Shown here: piece by piece, positions 1 to 64,000 of the stretch | Position numbering within the stretch: the first letter of the stretch is position 1 | How the letters are laid out: each line of letters opens with the position of its first letter | Origin: Nitrospira sp. | GTDB lineage: Bacteria > Nitrospirota > Nitrospiria > Nitrospirales > Nitrospiraceae | Direction: 5' to 3' | NCBI GenBank assembly: GCA_005116955.1 | Contig: SWDI01000005.1 | Location: 369,063 to 433,062 of the forward strand | DNA length: 64,000 bases | Notes under the pieces: generated by a model | What the model was told of the DNA's origin: nothing | Databases searched by the model: none | Seen by the model: only the letters and a program-made list of their open reading frames with translations | Position numbers and translations under genes: made by a program

Positions 1-133
1 AGGGTAACCGCTCGCCAAACTACAGGTCCAATATTTTCGTATTTCCTAGTTGATCTTCGCTTTCAGCGTAAGTACATTACTGCACTGTAATATCCTACTC
101 CTAACTATTCGCCTCACTGGAGGTGCCATCATC

Positions 134-1069
134 ATGGGTGAAGCTCTCAAGTTCGACCATTCAATCTCTGGCAGCCGACTACATAGAGTATTTCCTTTCA
201 TTCGCGAAAATGGAGGGACGGCCCTTACAAAGTCCCGCTCGGCACAACTCGTCGCTGAGTCTCAGCCTGAAGTTCCCTCTTCGCTTAAGACGCCATCTCA
301 TCCGTTTACGACTGACATTTTTGATGATCTCACAAGAAGCGAGATGCAGTGTGTGTTGGAAGTCCTTCACCATACAATGCAAGCGACCACTGGAACTGAT
401 GTGCACCATATTCTTCAGTTAGTTCAACGCGTCGTAGCCTCCCCGCTGGTGATCGGTGGCGTCGCTCAGCTGGACCCCAAGGGGACATTCCAGGACTTCA
501 ATAGCGTCATCAATGTCAGTTACTCAAACGACTGGCTGTATCATTATGGCACCAAGGCATATGCGGCGGTTGACCCTGTCCTTCAGTCAGTCCTTTCGAC
601 CTTTCAGACACAGGTATGGGAGCAGACCTACCTGAGCGCCAGTTCCCCGAAGCAATTGGAATTCGTGGAAGAGGCTCGGTCATACGGCCTGACTCATGGT
701 GTCACGACTGGCATGCTCGAACCGGGCCGCAACTTCGCCTCCTTCTTTTCTTTTGCTGGAGGCGAGCCTGCTCACACAGTTCGCTACAAGAAATTGCTCG
801 AATACCTGCTTCCCCATCTGCACCGGATCCTGATCGCAAATGTTCATACCCCTTCTTCCAACCGTGTGAAGGGACTTTCTCCTCGCGAGCTGATGGTTCT
901 CGAATGGATGAAGCAAGGAAAGACGAACTGGGAGATCTCGCGGATCATTGGCGTGAGTGAGCGAACCGTTCGCTTTCACGTAGAAGGCATCTTCATGAAG
1001 CTCGATGTCGGCTCTCGTACACAAGCCGTCGCGTGTGCCATAGAACAAGGCCTATTCCCCAATACGTAA
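134..1069 (+). CDS. LuxR-type transcriptional regulator with autoinducer-binding domain
   Basis: This is a probable acyl-homoserine-lactone receptor and DNA-binding regulator of 311 residues. The autoinducer-binding domain lies at about residues 100-235. It keeps the pocket pattern of the TraR/LuxR family: a Trp near 133, an Asp-Pro pair near 146, a Trp near 161 and the conserved Gly after SYGLTHG. The LuxR-type helix-turn-helix (LSPRELMVLEWM to the C-terminus) is at about 248-311. The N-terminus is some 70 residues longer than in classical LuxR proteins. The start ATG at 134 follows GGAGG; an upstream TTG at 50 would add 28 hydrophobic residues but lacks a good binding site. The gene converges on the synthase gene with only 30 bp between stops. 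Its ligand cannot be told from sequence. Confidence 0.93.
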   Translation: MGEALKFDHSISGSRLHRVFPFIRENGGTALTKSRSAQLVAESQPEVPSSLKTPSHPFTTDIFDDLTRSEMQCVLEVLHHTMQATTGTDVHHILQLVQRVVASPLVIGGVAQLDPKGTFQDFNSVINVSYSNDWLYHYGTKAYAAVDPVLQSVLSTFQTQVWEQTYLSASSPKQLEFVEEARSYGLTHGVTTGMLEPGRNFASFFSFAGGEPAHTVRYKKLLEYLLPHLHRILIANVHTPSSNRVKGLSPRELMVLEWMKQGKTNWEISRIIGVSERTVRFHVEGIFMKLDVGSRTQAVACAIEQGLFPNT

Positions 1070-1099
1070 TTCAGCGAGCCCCGCCCCACCCTTTGCCAG

Positions 1100-1885
1100 C
1101 TACGCTGCAACCAACACCTGATCGGCTTCTACCGACGTCGCAGGATCTCTTAACCCAAGGTGGTACGGCTGCGCCTCACTATCCCCTTCCTTCAAATCTC
1201 TAGCGACAAATCTGCTCCGCTCAAACGACCAAGAACCATCGATGGCGTTCATCCAACGGTAAAAGGACGGTTGCTTCTGGGGACAGGTTTGATGAAACTG
1301 CCCCCAGTCAAGCACTGCGGCGATCGAAACTGCCTGCGCTGGAGGTAGAGACACAGCGGGACTGATCGCTTCGCAGGTGAAACCCATTCCGCGTAAGACC
1401 CGCAGGAATCGTTTTTCAACAACCATGTACAAATAACGCACGTCATTGTGCATCGACCACTGGTAAACACTTTTAAAGAGAACTTGCATCAGGCGATTGG
1501 AAAGCCCCTTATCGGTCAACCTCGGATCGATCGCCAATCGGGTGATCTCCGCCGCATCAGGCGATTTTCTAACCTCACACGTCGGGAGCAGACACGCGCG
1601 GAATTCACTTTCCAACATGAAAGGGAATGAAGAGTTGACCATCCGAAACACTCCGCGGAGTTCCCCACCGCCATCAAATAACCCGACAGAGGTCGCAAAC
1701 GCATCGTACGTATCGTATTCTAGTTCCTCCGGATTTCTAGCCACCCATTGTAACCGCTCGGCAAATACGCGGTGTCTCAGTTTGTAGGCTTGGATCATAT
1801 CAGCCTCTCCCTTTAGGGTCCTGACCAGAAGATCATCTTCATGGAACGCGATCCCTTTTTCCTCTCCGGCTTCTAATACCTGCAT
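1100..1885 (-). CDS. Acyl-homoserine-lactone synthase (LuxI family)
   Basis: This enzyme makes N-acyl-homoserine lactone from S-adenosylmethionine and acyl-ACP. The 261-residue protein carries the invariant LuxI residues: Arg37, Phe41 and Trp47 (RHRVF...W), Asp58 and Asp61 (YDTYD), an Arg near 81 and the Glu113/Arg116 pair (EITR). It is longer than the usual 190-220 residues because of a C-terminal extension of about 50 residues. ATG 1885 was chosen because AAAGGAG lies 8 nt upstream; the frame stays open to 1963. A lux-box palindrome 97-116 bp upstream suggests positive autoregulation by the convergent LuxR-type protein. Acyl chain length cannot be predicted. Confidence 0.96.
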   Translation of the reverse strand: MQVLEAGEEKGIAFHEDDLLVRTLKGEADMIQAYKLRHRVFAERLQWVARNPEELEYDTYDAFATSVGLFDGGGELRGVFRMVNSSFPFMLESEFRACLLPTCEVRKSPDAAEITRLAIDPRLTDKGLSNRLMQVLFKSVYQWSMHNDVRYLYMVVEKRFLRVLRGMGFTCEAISPAVSLPPAQAVSIAAVLDWGQFHQTCPQKQPSFYRWMNAIDGSWSFERSRFVARDLKEGDSEAQPYHLGLRDPATSVEADQVLVAA

Positions 1886-1981
1886 TGGTACGCTCCTTTC
1901 GGTTGGGCCCGTTCGGGCTGAATATGGAACCAATTGGCTCGCGAAGGTGGCGAATGGTTCCATCCTCGGGCACCTGACGTC

Positions 1982-2001
1982 ACCTGGCGTGTCCGCCAGG
2001 T
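1982..2001. promoter_or_regulatory. lux box palindrome
   Basis: This 20-bp palindrome has perfect 8-bp arms (ACCTGGCG / CGCCAGGT) around a 4-bp centre. It has the same ACCTG-N10-CAGGT frame as the Vibrio fischeri lux box. It lies between the synthase gene (start 1885, reverse) and the divergent sensor kinase (start 2092, forward), so it could control either or both. A partial direct copy (CACCTGACGT) lies just to its left. Confidence 0.8.
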
Positions 2002-2091
2002 ACCTTACTCGTCCCTTTCATGTACAAATGCCGACATGGGGCTTTGAACAGCTCAACATGTGGCGAACGCAGTGAGAAGGAGGGATGTGGC

Positions 2092-2892
2092 GTGACACAA
2101 GGCAAGACCAGTTTTCAATTGTTGGACGGTGGGCTTCCATCAACATCCACATTGTCAACGGCTCGGTCGGTACGACCACCGACGGACTCTCTCGACCTCT
2201 ACGGATTGAAGCCTTGCGAAGGCGAGTTAACAACCGCCTTCAAAGCGACGGAAAGCCGGTTGAGCAAACTTCTCGAAGATCGGAGCCGTATCGGGCGAGA
2301 TCTGCATGATTCCGTGCTGCAATCGCTGTATGCCATTGGGTTGAACATTGAAGCGGCTCGGCGGGGCCGGAACGACCAGACGGTCCAACGAAAAGAAACT
2401 GACGACCGGATGATCCTCCAGATCAATCAACTGATTCATGAGGTCCGTGGCATGATCCGAGAGTTAGAGTCGGGGAGCGTTCAAGAGTTTGACTTGTCAT
2501 CGGAGCTCTCCGCGTTATGCACGACCTACGAGCAAGCGGGGCGGTTATCCGTCAAGCTGGAGCTCCAACGTAGCGCCATCGAGGTGCTGACGCACGAGGA
2601 AGAGCGCGAAATCCTGAATATCGTGCGTGAAGCCCTCAGCAATTGCGCGCGGCACGCCGCCGCAACCCGTGCGGCCATCTCGATCCGCATGCGAGACGCG
2701 AGAGTTCGGGTGAGCATCCATGACAATGGCATCGGATTTTCAGCGGCTGGGCAGCCGCGAGGATATGGGCTTGCCAACATGGAGGCTCGAGCAAAGCGAC
2801 TCGGTGGGGCCTTACGGATTCAGTCTAAGGCAGGAGCAGGGACGCACGTCATTGCAGAATTTTCTTTGGAACCTGAGTTGACATCCATATGA
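2092..2892 (+). CDS. NarX-type sensor histidine kinase
   Basis: This is a cytoplasmic histidine kinase of the HisKA_3/NarL-partner class, 266 residues. The dimerisation/phosphoacceptor motif GRDLHDSVLQ places the His near residue 72. The ATPase domain has the N box (EALSNCARHA, about 181), the G1 box DNGIGF (about 212) and a GYGLANM box. No transmembrane or PAS domain is seen, so the input is the first 50 residues or a partner protein. The GTG start at 2092 follows AAGGAGGG by 7 nt; an ATG at 2020 would add 24 residues. The stop overlaps the regulator start by 4 bp, indicating translational coupling. The lux box just upstream suggests quorum control. Confidence 0.93.
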   Translation: MTQGKTSFQLLDGGLPSTSTLSTARSVRPPTDSLDLYGLKPCEGELTTAFKATESRLSKLLEDRSRIGRDLHDSVLQSLYAIGLNIEAARRGRNDQTVQRKETDDRMILQINQLIHEVRGMIRELESGSVQEFDLSSELSALCTTYEQAGRLSVKLELQRSAIEVLTHEEEREILNIVREALSNCARHAAATRAAISIRMRDARVRVSIHDNGIGFSAAGQPRGYGLANMEARAKRLGGALRIQSKAGAGTHVIAEFSLEPELTSI

Positions 2893-3569
2893 AACCATCA
2901 TTGACCAGCATCGTTCTTATTGACGACCATGAGATGGTCCGTCGAGGCTTACGTGCGCTGCTTCACCTTGAACCGGATATGACAATCGTCGCAGAGGCCG
3001 GGACTGTGGCGGACGGTGTCGCAGCCGTTGAGCGTCTCGCCCCTCACATGGTGTTACTCGACGTAAAACTTCCGGACGCCTCGCTGACCGAAGCCTGTCG
3101 ACGGCTTCTGGCTGTTGCACCAAAGCTTCGGATCCTCGTCCTCACCAGTTATGCCGAAGATTCTACGGTGATGGCTGCCGTCCAAAACGGAGCCCACGGC
3201 TACGTACTCAAGGATATTCGAATGGATGAGTTGATTCGTGCCATTCGTACCGTTGCCAGCGGCCAGGGGTATCTCGACCCGCGAGTCACCCAGCAAGCCC
3301 TGCGTTGGATTCGGACCAGTTCACACCTTGGAACGACGTCCCATGGAACCTCTCGACTCTCCCCGCAAGAGCGCTTGATCCTGCCGCTTCTGGCTGAGGG
3401 AAAAACAAATAAAGAGATCGCTGTCCATCTCCGTTTGAGCGACAAAACGGTGAAAAACTACCTGGCCAATATCTTTGACAAGCTTCAAGTCAAGCGTCGG
3501 ACAGAAGCCGTGGCCTGGTTCATGAAGGAAACCCAGGTACCCGGTGGTGCAAGAAGTCAAGGTTTCTAG
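2889..3569 (+). CDS. NarL-type response regulator
   Basis: This is the cognate partner of the kinase immediately upstream, 226 residues. The receiver domain has the acidic pair in LIDDHE, the phosphoacceptor Asp near 58 (MVLLDV), a Thr in LVLTSY and the Lys in YVLKDI. A LuxR/NarL HTH follows at about 155-216 (LSPQERLILPLL...KTVKNYLANIF). The sequence closely resembles the regulator at 6438, so the two may be paralogues. The stop codon falls inside the left end of the repeat element that follows, so the last residues may have been set by that insertion. Confidence 0.94.
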   Translation: MKPSLTSIVLIDDHEMVRRGLRALLHLEPDMTIVAEAGTVADGVAAVERLAPHMVLLDVKLPDASLTEACRRLLAVAPKLRILVLTSYAEDSTVMAAVQNGAHGYVLKDIRMDELIRAIRTVASGQGYLDPRVTQQALRWIRTSSHLGTTSHGTSRLSPQERLILPLLAEGKTNKEIAVHLRLSDKTVKNYLANIFDKLQVKRRTEAVAWFMKETQVPGGARSQGF

Positions 3570-3860
3570 CAGGCTGCGAACAACATCGGTCGATGCCATC
3601 ATACGGCCAGCAATTTCCGTTTGGTGGTGAGACCGGAATTCCTTCAGAAGACTCAAAAAGGCTGTCGTTCTCACCCGCCCAACCCCGGCGCGCCAGGACA
3701 CGCCACTCCGCGGGCAAGGCCGCAGCGAGCGAAGAAGCAAGGCGTAGACCATTTGCTTTCCTCTACCCATCGCCTGTGTGAACAGGCGTTTGCCCAGGCG
3801 GTGCGCTGAGCCTCTGACCGATGCGAGAAGGCCGCTGGTGGACTTGTTCAGCAGCCTGCT
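3568..3860. repeat. MITE-like inverted-repeat element
   Basis: A 293-bp non-coding stretch is bounded by inverted ends, AGCAGGCTGC at 3568-3577 and GCAGCCTGCT at 3851-3860. Just inside, the match continues imperfectly (GAACAA against TTGTTC). It has no convincing reading frame. It begins within the stop codon of the preceding regulator and fills most of the gap to the next kinase gene. The structure fits a non-autonomous miniature element; no transposase is present here. Confidence 0.55.
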
Positions 3861-4030
3861 GCCCACAAATATTCGCCATTCATCTCTCCTGCCTCCACCA
3901 CCACTCTGGCATTGGAAACCTCATAGGCTCTATACTGTGCGCGAAGTTGACATTATACGATTGACCTACCTGCAATGCGTCAAAGGCTAGCCCTGTCGTC
4001 TTATCTGACAGGACACCAGAGCCCTTCCCT

Positions 4031-6445
4031 ATGAGTACGCCGCTGGATACCGATTGTTCACTATCCACCGAACTTGTCGATCTCCGCCGACATGTTCGTG
4101 AATTGCAGCAGGCATTGGCTCAGGCAGAACAAGACCATGTCTCGGCGCAGACATCAGCACTTGGGGCTGCCCAGATAGGCACATGGGAGTGGGACAGCCA
4201 TACCAATCGTGTCATATGGTCATTGGAAACCGAGCAAATTTTTGGCATCCCTTCTGATTGCTTTGATGGCACGTATGAGAAGTTCTTCGCACTCGTTCAT
4301 CCAGATGACCGTCAGCGCTTAGGCACTGCTATTGCGAAGGCCGTCGAAGACCGGGCCCTCTACCGAGTCGAACATCGAATCATCACACCGGAGGGCGCCA
4401 TCCTGTGGGTCGCGTGCCGCGGCCGAGCCGTGTTCAAGCAGAACGAACCGGTGACAGGCATGGCCGGCACCATTGAGGACATTACCGCGCGTAAAGAGCT
4501 GGAACTGGCCCAGCAAGACTTTCAAGAAACACTCGAGAGACAAGTCCGCGAACGCACGACGACGCTGGAACAAGCCATTACCGACCTCGAGCAAGAAGCC
4601 GAGCGGAGGCACGGTGTTGAATCCGCGCTCAAGGCGAGCGAGCAGCGCTACCAGTCGTTGTATGAACAGAATCCCTTCATGTACTTCACCCTTACCGCTG
4701 AGGGTACGGTGTTGTCCGTCAATCAGTTTGGGGCTGATCAACTTGGGTATCAGAAGGAAGACCTCGTTGGTCGTTCGATCCTGAACGTGTTTGACACGAA
4801 GGATCACCAGACCGTGCTGACACAGCTCAAGGCCTCTGTAGCCAGTCCATACACGCTGTTTCAGTGGGAGATTCAAAAAACCAGAAAAGACGGGACGAGA
4901 CTATGGGTCAGGGAACGAGCACGGGCCATTTACGATCTCGCCAGGCAACCCCTCGTTCTCATCTCCTGTGAAGACATCACGGAACGCCGCGACGCGGAAG
5001 ACCGGCTTCGGGACAATGAGACACGCTGGATCGCTGGCGAGTTAGACCGGCAGGAATCCGAGCGGGCGCTGCGCGCGTCCGAATTGAAGTTCAGGACATT
5101 CGTTGAAACGACCCGCGACTGGGTTTGGGAAGTCAACGAACATGCCGTCTACACTTATGCCAGCCCGCGTATTCGAGAAATTCTGGGCTATGAACCGGAA
5201 GACGTGATCGGGAAAACCCCGTTCGCCTTGATGCCGCCGGACGAAGCCCTCCGAGTCGCCGGCTTGTTCGGCCCTATTGCGGCGACTCGACGCCCCTTCA
5301 CGCTGCTTGAAAACACGAATCGCCACAAGAATGGACATCTCGTTGTGCTTGAAACCAGCGGCACGCCCATCTTCGACAGCGCCGGAACTTTTCGCGGCTA
5401 TCACGGAATCGATCGGGATATTTCGGCCCGTAAACGCGCCGAGGAAGCCCTACGTGCAGGCGAGTTGCGGCTTCAGCGATTCGTGGCTGAAGCTCCGGTC
5501 GGACTCTGCATCCTTGATGAGAACTGGCGCGCGATCAGCGCGAACAAAGCCATGAGCGAGATCACAGGGTATGCAGAACATGAAATCGTGGGCAGCACCT
5601 ATGCCCTCTACACACACCCGGAAGATCTTGCGGCCAATATCATGTTGACGGATGAGTTTTTCCGCGGGGTTCGATCGGAATACACCTACGAAAAACGGTA
5701 CATTCGTAAGTCCGGTGAAATTATTTGGGTCTCCGTCAAAGCCACCCGAATCGAGTTATCGGGCCATGCTGGGCCACTTCTCCTGGCGGCGGTTCAGGAT
5801 ATTACCGAGCGCAAACTCGCGATGGAAGAACGTGAGCAGTTGAGCCGGGACCTGCACGACAATATTTTGCAAGCCCTCTACGCAGTCGGCATGCAACTGG
5901 AAGCCGGCAAGTTGTCGATGGGGAAATCGCCTCGGAAGTCGAAACTCCATATGGCGCAAGCCGTAAACCAGCTCAACGCACTGATGCTTGATATCCGGCG
6001 ATTCATTACCTCGTTGACCCGGCGTACGACGACGCAATTGGATTTTGGACCAGCCCTGCGACAGCTCGTCATATTGATGTCCGGGGCAAATCAGGCCCCG
6101 CCTGAACTGGAGATCGTAAACCCGGTGCTGTCCTTCATCACACCTACGCTGGGAGAACAGTTGCTGAACATTGTACGAGAAGCCCTCAGCAATAGTACCC
6201 GCCATGCGCAGGCATCCCATCGCTGGATTCGACTCAGCCTGGTGGAAAATGTCGTCCAGTTGATCGTCGGTGATAATGGGGTCGGATTTTCGACTGTGCG
6301 CAAACGTCGAGCCGGTCATGGATTGCGCAACATGGCAGCCCGAGCCAAGCAGATCTCCGCCATCTTTACGCTCAAGAGCGCACCGGGGGAAGGAACCCGC
6401 GTGATGGTCGACATTCCACTGAAGAAGGAACACCTCTATGAATAA
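4031..6445 (+). CDS. Multi-PAS sensor histidine kinase, NarX type
   Basis: This large soluble sensor has 804 residues. Four PAS domains are visible at about 45-155, 208-320, 349-465 and 473-595, the first two joined by a charged coiled coil at about 160-200. They are followed by HisKA_3 (SRDLHDNILQ, His near 609) and an ATPase domain with EALSNSTRHA, DNGVGF and GHGLRNM. No membrane segments are seen, so the PAS domains probably sense an intracellular ligand, redox state or gas; none has an obvious heme or flavin signature. ATG 4031 was chosen, although no strong ribosome binding site precedes it. The gene overlaps the next response regulator by 8 bp and is clearly paired with it. Confidence 0.93.
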   Translation: MSTPLDTDCSLSTELVDLRRHVRELQQALAQAEQDHVSAQTSALGAAQIGTWEWDSHTNRVIWSLETEQIFGIPSDCFDGTYEKFFALVHPDDRQRLGTAIAKAVEDRALYRVEHRIITPEGAILWVACRGRAVFKQNEPVTGMAGTIEDITARKELELAQQDFQETLERQVRERTTTLEQAITDLEQEAERRHGVESALKASEQRYQSLYEQNPFMYFTLTAEGTVLSVNQFGADQLGYQKEDLVGRSILNVFDTKDHQTVLTQLKASVASPYTLFQWEIQKTRKDGTRLWVRERARAIYDLARQPLVLISCEDITERRDAEDRLRDNETRWIAGELDRQESERALRASELKFRTFVETTRDWVWEVNEHAVYTYASPRIREILGYEPEDVIGKTPFALMPPDEALRVAGLFGPIAATRRPFTLLENTNRHKNGHLVVLETSGTPIFDSAGTFRGYHGIDRDISARKRAEEALRAGELRLQRFVAEAPVGLCILDENWRAISANKAMSEITGYAEHEIVGSTYALYTHPEDLAANIMLTDEFFRGVRSEYTYEKRYIRKSGEIIWVSVKATRIELSGHAGPLLLAAVQDITERKLAMEEREQLSRDLHDNILQALYAVGMQLEAGKLSMGKSPRKSKLHMAQAVNQLNALMLDIRRFITSLTRRTTTQLDFGPALRQLVILMSGANQAPPELEIVNPVLSFITPTLGEQLLNIVREALSNSTRHAQASHRWIRLSLVENVVQLIVGDNGVGFSTVRKRRAGHGLRNMAARAKQISAIFTLKSAPGEGTRVMVDIPLKKEHLYE

Positions 6446-7121
6446 GTCTAAACCAATTCGGCTGGTCATTGTGGACGATCATGAAGTCGTACGTATCGGG
6501 CTCTGTGCGGTCCTCAATTTGACGCCTGGCATGAAGGTGGTAGGTCAAGGTGGGCAGATGGAGGAGGCGAAGACACTCTGTGCTCGTCTAAAACCGGACG
6601 TCGTCTTACTCGATATTCGACTGCCGGACGGCAGTGGGGTCGATGCCGCTCGTGAGATTCTTGCCAAATGTCCCAAGACACGCGTGTTGTTTTTGACGAG
6701 TTTCGCCGACGACCATACGGTCCTAGAGGCTATTCTGTCCGGTGCCCAAGGATACATTCTTAAAGATATCGCATCCGAGGCGTTGGTTCGTGCCATTCGA
6801 ACCGTCTACGCTGGCCAGCCCGTCATTGATCCCCGCTTGACCAAACACACCATGGAGTGGCTCAAGCACGTCTACACAGAGCCAGGCCAATCCAAACGAC
6901 CACTCCTGTCACCGCAAGAACAACGTCTCCTTCCCTTGGTGGCAAAAGGCCTCACCAACAAAGAAATCGCCATCGACCTCAGCTTGAGTGAAAAAACCGT
7001 CAAGAACTATCTCGCGAATATCTATTCAAAGCTGAACATCGGGCGCCGATCCCAGATTGCCGCCTTCTATGCCGGGAGCTTTAAGGGCTCGGAGGTGCGT
7101 TTACCCATGGCGACTCGCTGA
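6438..7121 (+). CDS. NarL-type response regulator
   Basis: This 227-residue partner of the multi-PAS kinase has a complete receiver domain: DDHE acidic pair, phosphoacceptor Asp near 59 (VVLLDI), Thr in LFLTSF and Lys in YILKDI. The C-terminal LuxR/NarL HTH (LSPQEQRLLPLV...KTVKNYLANIY) belongs to the same subfamily as the regulators at 2889 and 14848. Its start lies inside the end of the kinase gene, so translation is probably coupled. Targets are unknown. Confidence 0.94.
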   Translation: MNKSKPIRLVIVDDHEVVRIGLCAVLNLTPGMKVVGQGGQMEEAKTLCARLKPDVVLLDIRLPDGSGVDAAREILAKCPKTRVLFLTSFADDHTVLEAILSGAQGYILKDIASEALVRAIRTVYAGQPVIDPRLTKHTMEWLKHVYTEPGQSKRPLLSPQEQRLLPLVAKGLTNKEIAIDLSLSEKTVKNYLANIYSKLNIGRRSQIAAFYAGSFKGSEVRLPMATR

Positions 7122-7383
7122 GCCAGTCATGGCTGACACGAGAGGAATGACTCCTCATCGCAACGCGTGTGGATGCTCGCCTGTTGTTGCCACTGCGGAA
7201 AGAGCCTCGCCGCCTGGCAGTCCCCATCTGCCCAACGTATCGATCTCTCCCTGGATCACTCACACGACCCACCCGCATGGCGATGGATGGAATTGACAGC
7301 TTGGAATGCACTGACTAGGATACGCTCCGCTGTCCATTCGTCACTGAAGCACCTGTATCGTTGTCCTGTTTAGGAGGAATTTG

Positions 7384-7959
7384 ATGTCCGATTCTGACTC
7401 ACCAGAATCTCGAGAGATGCACAAATCACTGAAGACGTCGCACTCGGCCAGCAATCACGTCGAGGCAACGTTCGAATCCATCATCTTTGCCAGTCGGTGG
7501 ATTCAAGCCCCGCTCTATGGCGGACTCATCGTGGCGGAATTACTCTATGCCTACAAGTTTCTTCTCGAGCTCTGGGAAATGGTGCTCCACATCAACAAGA
7601 TGGATGAAACGGTCTTCATGCTGGGAGTTCTGGGGTTGATCGATGTGACGATGGTCGCGAATTTGCTGACCATGGTGATCATCGGCGGGTATGCGACGTT
7701 CGTCAGCAAGCTTGATTTGGAGCAGCATCCAGACCGACCCGAGTGGCTGACTCATGTCGATCCCGGGACCATTAAGATCAAGCTGGCGGCTTCGTTAATC
7801 GGAATATCAAGCATTCATCTTTTGAAGGGGTTTGTGGATGTCGCCAATGAAAACCCGGAACATCTGAAGTGGAAGATCTTCATTCACATGACTTTCTTAG
7901 CGTCTGCCATTTTGCTGGCATGGACCGACAAGATCATGCAGAAGGACAAGAAGCATTGA
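7384..7959 (+). CDS. UPF0114 (YqhA-type) membrane protein
   Basis: This 191-residue integral membrane protein is of the YqhA/UPF0114 family (TIGR00645-like), whose function is not established. After a hydrophilic N-terminus of about 30 residues there are hydrophobic segments at roughly 40-65, 80-110, 132-152 and 163-182. Family-like stretches include ASRWIQAPLYGGL and VDVTMVANLL-type sequence. ATG 7384 follows AGGAGG by 6 nt; a TTG one codon earlier is less likely. It stands alone between signalling genes, with 262 bp of non-coding sequence upstream, so it is probably monocistronic. Confidence 0.88.
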   Translation: MSDSDSPESREMHKSLKTSHSASNHVEATFESIIFASRWIQAPLYGGLIVAELLYAYKFLLELWEMVLHINKMDETVFMLGVLGLIDVTMVANLLTMVIIGGYATFVSKLDLEQHPDRPEWLTHVDPGTIKIKLAASLIGISSIHLLKGFVDVANENPEHLKWKIFIHMTFLASAILLAWTDKIMQKDKKH

Positions 7960-8027
7960 AGAATGACGAGGCCCTGCCGTGAATCACTCAAAACGATAGC
8001 CGGTCATAGGGGTACCGCAGCGTCCGT

Positions 8028-9596
8028 CTAGGCAGCGAGTTCGGAGGACCCGCTTGCCTCCACAGCTGACTTAATGGCGTCGACAGTCAACGGTTTTCCG
8101 AGATGTCCATCGATGTGGAACGGAAGATGCGGTAGAATCTCGCTACTGAACGACTCGTGCACCAGCCCTAGGATTCGCAACCGGGGAAAGCGCTCCTTCA
8201 GCCTTTGCACATGCTTACGTGCTGTTTCCAAGACCAGTAAGTTGCACTCCACAACGAACAATATCGGAGCAACCTCCGGACCTATTTTTACCAGATCTTC
8301 GACGTCCGCTAGGGTCTGGACGTGATATTCGAGCTTTTCCAATGTTCGTCTAATAACGGCTTGACTAACAACTTCTTTCACATAGACAAGCGCGACGCGA
8401 GGCCCGGCTGCCTCCGGCATACGGTCACTGGCGCGCGCAACCGGGAGGTCAAACCAGAATCGGCTTCCCCGGCCAGGATTGCTTTCAAACTCAATTGTTC
8501 CACCCATCAACTCCACAAGCTGTTTCGCAAGTGCCAGGCCAAGTCCTGTACCGCCATATTGACGATGATCGGACCCGTCCACCTGCACGAACGGCTGAAA
8601 CAACCGATTGGCATCTGTCGGATTGATGCCAATTCCTGTATCGGCGACAGCAAACCGAATTCGGCCGGCACCCATCTTTTCAGGCCCTCGTGCAAGTATC
8701 TGCGGCGCCGGGCAGACGTGCACACTGACTTCTCCCCGCTCCGTAAACTTCATCGCATTACTGAGCAGCACCTGAAGAATACGCCCGATGTGGGTTTGAT
8801 CCCCCCACAATGTCGGCGGAATCGTCGAGGCAATCTCTCGGCGAAGCACAATGCCCTTTTCCTTGCTGCGTTCGTCATACCGAGCCAGATGTTCGTCAAC
8901 TAATGCTGGCAGGGAGAATTCCACCCGATTGAGCGTGACACGGCCTGTGTCCAATTTAGAAAAGTCGAGAATATCATTCACGATATCAAGTAAGGCCTTG
9001 GCGGACGTTCTAATCGTTTCAGCATAGTCCCGCTGCTCTGAAGAGAGCTCCGTATCGAGCAACAATTCATCCATCCCGATGATACCGTTCATCGGTGTCC
9101 GAATCTCATGGCTGATGGTCCCGAGAAACTCTGACTTCAAGCGAGTGCCTTCAAGCGCGGCGTCACGAGCCTGCATCAACTTATCCTGGCTGTCTCGTAG
9201 GTCTCGCATAGCCTGACCGGCCCGCAACATATAGCGCACTCGATGCCCTAGTAAGAGACCATTGACCGGCTTGACGATGAAGTCAGTGGCCCCAGCATCA
9301 TAGGCTTGGGTAATTGACTGGTAGTCCTCGAGCCCGGTCATTATGAGCACAGGAGTGTGAATGCCTTCCGGCAATTTTCGCAGCTCAGCACAGACCGTAA
9401 ACCCATCCATTTCCGGCATCATAATATCGAGAAGGATGAGATCCGGACGTCGCTTGAGGAAGACCTCGAGGCCATGTCGACCATTCTCCGCTTCTTCCAC
9501 TGACCAGCCGGATTGTTCAAGCGCCTCACGGGCCAGCAAGCGTGCGACGGGATCATCATCGATGAGGAGAACCATGGGACGACCGTTCTCCATCAT
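8028..9596 (-). CDS. Hybrid sensor kinase: REC - HisKA - HATPase - degenerate REC
   Basis: This 522-residue protein starts with a complete receiver (DDD pair, Asp57 in LILLDIMMP, Lys in VKPV), then HisKA with SHEIRTPMNG (His near 163). The HATPase domain (about 270-390) has VADTGIGI and GGTGLGL. The last 115 residues are receiver-like and keep the GKPLT lysine, but the phosphoacceptor position lies in LFVVECN, where no Asp is present, so this is probably a pseudo-receiver. An N-terminal receiver makes it a likely acceptor of phosphate from another kinase, consistent with its place after an HPt domain. Its ATG overlaps the HPt stop by 4 bp. Confidence 0.92.
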   Translation of the reverse strand: MMENGRPMVLLIDDDPVARLLAREALEQSGWSVEEAENGRHGLEVFLKRRPDLILLDIMMPEMDGFTVCAELRKLPEGIHTPVLIMTGLEDYQSITQAYDAGATDFIVKPVNGLLLGHRVRYMLRAGQAMRDLRDSQDKLMQARDAALEGTRLKSEFLGTISHEIRTPMNGIIGMDELLLDTELSSEQRDYAETIRTSAKALLDIVNDILDFSKLDTGRVTLNRVEFSLPALVDEHLARYDERSKEKGIVLRREIASTIPPTLWGDQTHIGRILQVLLSNAMKFTERGEVSVHVCPAPQILARGPEKMGAGRIRFAVADTGIGINPTDANRLFQPFVQVDGSDHRQYGGTGLGLALAKQLVELMGGTIEFESNPGRGSRFWFDLPVARASDRMPEAAGPRVALVYVKEVVSQAVIRRTLEKLEYHVQTLADVEDLVKIGPEVAPILFVVECNLLVLETARKHVQRLKERFPRLRILGLVHESFSSEILPHLPFHIDGHLGKPLTVDAIKSAVEASGSSELAA

Positions 9597-9922
9597 GCCG
9601 CCGCCCTCCCCTTGCCGATTTCGTCTTGGAAGGCGTCACAGGCCTCGGCGTAGTGTTGCTCCAGTTTCTTGAAGGTCTCATCCGCTCGCTCCAATTCTCG
9701 CCTCGCACCCATCATTTCCAGCTCACGGCAGTCGGAAGCCAATGCAGTCGCTCCTAACTGTGCACTGCTCGATTTCAGGCGATGCGCAGCGGCACGCAGC
9801 TCACCTGCATCCTTTGACAACACGGCACGGCGTATCCGATCGATGATCTCCGGCGACGAGTCCATATACTGAGTCACGATGCGGGCGACGCATATCAGGT
9901 TGATCAGGTCGCTGCAGCGCAC
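9593..9922 (-). CDS. HPt domain, split from the upstream hybrid kinase by a frameshift
   Basis: This is a histidine-containing phosphotransfer domain of about 95 residues. The motif AAHRLKSSSAQLG carries the phosphorylated His, and the flanking helices (IVTQYMDSSPEIIDRIRRAV and ASDCRELE) are typical of the C-terminal HPt of BarA-like kinases. The frame opens at a GTG with no ribosome binding site, inside the 3' end of the kinase gene. Dropping one base at about 9891 makes the kinase read straight into it (…RPDQPD-IVARIVTQ). It was therefore probably the last domain of the 9801-12842 kinase. Whether it is now translated separately is uncertain. Confidence 0.8.
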   Translation of the reverse strand: MRCSDLINLICVARIVTQYMDSSPEIIDRIRRAVLSKDAGELRAAAHRLKSSSAQLGATALASDCRELEMMGARRELERADETFKKLEQHYAEACDAFQDEIGKGRAAA

Positions 9923-12842
9923 GGATGGCGGCTAACGCGGCCTGGTCAATCATCGTTGGTTCAACGATTGTGTCCTGGCGGGGCTCTACCATCTGAAGGG
10001 CAGGAATCTCCTGCGGAGCTACGGGGTTCTGCTGCACTGGTGCGCTCGTGACACCACCGCACACCTCGCCCTGAACAGGTCCTCTGTTGAACACCCAACG
10101 AGCCAGCACCTGCTCAAGTTGAGAGAGCGTAAACGGCTTTGTCAGGTAATCGTCCATGCCTGCGGCAAGGCACAACTCTCGATCTCCCTGCATCGCGTGT
10201 GCCGTCAACGCGACAATTGGCACATGACAAACAGATCGGTGAACATTGAGAGAAGATGGCGGCGCTATGCTCGCCTCACGTTCCCTGATCAACTTTGTCG
10301 CGGTAAATCCATCCATTTCAGGCATTTGGCAATCCATGAAGATGAGCGCATACTCTGCACTTTCCACCGCAGTGACTGCTTCTCGCCCGTTCTCAGCCGT
10401 ATCGATTCGAAGATTGAGCATTTCCAGCATACCGCAGGCGACTTCTCGATTCACCGGGTTGTCTTCAACCAACAGAATACGAACCTGCTCTGATCCTTCC
10501 GCGTGATGGGCAAGTGGTTCAACGTCGCTGCCACTTTCCTCGACGGAGGGCGGCTGCAACCTCTGAACAGGGTCGCATTCTTTGAAATAAGCGCTAAACG
10601 TGAATGTGGATCCCTCTCCCGGAGCACTTTGGAGCTTGATATGTCCACCCATGAGAGTAACGAGTTGCTTGACGATTGCCAGCCCCAAGCCGGTCCCACC
10701 ATATTTCCTGGTCGTCGAGCCATCGGCTTGGGAAAATGCAGCAAAGAGATGAGCTTGAGCCTCAGGGGAGATGCCAATACCTGTGTCTCGTACCGTAACC
10801 GATAATCCATACAGTTCCCCTCGACGACTTTCTACGGACACAGCCACATCGATGCCGCCCTGCTCTGTAAACTTGACTGCGTTGCCGACCAGATTGACGA
10901 TGATTTGTCTTAACCGCATCGGATCGCCGAGCAGGTAGGCCGGAATATCACTGGCAACATTCCACGAGAGTTTCAGGTGCTTTTTCTGCACTTCAGGCAT
11001 CGCCAGCTCAACCGCTTCCTGAATCGTCCGACGAACTTCAAAAGAGATTATCTCCAGCTGTAACTTCCCGGCTTCGATTTTCGAGAAGTCCAAGATATCG
11101 TTGATGATGGCAAGCAAAACTGAACCGGATCGATGGATGGATTCCGTCAAATGACGCTCTTTGTCGCCGAGGGCGCATCGGAGCATGAGTTCTGCCATGC
11201 CGAGCACGCCGTTCATAGGTGTCCGAATTTCATGGCTCATGTTTGCCAGGAATTGACTCTTCGCCCGGCTGGCCGCTTCGGCAGCTTCCTTGGCCCGACG
11301 AAGCGCCTCCTCTGCCATTTTGCGATCTGTTACATCGATATTGATACCGACCATACGAGTTGACAGCTCGGCTTCGCTCTTGATCGACGTCCCACGGGCA
11401 AGAATCCACCGATAGGAACCGTCCTTATGGCGAAGACGATGTTCCAATTCGAACCGGGATGGTCGTGCCAGCAGATAGGCTTCAATAGTACTCCAAGCAC
11501 TGTTCTGGTCCTCGGGATGCAGCCGGCTTTTCCATTCTTGAAACGTGTTGGCGATCTCGTGATCCTCATACCCGAGTTGCCGCTTCCACTCAGGCGACAG
11601 ATAGATCTCATTGGAATTGAGATCCCAGTCCCAAATCCCGATGTTCGTACTCTGCACTGTTGTGGTCAGACGGCCTTCGCTGGTGCGCAAGGCCTGCTCG
11701 ACCTTCCGTCTGTCGGCAGACTCGATCGCGAGCGCAACCGTATTCGCAACGGACGTCGCGAAATGCTGCTCCTCGAGCGTCCAATGTCGCACGGGACCGA
11801 TATGCTCATGGCAGATCACGCCAACCATCCGTCCTTCCGACCGAATGGGTACATCCAGCATGGAGGTAATCCCGAGTGGAGCCAGATACGTCGCGGTAAA
11901 TTCGCTAGTCCTCGGATCCGCCTGCGCATCATCGGCAGTGACGATTCGTTCGAAATCCAGTTCTTCGAAGTATTTCGGATAGTCGGTCGCCAACAACACA
12001 GTTCCCTGTGAATATTCTTGGATGGCCAATTGATAGAGATCCGCACAGTGAATGGCGGAACGATCTCGCGTAAAAAACCAGATACTGACCCGTTCAACAT
12101 GAAGACACTCTGTAGCCAAACGTGTGATCGTGTGAAACGCATCTTGAAGATTTCCCCCATAGATCTGGGGATTTTTCGCCAGCTCGGATAAGGCCGTCTG
12201 GATTCGCCGGAGGAGGTCTTCAGTCTGTTGATGGGCTCGCTCAATTCGCTTTTGTTCACTGATATCTCTGAAGACCAGGACAGCCCCAACGACGTTACCG
12301 TCTAGAACCATGGGTGTGACGACCAGACTGATGGGAACAAGCTGCCCATCTGCCGTCACGAGCAAGCCATCGTCTGTGTTGTATGGCTCTCCAGATGCCA
12401 GCGATGGTACCGTGGCATCGGTAATCAGACACTCGTCTTGGTATTCCTCAGGTCCTGGAGCAATCATCCGATACACAGGACGCCCTGCGAGATCCTGAGC
12501 GGTCCGGCCGAACAACTGCTCGGCTTGCTGGTTGACCATTTGTATCTTCCACGCAGAATCAACAACACAGAGACCTTTTCCTAAGGCCTGTAACACCGCC
12601 TGAAGCCTGTTCCGTTCCTGGGCCAGTTGTGTGTCGCTGCTCTGTTTGAGCTGCGCGTTGAGGTCCTGCATTTCCTTCGATGAGAGAGCCAACGACCGTT
12701 CCAAGAGTGCATGGCCCTGGTCAGCCTCCAGATAACTTCGGTCAATCCGCTCGAGCAGCTCGCTCCATGCCTCACGTGACGGCGGCGGATGTTGTTCATC
12801 GAGGCCTAAACGTTTTAATTGTCGTGACAGTAAGGGATGCAT
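9801..12842 (-). CDS. Hybrid sensor histidine kinase PAS-GAF-PAS-HisKA-HATPase-REC (3' frameshift)
   Basis: This is a BarA-like phosphorelay kinase of 1013 residues as it now reads. Domains in order: helical N-terminus; PAS at about 78-200; GAF at about 225-385; PAS/PAC at about 390-510; HisKA with SHEIRTPMNG (His near 535); HATPase with VRDTGIGI and GGTGLGL; receiver at about 795-915 (LLVEDN, Asp near 836 in LIFMDCQMP, Lys in LTKPF). The final 25 residues after RPDQPD look out of frame, because the HPt domain expected there continues in the next frame. Without the HPt the relay would have to act in trans. ATG 12842 lies 6 bp after the FIST gene stop, so this is one operon. Confidence 0.9.
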   Translation of the reverse strand: MHPLLSRQLKRLGLDEQHPPPSREAWSELLERIDRSYLEADQGHALLERSLALSSKEMQDLNAQLKQSSDTQLAQERNRLQAVLQALGKGLCVVDSAWKIQMVNQQAEQLFGRTAQDLAGRPVYRMIAPGPEEYQDECLITDATVPSLASGEPYNTDDGLLVTADGQLVPISLVVTPMVLDGNVVGAVLVFRDISEQKRIERAHQQTEDLLRRIQTALSELAKNPQIYGGNLQDAFHTITRLATECLHVERVSIWFFTRDRSAIHCADLYQLAIQEYSQGTVLLATDYPKYFEELDFERIVTADDAQADPRTSEFTATYLAPLGITSMLDVPIRSEGRMVGVICHEHIGPVRHWTLEEQHFATSVANTVALAIESADRRKVEQALRTSEGRLTTTVQSTNIGIWDWDLNSNEIYLSPEWKRQLGYEDHEIANTFQEWKSRLHPEDQNSAWSTIEAYLLARPSRFELEHRLRHKDGSYRWILARGTSIKSEAELSTRMVGINIDVTDRKMAEEALRRAKEAAEAASRAKSQFLANMSHEIRTPMNGVLGMAELMLRCALGDKERHLTESIHRSGSVLLAIINDILDFSKIEAGKLQLEIISFEVRRTIQEAVELAMPEVQKKHLKLSWNVASDIPAYLLGDPMRLRQIIVNLVGNAVKFTEQGGIDVAVSVESRRGELYGLSVTVRDTGIGISPEAQAHLFAAFSQADGSTTRKYGGTGLGLAIVKQLVTLMGGHIKLQSAPGEGSTFTFSAYFKECDPVQRLQPPSVEESGSDVEPLAHHAEGSEQVRILLVEDNPVNREVACGMLEMLNLRIDTAENGREAVTAVESAEYALIFMDCQMPEMDGFTATKLIREREASIAPPSSLNVHRSVCHVPIVALTAHAMQGDRELCLAAGMDDYLTKPFTLSQLEQVLARWVFNRGPVQGEVCGGVTSAPVQQNPVAPQEIPALQMVEPRQDTIVEPTMIDQAALAAIRALQRPDQPDMRRPHRDSVYGLVAGDHRSDTPCRVVKGCR

Positions 12843-12848
12843 GAAGAC

Positions 12849-13991
12849 TCAGGCCGCCTCGCTCAACGTCGTCAGCGTCATCGTCTGATTGTGAAGATCA
12901 CAGGTTCCTGTCGCAAACGGGGACAGCTCTCCGTAGGAGTAGAACCCGATCTGTCTGGTCCCTTTGGGAAGCACGTCCAGCGTCGCCTCAATTTCCTCTT
13001 CCGTTCGTCCCCCCAACACAAGACGCCGCCCTACACAACTGATCGCAATGGCGAGGGTGCAGGGACCACCATCCGTCGAGAGCTTCGTGGAGGATGCCGC
13101 TTCTGACGCACCTTGGACTAACCGATCGAAATTCGCCTTCATCAGCTGCCCGAGCGCCCCTTCCGGAATATCGCCGGCGAAGATCAGCGATTGTTCCCGC
13201 TCATCCACGGCCAAAATGGTTCGGACTAGACTCTTTGCATCTGATTCGTGAGAGCGCAACGCGAGCGGAAACAAGAGCCCCGTCGCTGGCAACCCAGCTG
13301 CTCGTTCGCCAAGATATTCCTTGTAGAGTTGGAGTGCAGGGCGGCCATCGAGCTCAAAGAGGATGTTGCCTTTCGATCTCGTCACACAACGCTCGGGGCC
13401 AAACCGATCCCATCCCCCCTTCGATCCATGTCCGATCTGAATGCGATCGCCATAAAAGCCAACGGCCGTCACAAAACCTGCTTGAGGTCGTCTGTCTTGC
13501 AGGACCCAGGTTCGTCGGAATCGGTCACCATCGCCGGCCAGTCCACCGGTCACCACAACGGACGGAGACACCTTGGAATTTAATCCCCGAACCAGTTCAC
13601 TCCCATTCACATGAAGCCCGTCAGAAAGGACGAAGATGCCTTTCAATCGCGAATCGTTCAGCTGTCGGGCAATCTCCTGTCCGGCGGAGAACGAGTGGTC
13701 CGCCGACTGAATAGGCGCACTGGCCAGCCGAAGATCCGTATGATCAAATCGCACAATCGCGGCACTCACACTCTCATCAAAGATCTGTGTTCCCAAAATC
13801 TCCCCGGCGGTCGAGCATCCGATGACGATCGCTTCGCGATAGTCATCGGCCAGCTCGCTGAGAGGGTCCGCTGAATCGAGAAAGCTGGAGGACCCGAACA
13901 ACAAGACCAGTGTTCGCCGAGAGTCAATACGGGGCCGGTTCTTGACGGACCAGTACTTCTTGCGATCATAACCAAAGGTATGAACTTCCAT
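12849..13991 (-). CDS. FIST-domain signal transduction protein
   Basis: This 380-residue protein has the two-part FIST sensory domain: FIST_N at about 30-225 (VIGCSTAGEIL, VVVTGGLAGDG) and FIST_C at about 245-365 (LYKEYLGE, RQIGFYSYGELSP). FIST domains are predicted to bind small ligands, perhaps amino acids, and commonly sit beside kinases or chemoreceptors. Here the gene is the first of an operon with the hybrid kinase and the REC-kinase, so it is probably the sensory input of that relay. ATG 13991 follows AAAGGGGAG; the frame is open to 14081. No signal peptide was seen, which suggests a cytoplasmic location. Confidence 0.9.
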   Translation of the reverse strand: MEVHTFGYDRKKYWSVKNRPRIDSRRTLVLLFGSSSFLDSADPLSELADDYREAIVIGCSTAGEILGTQIFDESVSAAIVRFDHTDLRLASAPIQSADHSFSAGQEIARQLNDSRLKGIFVLSDGLHVNGSELVRGLNSKVSPSVVVTGGLAGDGDRFRRTWVLQDRRPQAGFVTAVGFYGDRIQIGHGSKGGWDRFGPERCVTRSKGNILFELDGRPALQLYKEYLGERAAGLPATGLLFPLALRSHESDAKSLVRTILAVDEREQSLIFAGDIPEGALGQLMKANFDRLVQGASEAASSTKLSTDGGPCTLAIAISCVGRRLVLGGRTEEEIEATLDVLPKGTRQIGFYSYGELSPFATGTCDLHNQTMTLTTLSEAA

Positions 13992-14446
13992 CGTATGCTC
14001 CCCTTTCGATGTTGGACTAGGCGGCAACCTGATTCCCAGGATCACGTCCTGGTTTGACAGCCCCCTCCACTGCTCGTTCACGGAACCGGACCCTCAACCA
14101 ACAGCGCGAACCGCTTCCGAATGCTCCCTCTAAGCCACTCGTTCCTGCCTTACTCCAACCAACCTCTTGAAGATGGCTACACCCATGATTTGTGGCCATT
14201 CGCAAATATGGTTGCTCGGATAGATGCCTCGACGTTCGTCGCGTATCCCGCTTACACGTGGAATCGCAAGCAAACCTACTCGGTACTTTTTCGGTTTTTA
14301 GATCACAAAACTTGATCGGAACGATGAAGAGGGTAATGACTGGCAACTGCAACGTCGCCGGAAGGGACAATCAACGCCAGGTGGGGGACATCCGCCCGCT
14401 GCTGCCCTGCCAATAGGAGATCCAGTAGAGGCAAACCGTCTATCTG
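13992..14446. other. Non-coding gap containing the FIST operon promoter region
   Basis: No convincing gene was found in this 455-bp stretch. Open frames here (for example reverse 14017-14370) have no family resemblance and no ribosome binding site. It separates two genes on the same strand, so it should hold the promoter of the FIST-kinase operon. An AT-rich patch near 14280-14310 is a candidate, but no clear -35/-10 pair was identified. Confidence 0.5.
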
Positions 14447-14815
14447 TCACGCATTAGAAAGTAGCGCTTCGACCCGTTGAAGAAACTCTTCTGAACTGAA
14501 CGGTTTCGCCAGAGCGTCGTGGGCTCCAAGCCCCATTGCCGCACGACACGTATCAATGCCCTCAATCAGATTGGCACAGATGGCGAGGATCTTCAGAGAT
14601 GGGGAATGAGCCTGCAGGTAGATGATGATCTCTAGTCCGTTCACTTTGGGCAGAGAGAGATCCAACACGACCAACGCCAGCCGGCCTCGTTCGATGCGCG
14701 CTAACGCCGCATACCCATCGCTGGCCTCCTCGACCTGGTATCCCTTGGACTCGAGGAGGTGCCGCAGCCATCCCCTCAATTGCAGTTCATCACCCGCAAC
14801 AAGAACATTCGACAT
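14447..14815 (-). CDS. Single-domain response regulator
   Basis: This stand-alone receiver domain of 122 residues has no output domain. The phosphoacceptor is Asp52 (LVVLDLSLP) and the conserved Lys is in LAKPFS. The acidic pocket is reduced (VAGDE instead of the usual DD pair) and the switch Ser/Thr position reads ILAICAN, so its chemistry may be atypical. It could relay or sink phosphate for the neighbouring kinases. It lies 32 bp downstream of the regulator at 14848 on the same strand and may be cotranscribed with it. Confidence 0.88.
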   Translation of the reverse strand: MSNVLVAGDELQLRGWLRHLLESKGYQVEEASDGYAALARIERGRLALVVLDLSLPKVNGLEIIIYLQAHSPSLKILAICANLIEGIDTCRAAMGLGAHDALAKPFSSEEFLQRVEALLSNA

Positions 14816-14847
14816 ACGTGCTCCTCAGTGCCGCAGGATGCATTTCA

Positions 14848-15627
14848 CTACAACGCACCATAGGATGGTGCTTGCAGATAGATAGCGGCCGCCTGCACTC
14901 GTCGACCGATTTTGAGCTTCCTAAACATATTCGCGATGTAGTTCTTGATCGTCCGTTCTGCCAGAGCCAGTTTGAGGGCAATTTCTTTATTGGTTTTCCC
15001 CTCCGCAAGGAGCGGGAGAATGCGTCGTTCTTGCGGCGAGAGTAGAGAGAGTCTTGACCCGTCACTCCTGCCGTCTGCTCGACGTGGGATTCCTGGCACC
15101 CGATTCACCGCTATCGAATTGAGATTTGAATCGCCTCTGGCCATCAGACGAATGGTCCGCAACAGCTCGGCACGACAGATATCTTTATAGACAAATCCAT
15201 GAGCGCCCGCCTTCATCACACGGCGGAAGGTAGTCATGCGATTGTCCCAGCTCATGATCAGAATTCGAATCTTCGAATTCTTCTTGAGTAACAACCGACA
15301 GGCTTCAGCACCCGATCCATCAGGGAGATGATATTCCAGCAAGAGGAGGTCCGGTCTTACCTGCTCAACTTTTGCGATTGTCTCAGCAAGACTATCGGCC
15401 TCTCCGATGATCGACAGACCAGGTTCTTGGGCGAGCATGGCATGCAGGCCCAACCTGATGAGTTCTTGATTGTCTGCAATCATCAGGCGAATCATGCGAG
15501 AGGTGCGACCAGCCCGAATAGGCTGCACAAGATCTCGCTGAGAGTTGGGAATTCGGGACTGAGGGTGTGGCATCTCCGTCCTCACAAATCTGCCCTTCAG
15601 CGCCCGACCAAGATCGATTTCGTCCAT
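14848..15627 (-). CDS. NarL-type response regulator with Glu at the phosphorylation site
   Basis: This atypical regulator has 259 residues from ATG 15627 (CGGAGA upstream). A later ATG at 15495 starts exactly at the receiver domain and is also possible. The receiver begins IRLMIADNQE, so the second acidic residue is Asn. The phosphoacceptor position in LLLLEYHLPDG is Glu where its relatives have Asp (LLDIRLPDG). The Lys of VYKDI is kept. The HTH (LSPQERRILPLLAEG...RTIKNYIANMF) is intact. Glu can mimic phosphorylation, so the protein may act without a kinase; no kinase gene is adjacent. Confidence 0.9.
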   Translation of the reverse strand: MDEIDLGRALKGRFVRTEMPHPQSRIPNSQRDLVQPIRAGRTSRMIRLMIADNQELIRLGLHAMLAQEPGLSIIGEADSLAETIAKVEQVRPDLLLLEYHLPDGSGAEACRLLLKKNSKIRILIMSWDNRMTTFRRVMKAGAHGFVYKDICRAELLRTIRLMARGDSNLNSIAVNRVPGIPRRADGRSDGSRLSLLSPQERRILPLLAEGKTNKEIALKLALAERTIKNYIANMFRKLKIGRRVQAAAIYLQAPSYGAL

Positions 15628-15723
15628 GTAGTTCTCCGGGAAGCACGAAGAGAGTTCAGACAATCACCTGAGCAAACAGCACGCGTGCCCTACAGACACC
15701 ATCACCCGATTGCCCGGTCGCCC

Positions 15724-16353
15724 TCACTGTACGAGACTATGATCGATTGCATAACGGATCAGATCGGCGGTCGTTCCGAGGCGCAGCTTTTCGAGCAGCC
15801 GAGTTCGATACGTGCTCACAGTCTTGACACTGAGTTTCAACCGCGTGGCTGCCTGGGAAACGGTGCGGCCCTTCGTCAGGAAAGAGAGCACCTCCAACTC
15901 ACGAGATGAGAGGTGAAGATGGGGCAGCATCTCGGTGATGGGTCTCCCGTTCTCGTCAATGACGCCCTTCAACGCCTCAGTGATGTATCGGCCGCCGGCA
16001 AGCACGACTCGTACCGCCTCCTGCAATTCTTCAGGCGCCGACTCTTTGGTGAGGTAACCGGATGCTCCATGTTTCAACGCGAGTCCCACATAATGAAGAT
16101 CGTCGTGGATTGACAGGATCAGGCATTTGGTCGTAGGACGAATCTGTTTGATTTGCTTGAGCAAGGTCAGTCCGCTCTGGTCAGGAAGCGCAATGTCCAG
16201 GATTATCAGCTCGACCGGCTGTGCGCGCACGATGCGCATCGCCTCGTCTGCATTCGCGGCTTCGCGTACGATCGAAGCAGGATAGTGTTGCTCGATCAGC
16301 TGCCTGACTGCGTGCCGAAGGAGAGGATGGTCGTCGATAACAAGGATAAGCAT
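15724..16353 (-). CDS. NarL/FixJ-type response regulator
   Basis: This orphan response regulator has 209 residues. Receiver: IDDHP acidic pair, Asp53 in IILDIALPD, Ser in LILSIH, Lys in YLTKES. HTH: LSSRELEVLSFLTKG...KTVSTYRTRLLEKL. It resembles the regulator at 16605 much more than those at 2889, 6438 and 14848. ATG 16353 was chosen because the receiver begins there and AAAGGCGG precedes it; the frame runs on upstream to 16449. No kinase is adjacent; the PAS kinase at 17239 could serve both this and the 16605 regulator. Confidence 0.92.
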   Translation of the reverse strand: MLILVIDDHPLLRHAVRQLIEQHYPASIVREAANADEAMRIVRAQPVELIILDIALPDQSGLTLLKQIKQIRPTTKCLILSIHDDLHYVGLALKHGASGYLTKESAPEELQEAVRVVLAGGRYITEALKGVIDENGRPITEMLPHLHLSSRELEVLSFLTKGRTVSQAATRLKLSVKTVSTYRTRLLEKLRLGTTADLIRYAIDHSLVQ

Positions 16354-16604
16354 GCCGCCTTTTCCGTAGTCGCCATGTGCAGATTCTCGTGGGCAATTGT
16401 CAGTATGAGCATACCGGTACCCAGGGGAGCGTATATAGCAGACCGACACTCATTGGTATGTCCGTAGTCGTCCTACAGATCCCTGGATCGGATTCAATCT
16501 GTACGACTCACCGCCGGTGGAGCAGGTGGCATAGCCCCCTTGAATGGTGAGTACGTGGAGCTGCGCAAGACCGGCAAGGCTTCGACCCCGTAGTGGCCTG
16601 GCAG

Positions 16605-17246
16605 CTAGACCGTCAGATGGTGTTCGATCGCGTAGTGAACGAGCTCCGCCGTCGTGCGGAACTCAAGTTTGTTGAGGACTCTGGTGCGGTAGGTGCTGAC
16701 AGTCTTCACGCTGAGCGCGATCTCGTTGGCGATGCCTGAGACAGTCTTCCCCTGTCCAAGTAACCGCAAAATCTCCAACTCTCGGTCGGAGAGCAGTTCA
16801 TGCGGTACAGCCGGCTGGCCACGGTCCAGATAGGAGACCAACTGGTTTGCCAGTGAACCCGTCATGTACCGCCGGCCCGCCTTGACCTCTTTCAGGGCCA
16901 CCAGAAGTTCAGAAGGCGCTTGGTCCTTGGTGAGATAGCCGGACGCACCGGCCTTGAGGGCGCGTAGGGCGAACTCACGTTCTGGATACAGGCTGAGCAT
17001 GAGAACCGGGAGCTTCGGCCGGAGCAGCTTGACCTCTTTCAGCACTTCCAAGCCATGCTTGTCCGGTAAGGCAAGATCGAGGATAAGGAGATCCCATCGT
17101 TCACGGCAGACTGCTGATATCGCCTCCGCCGCGTTCCCCACTTCCGTAATAGTTGAATAGGTTCCCTCATCAAGGAGGAGATCCCGAATGCCTCTACGGA
17201 CAAACGGATGGTCATCGACAATCAAGCATTTACTTCGCCTAGCCAT
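16605..17246 (-). CDS. NarL/FixJ-type response regulator
   Basis: This 214-residue regulator is coupled to the PAS kinase upstream: its ATG at 17246 lies 8 bp inside the end of the kinase gene. Receiver: VDDHP, Asp57 in LLILDLALPD, Ser in LMLSLY, Lys in YLTKDQ. The HTH (LSDRELEILRLLGQG...KTVSTYRTRVLNKL) and the tail (TTAELVHYAIEH) closely match the regulator at 15724, suggesting a recent duplication. Target genes are unknown. Confidence 0.93.
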   Translation of the reverse strand: MARRSKCLIVDDHPFVRRGIRDLLLDEGTYSTITEVGNAAEAISAVCRERWDLLILDLALPDKHGLEVLKEVKLLRPKLPVLMLSLYPEREFALRALKAGASGYLTKDQAPSELLVALKEVKAGRRYMTGSLANQLVSYLDRGQPAVPHELLSDRELEILRLLGQGKTVSGIANEIALSVKTVSTYRTRVLNKLEFRTTAELVHYAIEHHLTV

Positions 17247-19320
17247 GGCGACGTTTCTTTCTCGCAGTCGCTGATACCGGAAGCCGTGAGCGCACCGCCA
17301 CACCATTGCTCGTTGATGGAGCCTCGAGCAGAAGCCAGACGGTCACAGTCGTCTGACCAGGTCTTGACTGGATGTCCACCGTTCCACCCAACAGTTCAAC
17401 CCGCTCCCGAATCCCTCGTAACCCGAACCGACCCTTCGACGGAACCTTGTCAGCCCTGAAGCCACACCCGTCATCCTGGACGATGATCATGGCCCTTCCC
17501 TCACCGCAACTGAGCGTGATTGTTGCCACGGTCGCCTTGGCGTGGCGGGTGACATTGCTCAGCAGTTCCTGCACAATTCGGTAGATCGCACTTTCGACTT
17601 CTATCCCACAACAAGCCTGGTAATTGACTCGATCCGTCACGACTCGACAGCACAGGCCAGATCGCTCTTGTATGTCGGTGACAAGGCTTTCCAGAGCCGG
17701 CACAAGCCCCAATTCGTCCAGCAGTGACGGCCGGAGGGCTGAGACCATTCCTCTGAGGGACCCAAAGAGACTATCAACCATGCCGAGCGCACGCATCACT
17801 CTCGTACGGACAACGTCAGCGGAACCTGCCCGATTCTTGGCGGAGACGGAGGCAATACCAATGAGATCGAACTTCAGCCCGCTCAGGACCTGCCCGAATT
17901 CATCGTGCAACTCTCGTGACAGCCGGCTCCGTTCTTGCTCTTTGGCGACCTGCACTTCCCGGCTCAGCACTTGAAGCCGTTGATACGAGTCCCGGAGCGC
18001 TTCTTCCGAGCATTTACGATCCGTAATATCTTCATGTGCAATTACACAGCCGCCTCGATTGCCCAACGGTGTCACCCGCATGCTGAACCACTGTTGATGT
18101 CCCGGCCACGCACAGAGATATTCAGTTTCGAACACATCTGTTCGCCCCGCCAAGACCTCACCGATCCCCGCCAATGTCCGGCGCGCCTCGGAATTGTTAC
18201 CCGCTGCGCGTTCGCAGACTTGTAGATAATTGGCTCCGATGCTGACTCGAGCAAGGCCAGACGGATCGTTGAGCAGCGCAGCCCTCTCCCAGACCCGATT
18301 CACCGCCACGATGAGACCAGATGCATCGAGCACCGCTACATAGGCGGAGAGTGAATCCAAGACCTCTTTCCTAAAATGCTCGCTCACCTGCAAGGCTTCC
18401 GTCCGTTCAGCGACACGTTGCTCAAGCGTCTCGTTGAGTCGACGCAGCGTGTCCTCAGCCTGTTTGCGCTCCGTGATGTCGCGGGAAATGCCGAACAATC
18501 CCGTCACACGGCCTTGGCCGTCGAACAGAGGGCCCTTGGTCGAAAGGAAGCTCCTCTGAACCCCGTCCGCAGTGGTCACGATGTCCTCGTACGTCCTGGT
18601 CACACCGCCGGCCATCACCGTGCGATCTGCCTCTATCACAGCCTGAGCGTCAGCAGGCGGAAAGATGAACCGATCGTCACGACCGATTACTTCGTCCTGG
18701 CATTTCCCGCCAAACTGTTCCACCGCGCGATTGAGGAGCAGATATCGGCCGTCGAGATCCTTCACGAACACCGCATCGGAGGTCCCGTCCACGATGGCCT
18801 GTAGTTGCTGCCTGCTTTCCTCCAACTCACGGGTCCGCTGGGCGATTCGCTGCTCCAACGTGTCATTGAGCGTAGCAAGGTTCTGTTCCGCCCGCTTCCG
18901 TTCACTGATGTCCTGCACGACGGCGATGTGAAAACTTGGCTGCTCTCCTAATTCCCAGAGAGGCGACACGGTCAGATCGACCCACACAACAGAACCATCG
19001 GACCGGAATAACCGTTTCTCCATGCAGAAATCGCGGATCCGACCAGCTTTGAGCGCCTCCATGTTGTTGAGATCGGTCTGCAAATCGTCCGGATGGGTGA
19101 TGGCCATGAAGGTCGTAGCCGTCATGTCGTCCCGCGACAGACCGACGATCTCAAAGTACTGTTGATTGACGCGGAGGAATCGACCGGTTGTGGTTTCGAT
19201 CAGGGCAATTCCGACGGCAGCCTGTTCGAAAATGGCGCGGAACAGTTGCTCAGGCTGGAAGGCTGCCAGACCAGCCAATCTGTGAGAGGGATCGGTCTGC
19301 GTACCAGTAGGAGGAGTCAT
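17239..19320 (-). CDS. Three-PAS sensor histidine kinase, NarX type
   Basis: This soluble kinase has 693 residues. PAS domains lie at about 25-145, 178-290 and 325-435, linked by coiled coils of the LNDTLEQRIAQRTREL type. The HisKA_3 motif RELHDEFGQVLSG puts the His near 472. The ATPase domain has QELLSNVTRHA, QDDGCGF and GLRGIRERV. It has no membrane segment and no recognisable cofactor motif. It is the first gene of a two-gene operon with the regulator at 16605. The C-terminus ends in a basic KKRRHG tail created by the overlap. Confidence 0.93.
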   Translation of the reverse strand: MTPPTGTQTDPSHRLAGLAAFQPEQLFRAIFEQAAVGIALIETTTGRFLRVNQQYFEIVGLSRDDMTATTFMAITHPDDLQTDLNNMEALKAGRIRDFCMEKRLFRSDGSVVWVDLTVSPLWELGEQPSFHIAVVQDISERKRAEQNLATLNDTLEQRIAQRTRELEESRQQLQAIVDGTSDAVFVKDLDGRYLLLNRAVEQFGGKCQDEVIGRDDRFIFPPADAQAVIEADRTVMAGGVTRTYEDIVTTADGVQRSFLSTKGPLFDGQGRVTGLFGISRDITERKQAEDTLRRLNETLEQRVAERTEALQVSEHFRKEVLDSLSAYVAVLDASGLIVAVNRVWERAALLNDPSGLARVSIGANYLQVCERAAGNNSEARRTLAGIGEVLAGRTDVFETEYLCAWPGHQQWFSMRVTPLGNRGGCVIAHEDITDRKCSEEALRDSYQRLQVLSREVQVAKEQERSRLSRELHDEFGQVLSGLKFDLIGIASVSAKNRAGSADVVRTRVMRALGMVDSLFGSLRGMVSALRPSLLDELGLVPALESLVTDIQERSGLCCRVVTDRVNYQACCGIEVESAIYRIVQELLSNVTRHAKATVATITLSCGEGRAMIIVQDDGCGFRADKVPSKGRFGLRGIRERVELLGGTVDIQSRPGQTTVTVWLLLEAPSTSNGVAVRSRLPVSATARKKRRHG

Positions 19321-19453
19321 AGGCCATACTCCGTTTCCCGTCCTGGTGAAAGGACAAATGGGCTACATCGTAGCAGCTATGATTGTACGACGCGGTACAG
19401 AACAAATTCCATGGATGGCAACAGATGGGATCCCGACCGATCAATGACCCTCC

Positions 19454-21976
19454 TCACACCCAGGCCTCGGTGAGGGCTCCCTTTTCATCCCGCCAGTAGG
19501 GCGTCCAAGCGAGAGCCACGAGCTTCACGGCAATGTTGGCCTTGGTAGGCTTGATGGAGATCGTTTCAAGCTTCTCGTTCAATGGGTCCGTAGACGCGGA
19601 CAAGGAGTCGCTCTCTGACTTGAATTGTGCTTCAAGATCCGCGAGTTGTTGCTGAAGCGCAGCCACATTTTCTTCTGCCGCCCCGACATCTTTTGACTCT
19701 TTCATCACCCGGCCTGCGCTCCGAACCGCAGTTGTGGCGCGCCCGATGTTCGAGGCGCTGATGGTCTTCCGCCCGAGAAAGGCCCCGAGGATGGACGCTC
19801 CGACCGAAATCGCCGCTTGCACTTGGCTGGAGCGGGACTCAGCCTGCTGTTTTTCCCTAGCCAGCTCCGCCCGCCTGATCCGATCTTGCAACATCGCCAT
19901 CTTCGAGGCATATTTCTGCCGCAACGTCTCGGCGCCCTTATCGCGTTGTTCCCGTCCTGCTTGCTGCAATCGCACGCGGAAATCCCGTTCAGATTCCCCT
20001 GGCTTGGACACCTCCTTGGCACTGGGGCTCTTGAACAACTCGACCTTTTGTGTTCGAAACAGCCAGCCACCAAAATCCTTATTCCAATCGCTATAGCTCT
20101 TCGCTTTGCTGGCACTCGCCGGCAGCGCGTGAAACTGAGCTGTCTCTTCTGGATCTCGTTCAAGATCAGCCACGGCCAAATCCGCCACTGTGGCCTTGCC
20201 CCAATCGACGGCGACAGGTCCATCCGCGATGGGAGCCACTACCGTCACATCCTGCGTGCTATCGACGCCGCTCTTCGAATCGGAGAAGCGGATCTGTGAT
20301 GAACCCAGCAGCATCGGGGCATAGACCAATTCGCTCCCTTCTGGCTTCGAGCCCCGTAGCGGCACAAAATGCTGCGGAACATCCGGAGGCAGCATGGGGC
20401 GTGATTTCAGGGCTGAGGACTGGGTACTCAGTGCTGAGCGAAAAGTCTCAGTCGTCAGTCCTCGCTGCTCAGTCCTGTGGGGTTCCATCAACGTCTTGAT
20501 CTGCGTCCTGGTCAGCGGCCCACGGAGGTAGGACAGGCACCAGCGCGTCTCAAACACAACTGGTTCATTCTCATGCACGTTATTCATCAGGAAGATCCGA
20601 TTACCGAGGCCAGCCAGTGTTTGCTCCATACGACCCCGGTCAAACCTCTTCCCAGCGCTGGTCGAGGCCCCTTCCAAGCCCTCTAAGACACGAGCCTTGT
20701 CTCGTTCCGTCTGCAACCTCCCAATGAACCAGGTGCCGGTGTTGGCTAACCCCTTGTAGTCGAGATCGACAGGATTCTGCGTCGCCAGCACGACCCCGAG
20801 GCCAAATGCGCGCGCCTGCTTGAGCAAGGTCATGAGCGGCAGCTTCGAAGGTGGATTGGCTACCGGCGGAAAGTAGCCGAAGATCTCGTCCATATAGAGC
20901 AGCGCGCGCAGGCTGGTCGTGCCCGACTGCGCCCTCATCCACCCGACCATCTGGCTCAAAAGCAGCGTGACAAAGAACATGCGCTCGGCATCATTCAAAT
21001 GTGCGATGGAAAAGATCGCATGCCGTGGCTTTCCTGCCGGTGTATAGAGCAGAGATTGAATGTCCAGGGCTTCCCCTTCTAGCCAGGCCTGGAAGCCTGG
21101 TGCAGCCAGGAGATTGTTCAACTTCATGGCCAGTGCAAATCGATCTTTCGAAGGAAAGAACGACTCGACATCCATGACCCCGATCTTCGACACCGGTGGC
21201 GATTGGATGGCTTGAATCAATGACGCGAGATCGAGATCTTCTTCTTTCTTCCAGGTCTGATCAAGAATAGTGGAGAGGAGAATATGCTCGCGGCTCTGAA
21301 TCGGATCGGCCTCGATGCCGAGCAAGCCGAGCAGACTCGTGACGGTCGTGCTGATGCGCTCGCGCAGCAACTCCGCATCTTCCCGCACGTCGGCAGCCGG
21401 GGCGGCAAACGATTTTAGAATTGAAACCGGCAGCCCAGCATTGCTCCCGGGCGTGTAAATCACCACATCCGCCGCATCCCGAAGCCGCTGAATCCTAGCG
21501 CCATCCTGTTGCCAACCGGCCAAGCCCTTCGTCCAGAGTTCTGCTTGTGCCTGAGCGTAGTCTGCTGGTGACAAACCTCTTTTACGCGCGTCGTCTTCGT
21601 TAATCCAGGGTTGGAAGTCCTCGCCCTTGAGAGACGGGAACGTCAGCATCAAATTGCCGAGGTCGCCCTTCGGATCGATGATGATCGCAGGAATACTATC
21701 GATGGCGGCCTCTTCGAGCAGCGCCAGACAGAGACCGGTCTTGCCGCTGCCAGTCATGCCGACGCAGACTGCATGTGTGACTAAATCTTTTGAGTCGTAC
21801 AGAAGCCAACCCGGCTTGGCCTGTTTCGTGCCGAGATCATAGGGGCGCCCCATGTAAAAGACACCGAGCTTTTCGAAATCCTCTGCGGTAGATGGAGCAG
21901 CCGGAGCTGATGGCGTAGATTTCTTTGCGACACTCTCGGCCTTTGCACTCGAGTCGGTCTTCTTTGCCTTTGGCAT
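19454..21976 (-). CDS. HerA/FtsK-like ATP-binding protein (DUF87-type)
   Basis: This 840-residue P-loop ATPase of the HerA/FtsK superfamily has a Walker A motif GMTGSGKTG near 73-81, a DPKGDLGN motif near 100 and a Walker B LLYMDEIFGY near 360. Further on is a sensor-like LATQNPVDLDYKG. The N-terminus is Lys/Ala/Ser-rich and the C-terminal third is coiled coil (about 660-800) with an Ala/Gly-rich segment. Relatives are annotated only as ATP-binding proteins. Helicase or translocase activity is possible, but the HerA partner nuclease NurA is not nearby. Residues around 500-525 are encoded by a CTGAG/CTCAG-rich tract that looks repeat-derived. Confidence 0.85.
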   Translation of the reverse strand: MPKAKKTDSSAKAESVAKKSTPSAPAAPSTAEDFEKLGVFYMGRPYDLGTKQAKPGWLLYDSKDLVTHAVCVGMTGSGKTGLCLALLEEAAIDSIPAIIIDPKGDLGNLMLTFPSLKGEDFQPWINEDDARKRGLSPADYAQAQAELWTKGLAGWQQDGARIQRLRDAADVVIYTPGSNAGLPVSILKSFAAPAADVREDAELLRERISTTVTSLLGLLGIEADPIQSREHILLSTILDQTWKKEEDLDLASLIQAIQSPPVSKIGVMDVESFFPSKDRFALAMKLNNLLAAPGFQAWLEGEALDIQSLLYTPAGKPRHAIFSIAHLNDAERMFFVTLLLSQMVGWMRAQSGTTSLRALLYMDEIFGYFPPVANPPSKLPLMTLLKQARAFGLGVVLATQNPVDLDYKGLANTGTWFIGRLQTERDKARVLEGLEGASTSAGKRFDRGRMEQTLAGLGNRIFLMNNVHENEPVVFETRWCLSYLRGPLTRTQIKTLMEPHRTEQRGLTTETFRSALSTQSSALKSRPMLPPDVPQHFVPLRGSKPEGSELVYAPMLLGSSQIRFSDSKSGVDSTQDVTVVAPIADGPVAVDWGKATVADLAVADLERDPEETAQFHALPASASKAKSYSDWNKDFGGWLFRTQKVELFKSPSAKEVSKPGESERDFRVRLQQAGREQRDKGAETLRQKYASKMAMLQDRIRRAELAREKQQAESRSSQVQAAISVGASILGAFLGRKTISASNIGRATTAVRSAGRVMKESKDVGAAEENVAALQQQLADLEAQFKSESDSLSASTDPLNEKLETISIKPTKANIAVKLVALAWTPYWRDEKGALTEAWV
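20405..20476. repeat. CTCAG/CTGAG-rich tract inside a coding region
   Basis: This 70-bp tract holds many copies of CTCAG, CTGAG and CAGTCCT in both orientations, for example GCTGAGGACTGGG, ACTCAGTGCTGAG and TCAGTCCTCG. It stays in frame within the HerA-like gene and encodes a Ser/Thr-rich linker. The composition differs from the flanking codons, which suggests a captured intergenic repeat. Confidence 0.45.
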
Positions 21977-22113
21977 ACCGATATCCCCCTTCGCTCGACG
22001 ATCGGGATGAATTGCGCGATATTGTAGTGGCCTAAAAGACGAGCTGCAAGCGGGTGAGGAACGATCTGATCAACCGAGGGAAGTAGGTGCCATGTCTATC
22101 GAGACGCTGAGTG

Positions 22114-22442
22114 TTACCATTCTTTAAAAATGATGAATACCGCCACCACGATCAACGCGAACCCCACGACATAGTTCCACTTCAGCGCTTCTTTCAAATA
22201 GATAACCGAGAAAATCGAGAACACGACCAGCGTGATCACCTCTTGGATTGTCTTGAGCTGTGCCGCGCTGAACTGACCATGGCCGATCCGATTGGCCGGC
22301 ACTTGAAAACAATATTCGACAAAGGCAATCCCCCACTCACCAGAATCACCGTGAACAAGGGAGAGTCCTTGAACTTCAGATGGCCGTACCAGGCAAACGT
22401 CATGAACACATTCGAAATCGTCAGCAACACGACGGTCTGCAT
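22114..22442 (-). pseudogene. DUF486/DMT-family small membrane protein, frameshifted
   Basis: Two overlapping frames together encode one 109-residue membrane protein of the DUF486 (DMT superfamily) type. The first reads MQTVVLLTISNVFMTFAWYG up to FTVILVS. The second continues WGIAFVEYCFQVPANRIGH and ends in IVVAVFIIFKEW. The frame changes in a run of five Cs at about 22330-22336, where one base appears to be missing (AGT-TGG would restore the frame). ATG 22442 follows AAGGAGGA, so the gene was recently functional. It is either a real mutation or a homopolymer sequencing error. Function in this family is unknown. Confidence 0.78.
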
Positions 22443-22708
22443 CGGACACCGTCCTCCTTCTTGTACACAATGTCGGCATATTGTCTCTTGGCTTCGCGCG
22501 GCGGGAAAGCAACTGAGCAAATACAGGAAGGCCTGATTCAACTCACCGTAGCGGTCACGAGGATGTTGGGGAGGGCCACCAATGACATCTGGGATAGATG
22601 GCCTATCAGGATATCCTCAAAGTTAGCGCTTCTTGGCTCTTGACCTCTTGCTTACTACTTTCACCTCTACTAAATCAGCCCATAGCACACTTGCACACCA
22701 CTGCATTC

Positions 22709-23584
22709 TTAAACCGAAGGTCTATGAGCATCAAAGTAGGCGAGCAGCTGGGTATAGCGGAACGCGAGCTTGCTGTTCTGAAGTCTCTGGTGTTCCTGTA
22801 CCTGTTGAACAACAAACATACGGGCCTTTTGATATAAGTCATCATGATGCACATGAGTTACTGCGTGTCGAAAACTATTTCCGAGATAGTGAATTATCCA
22901 ATAGCCGTCATCATCTTGAACAAGTAAGTTCAAGCACTGTAGCGCATACGCCCGATTGACTGTGCTGACTACTCCATCTTCGGGATTGCTGCTATGGGTT
23001 TCCAAGAACTTTACAACTTCGTGGTCGATTACGATTCTCGGATATTGAGCCACTTCGCTTTCGAGTTCGTATGCCCTAACAATTGCAGGACCGTATAATT
23101 CACCTGGTCGGATTTCTGAACCCCAAGCAAGGCCAATAGCACCCCGAACAGGACGGTGTCGGACCAAGCCCAGCAGACAAAAATACCCTGCCGTGCAAAA
23201 GAGCTCAAATACTCCTTTTACTGGATACTTACTCTCTTGGTTTCCTAAACATACAAATTTGACGAAGCCGTCTGACCAATACTGGGTCCTTACAGATTCA
23301 GATTGGATCTCGTCCCACGTAGTTTTCTCCTCATCACTCAAATCTTGGCGAAATGGCGAGTTGGGATCCGGAAACAAGCCCTTCTTTAACTCCTCTACAT
23401 CGCGTTGAAGCTGGAGGATGCCACCAATGTTCTTCAATAAGACTTTCTGAAAAGCCTCGTCCTCTGCTTCCGAATTGATGTTCGGTAACAGGCCTTGACC
23501 TTGAGCAGCATTTCGCTGACCCAATAGATCAATGAAACACACACAGTAATTAAACGCTGTGTATTTTGGCTCGTCATTCGACAT
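22709..23584 (-). CDS. Hypothetical protein resembling class III nucleotide cyclase domains
   Basis: This 291-residue protein has no firm family assignment. Its layout resembles the class III cyclase homology domain. FIDLLGQ near 18-24 sits where cyclases carry the first metal-binding Asp, and YWSDGFVKF near 100-108 where they carry the second. RGAIGLAWGSE followed by YGPAIVRAYELESEVAQYPRIVID matches the later G...N/A..LE..A pattern. These matches were judged by eye and are weak evidence of catalysis. No signal peptide or membrane span is present. ATG 23584 was preferred to an upstream GTG at 23605. The gene stands alone near a repeat element and a broken gene, a setting typical of accessory DNA. 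Confidence 0.7.
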   Translation of the reverse strand: MSNDEPKYTAFNYCVCFIDLLGQRNAAQGQGLLPNINSEAEDEAFQKVLLKNIGGILQLQRDVEELKKGLFPDPNSPFRQDLSDEEKTTWDEIQSESVRTQYWSDGFVKFVCLGNQESKYPVKGVFELFCTAGYFCLLGLVRHRPVRGAIGLAWGSEIRPGELYGPAIVRAYELESEVAQYPRIVIDHEVVKFLETHSSNPEDGVVSTVNRAYALQCLNLLVQDDDGYWIIHYLGNSFRHAVTHVHHDDLYQKARMFVVQQVQEHQRLQNSKLAFRYTQLLAYFDAHRPSV

Positions 23585-23682
23585 GGTTGTTGGGTTCTCT
23601 GCCACGCAGACTCAGCTTATGTACACATCAAGCGGCTGAAGACTTTCGCGCCTTCGACCGTCATCCCCTTCTCCTAGCGGGT

Positions 23683-23864
23683 TGGAAGGGCTGGAGCTTT
23701 CGAAAGTCGCCATAGCAAAAGTGAGGTGTAGCTAAAGATCGTGCCGTGTGCGACGGCATGCGATTCTTATCGCGCTTTATAGTCGCACAAGGCCAGAAGT
23801 AGCTTTCCGATAGCCATCAGAACTCATCGCGTCCTGGCGACGCGCGAAAGCTCCAGCCCTTCCA
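23683..23864. repeat. 182-bp inverted-repeat element
   Basis: Two 30-bp arms, 23683-23712 and 23835-23864, are reverse complements at 27 of 30 positions, including a 20-bp perfect block built on GGAAGGGCTGGAGC. The 122 bp between them is non-coding. The element fills most of the gap between the cyclase-like gene and uvrA. It could be a miniature mobile element or, as RNA, a long hairpin downstream of uvrA. Confidence 0.6.
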
Positions 23865-23921
23865 CCCCTCCCCACTCCTAACGGGGACAGGCACACTCGA
23901 CAAGCTCGTGGAGCCAGTCCC

Positions 23922-26429
<2,508 letters not shown>

Positions 26430-26438
26430 AGCCGCGGG

Positions 26439-26447
26439 ATTATACCA
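26439..26447 (-). promoter_or_regulatory. Extended -10 promoter element of uvrA
   Basis: On the reverse strand the sequence TGGTATAAT ends 9 bp before the uvrA ATG. Transcription would start within a few bases of the start codon, which predicts a leaderless or nearly leaderless message and agrees with the lack of a Shine-Dalgarno sequence. A clear -35 was not identified. Confidence 0.55.
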
Positions 26448-26472
26448 TTCTGCGGCATCGAATCGGCGAAGG

Positions 26473-28068
26473 TTACGATCGCTTGCGGGACCTGCGGCGC
26501 GGACCATCGAGGGCTTCGCCCCAGCGGGCGAGAAACGCGGTCACAAACTCGTGCTCTTCAGCGGGCGGCACAGCCAAACGCGCCAGGGCCAACGCGACGG
26601 CAAGGGCAATATGGTATCCCTCAGACCGAGAGGCCACGGCTCGACGATAGGCGGGATGCGCGTCGTTGACGACGACGGTGGATTCAACGAGACGGCCAAG
26701 GTCCGGATCTCCTTCATGTGATTCGAACCGGATGCTGAGCCCATAATGACCTGGCCGCGACCGTCCTCTTGGTCCCGGAACGACAGCGACTCCGGCCGAA
26801 GATTCCACCTGGGGCTTCGCCTCTCCTTGCGTTGCCTCGGCTAGCTGCGGGACTTCGTCAGGGTCCTGGGCTGCCTCCGGAGGAGTCATCCCGTCCTCGA
26901 CGGCTTCCGTACCGCTCATGACAGACACGGCGAGAAATCCGTGCCCGTTCTCCATTGAACTAGATTGTCCGATGGGTAATCGCTTCTGCCCACCGGCTCG
27001 TCGCTCGACCAGCGACGCCAGTAGCGGAAATTCTTCAGCGAGGTCCACGAGGACTGTTTCCAGATCGCGCTCCATCGGCCGCACCGCTCGGCGGCCGGCT
27101 CTGTCGCCGGATTCACGGACATCCCCCCAATAGGCCAGCTGCTGCGAAACCGCTTCTTGAATCGCCTTGCGATACCCCAGATACAGCGCGCCCCGCGTCC
27201 CGACACGAACAAAATCTCCCTTGTTGAGCGTGAGAGCGGCAGCCAGCGCCGGTGCCTCGATCATTCCGGCCATTCTGTCCGGAGCAGCCGGTATAATCCC
27301 CAACCAGTCCCATCCATGCTTGATCACCTTGCCGAATGTGCTGATCGCCAGACCGCGCTGGTCGTCCGGAAACGGAGACTCGCTTCGGGCCAGATAGCCG
27401 ACGGCCGACGGCTTGCGCTTGCGCGCCAGGCAGATCGCGAGTTTCGATACTTCCGCGCCGTGGATAGGCTGACGCTCCAGCACTCGGCCATTGACCTCGA
27501 ACCGGAAGCCTTTTGGATAATGCGCCACCAGCATCTCATCAAACGCCGGCTCCAGCAGGGGTTGATACTGTCGCCGCAGCGTCCCTTCGAGAAAGCCTTC
27601 GTCCAAGAGCGGCGAGAGCGCATTGTGCAGCTTGAGCTGCACCGCCGTACCATGATCGGTCACCAACCCCGATGGTGGAATCCATTTCCACGGCGCTTTA
27701 TGCCGTCCCGCCAAGTGCCAGCGACTCGCCACATGTTCCTTACCCCGACGCGTTTCGGTGACCACGTCTTCACAAACCAGCAGCCCAAGTTTGATCCCGA
27801 CTCCGGCGAATCCGATGCCGTGGCCCCGTGTCTTCGTACTGGCGGCCAGATCGTGGTACCGCACCAGGTCCCTTCGCCTCATACCCGATCCGTCGTCTAC
27901 GATGGTCAACGTCGACAAAGCCGGGTTGGCCGTGAGCCGGAGACAGGTGGCACCGGAGTCGAGCGAATTGGCCACCACTTCGGTCAAAATGGTTTCTTCG
28001 AGCGCGCCCGGATAGGCATCGCGCAGATCTTCGAGCAAATGCTGCAGGTCAACGCGCGTTTCGCCCAT
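26473..28068 (-). CDS. GHKL ATPase (Hsp90/MutL-type) of unknown role
   Basis: This 531-residue protein has an N-terminal GHKL ATPase domain: N box [16 protein letters not shown] at about 20-36, DDGSGM near 58-63, and [12 protein letters not shown] near 83-94. The remainder does not match MutL's dimerisation domain; it includes an acidic/Pro linker (about 385-440) and an Arg-rich C-terminus (RRRSRKRS). MORC- or MutL-like DNA transactions are possible. It lies just upstream of uvrA on the same strand (44 bp), so a role near DNA repair is plausible but unproven. Duplicated uvrA 5' sequence upstream marks it as a probable insertion. Its promoter is likely the extended -10 in that repeat. Confidence 0.82.
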
Positions 28069-28101
28069 AGCTCCCCGATCTCAGATGACCCGTTGTGCCT
28101 T

Positions 28102-28159
28102 CCCGCGCGCCTTTGATGATGATGGAATTTCCCATAGGCGCGGGATTATACCATTTTGC
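28102..28159 (-). repeat. Direct repeat copy B: remnant of uvrA 5' end
   Basis: This is the second copy of the uvrA promoter and start, 53 of 58 positions identical to 26396-26453. On the reverse strand, ATG at 28133 opens a frame reading MGNSIIIKGARE, then unrelated residues, and stops after 28 codons inside the start of the GHKL gene. The extended -10 TGGTATAAT is intact and lies about 75 bp upstream of the GHKL start. Confidence 0.78.
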
Positions 28160-28351
28160 TCCACTGTCTCATCACGCGAGTCCGTTACGAAATTCGGACC
28201 GGACAAACATTAGCAACACTATCCATGTATCGCACACGCGCATCACGTCACTTTTCTCCTGCTCGGCTCATGCTGAAAGACGGCGCCGGCTTGACAAAGG
28301 GCTCCACCCTTCACCTTGACAAAGCTTGAAACCGGGTGCTACCACCGTTAA

Positions 28352-29128
28352 ATGGTGGGAACCGATCGTCGTCCATTGACACAGGATTCCAAGCCCCCGG
28401 CGAAGGTGGTGTCCACCTGGTCCGGCCAGGCCCGCGAAGATGCCGTGCAACGGATGTTCACCTCCATCGCGGGCGTCTACGACCTCAATAACACACTGTT
28501 GAGTTTCGGTCTGCATTATCACTGGAAGAAGATTACCGCGTCCTTCATTACGCCCGTCGGACGGGGGATCGCACTCGACGTCGGATCCGGTACGGCTGAC
28601 CTTGCCCTCCTACTCGAGTCTCGAATGGGACCCAAGGGACGCGTGATCGCGTCAGACCTGAACTATGCGATGCTGGCTGAAGGCCTCAAGAAGATCGGTG
28701 GCAAAGGACTCACCGACAAAGTCACCTGCTTGCAGGCCAGCGCGGAACATCTGGGATTCGGAGACAACACCTTCGACGCAGTCACCACCGGCTTTTGCAT
28801 GCGCAACGTCGGGGATTTACCAGGTGCCGTGCGAGAAATTCGCCGTGTCATGAAACCCGGTGGGCGCTTTGTGTGCTTGGAGTTTTCGCGTCCGGTATTC
28901 GGTTGGTTACGAACATTGTACGATTGGTATTCGTTCAAACTACTGCCCTGGGTCGGTACCATCGTCGCCCGTGATCGCACCGGCGTCTACGAGTACCTTC
29001 CCGCGTCCATCCGGACATTTCCCGACCAAGAACGGTTATGCCAAGTCCTACGCGATGCCGGGTTTCGTCAGGTGTCGTACAAGAACCTCAGCGGTGGTAT
29101 CGTCGCAATACACGTCGCCACGAAATGA
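28352..29128 (+). CDS. ubiE: UbiE/MenG-type quinone biosynthesis methyltransferase
   Basis: This class I SAM-dependent methyltransferase has 258 residues and probably methylates demethylmenaquinone. The family N-motif is VQRMFTSIAGVYDLNNTLLSFGLHYHWKK. SAM-binding motif I is LDVGSGTADL near 75-84, and the family post-motif is DAVTTGFCMRNVGDL near 145-159. The tail GGIVAIHVATK is also typical. The start ATG lies inside a short inverted repeat (CCACC/GGTGG) and has a poor ribosome binding site. It heads a run of same-strand cofactor-type genes, so methylation of another lipid or tetrapyrrole-linked substrate cannot be excluded. Confidence 0.9.
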   Translation: MVGTDRRPLTQDSKPPAKVVSTWSGQAREDAVQRMFTSIAGVYDLNNTLLSFGLHYHWKKITASFITPVGRGIALDVGSGTADLALLLESRMGPKGRVIASDLNYAMLAEGLKKIGGKGLTDKVTCLQASAEHLGFGDNTFDAVTTGFCMRNVGDLPGAVREIRRVMKPGGRFVCLEFSRPVFGWLRTLYDWYSFKLLPWVGTIVARDRTGVYEYLPASIRTFPDQERLCQVLRDAGFRQVSYKNLSGGIVAIHVATK

Positions 29129-29212
29129 GAGTGCTCACGTTTACGAGGTAACAAGGCGTCAGGTTCTTGAGGTTCCAACGCTCTCACCTTTCAAAGCAAT
29201 AACGTCTCGACC

Positions 29213-30835
29213 ATGACTTCGATTCTCTACATCTTCCTCCCCTGCAAGATGGTCTATCCCATTGGGATCACCTACTTGGCGGATTTTATCCACCGGCGAA
29301 AACCGGATGTACGTCAGCGCATTCTCGATCTCTCGTTGTTTCCAGTCGCGCAGCGCAGCCAAGCCATTCGCGACGCCGCGACGGAGTTCAAGCCGGACCT
29401 GGTCTGCTTTTCATGGCGGGACATTCAGATCTTTTCGCCGCATGAGGGTGATTCGTCGTTAGAGCATGCGTTTAATTTCTATTTTGCCAGCAACCCGTTC
29501 AAGCGAATCACCGCCTCCATTGCAGGCGTCAAGCAGCTCTATCGCTATTACAATCACATCTATACGATCCTGTCGTACCCGGCGCTGATCCGCAAGGAGT
29601 TCCCCAAATCCCAGATCATGATCGGCGGCGGAGCCTTTACGGCGTTTGCCGATCAGTTGATCGAAAAACTCCCGGAAGGCACAATCGGCATCCTTGGCGA
29701 AGGGGAAGACGCCATCCTAAAGGTCATTGAAGGTCGCTCGATTGAAGATGAGCGGTACATTGTCAAAGAAGGTAGCCAGATCCGAAAAGGCCGGCAGGGT
29801 TCCCCCGCGCTGTTAGATGCGCTCACGGTCGATCTGCCCTATCTCACCTCGATCTTCCCTCAATATGGGGAATATATCGGTGAATCGATCGGTGTGCAGT
29901 CCAAGCGAGGCTGCCCATATGACTGCGCCTTCTGCCTCTATCCCTACATTGAAGGCAAGCGGGTGCGGTACCGGCCACCGGAGATGGTCGTCAAGGATAT
30001 TTCGCAGCATTACCATCAGTGGGGTGCCCGTCGTTTCTGGTTCACAGATGCCCAATTCATTACGGGCAAGGAAGCCTATCCGCAATGTACGGAAATCCTT
30101 GAGCGAATTGTGGCGGAAAAGCTCGAGGTCGAGTGGTCCGGCTACATCAGAACCTCATTGATTACCCCTGAGTTTGCCAAGCTGATGGTCCGTTCTGGGG
30201 TCGGCGACTTGGAGGTGGCCATCACCTCCGGTTCACAGGAGGTCCTGAACAATCTCCACATGGGATTCAAGCTGGAACGCTTGTACGATGGCTGCCGCTA
30301 TTTGGCAGAGGCCGGCTTCAAGGGCAAGGTCATCCTCAACTATTCCCTCAATAGCCCTAAGGAGACGGAAGAGAGCCTGCTTCAAAGCGTCGAGTCCTAC
30401 AAGATGGTGGCCTCGATTCTTGGCGAAGAGCGTGTGTTTCCATTGATGTTTTTCTTAGGTATCCAGCCGAATACCGACCTGGAACAACGCCTACTGGAAG
30501 AAGGGTATTTATCGGCTGGCTATAACCCCTTGATGCTGACGCCGAGCAGTATCAAGAAGCTTCTCTATAACCCTGCCCCTCTCAACAAGATTATCGCCAA
30601 GGCATGCCTCCGCGCCTGGGAACGAAAGCAAGGTAGCCGCGATCCCCGTCGATGGACCGGATCCCTGTCCCAGTCATCAGGAGAACCGGCCTATGCCGAT
30701 CAAAACCTTAGCAGAGGGATCGAAGGCAATTCCGGACGGGACGCCTTGCTTTCGATCGAGGAAATCATCCGCTCCAGCAGACCAACCCCCTCGCCTTCAC
30801 AGATGGCTGAACCAAGAGCCACCTCTACCAGGTGA
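29213..30835 (+). CDS. B12-binding-type radical SAM protein
   Basis: This 540-residue protein has an N-terminal cobalamin-binding-like region (about 1-190; PIGITYLADF, FSWRDIQIF, MIGGGAFTAF). The radical SAM core (about 225-440) has the cluster motif CPYDCAFC near 240. After the core, about 470-540 is a low-complexity Ser/Pro/Arg tail. Proteins of this layout include BchE-like cyclases and several methyltransferases; the exact substrate is not recognisable. It follows the methyltransferase gene by 84 bp and precedes two genes with PCP_red domains, which points to a cofactor or pigment-like substrate. ATG 29213 was chosen; no strong ribosome binding site is visible. Confidence 0.88.
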   Translation: MTSILYIFLPCKMVYPIGITYLADFIHRRKPDVRQRILDLSLFPVAQRSQAIRDAATEFKPDLVCFSWRDIQIFSPHEGDSSLEHAFNFYFASNPFKRITASIAGVKQLYRYYNHIYTILSYPALIRKEFPKSQIMIGGGAFTAFADQLIEKLPEGTIGILGEGEDAILKVIEGRSIEDERYIVKEGSQIRKGRQGSPALLDALTVDLPYLTSIFPQYGEYIGESIGVQSKRGCPYDCAFCLYPYIEGKRVRYRPPEMVVKDISQHYHQWGARRFWFTDAQFITGKEAYPQCTEILERIVAEKLEVEWSGYIRTSLITPEFAKLMVRSGVGDLEVAITSGSQEVLNNLHMGFKLERLYDGCRYLAEAGFKGKVILNYSLNSPKETEESLLQSVESYKMVASILGEERVFPLMFFLGIQPNTDLEQRLLEEGYLSAGYNPLMLTPSSIKKLLYNPAPLNKIIAKACLRAWERKQGSRDPRRWTGSLSQSSGEPAYADQNLSRGIEGNSGRDALLSIEEIIRSSRPTPSPSQMAEPRATSTR

Positions 30836-31036
30836 ACAGGCGCCATACGTCCTTCATTGACCACAAATGGACCTGTTTTACACTCAATGTGTCTCTCCTG
30901 ATACCTTGCATTCCCGTTTGAGCCAGTGCTATCATCCCGCATCTTTGGAGGCGTTGTTAGCACGTTAATCATTCTTATTTTCATACAATTACGACTCCTC
31001 TCCTCTGACCAATTCGCGCCTTAAGGAGGCGCCTCA

Positions 31037-33103
31037 ATGTATAAGACAATCTATATCCCGGTCGATAATTCAGACCACTCCAATACAGCCGTTGATGTCG
31101 GCGTTCATTTGGCAAAAACCTTCGGTTCGAAGATCGTAGGGAGCCATGTCTACGCTGCGAAGATGCATGATAAACGCTTCAAGCAGATGGAAGCGGGCCT
31201 CCCGGAGGAATACCATGACGAGAAAGAGCTTGACCGCCAGCGCCAGATCCACGACTCGCTGATTACCCGAGGACTCCAAATCATCACTGACTCCTACCTC
31301 GACTACGTCGATAAGAAATGTAACGAAGCGAATCTCCCCATTGAACGGCGATCGCTCGAAGGACGGAACTGGAAGGTGCTGGCCGAGGACATCAACACCA
31401 ACGGGTATGACCTCGTCATCATGGGCGCTTTGGGGGTCGGAGCGGTCAAAGACAGCGTCATCGGCAGCAACACAGAGCGCGTGGTCCGCCGGGTCCGTAA
31501 CTCCGACATGCTGATCATAAAGAACGTTCAGCCACTAACCGGCGGAAAGATCGTCGTGGCGGTCGACGGAAGCCCCTACTCGTTTGGCGGACTGATGACC
31601 GGCTTAGCGCTCGGCAAGGCCTTCAATATGCCGGTGGAGGCGATTGCGGCCTTCGATCCCTACTTCCACTACGCGGCATTCCACAGCATTTCGGGTGTTC
31701 TGAACGAAGAAGCCGGTAAAGTCTTTCGTTTCAAAGAGCAAGAAAAACTGCACGAAGAAATTATCGACAGCGGCTTGGCTAAGATCTACCAATCTCATTT
31801 GGACATTTCCCGCGAAATCGCCCAGGCCGAGCAAACAGATGTGAAAACAACATTGCTGGACGGCAAAGCATTCGAAAAAATCATTCAGTACGTCCGGAAA
31901 GATGTCCCGGCCTTGCTCATCGTCGGGCGCATTGGCGTCCATAGCGACGAGGACATGGACGTCGGCAGCAACACCGAGAATCTGTTGAGGAGCGCCCCCT
32001 GTAATGTGCTGATCTCCAACCGCAAATACGTGCCTCCAATCGATACCCAGGCCGAGTACACCATTGCCTGGACAGAAGAAGCGCTGCGGCGGATGGAAAA
32101 GATCCCGGTCTTCGCGCGCGGCGTGGCAAAGACGGCTATTCATCGGTATGCCATCGAAAAAGGGCATACCATCATCAGTAATACCGTCGTTGACACCGCG
32201 ATCGGACACATTCTTCCAAAAGGTGCCATGGACGCTATGCGTGCCCTTGGCGGCAGTTTGGACGCAGCGGGTATCGACCGTGACAAGATGCAAGCCGATG
32301 AGGGCGTGACCAAAGATCTCATGGGTCCGACATTGAGTGGAATCATGACCCAGATCGTTGAGGAGAAACCCAAAGAGATCAGCGCCTCCACACAGGCCTA
32401 CCTAGACCGCATGGGGCAAACCTATTTCGTCTGTGACGGCTGCGGCTACATCGGGAAGGGAGACAGCCCGGTCAAATGTCCGGTGTGCAGTGCGGATGGG
32501 ACGAAATTCAAACAGGTCGATAAGAAGATTTTTGAAGTAGCCGCGACAACTGAAGGTGAATTGGAAACGGACGTGGCCTACGACGACGTGCCAATGCAAT
32601 GGACCAAGGATGCAAAAGAAGCGATCCGTGCCGTGCCTGCTGGCTTCCAACGGAGACGTGCGAAGGCCAGGATTGAAAAGAGCGCACGGAAATTAGGCAT
32701 GACGACCATCACGCTTGAATATGCGGCGCCGACCATTCAAGAGGCCGCATCCGAAGACTATACGCCAATTTTCTCCAACAAAGGCACCGGTACCTCGCCG
32801 ATAGCAGAAGCCACCGTTGCAGCGTCAAACGGGAATGAGGCGAATGGTCATGTCGAAGCCGCCTCGCCCTACACCTGGACGGACGACGCACAAGCCAGAT
32901 TGGATCGAGCTCCGGAAGGCTTCATGCGGGATTGCACCAGATCGCTCATTCTCAAGCATGCGGAGAAAATCGGTGCGACCCTGATCACGATTGAGGTCGC
33001 CGATGAAGGGATCGAGCAGGCAAAGGGGTATATGGCCGAAGCGATGAAGACTGGCAATCTCAAGGACATGATTGCCGACCTCACCGGAAAAGGACGCGGA
33101 TAA
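31037..33103 (+). CDS. Fusion protein: two Usp domains, PCP_red, rubredoxin-like ribbon, two PCP_red
   Basis: This 688-residue multidomain protein has two universal-stress-protein domains at about 1-165 and 170-330, each with the nucleotide-loop pattern (GALGVGAVKDSVIGS and GRIGVHSDEDMDVGS). Three modules with the PCP_red pattern (W-T-x-x-A...P...I/A...A...G...IT) begin near 343 (IAWTEEALRRME), 518 (MQWTKDAKEAIRA) and 611 (YTWTDDAQARLD). A four-Cys rubredoxin-like ribbon (CDGCG...CPVC) sits near 465-485. PCP_red is otherwise known at the C-terminus of a light-independent protochlorophyllide reductase subunit. A redox or tetrapyrrole-handling scaffold that responds to nucleotide binding is a hypothesis. 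ATG 31037 follows AAGGAGG. Confidence 0.88.
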   Translation: MYKTIYIPVDNSDHSNTAVDVGVHLAKTFGSKIVGSHVYAAKMHDKRFKQMEAGLPEEYHDEKELDRQRQIHDSLITRGLQIITDSYLDYVDKKCNEANLPIERRSLEGRNWKVLAEDINTNGYDLVIMGALGVGAVKDSVIGSNTERVVRRVRNSDMLIIKNVQPLTGGKIVVAVDGSPYSFGGLMTGLALGKAFNMPVEAIAAFDPYFHYAAFHSISGVLNEEAGKVFRFKEQEKLHEEIIDSGLAKIYQSHLDISREIAQAEQTDVKTTLLDGKAFEKIIQYVRKDVPALLIVGRIGVHSDEDMDVGSNTENLLRSAPCNVLISNRKYVPPIDTQAEYTIAWTEEALRRMEKIPVFARGVAKTAIHRYAIEKGHTIISNTVVDTAIGHILPKGAMDAMRALGGSLDAAGIDRDKMQADEGVTKDLMGPTLSGIMTQIVEEKPKEISASTQAYLDRMGQTYFVCDGCGYIGKGDSPVKCPVCSADGTKFKQVDKKIFEVAATTEGELETDVAYDDVPMQWTKDAKEAIRAVPAGFQRRRAKARIEKSARKLGMTTITLEYAAPTIQEAASEDYTPIFSNKGTGTSPIAEATVAASNGNEANGHVEAASPYTWTDDAQARLDRAPEGFMRDCTRSLILKHAEKIGATLITIEVADEGIEQAKGYMAEAMKTGNLKDMIADLTGKGRG

Positions 33104-33186
33104 GTTTCGCATGCTGAGTTTTTGGTGCTGGCCCCCAGCGCCTTCCTCTGACGAGTCTTCGTTCTCAGCACCCGATACGATACACC

Positions 33187-34584
33187 ATGGGTAAATCTCT
33201 TCCCATCTTCAATGGTCCTTCAGGCGTCTTGGGCTCTTTGCAGCAACAAATTGCCCAGTTCTTCACCCCCACTCCAAAGGGGGAGGGGCCGTTTGATGGT
33301 CGGACGGTTGACGATTTCAAGCCCTATCTCGTTGCGCTGAACCTGACCAAGCGTTGCAACCTCAAATGCGATCACTGCTATCTCGATGCGACGACCAAAG
33401 CAGCCGGTGGGGACGACGAGCTAAGCACCGAAGAGTGCTACCGGCTCATTGAACAGATCGCAGAAGTGAATAAGGGGTGTCTTCTCGTCATTACTGGTGG
33501 TGAACCACTGGTGCGTCCTGACATTCTCGACATTGCTCGTTACGCCGTTAAACTTGGCTTTATGGTCGTCTTCGGCACAAACGGGATGCTGATCAATGAC
33601 CAGATGGCCAAAACGCTTGTAGAAATCGGCGTGATGGGAGTTGGCATCAGCATTGATTCATTGGACCCAGTGAAACACAATACGTTCCGTGGCGTTCCAG
33701 GAGCGTGGGAAGCTGCGGTAGCCGGCATTGAAGCCAGTAAGCGGAATGGCCTCCAATTTCAAGTGCATTTCAGTGCTCAACCGATGAACTATCGGGAGCT
33801 GCCTGAGGTCATTGACTGGGCGCACCGACTTGGCGCCCGCGTCATGAATGTGTTCTTTATGGTGTGTACGGGACGAGGTGAAGAGCTGACGGATATCACT
33901 CCCGCTCAGTATGAAGAGGTCCTTGGCTACCTCGTTGAATGCCAAGATAATTACAAAGGCATGTTGGTCCGTGCCCGTTGCGCTCCGCACTTCAAACGGC
34001 TGGCCTATGAGAAAGACCCTAACTCCCCGATCACGAAGGCGACTGGATATATGGGTGGAGGATGCCTGGCAGGCACCAACTATGCCCGAGTGACGCCGAA
34101 CGGTGAGTTAACCCCTTGTCCCTATATGCCGCTGTCGGCAGGGAATATCCGTCAACAGAGCTTCGTTGATCTCTGGGAACGATCGGATATCTTCAACTCC
34201 TTTCGCTATCCCCAACTCAAGGGAAAATGTGGTGACTGCGAATATACTGACATCTGCGGGGGGTGCCGCGCCCGCCCCTATGTCGACCACGGCGACTGGC
34301 TGGATGAAGATCAGTGGTGCCTCTACACCCCAAAAGGCGGGGAGAAAATTAAGGTGGCGTTCAATGTCTCGGAAGAGACCGATGTCGCGTGGGACGATGC
34401 GTCTGCGCTCCGATTGAGCCGTATCCCCTACTTCCTACGTGCGATGGTGAAAAAAGGCGTGGAAAAGCACGCCCGCGAAAATAACGTACCGCTTATCACC
34501 GTGGAACTTATGGAAGAGCTGCGCAAGAAACGATTCGGTAATGACGCACCCGTCTTTAACTTTGACGCAAAGGGTAAGGGATAA
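33187..34584 (+). CDS. AhbD/NirJ-like radical SAM/SPASM protein with C-terminal PCP_red
   Basis: This 465-residue radical SAM enzyme has the cluster motif CNLKCDHC near 57-64, GGEPL near 103, and a SPASM-type region near 300-385. The region contains GCLAG, PCPYMPLSAGN, CGDCEY and CGGCRARPY, then GDWLDEDQWC. This pattern is that of AhbD (heme formation from Fe-coproporphyrin) and NirJ (heme d1), more than of peptide-modifying SPASM proteins. A PCP_red module (WDDASALRLSRIP...PLITVELM) occupies about 400-450, echoing the gene just upstream. It lies in the same forward run, 83 bp after the Usp/PCP_red gene. A modified-tetrapyrrole function is inferred, not shown. Confidence 0.9.
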   Translation: MGKSLPIFNGPSGVLGSLQQQIAQFFTPTPKGEGPFDGRTVDDFKPYLVALNLTKRCNLKCDHCYLDATTKAAGGDDELSTEECYRLIEQIAEVNKGCLLVITGGEPLVRPDILDIARYAVKLGFMVVFGTNGMLINDQMAKTLVEIGVMGVGISIDSLDPVKHNTFRGVPGAWEAAVAGIEASKRNGLQFQVHFSAQPMNYRELPEVIDWAHRLGARVMNVFFMVCTGRGEELTDITPAQYEEVLGYLVECQDNYKGMLVRARCAPHFKRLAYEKDPNSPITKATGYMGGGCLAGTNYARVTPNGELTPCPYMPLSAGNIRQQSFVDLWERSDIFNSFRYPQLKGKCGDCEYTDICGGCRARPYVDHGDWLDEDQWCLYTPKGGEKIKVAFNVSEETDVAWDDASALRLSRIPYFLRAMVKKGVEKHARENNVPLITVELMEELRKKRFGNDAPVFNFDAKGKG

Positions 34585-34659
34585 GGCGCCAGGGGTGAAG
34601 ACCTAGAGGCCCATCCTCAAAGCCCCACTCCTTACGACTCTCTTCTGACTGGTTTCCAG

Positions 34660-35169
34660 ATGGACGCGCTCCAAAGTATCACCACCGATCTCAACACCCT
34701 CATTCCGATCGTCAATCACTGGTTTCATCTGCTTTCAGCGATCATTTGGATTGGCGGCTTGGCATTTCTCGTCATGGCGGTGACACCCGGACTGGAGAAA
34801 GCTGTTCCAAAGGATCAGATCAAACCCATCACGGATATTTTTTACCGGCACTACAAGAAAGTCGCTGGCATTCTCGTAGTCGTCCTACTGTTCACCGGCG
34901 GTGTGAATCTCCACTACGTCAATCAGGTCATTACTTCACAAACGGGAAGCGGGATCCAGTACCACTCCAAGTACCTCATAGTCTTCATGATTAAGCTTCT
35001 TCTTGTGCTGGGGCTTCTCACACTGTTCCTCTACACGGTCATTTTTAAGTCAGAGGATGAAGCCGATGAGGGAGAATCCTACGAGGTTATTCCCTTCCAG
35101 CGCGCTGCCCTGTGGATGGGGTTCTTCATTATTCTCTGCGCCTCCGCCATGAAGCACCTGCATCAGTAA
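34660..35169 (+). CDS. Four-helix CopD/HemJ-like membrane protein
   Basis: This 169-residue integral membrane protein has four hydrophobic segments at about 20-42, 66-86, 108-134 and 147-164. His residues sit in the first helix (VNHWFHLLSAIIWIGG) and before the C-terminus (AMKHLHQ). The topology and the HxxxxxxWxG pattern resemble CopD-type and HemJ-type proteins, the latter a heme-binding protoporphyrinogen oxidase. The relation is by eye only. Its position directly after the AhbD/NirJ-like gene makes a heme- or electron-transfer partner attractive. It is probably the last gene of the run; tandem hairpins follow. Confidence 0.8.
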   Translation: MDALQSITTDLNTLIPIVNHWFHLLSAIIWIGGLAFLVMAVTPGLEKAVPKDQIKPITDIFYRHYKKVAGILVVVLLFTGGVNLHYVNQVITSQTGSGIQYHSKYLIVFMIKLLLVLGLLTLFLYTVIFKSEDEADEGESYEVIPFQRAALWMGFFIILCASAMKHLHQ

Positions 35170-35210
35170 TCCTACATCCTGTCCCTGAACATTCCCGAGA
35201 CAGTTCCGCC

Positions 35211-35248
35211 GTCTCACATGAGACAGATGCTGTATCACCTCGATACAG
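35211..35248. terminator. Tandem hairpins after the CopD-like gene
   Basis: Two short inverted repeats lie in tandem: GTCTCA/TGAGAC (35211-35224) and CTGTATC/GATACAG with a 5-nt loop (35230-35248). They start 42 bp after the stop codon. No run of Ts follows, so a Rho-independent terminator is only weakly supported; operators for the next gene are an alternative. Confidence 0.35.
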
Positions 35249-35404
35249 TCCCGCACGTCAGACGATCATGTATTTTTAAAACATACACATATAATCCAAT
35301 ACTTGGACTCGCATCTCTTGGCCAACCATCCTGGAATGGACGTTGCTTGACCTATTGGCAAGAGTCATGAGTCCTTGTGGGTTATCTCGTAACCACTAGA
35401 CAAA

Positions 35405-36064
35405 ATGGAGCACGGCATGGAGCTGACAGTCCCTCACATGGTAAGAAGGTTTCCCTCTTCCTCACCATCTGATACCCCCTTTGGATCCTGCCCATCCAGA
35501 GCAGCACTGCCTCCTTCCGCCGTTGCCGCGGGTGCTGTGCCTCCTCGAAGAGGCACAGCCAGACCTGCCACTCATCCCATTGCCACGAAACCAAGTGGAC
35601 CGGTTCAGACAGCCCATTTCCCCCTCGTCGATTCTGAGATAAATCTCCCGCAGCCGGCATTAGACACAGATCACAAGCTGAGTCCAGACACGAACGTGAG
35701 GATCGAAGCGAGCACAGCGCGTTTCATTTTGGTTGTCGAGGATGACCCTGATATCGCGATGGCCTTACAAGACTTGCTCGAGTTTGATGGATTCCATGTT
35801 GACTGTGCACAGACCTGTCACCAGGCCTTTTCATCCATCGAACAGAATGCCTACCATGCGATCCTCCTTGATCTCGGCCTACCTGACGGAGATGGTTGCT
35901 CGATCTTGGAGAAGCTCCAAGTTTCACATCCCGCTCTTCCCGTGATCGTCTTAACGGCTTCAAATAGGAACCTGGGATCCCTACACGCCTATGCCCGTTT
36001 GACCAAACCGTGGGAGCGAGAAGAGTTGCGCACGATACTTCGCCACGCCATCGGCATGGCATGA
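35405..36064 (+). CDS. Receiver-domain protein with long disordered N-terminus
   Basis: Residues about 106-219 form a receiver domain (LVVEDDPD, Asp in AILLDLGLPDGDG, Thr in VLTASN, Lys in LTKPW). There is no output domain. Residues 1-100 are Pro/Ser/Ala-rich and look disordered, and the DNA encoding them contains a hairpin with 9-bp arms (35535-35558). The true start may therefore lie nearer the receiver, with the upstream sequence untranslated. ATG 35405 lacks a clear ribosome binding site. No kinase is adjacent. Confidence 0.75.
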   Translation: MEHGMELTVPHMVRRFPSSSPSDTPFGSCPSRAALPPSAVAAGAVPPRRGTARPATHPIATKPSGPVQTAHFPLVDSEINLPQPALDTDHKLSPDTNVRIEASTARFILVVEDDPDIAMALQDLLEFDGFHVDCAQTCHQAFSSIEQNAYHAILLDLGLPDGDGCSILEKLQVSHPALPVIVLTASNRNLGSLHAYARLTKPWEREELRTILRHAIGMA

Positions 36065-36116
36065 TCTTCGACGCACTCTGAATCAGGAAGGGCGATCAAA
36101 CAAGAAACGATTTACA

Positions 36117-36875
36117 TCACTTAGACCGGCTGAGGCCTAGAGCGCGCTTGAAGACCGCAGTAAAACCGAAATAGCCGAAGGAGTCTTTGAGGTTGGAATA
36201 GAGCCGCTTGATGGTGCCCATCTCAGGATTGGTGACATACTCCATTGTTAAGGCAATCCGTTCCTCACCCTCTCCGAGAGGCGTGACCGCATGCCAGAGT
36301 TTATCACCGTTAAAAATCACCATATCCCCCGGCTCAGTCACGAGCTCAAGATGGCGGGGTGGTTTGGTTGGATGGTCCTTGAACAGCTCGCACACCAGCT
36401 TACACTGGGCTGACCGATCAACAAGCCCCATCAGGATCGTGTAACGAGCGCCCTTGTAGTATGACGTATCGTAATGGAACCCAATGTGGTCGCCCGGTTC
36501 AGTGTAGTAGTAGAGGGCGCAAGAATGGGGATCGTTGTCCGGGCAGAACATCAGCTTCGCCTCAACGAGCCGGTTGAGAAAATCCCGGAATGACTCAGAC
36601 CGGTAGAGGTCGAGGAAGCGGGGGGCTTTTTCTTGCACGGTATAATAGCTGACGCTCCCGCCCTTCTTGTGGCCAGGAATGTAGTTTCGATTGAGTTCTG
36701 CCTTCACGCCCTGAGCTTGAGGAACGAGCACTTTCTCTACAAAGGCACGGGGCAAGAACTGTTTGATGACGAGGAACTCGTTCTGGTCCCAATACTCCTG
36801 GTGAAGCCGGTCGAAATCCAACGCGGCAACCGCTTGGGCGACCGTATCCGTCACGTTGCTCACAAGACTCTGCAC
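36117..36875 (-). CDS. 2-oxoglutarate/Fe(II)-dependent oxygenase
   Basis: This is a probable prolyl-4-hydroxylase-like dioxygenase of about 252 residues. The double-stranded beta-helix motifs are visible: the HxD iron ligands in GFHYDTSYYKGARYT and the distal His in LWHAVTPLGEGEERIALTMEY, where the Arg would bind 2-oxoglutarate. The substrate is unknown; a protein or lipid-linked substrate is possible. The start is uncertain: GTG 36875 follows GAGGGGGA, while a TTG at 36896 would add seven residues. It stands just downstream of lolA on the same strand but is probably a separate unit. Confidence 0.87.
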   Translation of the reverse strand: MQSLVSNVTDTVAQAVAALDFDRLHQEYWDQNEFLVIKQFLPRAFVEKVLVPQAQGVKAELNRNYIPGHKKGGSVSYYTVQEKAPRFLDLYRSESFRDFLNRLVEAKLMFCPDNDPHSCALYYYTEPGDHIGFHYDTSYYKGARYTILMGLVDRSAQCKLVCELFKDHPTKPPRHLELVTEPGDMVIFNGDKLWHAVTPLGEGEERIALTMEYVTNPEMGTIKRLYSNLKDSFGYFGFTAVFKRALGLSRSK

Positions 36876-36980
36876 CTGTCTCAATCCCCCTCGCAAATAC
36901 GGTTCTCGGTCAATGGTCGTGAGTCATTCGTCAATTAGAGATGTACCAGATCCTAGCTATGAGTATTGATCATTGACCGT

Positions 36981-37688
36981 TTACGGCCCATTCAATACCG
37001 GAGCCCGGACGACTTCCGCATCCGCCGGTGTCTTAAAGTCAAACACCTCATTACCTAATCCCAGGTTGGGTTTCAAGTTCGAAAACTCAAAAACGGCGAC
37101 ATTGCCGCTGACCTCATGGAGGGACACCGTACGGATAAAATAGGTTTTAGGGAAGACCTCTACGACGATTTTCTGAAGATTCTGAGTGGATTCCTGCTCC
37201 TTGGCTTTGGGAATCAGCGTGATGAGCGGTATCCCACCGACTCCGCTATCTCTTCCTCTAGTGGGCTCAATCTCAAAGGATTCATCCAATTTGGCCGCTC
37301 CCTGCAAGAGTTCCAATGGCGCCTTGGAGGCAGCCATCTGTGTGAGCCTCCCGACCAGGACCTGCTTATGTTCGGGAACGTAGACCTTCACGTCCTCCTG
37401 GTTCACATAGATTTGCTCGGTCGCTGGATCCAAGTAGTCCCACCGTAGGTGACCGGGCTTCTTGATATAGACCTTGCCGGACGACGTCACAGGCCGCTCA
37501 AACCCTTCAATCTTGGTTTTCTGAGAAAAGTCGGCCTGAAGATCCTTCGTTTTCTCGTATCGCGCTTGCAGTTGCTTGACGACTTCACGAACCTCTTGCA
37601 AAGCCTTTGCATCAACCGGTCCGTCTGCCGCCCAGGCCGGCAAGGCCAATAGGACACTCAATGGAAGGGCAAGCCACCAACGCATCAT
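36981..37688 (-). CDS. lolA: Outer-membrane lipoprotein carrier LolA
   Basis: LolA is the periplasmic chaperone that ferries lipoproteins from the LolCDE transporter to the outer membrane. The 235-residue protein has a signal peptide (cleavage after ALPAWA near 20). Family features follow: LQADFSQKT, GKVYIKKPGHLRWDY and the late NVAVFEFSNLKPN region near 200. Its ATG overlaps the end of ftsK by 4 bp, so it is cotranscribed and translationally coupled. The presence of lolA and pal shows a Gram-negative envelope. Confidence 0.93.
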   Translation of the reverse strand: MMRWWLALPLSVLLALPAWAADGPVDAKALQEVREVVKQLQARYEKTKDLQADFSQKTKIEGFERPVTSSGKVYIKKPGHLRWDYLDPATEQIYVNQEDVKVYVPEHKQVLVGRLTQMAASKAPLELLQGAAKLDESFEIEPTRGRDSGVGGIPLITLIPKAKEQESTQNLQKIVVEVFPKTYFIRTVSLHEVSGNVAVFEFSNLKPNLGLGNEVFDFKTPADAEVVRAPVLNGP

Positions 37689-40123
37689 ACTTCTTCCGCC
37701 GCACCAACCGGGCCTCGTCGTCCAAGCACCTCCCGACGCCCATCACGACCCGCCGCCCCTACAATGCCTTCCGATTCCATCTGCTCGATCATGCGCGCGG
37801 CCCGAGGATAGCCGACCCGCAGTCGGCGCTGGATCAGCGAAGCTGAGGCCTGCCCCGTCGACAGCACCAATTCTTTCGCCTGCTCGTACACCTCGTCTTT
37901 CGCCTCTTCCTCAGCCGCCTCCTCCAACTTGAGGGACTGCAGCTCCTGGTTATAGATCGGCAGGGCTTGTTTCTTCACAAACTCCACCACCGAACGGACA
38001 TCGTCGTCCGACACAAAGGACCCGTGCAGACGCGCAAGGCGTCCGGTTCCAGAGGCCAAATACAGCATATCCCCACGGCCGAGGAGAGCCTCCGCTCCGT
38101 TCGCATCGAGAATGGTTCGAGAATCGGTCTTCGACGAGACTTGGAACGCAATGCGTGCTGGGAAATTCGCTTTGATCAGACCGGTCAGTACATCGACGGA
38201 TGGACGCTGAGTGGCTAGCACCAGATGAATGCCGGATGCCCGGGCCATCTGCGCAAGCCGGGCAATCTTGTCTTCCACATCTTTCGGAGCGACCATCATC
38301 AGATCCGCCAGTTCGTCGATCATGACGACGATAAACGGCAGCGGTTCCGGCGGCGTCGGTTTTGGCTGCATGCAACCCCGTTCCCCCTCGGCGATCGAAG
38401 TTTCACCGGCGGAGAGACGCTCTTCTTCAGAGAGAAATTTCATCGAAAGCTCAGTCTGCTCAACGCTCGGTTCGTTACTTTCAGCAAACACCTCGTGCAA
38501 ACCGGCGACCTTTCGATTGTACGCATCAATGTTCCGCACACCGGCTTCCGCCAGCAGCTTATACCGCCGCTCCATCTCAGCAACAACCCATCCCAGGCCT
38601 CTTGCGGCTGACTTGGGGTCCGTAATCACCGGCCGCAAGAGATGTGGAATGCCCTCATACGATTGGAACTCAAGCATCTTCGGATCAATGAGCAACAGTT
38701 TCACTTCACTCGGCTTGGCGGAAAAGAGGATACTGAGTAGCATCGTGTTCAGACTGACACTCTTCCCAGCCCCCGTTGCCCCGGCCACCAAGAGATGCGG
38801 CATCGTCTTCAAATCTGCCGTGCTGGGCGCACCAAAGATATCCTTACCCAGTGCCAGTGTGAGCCTGGACCTTGCCCGCCGAAAGGCCTCGCTCATGACG
38901 ACTTCTTTCAAGGACACCGTCTCTCGCGACCTATTCGGCACCTCAATCCCCACGACTGATTTGCCGGGGATCGGCGCGACAATACGAATGCTCGTAGCCT
39001 TGAGCGCCAAAGCCAGGTCGTCGGCCAGATTCACAATGCGGGCGACCTTCGTGCCGGGCCCCGGCTCAAATTCGTACATAGTGATGACGGGGCCTGGTCT
39101 CACTTCCGTCACAATGCCCTCGATGCCGAAACTCAGCAATGCGCGTGATAAGATCTCGGACTGTGCTTTGAATTCCTCATCCGACATCCGATCCATCGGT
39201 CCAGAAGGATCACTTAACAGAATCTCCGGGTCAGGCAGCTGATAGTTTTTGGGCTCGGCTGTCGGCATAACCACTTCCGACTCAGTTGTTTGCGCGTCCC
39301 ATGTTGGGATTGCGACAGGGAATGGCTGGATGATCGGACCTGGAGGAATCTGGGTTGGGGTTGGGGTCAGCTCCAACTCCTCGATCTCGTCAATGGCTGA
39401 CTCCTCTCCTCGAGTGACGGCCGCTGGCTTGGACGACCTGGCTCGTAACCGTCTATTGCCGATCTCTTTGTCGACCTCAATTGATCGTTCCGGCATCACC
39501 GCGAACACCCCTTCGCGAAGAGTGGCCCAATGTTCTGGCATCCGACGCACGGCTTCCGCCAAGGACAGAGGGGTTGTCAGCAAGAGGGAGACCAGGAATC
39601 CTGTGATGACCAGAATATGGGCCCCAGTTCCGGCAAAGACGGCACGGAGTCCCTCGGCGATGGTCTGACCAACGACACCACCGCCCATCCCCCGGGAAGT
39701 CATTCCGCTGGTCAGGGTTGGAACCCCCGTCGTTTCAAGATGCAGAAAGGCGCTCAGGAAGAAGACGGCGGCTAAGGAGCTGGCGGCCGTCCGCAGCGTA
39801 AGACTCACCGGAACTTGAGAGAAGCACCGAACTCCCAACCGCCCCAGCAACACAGGAAAGAGATAGGCTGCTCCACCGATACCAAAAAAGAACCCACCGG
39901 CGAACAATGCGCCGAACGAACCAATGAGATTACGCGGCGGATCGGCATCCGGCACACCAGTCGCCAGCATCTTCGCCTCTCCCGGTACAAACGACAGGAG
40001 GCTCAAGAGCATCAGCAGACTCAGCGCGATCAAGATTACGCCGATCACTTCTCGCTGAATATGAGAAGGGGGAGATGGGGCTCGGCGGGCTTCTCCCCGC
40101 TTCGCCGAGGTGGTGGCACCCAT
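37685..40123 (-). CDS. ftsK: DNA translocase FtsK
   Basis: FtsK is a septal DNA pump that clears chromosomes and activates XerCD at dif. In this 812-residue protein, four or five membrane segments lie within residues 25-195. A Pro-rich linker of about 80 residues follows, shorter than in E. coli. The motor has Walker A GATGAGKSV near 443, LLLIDPKML near 480 and Walker B VVMIDELADLMM near 598. The C-terminal gamma domain (about 745-805; ASLIQRRLRVGYPRAARMIEQME) should read KOPS sites. The start ATG lies after a non-coding stretch of about 90 bp that follows phoU. Confidence 0.95.
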   Translation of the reverse strand: MGATTSAKRGEARRAPSPPSHIQREVIGVILIALSLLMLLSLLSFVPGEAKMLATGVPDADPPRNLIGSFGALFAGGFFFGIGGAAYLFPVLLGRLGVRCFSQVPVSLTLRTAASSLAAVFFLSAFLHLETTGVPTLTSGMTSRGMGGGVVGQTIAEGLRAVFAGTGAHILVITGFLVSLLLTTPLSLAEAVRRMPEHWATLREGVFAVMPERSIEVDKEIGNRRLRARSSKPAAVTRGEESAIDEIEELELTPTPTQIPPGPIIQPFPVAIPTWDAQTTESEVVMPTAEPKNYQLPDPEILLSDPSGPMDRMSDEEFKAQSEILSRALLSFGIEGIVTEVRPGPVITMYEFEPGPGTKVARIVNLADDLALALKATSIRIVAPIPGKSVVGIEVPNRSRETVSLKEVVMSEAFRRARSRLTLALGKDIFGAPSTADLKTMPHLLVAGATGAGKSVSLNTMLLSILFSAKPSEVKLLLIDPKMLEFQSYEGIPHLLRPVITDPKSAARGLGWVVAEMERRYKLLAEAGVRNIDAYNRKVAGLHEVFAESNEPSVEQTELSMKFLSEEERLSAGETSIAEGERGCMQPKPTPPEPLPFIVVMIDELADLMMVAPKDVEDKIARLAQMARASGIHLVLATQRPSVDVLTGLIKANFPARIAFQVSSKTDSRTILDANGAEALLGRGDMLYLASGTGRLARLHGSFVSDDDVRSVVEFVKKQALPIYNQELQSLKLEEAAEEEAKDEVYEQAKELVLSTGQASASLIQRRLRVGYPRAARMIEQMESEGIVGAAGRDGRREVLGRRGPVGAAEEV

Positions 40124-40217
40124 GGAACGAATGCTAACACAGGGGCAGGGTCATTTCAAACGAACCCGCATCTGAGTCACTGGCAGTCCCAGCGTGCCTG
40201 TCAACCCAATCAGCGCA

Positions 40218-40892
40218 TCACAATGGAGCCGATGGCGTGGTGTGCCGAATGATCTTGCCTTCGACCAGATAGACGACCAACTCGGCGATGTTGGTGGCAT
40301 GATCAGCCACTCGCTCGAGCGACTTGGCGATAAAGCTCAATCGAATGGCCCGTGAAATCGTATGTGGATTTTCCATCATGAACGAGAGCAGTTCGCGAAA
40401 TAACTGTTCCATGAGATCATCGACGAAGTCGTCATCCCCAATGACTTTCCTGGCCAGAATGGCATCCTCCTTGACAAAGGCATCGATGCTTTCTTTCACC
40501 ATGACCCGTGCAAGGCTCCCCATCCTGGGGATATCAATGTAGGGCTTGAGTTGAGGCTCTTCGTTCAGTTCGATCGCACGTTCACAGATACTTTCCGATA
40601 GGTCACTGATACGTTCGAGCTCAGTGGACAGTTTCATGGCCGTCGTCACCAACCGCAGATCACGCGCCGCCGGCTGGTGGAGTGCCAGCAACTCAATGCA
40701 GGCTTCGTCGATCTCCACATCCATCGCATTGACCTTGTGGTCTCGCTCGATCACGCGGCAGGCCAGGGCCGCATTTCGCGTCACCAATGCAGTCAACGCC
40801 TTATCGATTTGGTCTTCCGCCAGACCAGCCATTCGCGCCAGCTTCGTCTTGAGTTCGGCAAGTTCTTCGTCGAAATGTCGGTGTTGAGCCAT
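40218..40892 (-). CDS. phoU: Phosphate-signalling regulator PhoU
   Basis: PhoU is the negative regulator linking the Pst transporter to the phosphate-sensing kinase. The 224-residue protein has two PhoU helical repeats, with E/DxxxD metal-binding motifs visible in NAMDVEIDEACIELL and DFVDDLMEQLFRELL. ATG 40892 begins the typical sequence MAQHRHFDEELAELK and lies 4 bp after the pstB stop, so translation is coupled. It is the last gene of the pst operon. No phoR/phoB pair lies in this window. Confidence 0.95.
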   Translation of the reverse strand: MAQHRHFDEELAELKTKLARMAGLAEDQIDKALTALVTRNAALACRVIERDHKVNAMDVEIDEACIELLALHQPAARDLRLVTTAMKLSTELERISDLSESICERAIELNEEPQLKPYIDIPRMGSLARVMVKESIDAFVKEDAILARKVIGDDDFVDDLMEQLFRELLSFMMENPHTISRAIRLSFIAKSLERVADHATNIAELVVYLVEGKIIRHTTPSAPL

Positions 40893-40896
40893 AGCG

Positions 40897-41775
40897 TCAC
40901 CCAAATCGTCCAGTGATGTAGTCTTCTGTCTGCTTCTTCGAAGGGTTCGTGAACAGCTGCTTCGTGAGACCATATTCGACTAATTGGCCGAGATACATGA
41001 ACGCGGTCCGATCCGACACCCGGGCCGCCTGCTGCATGTTGTGCGTCACAATGACGATCGTCAACTCTTTCTTCAACGAAAACAGCAACTCTTCGATGAT
41101 GCCGGTAGCAATCGGATCTAAGGCGGAGCAGGGTTCATCCATCAAGAGCACATCCGGCTTGACGGCGAGGGCCCGCGCAATGCAGAGGCGCTGCTGCTGA
41201 CCGCCGGACAAGCCAAGAGCACTTTTATGGAGTCGATCCTTTACTTCCTCCCATAAGCCGGCTCCTCGGAGACTTCGCTCGACGATCTCTTCCAACACCA
41301 TCCGATTCTTCAGGCCTTGCAGCCGTGGACCGTACGCAACATTTTCATGGATCGATTTGGGGAACGGATTTGATTTTTGAAACACCATGCCTACCCGTTT
41401 CCGAAGATCAGTGATATCGATCAACGGGTTAAAGATATCAACGCCGTCGATGAGAATGTTTCCTTCATGCCGCGCACCTTCAATGAGATCATTCAAGCGA
41501 TTCACGCAGCGGAGCAACGTTGATTTCCCGCATCCTGATGGCCCAATGAAGGCAGTCACTTGGTTTTCTGGAATATCCAAATCAACCTTGAACAGGGCCT
41601 GGACCGGCCCATAGAAAAAATTGAAGCCCTGCACCCGAAGCTTCGGCTTCCCCTGAGCACTGGGCTGAGGCGTCACTTTGGAATCATGAGGGCCCATGCT
41701 TTCCATCTCCAGAGAGGACACAACGGGTGAGAGGGTACGGACACCGGACATCACGTCAAACTGCTGACCCAGCAT
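40897..41775 (-). CDS. pstB: Phosphate ABC transporter ATP-binding protein PstB
   Basis: This is the ATPase of the high-affinity phosphate importer. The 292-residue protein has Walker [10 protein letters not shown] near 86, signature LSGGQQQR near 195, Walker [12 protein letters not shown] near 215 and the switch His in VTHNMQQA. The N-terminus is about 35 residues longer than in E. coli PstB. ATG 41775 follows GAGGAGGAAAT and overlaps the end of pstA by 20 bp. Confidence 0.96.
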
Positions 41776-43171
41776 ATTTCCTCCTCATTCGATTTCGCAA
41801 GAGGATGCCTGTGAGGTTAAGCGTCACCACCACCAGAATCAACACCAATGTGGTCACATAGACCATCGGCTTGGCAGCTTCCACATTGGGCGATTGGAAC
41901 CCCACGTCATAAATATGAAACCCCAAATGCATGAACTTTCGGTCTAGGTGAATAAACGGCCACGTCCAATCGATCGGCATGGCCGGTGCTAGTTTGACGA
42001 CACCGGTCAACATCAAGGGCGCCACCTCGCCCGCCGCACGAGCCATGGCCAGGATGAGTCCGGTCAAAATGCCCGGGAGTGCCGTGGGAAGCACGACTTT
42101 CCACATCGTTTCCCATTTCGTCGCGCCCAAGCCAATCGACCCTTCTCGATACTCCCTCGGCACGGCTGCCAGCCCCTCTTCCGTTGCGACGATCACGACC
42201 GGAACGGTCAATAGCGCCAGCGTCAATGAGGCCCAGAGAATTCCACCCGTGCCGAACGTCGGAGTAGGCAGCCGATCAGAAAACCACAGGGCATCCAGCG
42301 TGCCCCCGACGCCGTAGACGAAAAATCCCAACCCAAACACACCGAACACGATCGAGGGAACCCCGGCGAGATTATTGACGGCGATGCGCACAGTCCGCAC
42401 GATGACTCCCTGGCGGGCATACTCCCTGAGATACAGTGCGCCAATGACACCAAAGGGGGTCACGACCAAGCTCATGATCATCACCATCAGAACCGTGCCA
42501 AAAATGGCCGGGAAAATCCCACCCTCCGTGTTGGCTTCTCGTGGCTCGGTGGTCAGCACCACCCAGACATTGCCGGCATAGACCCACACCTTCTCCAGCT
42601 TCGAAAGGTTGTTTGGACGCAAGACGCGCATCACTTGGCCAAGAGCAATGGACTTTTCTCTGCCATTGGCATCGACAACGAGCAACATATACGTGCTCTC
42701 TGCCTCACTCGATTCCGCACGTCGAAGCAGTGCCGGGAGGGACTGCCATACGGCCTCCGAGCCTTCAGCCACAGTTTGATCTTCCTTGAGCAGCGTGCGG
42801 AGCCGTCCATAGAAGTTCCCCCACTCACGCCGCTCCACCATCACAAGATCGGCCGGCGTGGCTCGTTCGACGATCTGATCGGTGTTGATCCACCGATAGT
42901 CCAGACCGTACAGATCGCGATTGCCGATCTTCATTCTGATTCGCGGAACCCCTTTCGGACTCACTTCTTCTCCGGCCAACTGACCGATCACATGTTTTCC
43001 GTCCTTCAGCGTCAATTCAACGAGATCAGCCGGCCAAAAATACCCGAACCCATTGAGAAGAATGAGCACTAGAAGCCCACCGATCATGAGGAGCGAAATG
43101 GAAAGCCCAGCCCCGCAGCCCCAAATGAAGAGCTCACCGCTTGCCATGAAATGCTTGACCCACTGTTTCAT
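41756..43171 (-). CDS. pstA: Phosphate ABC transporter permease PstA
   Basis: This inner-membrane permease subunit has 471 residues, much longer than the 300 of E. coli PstA. The extra part is a periplasmic region of about 150 residues between the first membrane helix (about 17-40) and the core (about 220 onward). The core carries the EAA-type loop [22 protein letters not shown] near 350-372. A similar insert is present in the pstC product, so the two probably form an extended periplasmic assembly. It lies 95 bp downstream of pstC. Confidence 0.93.
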
Positions 43172-43266
43172 CGCATCACTCCCACCCCAAACTTCGTCAG
43201 ACTTGCGTTCAACAACTGAACTCTACACACTAGCCCGGAACATCATCTTGTGTGAATCTTGTCGCA

Positions 43267-45609
43267 CTAGAATTGGCTATATTTCTCCCTGAGTCGCTGT
43301 CGAACCAGTTCCGCGACCGTATTGAGCAGAAAAGTCGCGATAAAGAGGAGCAAACCCGCCAAAAAGAGTGTGCGATACAGAGTCCCGCCATGCGGCGCTT
43401 CAGGGATCTCCACGGCAATATTCGCGGACAGGGTTCGAAACCCGTTGAAGAGGCTCCAATCCATAATCGGCGTATTGCCTGTCGCCATCAGCACGATCAT
43501 GGTCTCGCCAACCGCCCGACCGAACCCGATCATCAACGCCGAGAAGATGCCCGGACTGGCCGAGATCAGGACGAGATGGGTAAGCGTTTGCCACCGCGTA
43601 GCACCGAGGGCCAAGGACCCGGCAATCAGATTCTTTGGAACATTGGAGAGCGCTTCTTCAGAAATGCTGTAGATGATGGGAATGATGGCAAATCCCATAG
43701 CCACCCCGACCACGATGGCGTTGCGCTGGTCATAATTCAGACCGAGATGAGTCTGGAGCCACGGTTTAAAATGGCCATCGAACAAGAAGGACTCCCACCA
43801 CGCGTTGGTCTCAAAGCACCCCCAAACCACGGCGGCGATGATCGGCATCATGAGCAGCGCCTCCGCACCAGGCCGCACACGATGTTTGAGTGAGGCAGGA
43901 AGCAGGAGAAAGAGTCCGGTGGACAAGGCAATGACCAAGGGCATCACCAAGACCATCCCTGTCATGGCGGGAAAGTTCCGCTCCAGGACCGGTGCAAACC
44001 AGAGGCCGGCCAGAAATCCAAGCACCACAGTGGGCAGCGCTGCCATGATTTCAATGGTGGGTTTGATCTTCGCTCGAAGATCCGGATGCATGAACATGGC
44101 GGTGTAGATGGCGGCCAATACCGCCAATGGCACAGCCAGGAGCACGGCATAGATGGTGCCCTTAATAGTTCCAAAAATCAGCGGGGTCAAGCTGAACTTG
44201 GCTTCAAAGTCGTCCGACCCACTCGATGATTGCCAGACCAGCTCCGGCCGATCATAGCCCTCGTACATCACGGGAGAGAACAAGGTAGCCAAGGTGATTT
44301 CCGGGTAGGGATTCGAAATGTCGTAATGCACTAGCCGATCATTTTCGGCGAGACCGACCAGGCCATCCGCCTTGGGAGAAAAATAGGTACTGCGCAGTGC
44401 CCCCTGTTGTGGAGCAAGTGTCAGCAATGTTTGTTCGGACGTCGAATGGTGCAGACGGATTTCTCCCCCGGCATCGGTCGTGATGAATCCCTTATCGCGC
44501 TGGGAAATCGTGATGTCGATGACCGCACTCTGATGAGGGGCAAACCGATGGATACGCGTCATATGGGTTGTATTCGTCGCAGCATGTTCTCGCACGGGCA
44601 TCCACACAGCAATCTGCCCGGACGCATCGCCGACCACAAGACTCCGGTCACTCATCAAATAGCCCAGCGCGGTAATTGCCTGACTTCCTTCAGACGCCTG
44701 GGTCGTATCAACCCGACTAGGCTTCGCCGGTTCCCGGAGATCAAAATGATAGACCTTGCCCTCTTCCGTCCCGACCGCGAGAAGCTCTGCCCGGCCCGCG
44801 AGTGTGATCGCCGTCACCCGACCGGGGATGTTGGGTGTCAGATCGACCTGCGTGATCGACGCCGCAGCGGTTCCATCGGGACGAGATGCGGTTCGGCTTG
44901 TGGTGAGCCAGAGATGCTGATCTTGAAGCAGCGCGGCAATTCGAACATCGGAGTCCGTGCTCTGATATGCCATCTTGATGATTGGTTGCGGAGTTGGTGC
45001 GGCAACCATCGGATTCCCAACCGTAACGGACTGAGCGATCGAACGTTCGTTCCCTTGGAAGTCCTGAGTGAATTCAATTGCCACAGGGATGACGCGGCCG
45101 TCTTCCGTGCCCATGGCCAGTTGGTGCCCCTTCCCCAATGCTCGCGCGAGCGCTGTGACCGAACCATCTGGCAACAAGCCTCGCGAAGGAACCTTTGATA
45201 CGGCGGACTTCCCCTCTTCTAAGAAGACAAACTCTAATGAGTCACCGCGCAGCGTATAGGCAAGCTCTTGATGCTCGTCGATGCCGACGAGCGCTGATGT
45301 CGAGGGATGCTCAAGCGGGGAGAGTGCAATCGGCTCGGTCAGAGTGGCGTGGGGCGGTTGAAAGAGTGGGATAACTTCTTTCACCAGAAAGATGCACATC
45401 CCGAGAATGCAGAGGATAATGCTGATCCCACCGGTCTTGATGATGACGTTGGTCAGCCCATCCGTGATGGACCTGATTTGTCGTCGGCTGAACAGTCCGC
45501 CCGCCAGGGTCGGGGTTGGAATTGCTCCCTGGCCTGGAGAGGGCTCTCCTTGAAGGACCGGTATTGGAGTAAGTGGCGGCACGTTCATGCTTTGACTTTC
45601 GATGTCCAT
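43267..45609 (-). CDS. pstC: Phosphate ABC transporter permease PstC with propeller-like insert
   Basis: This 780-residue permease subunit is over twice the length of E. coli PstC. After a cytoplasmic N-terminus and one membrane helix (about 57-77), residues about 85-465 form a periplasmic region. It has repeats resembling WD40 blades, for example LAMGTEDGRVIPV, LAVGTEEGKVYHF, LVVGDASGQIAVW and FITTDAGGEIRLH. The permease core (about 480-775) has the EAA loop LALGATRWQTLTHLVL near 640. Long PstC forms are known in other Gram-negatives; the role of the insert is not established. It lies 80 bp downstream of pstS. Confidence 0.92.
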   Translation of the reverse strand: MDIESQSMNVPPLTPIPVLQGEPSPGQGAIPTPTLAGGLFSRRQIRSITDGLTNVIIKTGGISIILCILGMCIFLVKEVIPLFQPPHATLTEPIALSPLEHPSTSALVGIDEHQELAYTLRGDSLEFVFLEEGKSAVSKVPSRGLLPDGSVTALARALGKGHQLAMGTEDGRVIPVAIEFTQDFQGNERSIAQSVTVGNPMVAAPTPQPIIKMAYQSTDSDVRIAALLQDQHLWLTTSRTASRPDGTAAASITQVDLTPNIPGRVTAITLAGRAELLAVGTEEGKVYHFDLREPAKPSRVDTTQASEGSQAITALGYLMSDRSLVVGDASGQIAVWMPVREHAATNTTHMTRIHRFAPHQSAVIDITISQRDKGFITTDAGGEIRLHHSTSEQTLLTLAPQQGALRSTYFSPKADGLVGLAENDRLVHYDISNPYPEITLATLFSPVMYEGYDRPELVWQSSSGSDDFEAKFSLTPLIFGTIKGTIYAVLLAVPLAVLAAIYTAMFMHPDLRAKIKPTIEIMAALPTVVLGFLAGLWFAPVLERNFPAMTGMVLVMPLVIALSTGLFLLLPASLKHRVRPGAEALLMMPIIAAVVWGCFETNAWWESFLFDGHFKPWLQTHLGLNYDQRNAIVVGVAMGFAIIPIIYSISEEALSNVPKNLIAGSLALGATRWQTLTHLVLISASPGIFSALMIGFGRAVGETMIVLMATGNTPIMDWSLFNGFRTLSANIAVEIPEAPHGGTLYRTLFLAGLLLFIATFLLNTVAELVRQRLREKYSQF

Positions 45610-45697
45610 TCCAACGTTTCAGCGCTACACTTCTCACAAGATCGTGAGTCGCCATATGCCTTTATGGTCTACCGACTCCGGACAGCCGGCCTTAGGC

Positions 45698-46690
45698 TTA
45701 TTCGATTTTTGCCGATTCCTTTTCAACCACAGACTGCGGGAGCGGAAAGAAACCATCCTTGATGACGATGGCTTGCCCTTCCTTGCTATAAATAAACTTG
45801 ATGAATTCTTTCACGAGCGGATCGAGCGGTTTATTCGGCGCCTTGTTAACGTAGACCAACAAATGCCGCCAGAGGGGATAGGACCCGTTCAGAGCATTGG
45901 TCTGCGTGGGCGCCACGAAGGGTGCCCCCTCCTTTTCAGCCAACGGAAGTACTCGCACGCCGGAGGTCAAATAGCCAATCCCACTGTAGCCGATACCAGC
46001 CTGATCTTCCGTGATGCCCTGCACAACAGAGGCAGAACCAGGCTGTTCCTTCACCTCGTCTTTATAGTCGCCGTTCTTGAGCGCAAACTCTTTGAAAAAT
46101 CCGTAGGTGCCGGATGCGGAGTTCCGGCCATAGATACTGATCGGAGTAGCCGCTACTTCGCCGGTAATCCCCAGCTGACCCCACCGTTCAAGGGTTTGCT
46201 GCGCACCGAATCGGCGGGTCTTCGAGAAAATCGCATCGACTTGCGCCATCGTGAGTCCTGGAACGGAGTTGTCCTTGTTGACATAGACGGCCAGTGCGTC
46301 GATGGCGACCGGAAATGCGGTTGGCTTATACCGGAATTTTCTTTCGAAGGCATCGAGCTCGGTATTTTTCATCGCACGGGACATCGGGCCCAGTTGCGCG
46401 GTCCCTTCGATCAAGGCCGGAGGTGCGGTGCTTGAGCCCTTGCCTTCGATCTGAATTTTGACGCTTGGATATTGCTTGCGAAATCCTTCAGCCCACAGTG
46501 TCATGAGGTTGTTGAGCGTGTCCGAACCAATGCTGTTGACATTCCCTGATACCCCGCTGACTTTGAGGTACCCCTTCAAAGCCGGATCCAGCACGATGGC
46601 GTCATCGGCATGGGCGGATGGGAGTCCCGAAACAAGAGCTCCAATGAGGGTGATGCAAGTTAAACCAGACTTGGCAGCCGATATGTTCAT
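45698..46690 (-). CDS. pstS: Phosphate-binding protein PstS
   Basis: This periplasmic phosphate receptor has 330 residues, with a signal peptide (about 1-27, ending near SAHA-DD). Binding-site motifs are visible: [24 protein letters not shown] and [16 protein letters not shown] 46690 follows AAAGGAC; an upstream ATG would add 8-14 residues. Three heptamer repeats spaced 11 bp apart lie 65-93 bp upstream and resemble a PhoB binding site. The gene heads the pstSCAB-phoU operon. Confidence 0.95.
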
Positions 46691-46754
46691 AAACAGTCCT
46701 TTCGTCATCACTGACTTATTCCCTTGCCACAATAACCCTGTCGTATTGCCACCA

Positions 46755-46783
46755 CATTACGCGAATGTTACAGGCGTGTTACA
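46755..46783 (-). promoter_or_regulatory. Pho-box-like repeats upstream of pstS
   Basis: On the reverse strand are TGTAACA-CGCC-TGTAACA-TTCG-CGTAATG: two identical heptamers and a weaker third, each starting 11 bp after the last. PhoB boxes in E. coli are direct 7-bp repeats with 4-bp spacers (CTGTCAT-N4), and this has the same geometry. A -10 candidate (CAATAC) follows at the expected distance. Confidence 0.6.
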
Positions 46784-46849
46784 TAATGAGCACCCTAGCT
46801 TGAACGACCTTGATTAAAGGGGTAGGCTGTCGCCTGCGCCTAGTCATCA

Positions 46850-48193
46850 TCAGAAGTTAAACTGCAACTGCGTACGAACAATATCCCCCTCACGAATGTT
46901 ATAGGGCGCAGTCTGCGTGTCGGTGCGTCTGCTCCGCGCATAGGCAATCGTGAACTCCAAGGACTTCGCGATTTGCCACTCCATCCCGACTTCCCATTCC
47001 CGAACCACATTGAATGGAGAATTCGTCCGATGCTTCTTTCCGCCGCTGTATTCCTGGTACCGGACATAGGGAATAAGGGTGGTCAACCAGGGTTTATTCA
47101 CGTCCCACTTATACATCCCCTGGACGTAGCCGCCCTGGATGTCCCCTTCCCCAATGGCTGTTCGCGTGGCGTTCAACTGAGGACCATTGCCCCAATTCCA
47201 CTCCGCCTGGAACCCGATCGGTTGCGGATAGAGCACGAAGTGCACACCGACTCGCTCGTCTAGAATGTTACCGCTATTTTCGAGTGCGGGAGTTACTGCG
47301 AGGCCAGTTCCTGAGGGAGTGCCAACATTGAACGTCCCACGGTACGCATCGACGCCGAACTGGATAGTCTGCCCGTAGGGTAGCTCCATGGGGTACGTGG
47401 CATGCAGAACGATATGTTTATTGTCATTACGGTCGTTAATGTTGATGGTCTGGCCGTTATAAACCCCGACACCTAAGACGCCATAGTCTCCACTCCCCTT
47501 GAGACCAGAGTCGACCAGTTTTCTGAATAACTTTTTGGTCTCCTTCGGCGTGTAGTAGATGAAGAATCCGAGATCCCGCTCGCCCTGCACGGCGCTATTG
47601 AGGCCATCGGCACGGTCAAAAGCGATTCGATTTTGACTGGACTGCAGATTCTCAAATCCAAACGGAACCTTCGATTGCCCGACACGAACCCGCAATTCTT
47701 TTTCCTCAAAGAACAAAAATGGCACAGGCATAAAGATATCAGCGTAAGCATCGCGAAGTTGGACAAAGTGATTACTTTGATCCCCTGTCGTGCCAGGCAC
47801 AGTGCCTGCAAATTCAGGCTGAATATAAAACGACAGCCAATCCGTCACGTCGCCTGAAAAGACCATGCGGACGCGGCGGAAGGCAAAACCTGTATTGTCC
47901 CGAATGGTGTTATCGTATTCACTCCGTATGGATTTGTCTCCGGGAAGGTAGGTATAACGAGCTTGCACGTAGCCGCGAATGCTGATCTTATCAAACCATT
48001 TTTTGATTGAGGCCCTTTCTGCAACGATCGCATCTTCTCGTTCATGCTCGGCCTTGAGCTTGAGCCATTCTTCCTTCGTGATCTGTCCCTTCTCGTAGAG
48101 GAGATCCTCCACGCTTGCTTGAGCCGGATTGGTCTGGAAGATCAACCCAAGACCGATCACGCATACGCTCACTGCAAACCACCATCTCTTCAT
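46850..48193 (-). CDS. Phosphate-selective porin (OprO/OprP type)
   Basis: This is an outer-membrane channel of 447 residues. A signal peptide (about 1-27, ending NPAQA-S) is followed by a short coiled-coil stretch (ITKEEWLKLKAEHERE). The beta-barrel has alternating aromatic strands and ends in FNF, the usual C-terminal Phe signature of outer-membrane barrels. The sequence is of the phosphate-selective porin O/P family, though ion choice cannot be read directly. ATG 48193 follows GGGAGGTAG. The neighbouring pst operon and the Pho-box-like repeats upstream support a role in phosphate uptake. Confidence 0.9.
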   Translation of the reverse strand: MKRWWFAVSVCVIGLGLIFQTNPAQASVEDLLYEKGQITKEEWLKLKAEHEREDAIVAERASIKKWFDKISIRGYVQARYTYLPGDKSIRSEYDNTIRDNTGFAFRRVRMVFSGDVTDWLSFYIQPEFAGTVPGTTGDQSNHFVQLRDAYADIFMPVPFLFFEEKELRVRVGQSKVPFGFENLQSSQNRIAFDRADGLNSAVQGERDLGFFIYYTPKETKKLFRKLVDSGLKGSGDYGVLGVGVYNGQTININDRNDNKHIVLHATYPMELPYGQTIQFGVDAYRGTFNVGTPSGTGLAVTPALENSGNILDERVGVHFVLYPQPIGFQAEWNWGNGPQLNATRTAIGEGDIQGGYVQGMYKWDVNKPWLTTLIPYVRYQEYSGGKKHRTNSPFNVVREWEVGMEWQIAKSLEFTIAYARSRRTDTQTAPYNIREGDIVRTQLQFNF

Positions 48194-48252
48194 TCCACTA
48201 CCTCCCTCTAGTTGGTCATGTTTCAAATACGTGGTGAGGTATAGTTCAACAG

Positions 48253-48292
48253 CGTTAAGATGGTGCTACGGGATTGTTGCAGATGTGTTAAA
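48253..48292 (-). promoter_or_regulatory. Pho-box-like repeats upstream of the porin gene
   Basis: On the reverse strand four heptamers start every 11 bp: TTTAACA, TGCAACA, CGTAGCA and CTTAACG, each separated by 4 bp. They are less uniform than those before pstS but share the geometry and the core (T/C)-N-TAACA pattern. They lie between the porin (start 48193) and the divergent gene at 48374, so could control both. Confidence 0.5.
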
Positions 48293-48373
48293 TCGACTAC
48301 GATTTGGTTAGTTACGACGACTCACAGAAAGCGCGGTCGGTTACAACCGGTTCAATCTGGAACCAAGCTGAGG

Positions 48374-48808
48374 ATGAACGAATCCCTAAAAACACGCGAC
48401 CAGCACCATACCGAACCGCCTCTCTGGTCGATGGCTGCGGCAGTGCTCGTTATTCTCGGCGCCCCGCTGGTTCTCTACTCTTTCGCTCCGACTGGCCCTA
48501 TTCGAGAAGGGGACACCGTCTTCTCAGAGGGTGAACAGCAGGTGCAGATTCGCCAGGCAGCTACAGATCAATCGGATAAAAAGGACAACACCTGTTTACT
48601 TGATCCGAACAGTCCGTTGATCATCCTTCACGCTTCAACCGACCAGGGAGATGGCTCGATCATTGCCCATGTTCAAGGCAATCCTGCCGACGAATGGCCT
48701 TTTTGCCCCGTACATGCCGAGGTGATATTGAAAGCCCATCAGATATTCCAGGAGCCCGCGGTCTTTGGAAAGGTACGAGAGGTCTTGGTTGGATGGTTCG
48801 GTCGATGA
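48374..48808 (+). CDS. Hypothetical single-pass membrane protein
   Basis: This 144-residue protein was not recognised. A hydrophobic segment at about 17-40 (SMAAAVLVILGAPLVLYSF) would anchor it, leaving about 100 residues outside, including two Cys (NTCLLDP and WPFCPVH). The start ATG 48374 is a choice; its ribosome binding site is weak and the frame is open to 48260. It diverges from the porin across a Pho-box-like repeat array. The stop lies 12 bp from the convergent msrA stop. Confidence 0.6.
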   Translation: MNESLKTRDQHHTEPPLWSMAAAVLVILGAPLVLYSFAPTGPIREGDTVFSEGEQQVQIRQAATDQSDKKDNTCLLDPNSPLIILHASTDQGDGSIIAHVQGNPADEWPFCPVHAEVILKAHQIFQEPAVFGKVREVLVGWFGR

Positions 48809-48819
48809 GCGAGGTGCCG

Positions 48820-49383
48820 TTACCCTTTTAGGCGCTGAGCAAATTGCTTTCGAAACTTCGCAACTTTTGGACCGACCACAAACTGGCAGTAACCCTGAAG
48901 GGGATTTTGAGCAAAGTATTCCTGATGATAAGACTCCGCCTCATACCACGGACTAACTGATACGACCTGCGTGACGATGGGAGCATCGTAGAGTTTTTCA
49001 GTCGTAAGAGATCTAATGAGATCCTCTGCGGTTTGCTGCTGTTCCGAGGAGGTGTAAAAAATCGCTGACCGATACTGGGTACCTGCATCGTTTCCTTGCC
49101 GATTGAGGGTCGTGGGATCGTGAATGACGAAAAATATTTCGAGCAGTCCTTTATAGGGAATCACGCGGGGATCAAACGTAATACGCACGGCCTCGGCATG
49201 GCCGGTCTGCCCCCCACATACTGCTTCATAACTGGGATGGTCTAGGCTACCTCCGATATAACCAGACTCGACCGATTCCACCCCCCTGACTTGGTCAAAA
49301 ACGGCTTCAAGACACCAAAAACAACCGCCTGCAAGGATAGCGATTTCCTTCTGATGTAAGATCGATTGCGATTCAATGCCCAT
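48820..49383 (-). CDS. msrA: Peptide-methionine (S)-S-oxide reductase MsrA
   Basis: MsrA repairs oxidised methionine. The 187-residue protein has the catalytic motif GGCFWC near 19-24, GYIGG near 41, and the resolving region HAEAVRITFDP and QGNDAGTQYRSAIFY. Recycling Cys residues near the C-terminus are reduced to one (QGYCQF). No signal peptide was seen, so it is cytoplasmic. ATG 49383 has a poor ribosome binding site. It lies downstream of a small acidic protein gene on the same strand. Confidence 0.95.
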   Translation of the reverse strand: MGIESQSILHQKEIAILAGGCFWCLEAVFDQVRGVESVESGYIGGSLDHPSYEAVCGGQTGHAEAVRITFDPRVIPYKGLLEIFFVIHDPTTLNRQGNDAGTQYRSAIFYTSSEQQQTAEDLIRSLTTEKLYDAPIVTQVVSVSPWYEAESYHQEYFAQNPLQGYCQFVVGPKVAKFRKQFAQRLKG

Positions 49384-49434
49384 GGTGTGATCGGTCGAGT
49401 GAATGACAAGATTCCTGTCGCAAGCAAAGACCGA

Positions 49435-49593
49435 CTACTCCTCATCTTCCTCAATATCCTCAATCCCTTCATAACTCATTTCAGGGAAAGCCGCCGACGC
49501 CTTTTCACAGGCGGTTTCAATCATCTCTTCCGCATCTTCCGCCGAATCGGCATCGACCAAGAACTTCACCGTGATTGCATACCTCTGTTCCAC
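49435..49593 (-). CDS. Small acidic hypothetical protein (52 residues)
   Basis: A GTG at 49593 is preceded by AAAGGAG at 8 nt and opens a 52-codon frame beginning VEQRYAITVKFLVDADS. It ends with an acidic tail (IEDIEEDEE). The sequence has alternating hydrophobic and acidic residues as expected of a folded alpha/beta mini-domain. It was not matched to a family. It lies about 50 bp upstream of msrA on the same strand, so the two may share a transcript. Confidence 0.65.
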   Translation of the reverse strand: MEQRYAITVKFLVDADSAEDAEEMIETACEKASAAFPEMSYEGIEDIEEDEE

Positions 49594-49821
49594 CCCCAAC
49601 TCCTTTCTCTATCCTCATACCATGATTTTTGTATTGGGATTTCAGCCTCGCTGTACTTTCCGACAGTTACGGTAGCCATGTCAACCGTGTTCAGGGTCAG
49701 GATAGCGCCTGTACAACGCATACGGCCACACTGCAGAGCGAGAGTAGGACGAGATCGCATCTAACAAATTCTCAGGAAATACTTACGAAAGAGGACATGT
49801 GCAGGCTGGAGCGACTATAAA

Positions 49822-50012
49822 CCCGGATTCCGCAGTAGAGAGGTGCTTACGGGGAGGCTCTTGGCGTGTGGGGTGACGGGTAACTTGTCGGCACCGGGAC
49901 ATTCGCGACGTGCACAGCGGAGCTGGACGAGTGCGCATGCCAACCTCCTGGGTTGCCAAGAGAATCTGGCCGCCGATTCTACCTCAATTCCAAATCAACT
50001 GCGGAATCCGGG
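49822..50012. repeat. 191-bp inverted-repeat element
   Basis: Two 15-bp perfect inverted arms, CCCGGATTCCGCAGT (49822-49836) and ACTGCGGAATCCGGG (49998-50012), enclose 161 bp with no gene. The right arm ends 10 bp from the pilZ stop. The rest of the gap (49594-49821) shows nothing recognisable. This fits a miniature inverted-repeat element; the arms could also act as a long-range hairpin. Confidence 0.5.
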
Positions 50013-50022
50013 ATAAAAGAAG

Positions 50023-50403
50023 CTACTCGTCTTGTTCGAGTTCGGAGAGTATCGTCTTGAGCTTCGCCAGCTCTTCTGGACTGATGCGCGAAAATGCGAT
50101 CCCGAAAGTATTGCCATCGACCCAACGCACCGTGGCTTCATCGATCCTCAACGGCCAATCAAGGCCTGGGATGTGGAGCCGGCATTCGAGCTTGCCCCCC
50201 TGCATCACTTTGGTATCGCTTTCGATCTTACACCCACCGACGGAAATATCCAGAGTTCGTCCCTGCCCCTCTTCTCGCTGTCCTGAGAAGGTGCTCCGAA
50301 ACTGGGTGGTGAATCTCGGCTGGACCCGCCGATCATCAGGCAGAGGTTTGGCCGGAGTCTGATCAGAGGGTTTTGACTTGAAGAGAGAACCGAGTTTTCT
50401 CAA
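50023..50403 (-). CDS. PilZ domain protein
   Basis: This 126-residue protein is a probable cyclic-di-GMP receptor. The PilZ signature is present: an Arg-rich DDRRVQPRF near 24-32 and the LDISVGGCKI loop (the D/NxSxxG motif) near 51-60. The c-di-GMP-binding RxxxR is met by R25-R29-type spacing. A charged C-terminal helix follows. The start is TTG 50403, with AAGGA about 8 nt upstream. No adjacent gene indicates its partner. Confidence 0.88.
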   Translation of the reverse strand: MRKLGSLFKSKPSDQTPAKPLPDDRRVQPRFTTQFRSTFSGQREEGQGRTLDISVGGCKIESDTKVMQGGKLECRLHIPGLDWPLRIDEATVRWVDGNTFGIAFSRISPEELAKLKTILSELEQDE

Positions 50404-50514
50404 AGATGAATTCCTTCAGCAAATCTCATCATGGGAGAGCACTCCAATCGACCTTTTCGAACCCCAGGGAAGAACTGATCCACTATGCGGATCGACCCCC
50501 CCTTGTGAAATATC

Positions 50515-51150
50515 CTATTTCTTGGTGGAAAGAAGCATGTGGCCGCGGCGGTTCTGTTGATAGCAGGGCTCATCCCGATCAAAGCAGAAGGGACGCTCCT
50601 TTCCATACGAGACAATCGCCACCTGCTTGGGATTCGCCCCAACTTCCGCCAGATAGCTCCTAGCCGCCTTGGCGCGTTTGTCGCCCAACACCATGTTGTA
50701 ATCGGTCGTGCCTCGCTCGTCACAGTGCCCTTCAATCTTCAGCGTGGCGCCTGGATGGTCCTTAAGATACGCCGCGTCGTGATTGAGCGCTTCCATACCG
50801 GGCTCCGACAAGGTCCACTGGTCATACCCAAAGAACACATCCTGCAACCCCGCCTCCACGGCAGCCTTTTCTTCTTGTGTCAATTCCGCACGCTGATGCG
50901 CGCTGTGCCCAGACGGGTTCATTGAGGTCGAGTATCCACCTTGCCCAAGTCGCTCCTCTGACGGATTGCGGGAGAACCCGCTCAGTTCTCCGCTGGAGCC
51001 TCCTCTAGACATATTGGGGAGCTTCGCAGCCCCGCTCTCCGCATCACCTGCCCCCTCAGACTTGATCCATTTTGTGTTACAGCCTTGGTTTGACAGCAAA
51101 ATTAATCCCATCGCCATCACCGCTCCGGACTTCGCAATTACTCTATTCAT
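50515..51150 (-). CDS. pal: Peptidoglycan-associated lipoprotein Pal
   Basis: This outer-membrane lipoprotein of the Tol-Pal system has 211 residues. The signal sequence ends at a lipobox-like LSNQGC (Cys24). A Ser/Gly-rich linker of about 70 residues follows, longer than in E. coli. The OmpA-like domain (about 100-211) has FFGYDQWTLS, IEGHCDERGTTDYNMVLGDKRA and YGKERP, the residues that bind diaminopimelate. ATG 51150 follows AGGGGAAGGGG. No tol genes are adjacent in this window. Confidence 0.94.
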   Translation of the reverse strand: MNRVIAKSGAVMAMGLILLSNQGCNTKWIKSEGAGDAESGAAKLPNMSRGGSSGELSGFSRNPSEERLGQGGYSTSMNPSGHSAHQRAELTQEEKAAVEAGLQDVFFGYDQWTLSEPGMEALNHDAAYLKDHPGATLKIEGHCDERGTTDYNMVLGDKRAKAARSYLAEVGANPKQVAIVSYGKERPFCFDRDEPCYQQNRRGHMLLSTKK

Positions 51151-51489
51151 GCCCCTTCCCCTCCATATGACATCCCGATCCCGCGGCTCAATCGATTCAG
51201 TGGCAATTCCTGTTGTAATGATGACCTGGCATGAAGCTCGCCGGTTGCCTTCTCCTCACGAAACAAATATAGCACCGCTCTTGAAAAGGGACGCTTTAGC
51301 AGAAGCCTAGCCGATGAATGACAGGATACCTAATACATTCAAATATTTGGCAAGGCGACGGGGAAAGATTGTCTGACTAGACAGGGAACTACAATTGGGC
51401 CAGCAAGAATACGAGAAACATGAGAGGGAGAGAAGAAAGAGGCCGATCAAGCACCACTGGTAGCTTAAACGGACGGACCCCTCTCTTGC
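51151..51489. other. Non-coding gap between pal and a small membrane protein gene
   Basis: No gene was found in this 339-bp stretch. It should include the pal promoter near 51160-51300. An AT-rich patch at about 51330-51350 is present, but no clear -35/-10 pair, repeat or terminator was identified. Confidence 0.4.
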
Positions 51490-51630
51490 TCAGCGGGATC
51501 CTTTCCGATCAGACCAACGGATTGGTTGCAATACTGCTCCTAACCCAGCCATCGCACCGATCAGCAACAGCATGGCTAGTGCAATCACGAGGAAAAATGC
51601 TGCTCTCATGTCGTGCAAAATGGGGATCAT
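51490..51630 (-). CDS. Small membrane protein (46 residues)
   Basis: ATG 51630 is preceded by GGGAGGTACT and opens a 46-codon frame. It has one strong membrane helix (AFFLVIALAMLLLIGAMAG) and a short basic tail (RWSDRKGSR). The strong ribosome binding site and clean helix support a real gene. It lies 24 bp downstream of the zinc-ribbon gene, so the two may be an operon. Function is unknown. Confidence 0.55.
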   Translation of the reverse strand: MIPILHDMRAAFFLVIALAMLLLIGAMAGLGAVLQPIRWSDRKGSR

Positions 51631-51654
51631 AGTACCTCCCTCTGCTTGCTCGAT

Positions 51655-51852
51655 TCATTGACTGCGCCATCCGCATTCACAAACCCAGGGACTCGCCGGG
51701 TCCATCTTCTCAAGTGGTCTTCCACAACAGGGGCATTCTCTGGTCCAAGCACACCGCTTCTTCTGTTCAGAGTATACCGCTCCAAACGTTGCCCGCGCTC
51801 TATATCGGCTAAACCACGGCACGAGATAACCTCTTTTACGCATAGATGTCAT
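51655..51852 (-). CDS. Small zinc-ribbon-like protein (65 residues)
   Basis: Four Cys in two pairs (ECPCCGRPL and VCECGW) near 39-62 form a probable zinc ribbon at the C-terminus of a basic protein. The N-terminal 30 residues are Arg/Lys-rich. Two in-frame ATGs (51852, 51843) are possible; neither has a good ribosome binding site. Its partner is the small membrane protein 24 bp downstream. Confidence 0.5.
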   Translation of the reverse strand: MTSMRKRGYLVPWFSRYRARATFGAVYSEQKKRCAWTRECPCCGRPLEKMDPASPWVCECGWRSQ

Positions 51853-52225
51853 AGTAGATGAACTTCCATCACGGTTCTATCCAGCTTTCGTGGAATGACC
51901 GGCGAAACCCGCATAGCCCAACTCATTGGAAATGCATAGAAATATGATTCATTGCTTGGTACATCCCAGCAGAAATTGAGGCTGCAACCCACTGATTCGA
52001 GGGCTTATCTAAGCGATTTAGCCATCAAAATCGCACCTACTAGGGAGGCTACACAGACAGATGAATGAAAAGCAAGGTGGGAATGACGCACCCTACGGCT
52101 ATCGAGAATGAACGGTGGGAAAAATTTGCAATCCAGCTTAGATCAGGACGGCACTCTGCCCAGGAGACATGCTCCTCTAAATCCTGAACGATTCGCCTCT
52201 TTCCCCATCTTGTCCACGCCATACC
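51853..52225. other. Non-coding gap upstream of the zinc-ribbon gene
   Basis: No gene was found in this 373-bp stretch. It is more AT-rich than the flanking genes (for example around 51930-51960 and 52110-52140). No repeat pair or clear promoter was recognised. Confidence 0.4.
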
Positions 52226-52918
52226 CTAAAACAGCGGCTTCTTCCCGCCGGCTTTGATGATGACGTGGCGAAAGGCTTTCGAAAGGCTGTCTAGAGATGC
52301 CATGTCACAGACAGGAATGTAAATTTCTCCCTTCCTTTCTCCAGGCTTATCTTTAGGGGCGCGATCCTCATAGACAAGCTCTTCGAGACTCGTCACAACT
52401 AACTTTCCTGTTTTTAGTTCGTGTATGGGTTTGCCTGATATTGCGAGAGACGCCAGCCATTCGGTCATGCAGGCCCCCCGCGCACAACGCAATCGAACTC
52501 CATAGAGGTTCGCATTTTCGCCCTCCTGCTCGGAACTCACGCTTGGAGACAATGCGTTCAAGTCAAACTCCTGAATCCTTTCTACGGGTGATTGAAGCCC
52601 GAATATGCCGCTCAACTTCCTGTGTTCATTGAGACGTGTCACAATTTTGAGAGCTGATGGAGGTGTCACTACCACATCGACCTTCGCCATTCTATCCATA
52701 TGCCAGAGGGATCCGTCCTTAGCGATCATACGTTGCAAACCACTGTGCATTGTTCCACATGCTTCCCACGTATCTTTGATAAATGCGACCGTCTCCTCCA
52801 GCGAGGGTCCATCTGTGCCGGGTGCATCATTCGATATCGCCCATGCACTCGGCAGACTCGTCATCAGGACGAAAATGATATAGCCACCTAGCCTCCCAAC
52901 CTGGCACTTCATCATCAT
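52226..52918 (-). CDS. Hypothetical secreted protein
   Basis: This 230-residue protein starts with a signal peptide (about 1-27, ending SAWA-I). It was not recognised. The mature part contains three or four Cys (WEACGT, RLRCARGACMTEW, IPVCDM), which could form disulfides in the periplasm. The beta-rich middle resembles no family I could name. ATG 52918 follows GAGGTGG. No operon partner is evident. Confidence 0.75.
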   Translation of the reverse strand: MMMKCQVGRLGGYIIFVLMTSLPSAWAISNDAPGTDGPSLEETVAFIKDTWEACGTMHSGLQRMIAKDGSLWHMDRMAKVDVVVTPPSALKIVTRLNEHRKLSGIFGLQSPVERIQEFDLNALSPSVSSEQEGENANLYGVRLRCARGACMTEWLASLAISGKPIHELKTGKLVVTSLEELVYEDRAPKDKPGERKGEIYIPVCDMASLDSLSKAFRHVIIKAGGKKPLF

Positions 52919-52961
52919 GTTGCCACCTCACAAGACTGTGACGCGAAATACGATCTTGAAT

Positions 52962-53183
52962 CTACTCTTGATCTGACCAATATTCAGATGAGTTCCCAAC
53001 GCCCGTCTGCAGATGCAGCGTACGCGGGGAACAACTTTCGTCCAGGACCAACACACCAGTCGCGCTCACAGAGAATAGGATCTGCGAGAATCGATGTTCA
53101 GCATGACCGACCCTGATCTGCACTCCATTCAGTGCCTGGATGGTCTTACCCAGACTGGGCAACAAGAAATCGATCTCAACCAT
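52962..53183 (-). CDS. Possible small hypothetical protein
   Basis: This 73-codon frame has protein-like composition (MVEIDFLLPSLGKTIQALNGVQIRVG) but a weak ribosome binding site and no recognised family. It lies 43 bp upstream of the secreted hypothetical protein on the same strand. It may be non-coding. Confidence 0.3.
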   Translation of the reverse strand: MVEIDFLLPSLGKTIQALNGVQIRVGHAEHRFSQILFSVSATGVLVLDESCSPRTLHLQTGVGNSSEYWSDQE

Positions 53184-53372
53184 AACTTAGCTCATGCGTA
53201 GCTTCAGTAAAGAGCAAATCTGGTTTTCGGGAAGCAAAAGAAAGGGCACAGCTCGATCATGATATCGGCAGGCTCGACGAATCAGTCTCCTTATTCTGGG
53301 TTAGGGGCTTGCAGCCCCCATGCAATCAACTTGGCAGGGCAACTCGTGAAGATTCGGTAACTTGTTGCTTAT

Positions 53373-53449
<77 letters not shown>

Positions 53450-53513
53450 AGCAGGAGTACATGAATCACGTTAGGACGAGACTTGTCAAGGTTCAGAGAG
53501 TCTACCAAGGCAA

Positions 53514-54014
53514 CTAGAGTCGTGCCAGAATCTCATCAGCAACTTGCGTGGCGGATTTTCCATTGGTCTCAATGATGTAATCAGCAGCAGCTTGATACTT
53601 CGGCGTCCGTTCACGAAGCACATCTTGAATCTCGTCAAGAAACGACTTCGTTCCAGTGAGAGATGGTCTTTGTGTATCCGCCCCAATTCGCCTGGCAATG
53701 GTCTCAACTGGGGCAGTCAGCCAGAACAGCTTCCCTGTGCGTTTCAGCCCCTCGACATTTTGCGATCGAAGGATCGCGCCCCCGCCAGTATCGATCACGA
53801 CCCCATCCCGGCCCGCTAGGTCCTGGCAAATCTTTGTTTCGAGATCACGAAAGTACACCCACCCATGTTGTTCAACGATCTCAGGAATGCTTTGGACGGC
53901 CGATTTCACAATCTCCGCATCGGTCGAAACTAGGACACGTCCAAGTCGCTCCGCCACAAGCTTTCCAACCGTGCTCTTTCCCGTACCTCGATAGCCAATG
54001 AGCACCACATTCAT
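53514..54014 (-). CDS. aroK: Shikimate kinase
   Basis: This enzyme phosphorylates shikimate at O3 with ATP in chorismate synthesis. The 166-residue protein has Walker A GYRGTGKST near 7-15, the shikimate-binding STDAEI near 30, FRDLE near 56 with Arg57, GGGA near 78 and the lid Arg (TQRPSL) near 115. The start overlaps the aroE stop by 4 bp, so aroE and aroK are translationally coupled. Confidence 0.96.
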   Translation of the reverse strand: MNVVLIGYRGTGKSTVGKLVAERLGRVLVSTDAEIVKSAVQSIPEIVEQHGWVYFRDLETKICQDLAGRDGVVIDTGGGAILRSQNVEGLKRTGKLFWLTAPVETIARRIGADTQRPSLTGTKSFLDEIQDVLRERTPKYQAAADYIIETNGKSATQVADEILARL

Positions 54015-54865
54015 CGAAAATGAGACTCCAAGACCTGGCGCATCACTTCAACCGGAGCAGACTGATCGGTCCATAGCTCAAATTGCGCAACTGCCTGATT
54101 GAGGAACATGTCCAACCCAGAAATTGTCTTGCAGCCCGCAAGTCCTGCATCTTTGAGCAATCGCGTCTCGCGTGGATTGTAGACAATGTCCATCACCGCC
54201 AGATCGGGATGGAGGAGCGAGGCAGGAACGCAGGTGGCCTCGGCTTTCGGAGACATCCCGACCGGAGTGCAATGAATGAGCATATGCGCAGCAGGAAGAA
54301 CCCGACGAAGGGTTGACTCATCCAGATACGAATCCTCTACCGTCACCGCTGTCGTAGAACGAATATCCTGAGCCAAGCGAGTCCGCTCTGCATCCTCGAT
54401 CCCCAGCAAGGTCAATTTCTCTGTGCCGGACTCAGCGGCCAGCGCAACAGCGATCGCTCGGGCAGCGCCTCCGGATCCAAGCACAACGATGCGTCGTCCC
54501 TTGAGCTCAACTCCGCCCTCCCGTAAGGCCCGCAGCGCACCGGTCGCATCCGTGTTGTACCCGGTGAGTTTACCTTTTCCAGCAACGATTGTGTTGATCG
54601 CACCGATCTTTTGGGCCGTCGTCTCCACATGATCAAGAAATGGTATAGCTGCCACTTTGTGAGGAATCGTGACGCTCGCTCCGCGAAAGTTTCCCAGTGC
54701 ACGGAGCCCTTTGATGGCCTCACCAATCGCTTCCACTTGCCAGGCGAGATAGACAAAGTTGAGCCCCAATTTGCGGAACGCCGCATTGTGGATAGCTGGC
54801 GACAGTGAATGCCCGACCGGATTGCCAATCACTCCGCAAAACTGTGTCCGAGTATCAATATCCAT
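54011..54865 (-). CDS. aroE: Shikimate 5-dehydrogenase
   Basis: This enzyme reduces 3-dehydroshikimate with NADPH. The 284-residue protein has the substrate motif GNPVGHSLSPAIHN near 12-25, the catalytic Lys in VTIPHK near 70, the Asn/Asp pair GAINTI and NTDATGA, and the dinucleotide loop VLGSGGAARA near 130. ATG 54865 follows GGTGAAGAA; an upstream TTG at 54907 is unlikely. It is the third gene of a trmI-SDR-aroE-aroK operon. Confidence 0.96.
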   Translation of the reverse strand: MDIDTRTQFCGVIGNPVGHSLSPAIHNAAFRKLGLNFVYLAWQVEAIGEAIKGLRALGNFRGASVTIPHKVAAIPFLDHVETTAQKIGAINTIVAGKGKLTGYNTDATGALRALREGGVELKGRRIVVLGSGGAARAIAVALAAESGTEKLTLLGIEDAERTRLAQDIRSTTAVTVEDSYLDESTLRRVLPAAHMLIHCTPVGMSPKAEATCVPASLLHPDLAVMDIVYNPRETRLLKDAGLAGCKTISGLDMFLNQAVAQFELWTDQSAPVEVMRQVLESHFR

Positions 54866-54910
54866 TTCTTCACCAAGCACGGAAGCTACTATCGTTTGTT
54901 GCCGCAACCA

Positions 54911-55672
54911 CTACCCTTTATAGACGGTCATCCCCCCATCAATAGGAATGGTCGCCCCAGTCATCCAGGCTGCTTCATCTGAGGCCAGATACAGAACCAG
55001 ATTCGCCACTTCTTCTGGTGTCCCAGGACGACGTATCGCATATTGGGCCAGAATGGGCTGAAGCATATCTGGATTAGCCATCAAGGGGGCCGCCATAGGC
55101 GTATCAATGAGACCAGGGTTCACCACATTACAGCGAATTCCTTCCTTCGCATATTCGACAGCCAATGCGCGCGTCAAGGCGTCAAGCGCCCCTTTGGATG
55201 CCGTATAGGCAGCTAAGCCGGAGAGACCGACTAAGCTGGCAATGGACGAGATATTCACGATCGAGCCTCGTCCTTGTTTCAGCATATGGGGGATGACGGC
55301 TCGTGTCATGCGGAAGACCCCGGTTAAGTTGATATCCAATACGTTTGCCCAAACGGCATCAGCAGTTTCGTGGAGCCGCTTTCCAAACTCGCCGATCCCC
55401 GCGTTGTTGATCAGAATATCAATCCGCCCAAAGCTATCGATCGTTCGACGGACGACATCCAGTACATGGGTTTCGTCCGTCACTGAACCAGCAACTCCGA
55501 GTACTTTTCCCTTGTTATGTCGGATCACACTGGCCACACGATCCACTTCCTGTTGCCGACGTCCCGTGATGACAACCGATGCTCCCTCCTCGGCAAAACG
55601 TTTTGCGATGGCTTCGCCGATTCCGGCATTACCTCCCGTCACCACGGCTACCTTGCCTTCCAATCTATTCAT
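54911..55672 (-). CDS. Short-chain dehydrogenase/reductase (FabG-like)
   Basis: This classical SDR oxidoreductase has 253 residues. Cofactor motif TGGNAGIGEA near 12-21, Arg in TGRRQ (NADP preference), NNAG near 88, catalytic Ser in NISSIASL near 141, YTASK near 155-159 and the PG motif NPGLIDTP. The C-terminus PIDGG is typical of 3-oxoacyl-ACP reductases and glucose dehydrogenases. The substrate is not evident; its place in the operon between trmI and aroE gives no hint. The start overlaps the trmI stop by 4 bp. Confidence 0.92.
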   Translation of the reverse strand: MNRLEGKVAVVTGGNAGIGEAIAKRFAEEGASVVITGRRQQEVDRVASVIRHNKGKVLGVAGSVTDETHVLDVVRRTIDSFGRIDILINNAGIGEFGKRLHETADAVWANVLDINLTGVFRMTRAVIPHMLKQGRGSIVNISSIASLVGLSGLAAYTASKGALDALTRALAVEYAKEGIRCNVVNPGLIDTPMAAPLMANPDMLQPILAQYAIRRPGTPEEVANLVLYLASDEAAWMTGATIPIDGGMTVYKG

Positions 55673-56547
55673 GCATTCAGCTCCTCTTCTGCGTCATCGG
55701 ACAGACATTCCCGATCTCGGTCTGGAGGAGCCTCTCTCCCAACCATCGAACGGAGCAGCCCTGGCTCCACCTTTCGGGCTACGGTGATGAATCCAGAATG
55801 GGCGACCATGCGATGATCAGGCCGCACGCTCCTGCCCTGCACAGACCAGGTTCGGAGCAGCGTTTCAAACGTTTCGATCATCCCGAATACAGTTGCCCGT
55901 TCAAGCGCCTCAACCGTTTGTACGACTTGGGGTACGGTGGGGACAAAGCTCAGATAGATCCCACCGGATCGCAGCGCGTTGGCTGCATGGGGGACCACTT
56001 GCCAGGGCTCAGGTAAATCGAGCACAACACGATCGAAGGGAATTCCATCGTCAAGCAGATCAATACCTTCATAGGTATTCTTCCGCAATGCCGTCAGGTT
56101 GGGGACGGGCCCCATATAGCGATCGACGTTCAGCAGTGCAGTGCGGGCAAAATCCTCCCGCATCTCATAGGTCACTACCAACCCTCGTGGCCCTACCGCT
56201 CGCAACAGCGCCATGGTCAACGCGCCAGAGCCGGTTCCAGACTCGAACACCCGCGCACCCGGATAGACATCCGCCCACATGGGAATCAGCGCAAGGTCTT
56301 TCGGATAGAGCACTTGAGCGCCCCGCGGCATTTTCAGCACGTAGTCTCCGAAAGTAGGCCGGACAGCCAACATCTTTTTCCCGCCCGATAGAACAACAAT
56401 GGTCCCATCCGGCCGCCCGATAATCGTGTCGTGAGCGATCTTCTGACCACTGAATTGATAGGTTTCTCCCGCCTTCAACGTAAGGGCATACTGGCGCCTT
56501 TTGTGATCGACGAGATGGATGCGTTCGCCGCTTGATAGTTGAGACAT
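55669..56547 (-). CDS. trmI: tRNA (adenine-N1)-methyltransferase TrmI
   Basis: This enzyme methylates adenine 58 in the T loop of tRNA. The 292-residue protein has an N-terminal beta domain (about 1-75; GKKMLAVRPTFGDYVLKMPRGAQVLYPKD). The Rossmann core follows, with motif I FESGTGSGALT near 95-105, YEMREDF near 121 and LDLPEPWQ near 165. ATG 56547 begins MSQLSSGERIHLVD, the usual family start, though no strong ribosome binding site is visible. It is the first gene of the trmI-SDR-aroE-aroK operon. Confidence 0.94.
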   Translation of the reverse strand: MSQLSSGERIHLVDHKRRQYALTLKAGETYQFSGQKIAHDTIIGRPDGTIVVLSGGKKMLAVRPTFGDYVLKMPRGAQVLYPKDLALIPMWADVYPGARVFESGTGSGALTMALLRAVGPRGLVVTYEMREDFARTALLNVDRYMGPVPNLTALRKNTYEGIDLLDDGIPFDRVVLDLPEPWQVVPHAANALRSGGIYLSFVPTVPQVVQTVEALERATVFGMIETFETLLRTWSVQGRSVRPDHRMVAHSGFITVARKVEPGLLRSMVGREAPPDRDRECLSDDAEEELNA

Positions 56548-56685
56548 GCCGCGCATTCTAGGGGGTTCATTCTGGAGTTTGCAACCAACGGCCATTTCGT
56601 GACAGCAAAAGAAAATAGAATTTCTCGATCTACTCGCTGTTCATCCCTTCGGCGCTTTTGGCGCCTTGCGCGCATGGAGTTCACA

Positions 56686-57426
56686 ATGCGTGGCATCGTG
56701 TTTCCGTACAGAGCTCTACACAGGCAGATTCTCGCAGCAGCAATGGGAGTTGCCATCATCTCCCTGTACCTGATGCTCATGGACAGTCCGACCTATGCCG
56801 GTGACATCGTCGTTGCCAGTTATGAAGGAGTGATCAACCCGGTAGCTTCGGAGTACCTGCACGACGCTCTCGCCTTGGCCCACTCGTCGGGTGCCCAGGC
56901 TCTGATCTTCAAACTCGATACGCCCGGAGGATTGGATACCTCCATGCACCTGATGATCAAAGAGATGACCAGTTCACCCCTTCTTGTGATCGTGTTCGTC
57001 GCTCCTCCTGGAGGCCGGACTGCCTCTGCAGGAGTCTTCATTACACTAGCAGCCCGTGTGCCCGCCATGGCACCCAGAACCAACATTGGAGCCGCACACC
57101 CCGTCGCGATGGGCGGCGGTGAAATGGACAACACGATGAAGGAGAAAGTGGGAAAACGATGCGGCGGCTTACATCAAGAGCATCGCGGAGTAGCGTGGAC
57201 GGAACGTATCATGGGCCGAAGATGCGGTTCAAAAAAGTATATCCGCCACAGAGCAAGAAGCTTTGAAATTCAAGATCATCGACATGGCGGCTAAAAACAT
57301 TCCTGCGATCTTAAAGCAGCTGAGCGAGAGAATGATCGTCCTTTCCACGAGGGCAATCACGTTCTCGATCAAGGCCGTAAGACTTCGTGAATTCCCGATG
57401 GGAACGCGTCAACTTGGACCGTCACC
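56686..57426 (+). pseudogene. nfeD: NfeD-type membrane serine protease, decayed
   Basis: The 5' part encodes the ClpP-like protease domain of NfeD: a signal-anchor helix (about 20-32), DTPGGLDTSMHLM near 82-95, and the Ser in RTASAGVFITLAA. The frame then shifts at about 57151, where one extra G replaces GTG-GAA-AAC. The correct continuation (DAAAYIKSIAE) is in the next frame and meets a TAG at 57191 before RGRNVSWAEDAV. The remaining frame runs to about 57410 and then joins slipin sequence. The C-terminal membrane and NfeD domains are gone. At least three separate lesions mean the gene is dead. ATG 56686 follows GGAG. Confidence 0.85.
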
Positions 57427-57987
57427 ATGGAAGTCCCCTCGCAAGATGTCATCACGCGGGATAATATTTCCGTGAAAGTGAACGCCGTCATCTTTCTCAG
57501 GGTGGTCAATCCCCAGCGTGCCGTGGTCGCCGTTCAAGATTACCTCCATTCGACATCGCAAGTAGCTCAAACCACGCTACGAAGTGTACTCGGGCAAAGC
57601 CAGTTCGACGACCTGCGGTCGAAGCGCGATGACATCAATGCCGAGCTGCAGCGAATTATCGATCAACAGACCGAACCATGGGGAGTCAAGGTTGCTGCCG
57701 TCGAGGTAAAGAATGTGGATATCCCTCAAGACATGCAACGTGCGATTGCCCGGCAAGTGGAAGCCGAGCGGGAACGTCGAGCCAAAATTATCTATGCGGA
57801 AGGGGAATTTCAAACCGCGCAGAAACTGGCGGAAGCAGCGGATGTGATCAGTCGAAACCCTGCCGTGCTGCAGCTGCGATATCTCCAGACACTCGTCGAG
57901 ATCGTGGCTGAGAAGAACTCGACTACGATCTTCCCAATTCCGATCGATACCCTTGCCCCGTTCATAGAGGGATTGCTACCGAAATAG
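57427..57987 (+). CDS. Truncated slipin (SPFH/stomatin-like) protein
   Basis: This frame encodes 186 residues of an SPFH/band 7 domain: [21 protein letters not shown], the [11 protein letters not shown] motif and the heptad-rich [18 protein letters not shown]. Intact bacterial slipins are about 250-260 residues and begin with a membrane hairpin that is missing here. The sequence just upstream (TVTMEVPSQ) still matches the family, but earlier sequence belongs to nfeD, so a deletion fused the two. ATG 57427 has no ribosome binding site. NfeD and slipin are well-known partner genes. Probably a remnant. Confidence 0.85.
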
Positions 57988-58247
57988 TGTGGCATTTCAG
58001 CCAGATCATTGATGCCGATCCTACATAGATGCCGCATAAGTGCTACAGTTCCTCCTTTGCTTTCTCATTAGCCAGCACTAATCTTTCTGATTTTTCGGGC
58101 TGATCACACCGGCTGTTTCTCATCTTCAATCCAGCATCCCTTTTGCTTCGTAGAAAGATTACATGGGTAATGATTCGGCGAATCTTCTTGGCTTAATAAG
58201 ACTCTAACCAAAGTGAGCGATGTTCAACCAGAGCAAGGGGTGATGTG

Positions 58248-59498
58248 ATGAAAGAAGAACTTCGATCCTCTGAGGGACTGGATATACGGACAAGGTTTGC
58301 CCCCGATGCCGATGATGCCAAAGCGAGTGGCATATTGGGGATGATCAGTCGTGTTGAGACTGAGGAATCCGGAGCGGATGAGAAGCCTCAACCGGTCATG
58401 CGTCCAAGCCCGGGGGCCAGCCCATTCCTCTTGGAATCGTTGTACTTCCGGTCCTTCGACAAACGGGGACTCTTGACGCGAGAAGAAGAGGTCACGATTG
58501 CCAGGCGCGTAGACCATGGGACACGACGCATTCGGACTACGCTGCGGCAAGCGGTGAAGGTGCTGCTCAAGTCTAAGCGTACGTCTATCTGTACAGACAC
58601 CGTGAAAATGCTCCAAGTCGTCAGACGATTGAGTGGGTTTTCAGCCACCGCATTGGACAATGCGGAGAAGACTTTAGGCACCGCCCTGAGTCCGTCAGAC
58701 CCAGATCTCAGACCTGCCGCAACGACGATAAGACAACTGAAAGCATCGCTTGATGAAATCCGATCCGCCAGGATCATCCTGGAGCAAGGGAAGGATGAGC
58801 TCGTACGGCATAACTTGCGTTTGGTCGTCGATGTTGCCAAGCATTACACCGGACGGGGATTGAGCTTGCTGGATCTCGTGCAGGAGGGCAACATCGGCCT
58901 GATGAAAGCGGCCGAACGATATCAGTATCGGAAAGGCTTCAAATTCAGCACCTACGCGACGTGGTGGATTCGACAAGGCATCACCCGCGCAATTGCGGAT
59001 CAATCGAGAACGATTCGGATTCCAGTGCACCAGACCGAAGCGTCACATCGAGTCCTCCGCGTCATGCGGAAACTTGGGCAGCAATTCGGGCGGCCCGCTC
59101 GGTTAGAAGAGATCGCTCATGTGCTGCGCATGAGGCCAGAAAGGCTCCGCGAGACCATGCAGGCGTTTCAGGAACCCGTAGCCTTAGAGGCTCCAATTGG
59201 TGACGGAGAGACACAGTTTGGCGACATGATTCCGGACCAGCAGGCCGTTCCACCCGATGCGCATGTCCATCGTGGCGAGTTGACCGATCAACTCGACCGA
59301 ATTCTAAGCACCTTGACGCCTCGCGAGCAAACCGTCATCAGACTCCGGTTCGGGATCGGCTACGATGAAGCCAGCACCCTGGAGCAAGTTGGTCAAAGTT
59401 TGTCCGTGACACGCGAGCGTATCCGCCAAATCGAAGCCAAAGCACTAAAGAAACTGAAGACCCCGGAGATTAAAGAACTCTTCGTCGCTATCAAGTAG
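58248..59498 (+). CDS. RNA polymerase sigma-70 family factor
   Basis: This is an RpoD/RpoS-like sigma factor, 416 residues. Region 1.2 is near 62-90 (ESLYFRSFDKRGLLTREEEV) and there is no long region 1.1. Regions 2.1-2.4 run from LVRHNLRLVVDVAKHY to FSTYATWWIRQGITRAI near 187-250. Region 3 begins RTIRIPVHQTEASH, and region 4 holds TLEQVGQSLSVTRERIRQIEAKALKKL near 375-405. An insertion of about 90 residues between 1.2 and 2.1 replaces a shorter spacer. It is probably an alternative (group 2) sigma factor. ATG 58248 follows AAGGGG. A hairpin follows the stop. Confidence 0.92.
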   Translation: MKEELRSSEGLDIRTRFAPDADDAKASGILGMISRVETEESGADEKPQPVMRPSPGASPFLLESLYFRSFDKRGLLTREEEVTIARRVDHGTRRIRTTLRQAVKVLLKSKRTSICTDTVKMLQVVRRLSGFSATALDNAEKTLGTALSPSDPDLRPAATTIRQLKASLDEIRSARIILEQGKDELVRHNLRLVVDVAKHYTGRGLSLLDLVQEGNIGLMKAAERYQYRKGFKFSTYATWWIRQGITRAIADQSRTIRIPVHQTEASHRVLRVMRKLGQQFGRPARLEEIAHVLRMRPERLRETMQAFQEPVALEAPIGDGETQFGDMIPDQQAVPPDAHVHRGELTDQLDRILSTLTPREQTVIRLRFGIGYDEASTLEQVGQSLSVTRERIRQIEAKALKKLKTPEIKELFVAIK

Positions 59499-59516
59499 CG
59501 CCTGCTTACTCTCCTC

Positions 59517-59548
59517 GTGTCGACGGCCAGATTCATGACCGTCGACAC
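59517..59548. terminator. Hairpin downstream of the sigma factor gene
   Basis: A perfect 10-bp inverted repeat, GTGTCGACGG (59517-59526) and CCGTCGACAC (59539-59548), with a 12-nt loop starts 18 bp after the stop codon. It could end transcription, but no run of Ts follows. Confidence 0.45.
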
Positions 59549-59642
59549 GCAACTTTCCACCGTATGGGTCGTTATGCGACAATGTGCACCCCATGCACAC
59601 ATGTCTTCTCCTTAGTCCAGCTGCCCCCCTTAGAGACAGGCC

Positions 59643-60425
59643 ATGGGACAGGCTTTTGATCCTCCTTGGTCAACCGACCTGTCGCTTCCAACAGGTGCCT
59701 CAGTGAACCTTTCCACTGCTATCCCCGCTCTGGCTCTGGATATGCTCTCTCCGCACGGAGAAGCCGTTCGAGTCTTTTCGGATCCAGTTCCCTATCTTCA
59801 TGCATGGGAGCTTCAGTCTCGCTTGCACGAGGAGCGGGTCCGTAATCAGGTACCGGACACCGTCCTGATCCTTGAACATCGCCCTGTGTATACCTTGGGG
59901 CGAAGTACCACCGCATCGCACTGGGGCGGCAATGCCGCGCTCTTATGTGAACACGGAACGGAACTCCACCATGTCAATCGCGGGGGGTCCATTACGTTTC
60001 ACGGCCCAGGACAGATTGTGATCTACCCCGTGCTCAAGCTTGATCGGCATGCCACGGGTCCAAGGCAATTGGTCTGGTTACTCGAAGAAATCATCGTTCA
60101 ATTGCTGAGCCGCTGGAATATCACCGGCCACCGCATCCCCGGCAAGCCCGGCATTTGGGTCATGACTCCAACCCCTGAAAAAATTGCTTTCGTCGGCATC
60201 CGCATCGAGCGCGGTGTGACGCTCCATGGGTGTGCACTCAACGTGGATCTTGACGTGACACCGTTCCATCGAATCCATCCCTGTGGGTTGTCGGACTGCC
60301 GAATCATATCCATGGCAGCAGCGTGCCAAAAGGCGATCTCGCTCGATCTCGTTAAACAGGAACTTGCTCGGCTCTGTCGCATGATGCTCAAACTCCATGG
60401 GCCTGCAGGACTCGATACAGACTGA
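59643..60425 (+). CDS. lipB: Octanoyltransferase LipB
   Basis: LipB transfers octanoate from ACP to lipoyl domains, the first step of protein lipoylation. The 260-residue protein has the family motif RGGSITFHGPGQ near 113-125, the Lys in EKIAFVGIRI near 180 and the catalytic Cys in HPCGLSD near 215. The N-terminus has about 35 extra residues; an inner start is possible. The gdhA start follows by 33 bp, so the two may share a transcript. No lipA lies in the window. Confidence 0.93.
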   Translation: MGQAFDPPWSTDLSLPTGASVNLSTAIPALALDMLSPHGEAVRVFSDPVPYLHAWELQSRLHEERVRNQVPDTVLILEHRPVYTLGRSTTASHWGGNAALLCEHGTELHHVNRGGSITFHGPGQIVIYPVLKLDRHATGPRQLVWLLEEIIVQLLSRWNITGHRIPGKPGIWVMTPTPEKIAFVGIRIERGVTLHGCALNVDLDVTPFHRIHPCGLSDCRIISMAAACQKAISLDLVKQELARLCRMMLKLHGPAGLDTD

Positions 60426-60458
60426 GGAACATCTATCCGACAACTAGGAAGGACCACG

Positions 60459-61709
60459 ATGCAAGAACTCGACACCCCGACGTTTCGTTTGGCGGTTGCT
60501 CAGTTTGATCAAGCCGCGGAAGCGATGGGACTTGACCCAAACCTCCGCGAACGGCTGAAGCTGCCCCAACGCTCGCTCGTCGTCAGCCTGCCAGTCCGTA
60601 TGGACGACGGGCGGGTTGAGGTCTTTACCGGTTATCGCGTTCAACACGATTCATCCCGTGGCCCCTCCAAAGGCGGCGTACGTTACCATCCCGATGTGAA
60701 CCTCGGTGAGGTGGCCGCTCTTGCAATGTGGATGACATGGAAATGTGCGCTGGCTGGATTACCGTACGGCGGCGCAAAAGGCGGAGTCGCAGTCGCGCCG
60801 AAACAACTATCCCCAGCTGAATTACAGCGACTGACACGACGATACGCCGCGGAGATTTTCCCACTGATTGGCCCGGACAAGGATATCCCGGCCCCCGATG
60901 TCGGGACCGATGCCCAGATCATGGCATGGATGATGGACACATACAGCCAGCAAGTTGGCTACGCCGTTCCTGGCGTCGTGACCGGCAAACCACTGTCGAT
61001 CGGGGGAAGCCTGGGCCGTGAAGAAGCGACGGGACGCGGAGTCGTCTATGTGACGCACGAGGTGCTGCGTCACCTCAAGTTGTCACTTGATGGTGCCTCC
61101 GTGGCGATTCAAGGATTTGGGAATGTCGGCTCACACACGGCCCGCATCATGCACGAGCATGGCGCACGGATCATTGCTGTCAGTGACGTCAACGGGGGTC
61201 TCTACAGCAACAAGGGATTGGATATCACAGCGCTCCTTCGACGCGACCCCAGCCAGCCGCTGCATGAAAGCAAACTTGGGGATGCCATCACGAATGAAGA
61301 ATTACTCCAATTAGACTGCACCGTACTCGTGCCCGCCGCCCTATCCGAGCAGATCACGGCTAACAATGCGAATTCTTTGAGATGTCGAATCTTGTCTGAA
61401 GGGGCAAACGGTCCGACAACTTTGGAAGCCGACCGCATCCTCGCGGACAAAGGTATTTTTGTGATCCCCGATATTCTCGCGAACTCCGGCGGCGTCATCG
61501 TCTCGTACTTCGAATGGGTGCAGGACCTGCAGCGTTTTTTCTGGAGCGCAACAGACATCCAGGATCGACTGCACGACATCATCACGTCTGCGTTTCAGCG
61601 CACCCTTCACTTTTCGACTGAACGCCGAGTGTCCATGCGCATGGCCGCGCTCATGAGTGGTATTGACCAGGTCGCCCAAGCACATCTCCAGCGTGGGCTA
61701 TACCCCTGA
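60459..61709 (+). CDS. gdhA: Glutamate dehydrogenase
   Basis: This enzyme interconverts glutamate and 2-oxoglutarate plus ammonium. The 416-residue protein is of the hexameric class. Its substrate motif is GPSKGGVRYHPDV near 68-80, with catalytic Lys in MTWKCALAGLPYGGAKGG near 91-108. The PAPDVGT motif is near 145-151 and the nucleotide loop VAIQGFGNVG near 216-225. The C-terminal helix has the SYFEWVQ motif. Cofactor preference is not obvious. ATG 60459 follows AGGAAGGA. Confidence 0.96.
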   Translation: MQELDTPTFRLAVAQFDQAAEAMGLDPNLRERLKLPQRSLVVSLPVRMDDGRVEVFTGYRVQHDSSRGPSKGGVRYHPDVNLGEVAALAMWMTWKCALAGLPYGGAKGGVAVAPKQLSPAELQRLTRRYAAEIFPLIGPDKDIPAPDVGTDAQIMAWMMDTYSQQVGYAVPGVVTGKPLSIGGSLGREEATGRGVVYVTHEVLRHLKLSLDGASVAIQGFGNVGSHTARIMHEHGARIIAVSDVNGGLYSNKGLDITALLRRDPSQPLHESKLGDAITNEELLQLDCTVLVPAALSEQITANNANSLRCRILSEGANGPTTLEADRILADKGIFVIPDILANSGGVIVSYFEWVQDLQRFFWSATDIQDRLHDIITSAFQRTLHFSTERRVSMRMAALMSGIDQVAQAHLQRGLYP

Positions 61710-61823
61710 TCCGCAATGCTTCCATCAACGTTCCATCATAATCTTGGGGCGAGATACTTGCTCCTCGCTAACCACGTACGCTAGGCTAGCGGCTATCAGA
61801 CAGAGACGGAATAGGTGGACCTC

Positions 61824-62117
61824 ATGGATCGGAGCATGGTTGCAACAGCGTGGGAACAGCACTGTGCCATCGGTTGGCCTCAGTTTGCGAGTCCCGATCA
61901 AGGGCAATTGATGACGATCGACACGGTCATTAGTGGCTGTGTGGTCTTCTACCTCGATAGTTCAGACGGTCTCGACGACCAGCGGGTTGCCATCGTGAAA
62001 GACTGCTTGGAAGATCTCGACGAACTGACGGAAACACTGGACGCCGAACCCCAAACTTACTTTTTCCGGCTTCGCGAACTCGGCGCGATGTTGCTGGGCG
62101 ATGAGCCACGGTCATGA
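61824..62117 (+). CDS. Hypothetical protein (97 residues)
   Basis: This protein was not recognised. The N-terminal part is polar and residues about 45-75 are acidic (YLDSSDGLDDQR, EDLDELTETLDAE), with no signal peptide or membrane helix. ATG 61824 follows AGGTGG; a GTG at 61815 would add three residues. It starts 114 bp after gdhA and ends before the next small gene, whose open frame overlaps its stop. Confidence 0.6.
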   Translation: MDRSMVATAWEQHCAIGWPQFASPDQGQLMTIDTVISGCVVFYLDSSDGLDDQRVAIVKDCLEDLDELTETLDAEPQTYFFRLRELGAMLLGDEPRS

Positions 62118-62289
62118 GGCAAGCGTACCGCCTCCACCCAACGAGTCCCTATCCAGTGACTGCTCACGTGTCCCATTTCTTGCAGGTCCGACCGCTCTTG
62201 GCTACAATGAGCCCTATGCTTTCCTGGATTCTACTGGTTCACCCATTCTGATCAATCGCGAACCCATACAGAAGAAACGCCACACACCA

Positions 62290-62820
62290 ATGACGAAAGA
62301 GCGTGTCGTGCGAAGAGTCATCATCCTGCTGGCGAGCGTCCTCGTAGCGCTTGGCTCAGCTCATGCTGAGCCGTACGAGTTGAGTAAGAGCGATGTCATG
62401 GAGCCAAAGGCCATTTCGAGCACTGAGATCTCGCTGTTCGGCGTCAAACTCGGTGACTCGGAATCCAAGGCCGTTGAAACGCTTGTCACTGAAAAGATTT
62501 CCGGAGTCAAGGTTGAGCAGGAAGCGACGTTCATCTTCCTGCTCGATCAACGAAAGCCAACCGGTCCAATGGCTGGGGTGCGTATCCAGGATGGGAGAGT
62601 CGATCTTCTGTTCATCAATAATCGATTCACGTATAAGACCAGAGGCATCTTTCGTAACGTGCTCAATAGTGAGAGCCCCGAAGAGATCCGAAAGGTGTTA
62701 GGCCAAGAGGAGTATGGTGACGAAAACGTCATGGGCGCCGTCATGGCCTACGATAAGCAGGGTTTCCAAGTGAACTACCTCGGGAAAGATATCAACATCG
62801 AGTTTTCCGCCCCTCGGTAA
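62290..62820 (+). CDS. Hypothetical secreted protein
   Basis: This 176-residue protein has a signal peptide (about 1-26, ending SAHA-EP). The remaining 150 residues are beta-rich with repeated SxxE/K turns (SSTEISLFGVKLGDSESKAVETL, GVRIQDGRVDLLFINNRF). It was not matched to a family. ATG 62290 was chosen because it begins the signal peptide; the frame is open to 62101. No partner gene is evident. Confidence 0.65.
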   Translation: MTKERVVRRVIILLASVLVALGSAHAEPYELSKSDVMEPKAISSTEISLFGVKLGDSESKAVETLVTEKISGVKVEQEATFIFLLDQRKPTGPMAGVRIQDGRVDLLFINNRFTYKTRGIFRNVLNSESPEEIRKVLGQEEYGDENVMGAVMAYDKQGFQVNYLGKDINIEFSAPR

Positions 62821-62997
62821 TTCACCCAAAACGTGGAGTCAGGCCCAGGGAAATCCATCTTGAATCTTCGATAAGAAGTCCTCACCTGCAAACTCTGAAA
62901 CAGGGTCACCAGCACAGGCCGATAAGCTGAATGGGTACACGCCGCTATCCCTGCTCACTCGGTGAGTAGATATGCCAAGGATGAGAGCTGGAGGCCG

Positions 62998-63930
62998 CTA
63001 TTGATGGGTATTTGTGAGGCGAAACCCGTAATCGATGAGGCTTTTCGCGGTATTCCACCGACGATTGGAGTTTAGGATTACGAGAAGCAGATCGTTGCCA
63101 TTTTGAGAAACTTTGGCAATAAGGCATCGGCCTGCTTTGGAAGTGAATCCGGTCTTCACCCCTACTACACCTGGAATACGACCAAGTAATCGATTCGTGT
63201 TATGCAGGACGTAGGCGCGATATCCACTAACCGGTGTGATAATTTCACGTTCCTCTCTGACGAGGTCTCGGAACACCGCGTTTCGCATCGCCACCTCACT
63301 GAGTGCCGCCAGATCTTCAGCTGTCGAGTAATGATCTGGGCCGTCGAACCCGCACCCGTTGCTGAAATGCGTGCCGGATAGTCCAAGTGCCACGGCCTTG
63401 GCATTCATCAATTTCACAAACTGCTCTTCATCGCCGCCGACATGCTCGACAGCCGCCAGGCAGGCGTCATTGGCTGAGACCATCATCATCGCCTTGAGCA
63501 AATCCCCAAGGCGAAAGACTTCTCCAACCTTGAGTCGCAAGTGAGTCTTGGGAGCCTTCGCCGCATTCCGGCTCACGGTGGCCAGATCATCAAGGCGACC
63601 TTTCTCAAGGATGATCAGCGTCGACATAATCTTGGTGAGACTGGCCGGAGACAGACGTTTCCCCACCTCGTACTCGAACAGAATGCGACCTGATCGCAAT
63701 TCCTTTAGGAGAATACTGTGCGCCGGAATTCGTTTCCAGGGGAGGGGTTGTGGAACATAGCTGACAGGATGGGTGGCCCGCATCCTAGAATGGTCCTCCA
63801 TCCCTGAAGCCGGACATATGGTGAGTATGAGCAACGAAAGAAAGACGGCCGAACTTAGCGCAAGGCGAGGAAGAATCCGACCCCAACTCTGTCTATGATC
63901 GTCGGGCGAGATAGGGTCGTGCTGCGCCAC
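62998..63930 (-). CDS. D-alanyl-D-alanine carboxypeptidase (penicillin-binding, DacA/DacD type)
   Basis: This serine peptidase trims the terminal D-Ala of peptidoglycan stem peptides. The 310-residue protein has a hydrophobic export signal (about 20-43) and the three penicillin-binding motifs: SLTK near 96-99, SAND near 152-155 and KTGFT near 258-262. The C-terminal membrane-anchor domain of full-length PBP5 is not present, so it may be soluble in the periplasm. ATG 63930 lies near the end of the window; a promoter upstream may be cut off. Confidence 0.94.
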   Translation of the reverse strand: MAQHDPISPDDHRQSWGRILPRLALSSAVFLSLLILTICPASGMEDHSRMRATHPVSYVPQPLPWKRIPAHSILLKELRSGRILFEYEVGKRLSPASLTKIMSTLIILEKGRLDDLATVSRNAAKAPKTHLRLKVGEVFRLGDLLKAMMMVSANDACLAAVEHVGGDEEQFVKLMNAKAVALGLSGTHFSNGCGFDGPDHYSTAEDLAALSEVAMRNAVFRDLVREEREIITPVSGYRAYVLHNTNRLLGRIPGVVGVKTGFTSKAGRCLIAKVSQNGNDLLLVILNSNRRWNTAKSLIDYGFRLTNTHQ

Positions 63931-64000
63931 AAAAGACCGCCTCTTTTAGAAAATGAAGGATTCACGCACTTTATCACCTTTCCGCCCACTATCAATCACT

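Follow-up and report, generated by a model that had tools for sequence, protein, structure and literature searches.

The lux box of Vibrio fischeri is a 20-bp palindrome with an ACCTG-N10-CAGGT frame, centred near -42.5. In Nitrospira, key nitrifiers of soils and wastewater, the targets of quorum sensing are largely open, and the distribution of LuxI and LuxR in the Nitrospirales has been described (PMC12342949, PMC5767232). The closest described system is that of a sludge Nitrospira (Tan et al. 2021, PMC8553950), in which ACCTGGCGGTTCCGCCAGGT is located between nspI and a divergent gene called GGDEF/EAL. The nspI synthase made mainly C8-HSL, and NspR1 together with C8-HSL induced reporters 196.6-fold on the divergent side and 14-fold on the nspI side; in EMSA, NspR1 bound to this site in the presence of RNA polymerase (PMC8553950).

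The site described here lies in a stretch of 64,000 nucleotides of a Nitrospira genome, the whole of which was analysed (the window), and it belongs to this known Nitrospira lux-box type. The present analysis adds a conserved two-component operon as the target on the other side of the box, and a link between box and kinase that is kept in some lineages without the synthase. Neither this conserved target nor the pocket-less LuxR described below seems to have been reported before; no report of either was found in the open-access literature searched. The features of the locus are as follows.

134 to 1069, + strand: gene for a LuxR-type receptor with Autoind_bind and GerE domains (Pfam); closest solved relatives CviR, RhlR, LasR and TraR.
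1100 to 1885, - strand: luxI-type AHL synthase gene (Pfam PF00765, E 1.9e-17; LasI and EsaI in PDB).
1954 to 1963, - strand: ATGGAACCAT, conserved element where the -10 of the luxI promoter is predicted, not resembling TATAAT (box-centred profile).
1978 to 1981, - strand: GACG, extending the box towards luxI (CGTC on the + strand), conserved in the family at G 100%, A 95%, C 95% and G 80% (box-centred profile).
1982 to 2001, no strand: very probable LuxR-type operator (lux box), common to two divergent promoters; exact match, single strong genomic copy, 92/93 informative loci.
2023 to 2028, + strand: TACAAA, -10-like hexamer of the putative kinase promoter, 31.5-36.5 bp from the box centre.
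2092 to 2892, + strand: gene, divergent from luxI, for a short HisKA_3 histidine kinase in which no sensor domain is recognised (Pfam; Shine-Dalgarno 2077-2084).
2889 to 3569, + strand: gene for a NarL-type response regulator, with a 4-bp overlap with the kinase gene (Pfam Response_reg and GerE).
4031 to 6445, + strand: gene for a multi-PAS histidine kinase, the commonly conserved next neighbour (Pfam, synteny).
6438 to 7121, + strand: gene for a second NarL-type response regulator (Pfam, synteny).

The luxI product carries an Autoind_synth domain scoring 63.9 bits (Pfam cut-off 24) and aligns with LasI and EsaI. Its start is probably the ATG at 1885, preceded by AAAGGAG at 1893-1899. The luxR product shares with receptors of the CviR, LasR and TraR type both the autoinducer-binding and GerE domains and the aligned pocket residues W, Y, D-P, W and G; these are remote homologues. 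The kinase reading frame is open from an ATG at 2020, and the likely start is not this codon but the GTG at 2092 behind AAGGAGGG at 2077-2084. The predicted kinase of 266-290 aa is of the two-component HisKA_3 type, with an H-box, HATPase_c and an adjacent response regulator, and HisKA_3 and HATPase are its only domains. The first-pass annotation had called it NarX-like, a description that suits the kinase core, which resembles that of NarX/NarQ (NarX is among the best NCBIfam domain matches), but not the whole protein, which is short, has neither the NarX sensor domain nor any other recognised one, and scores 100 bits, far below the family cut-off of 578.

The palindrome, ACCTGGCGTGTCCGCCAGGT, is found exactly at 1982-2001 as had been annotated, with perfect 8-bp arms around a 4-nt spacer and an exact match to the 20-bp ACCTG-N10-CAGGT frame. 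It lies between the luxI-like and kinase genes, also as annotated, and the probable starts of both are now refined to ATG 1885 and GTG 2092. Distances from the box centre at 1991.5 are 106 bp to the luxI start and ~100 bp to the likely kinase start. Palindrome length, frame and spacing to the -10 are like those of the V. fischeri lux box, whereas the inner arm bases, GCG/CGC here, are different; in V. fischeri luxR is the divergent gene, while here that gene is the first of a two-component operon and luxR is not beside the box. The resemblance to Nspbox1/Nspbox2 (PMC8553950) is closer. The same 16 arm bases, ACCTGGCG....CGCCAGGT, occupy the same place in the gap between the AHL synthase gene and a divergent gene, and a cognate LuxR is found in both. 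However, 2 of the 4 spacer bases differ, the divergent gene is annotated as GGDEF/EAL there and here encodes a HisKA_3 kinase, with a response regulator gene behind it, and the distances from box to genes are 81 and 125 bp there and about 96 bp (luxI) and 90 bp (kinase), counted from box edge to start codon, here.

Perfect arms are by themselves unremarkable: five perfect 8+4+8 palindromes are present in the window against 1.25 expected from shuffles, which is what might be said for reading this one as a terminator, as the site of another regulator (a NarL-type protein, for example) or as chance. The ACCTG-N10-CAGGT frame is rarer, with two occurrences against 0.08 in shuffles, and the full set of 16 arm bases occurs once in the whole 3.65-Mb genome. 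The second match to the frame in the window, ACCTGTCGCTTCCAACAGGT at 59677-59696, is inside the start of a lipB-like ORF, differs from the family box at three positions and was set aside as probably chance. No T run follows the palindrome at 1982-2001, its arms equal those of a LuxR site proven by experiment, and box presence tracks luxI across the 175 genomes of the family that were surveyed. In addition, kinase paralogues distant from luxI have no box (L181, L182 and L184). A terminator, foreign site or chance repeat is thus hardly credible, and the palindrome is very probably a LuxR-type operator, for which conservation is the decisive evidence.

A LuxI relative is encoded in 93 of the 175 genomes, and the 94 loci around luxI matches were oriented as in the window and scanned for the box. 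The exact form ACCTGNCGNNNNCGNCAGGT was found in 84 of the 175 genomes, comprising 81 of the 93 with luxI versus 3 of the 82 without it. Allowing up to 2 mismatches, a box separates luxI from its neighbour in 92 of the 93 loci that extend far enough upstream of luxI. The box is therefore conserved along with luxI and luxR, and the gene order luxR-luxI-box-kinase-response regulator is general across the family. The first-pass annotation had named absence of the palindrome from relatives that keep the gene pair as the outcome that would tell against it; the box is kept in essentially all relatives having the pair. In the lone exception (L138, genome G066), luxI is retained, the box, short kinase and regulator have been lost, and the PAS kinase now adjoins luxI.

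Among 18 nonredundant representatives, the divergent neighbour is a kinase with HisKA_3 and HATPase domains in 16, one of these being the PAS kinase of L138. The other two have a response regulator (L076) and a kinase-like protein that no longer gives a match (L149), and a GGDEF/EAL neighbour was seen in none of the 18. In one locus (L079, G076) kinase and response regulator are fused in a single open frame of 498 aa. A further bin, G088, contains two luxI loci (L064 and L096) with one box each, and may be a mixed bin (6% contamination).

The first-pass annotation had also suggested dual control, that is, of the two-component system as well as of luxI. The simplest alternative is that the box serves luxI autoinduction alone and that the kinase gene is merely adjacent, with an unrelated promoter of its own. 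Many lux boxes do serve a single promoter, and adjacency proves nothing. However, 17 loci in which the genes are widely separated have two boxes, the first at 103-143 bp from luxI and the second mostly about 100 bp from the kinase. Two further loci (L104 and L108) have a box near the kinase only.

The boxes dedicated to one promoter, 17 for luxI and 25 for the kinase, show how each side is maintained. The promoter-distal half was changed in 18 of these 42 boxes and the proximal half in 2, compared with 8 changed halves of 144 in shared boxes; these counts are not independent of descent, and counted by clade there are 11 distal versus 2 proximal changes in dedicated boxes. From this pattern of decay, a shared box resembles two proximal halves placed back to back. 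The series of shared boxes, split boxes and boxes kept without the signal traces the evolution of a bidirectional operator, and from it one can predict the half-site on which each promoter depends. That kinase-side boxes keep the kinase-proximal half is not expected if only luxI were served.

The kinase side also has a fixed promoter geometry. Of 74 nonredundant loci, 98.6% have the dinucleotide TA starting at +31.5 or +32.5 bp relative to the box centre, against a mean per position of 5.9%. The position corresponds to the -10 of a promoter in which the box would be centred near -43, and in the window it is occupied by TACAAA; the distance is that of a class II arrangement, with the box upstream of the -10. 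This fixed spacing, the box retained before the kinase in genomes without luxI (see below), and the stronger induction of the divergent promoter in the published reporter on a homologous site (PMC8553950) all argue against a box for luxI alone, which we consider very unlikely.

On the luxI side, a conserved element lies at a similar distance from the box. Its consensus in the box-centred profile is aTGgaAacat, relative to which the register in the window is off by one base, and it includes no canonical -10. The luxI promoter is less clearly read for lack of a TATAAT-like -10, and the transcription start predicted there is tentative. A perfect 9-bp inverted repeat, ATGGAACCA/TGGTTCCAT, was also noted at 1924-1963 of the window in the luxI promoter and leader region, with one arm overlapping the conserved element. 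It was considered as part of the switch and rejected; one arm precedes the predicted luxI transcription start, and the repeat does not look general in the box-centred sequences.

The missing TATAAT-like -10 might instead be taken to mean that the box controls mainly the kinase operon, with luxI repressed or weakly tuned and little positive feedback; the two loci with a kinase box only, and the box retained where luxI is gone, also fit such a view. However, the nspI promoter was induced 14-fold from a near-identical box (PMC8553950), and the luxI-proximal half is intact in 16 of the 17 dedicated luxI boxes, so that control of the kinase operon in the main is improbable, to about the same degree as a box for luxI alone. 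Autoinduction of luxI is not universal, since in L104 and L108 the only box is near the kinase, and L138 keeps luxI but lacks both box and short kinase.

Dual control of luxI and the two-component operon is well supported by the split boxes, the half-site decay, the fixed kinase-side -10 and the box kept without luxI, and a near-identical box works both ways in another Nitrospira (PMC8553950). The preferred reading, to which we assign a probability of about 0.87, is that the LuxR encoded at 134-1069 has this box as its operator and, with AHL, would activate both luxI and the two-component operon from one site. AHL made by LuxI would accumulate until LuxR binds the single site at 1982-2001 and recruits RNA polymerase both ways, as expected from a symmetric box ~43 bp upstream of the predicted transcription starts on both sides. 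These starts are predicted near 2034-2035 on the + strand and near 1948-1949 on the - strand. In one direction this would raise luxI expression (autoinduction), and in the other it would switch on the kinase and response regulator pair (2092-3569), perhaps along with the PAS kinase and regulator pair that follows. The two-component operon would then set the downstream response. By analogy, LuxR binding and AHL-dependent activation in both directions can be expected from their demonstration in the published relative (PMC8553950).

Further targets in this genome were sought with a consensus scan. Weaker matches to the box number 24 genome-wide, compared with 25 for a reversed control pattern, and sites with 2-3 mismatches are no commoner than the control. 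Among strong direct targets, this genome thus seems to have only the two-component operon, a statement that rests on a consensus scan and leaves room for weaker sites that could function. With one strong site in the genome, quorum sensing here seems to be routed mainly via the two-component operon. With a two-component system as the single conserved target, the question of what quorum sensing controls becomes testable by way of what the kinase and regulator pair controls.

Five genomes with no luxI match (G070, G074, G119, G102 and G090) retain, immediately upstream of the kinase (L175-L179), a box with 1-2 mismatches such as CCCTGGCGCATGCGCCAGGT. All five boxes differ at their first base, and four have an intact kinase-proximal half. 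The adjoining luxR gene codes for a shorter protein in these genomes, and the three that were scanned have GerE and no Autoind_bind. Alignment of all five derivatives reveals an internal deletion of the pocket (W, Y, D-P, W and G), with the N-terminal helix region and the DNA-binding domain kept; an example is encoded at L176:3079-3633. This pocket-less type is present once in each of the five genomes and in none of the genomes with luxI. In a tree of the response regulators, the five do not form one clade, though their LuxR derivatives are alike, and several losses or some transfer are possible. In another genome, G140, an exact box is before the kinase and there is no luxI within 4.7 kb beyond the box. 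A LuxR search in six genomes gave no match, and as it was run without a positive control this is not counted as absence.

A broader proposal, which we would accept at even odds, is that quorum sensing in these relatives has essentially one direct target, the two-component operon, through which cell density would be relayed by phosphorylation. In some lineages, the synthase and the LuxR pocket would then have been lost and the box and DNA-binding domain kept, leaving a signal-independent regulator of the same operon.

Additional exact boxes distant from luxI were seen in a few relatives, at L166:3994 and L167:3999 (G137) and at L169:4003 (G120). A second exact box in G008 (L168:4054-4073; C2:41853-41872) is at the upstream end of apparent methionine-salvage genes, identified by eye from their ORFs as mtnB/mtnD/mtnC-like. 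Methylthioadenosine is a by-product of LuxI, and quorum control of methionine salvage would therefore make sense.
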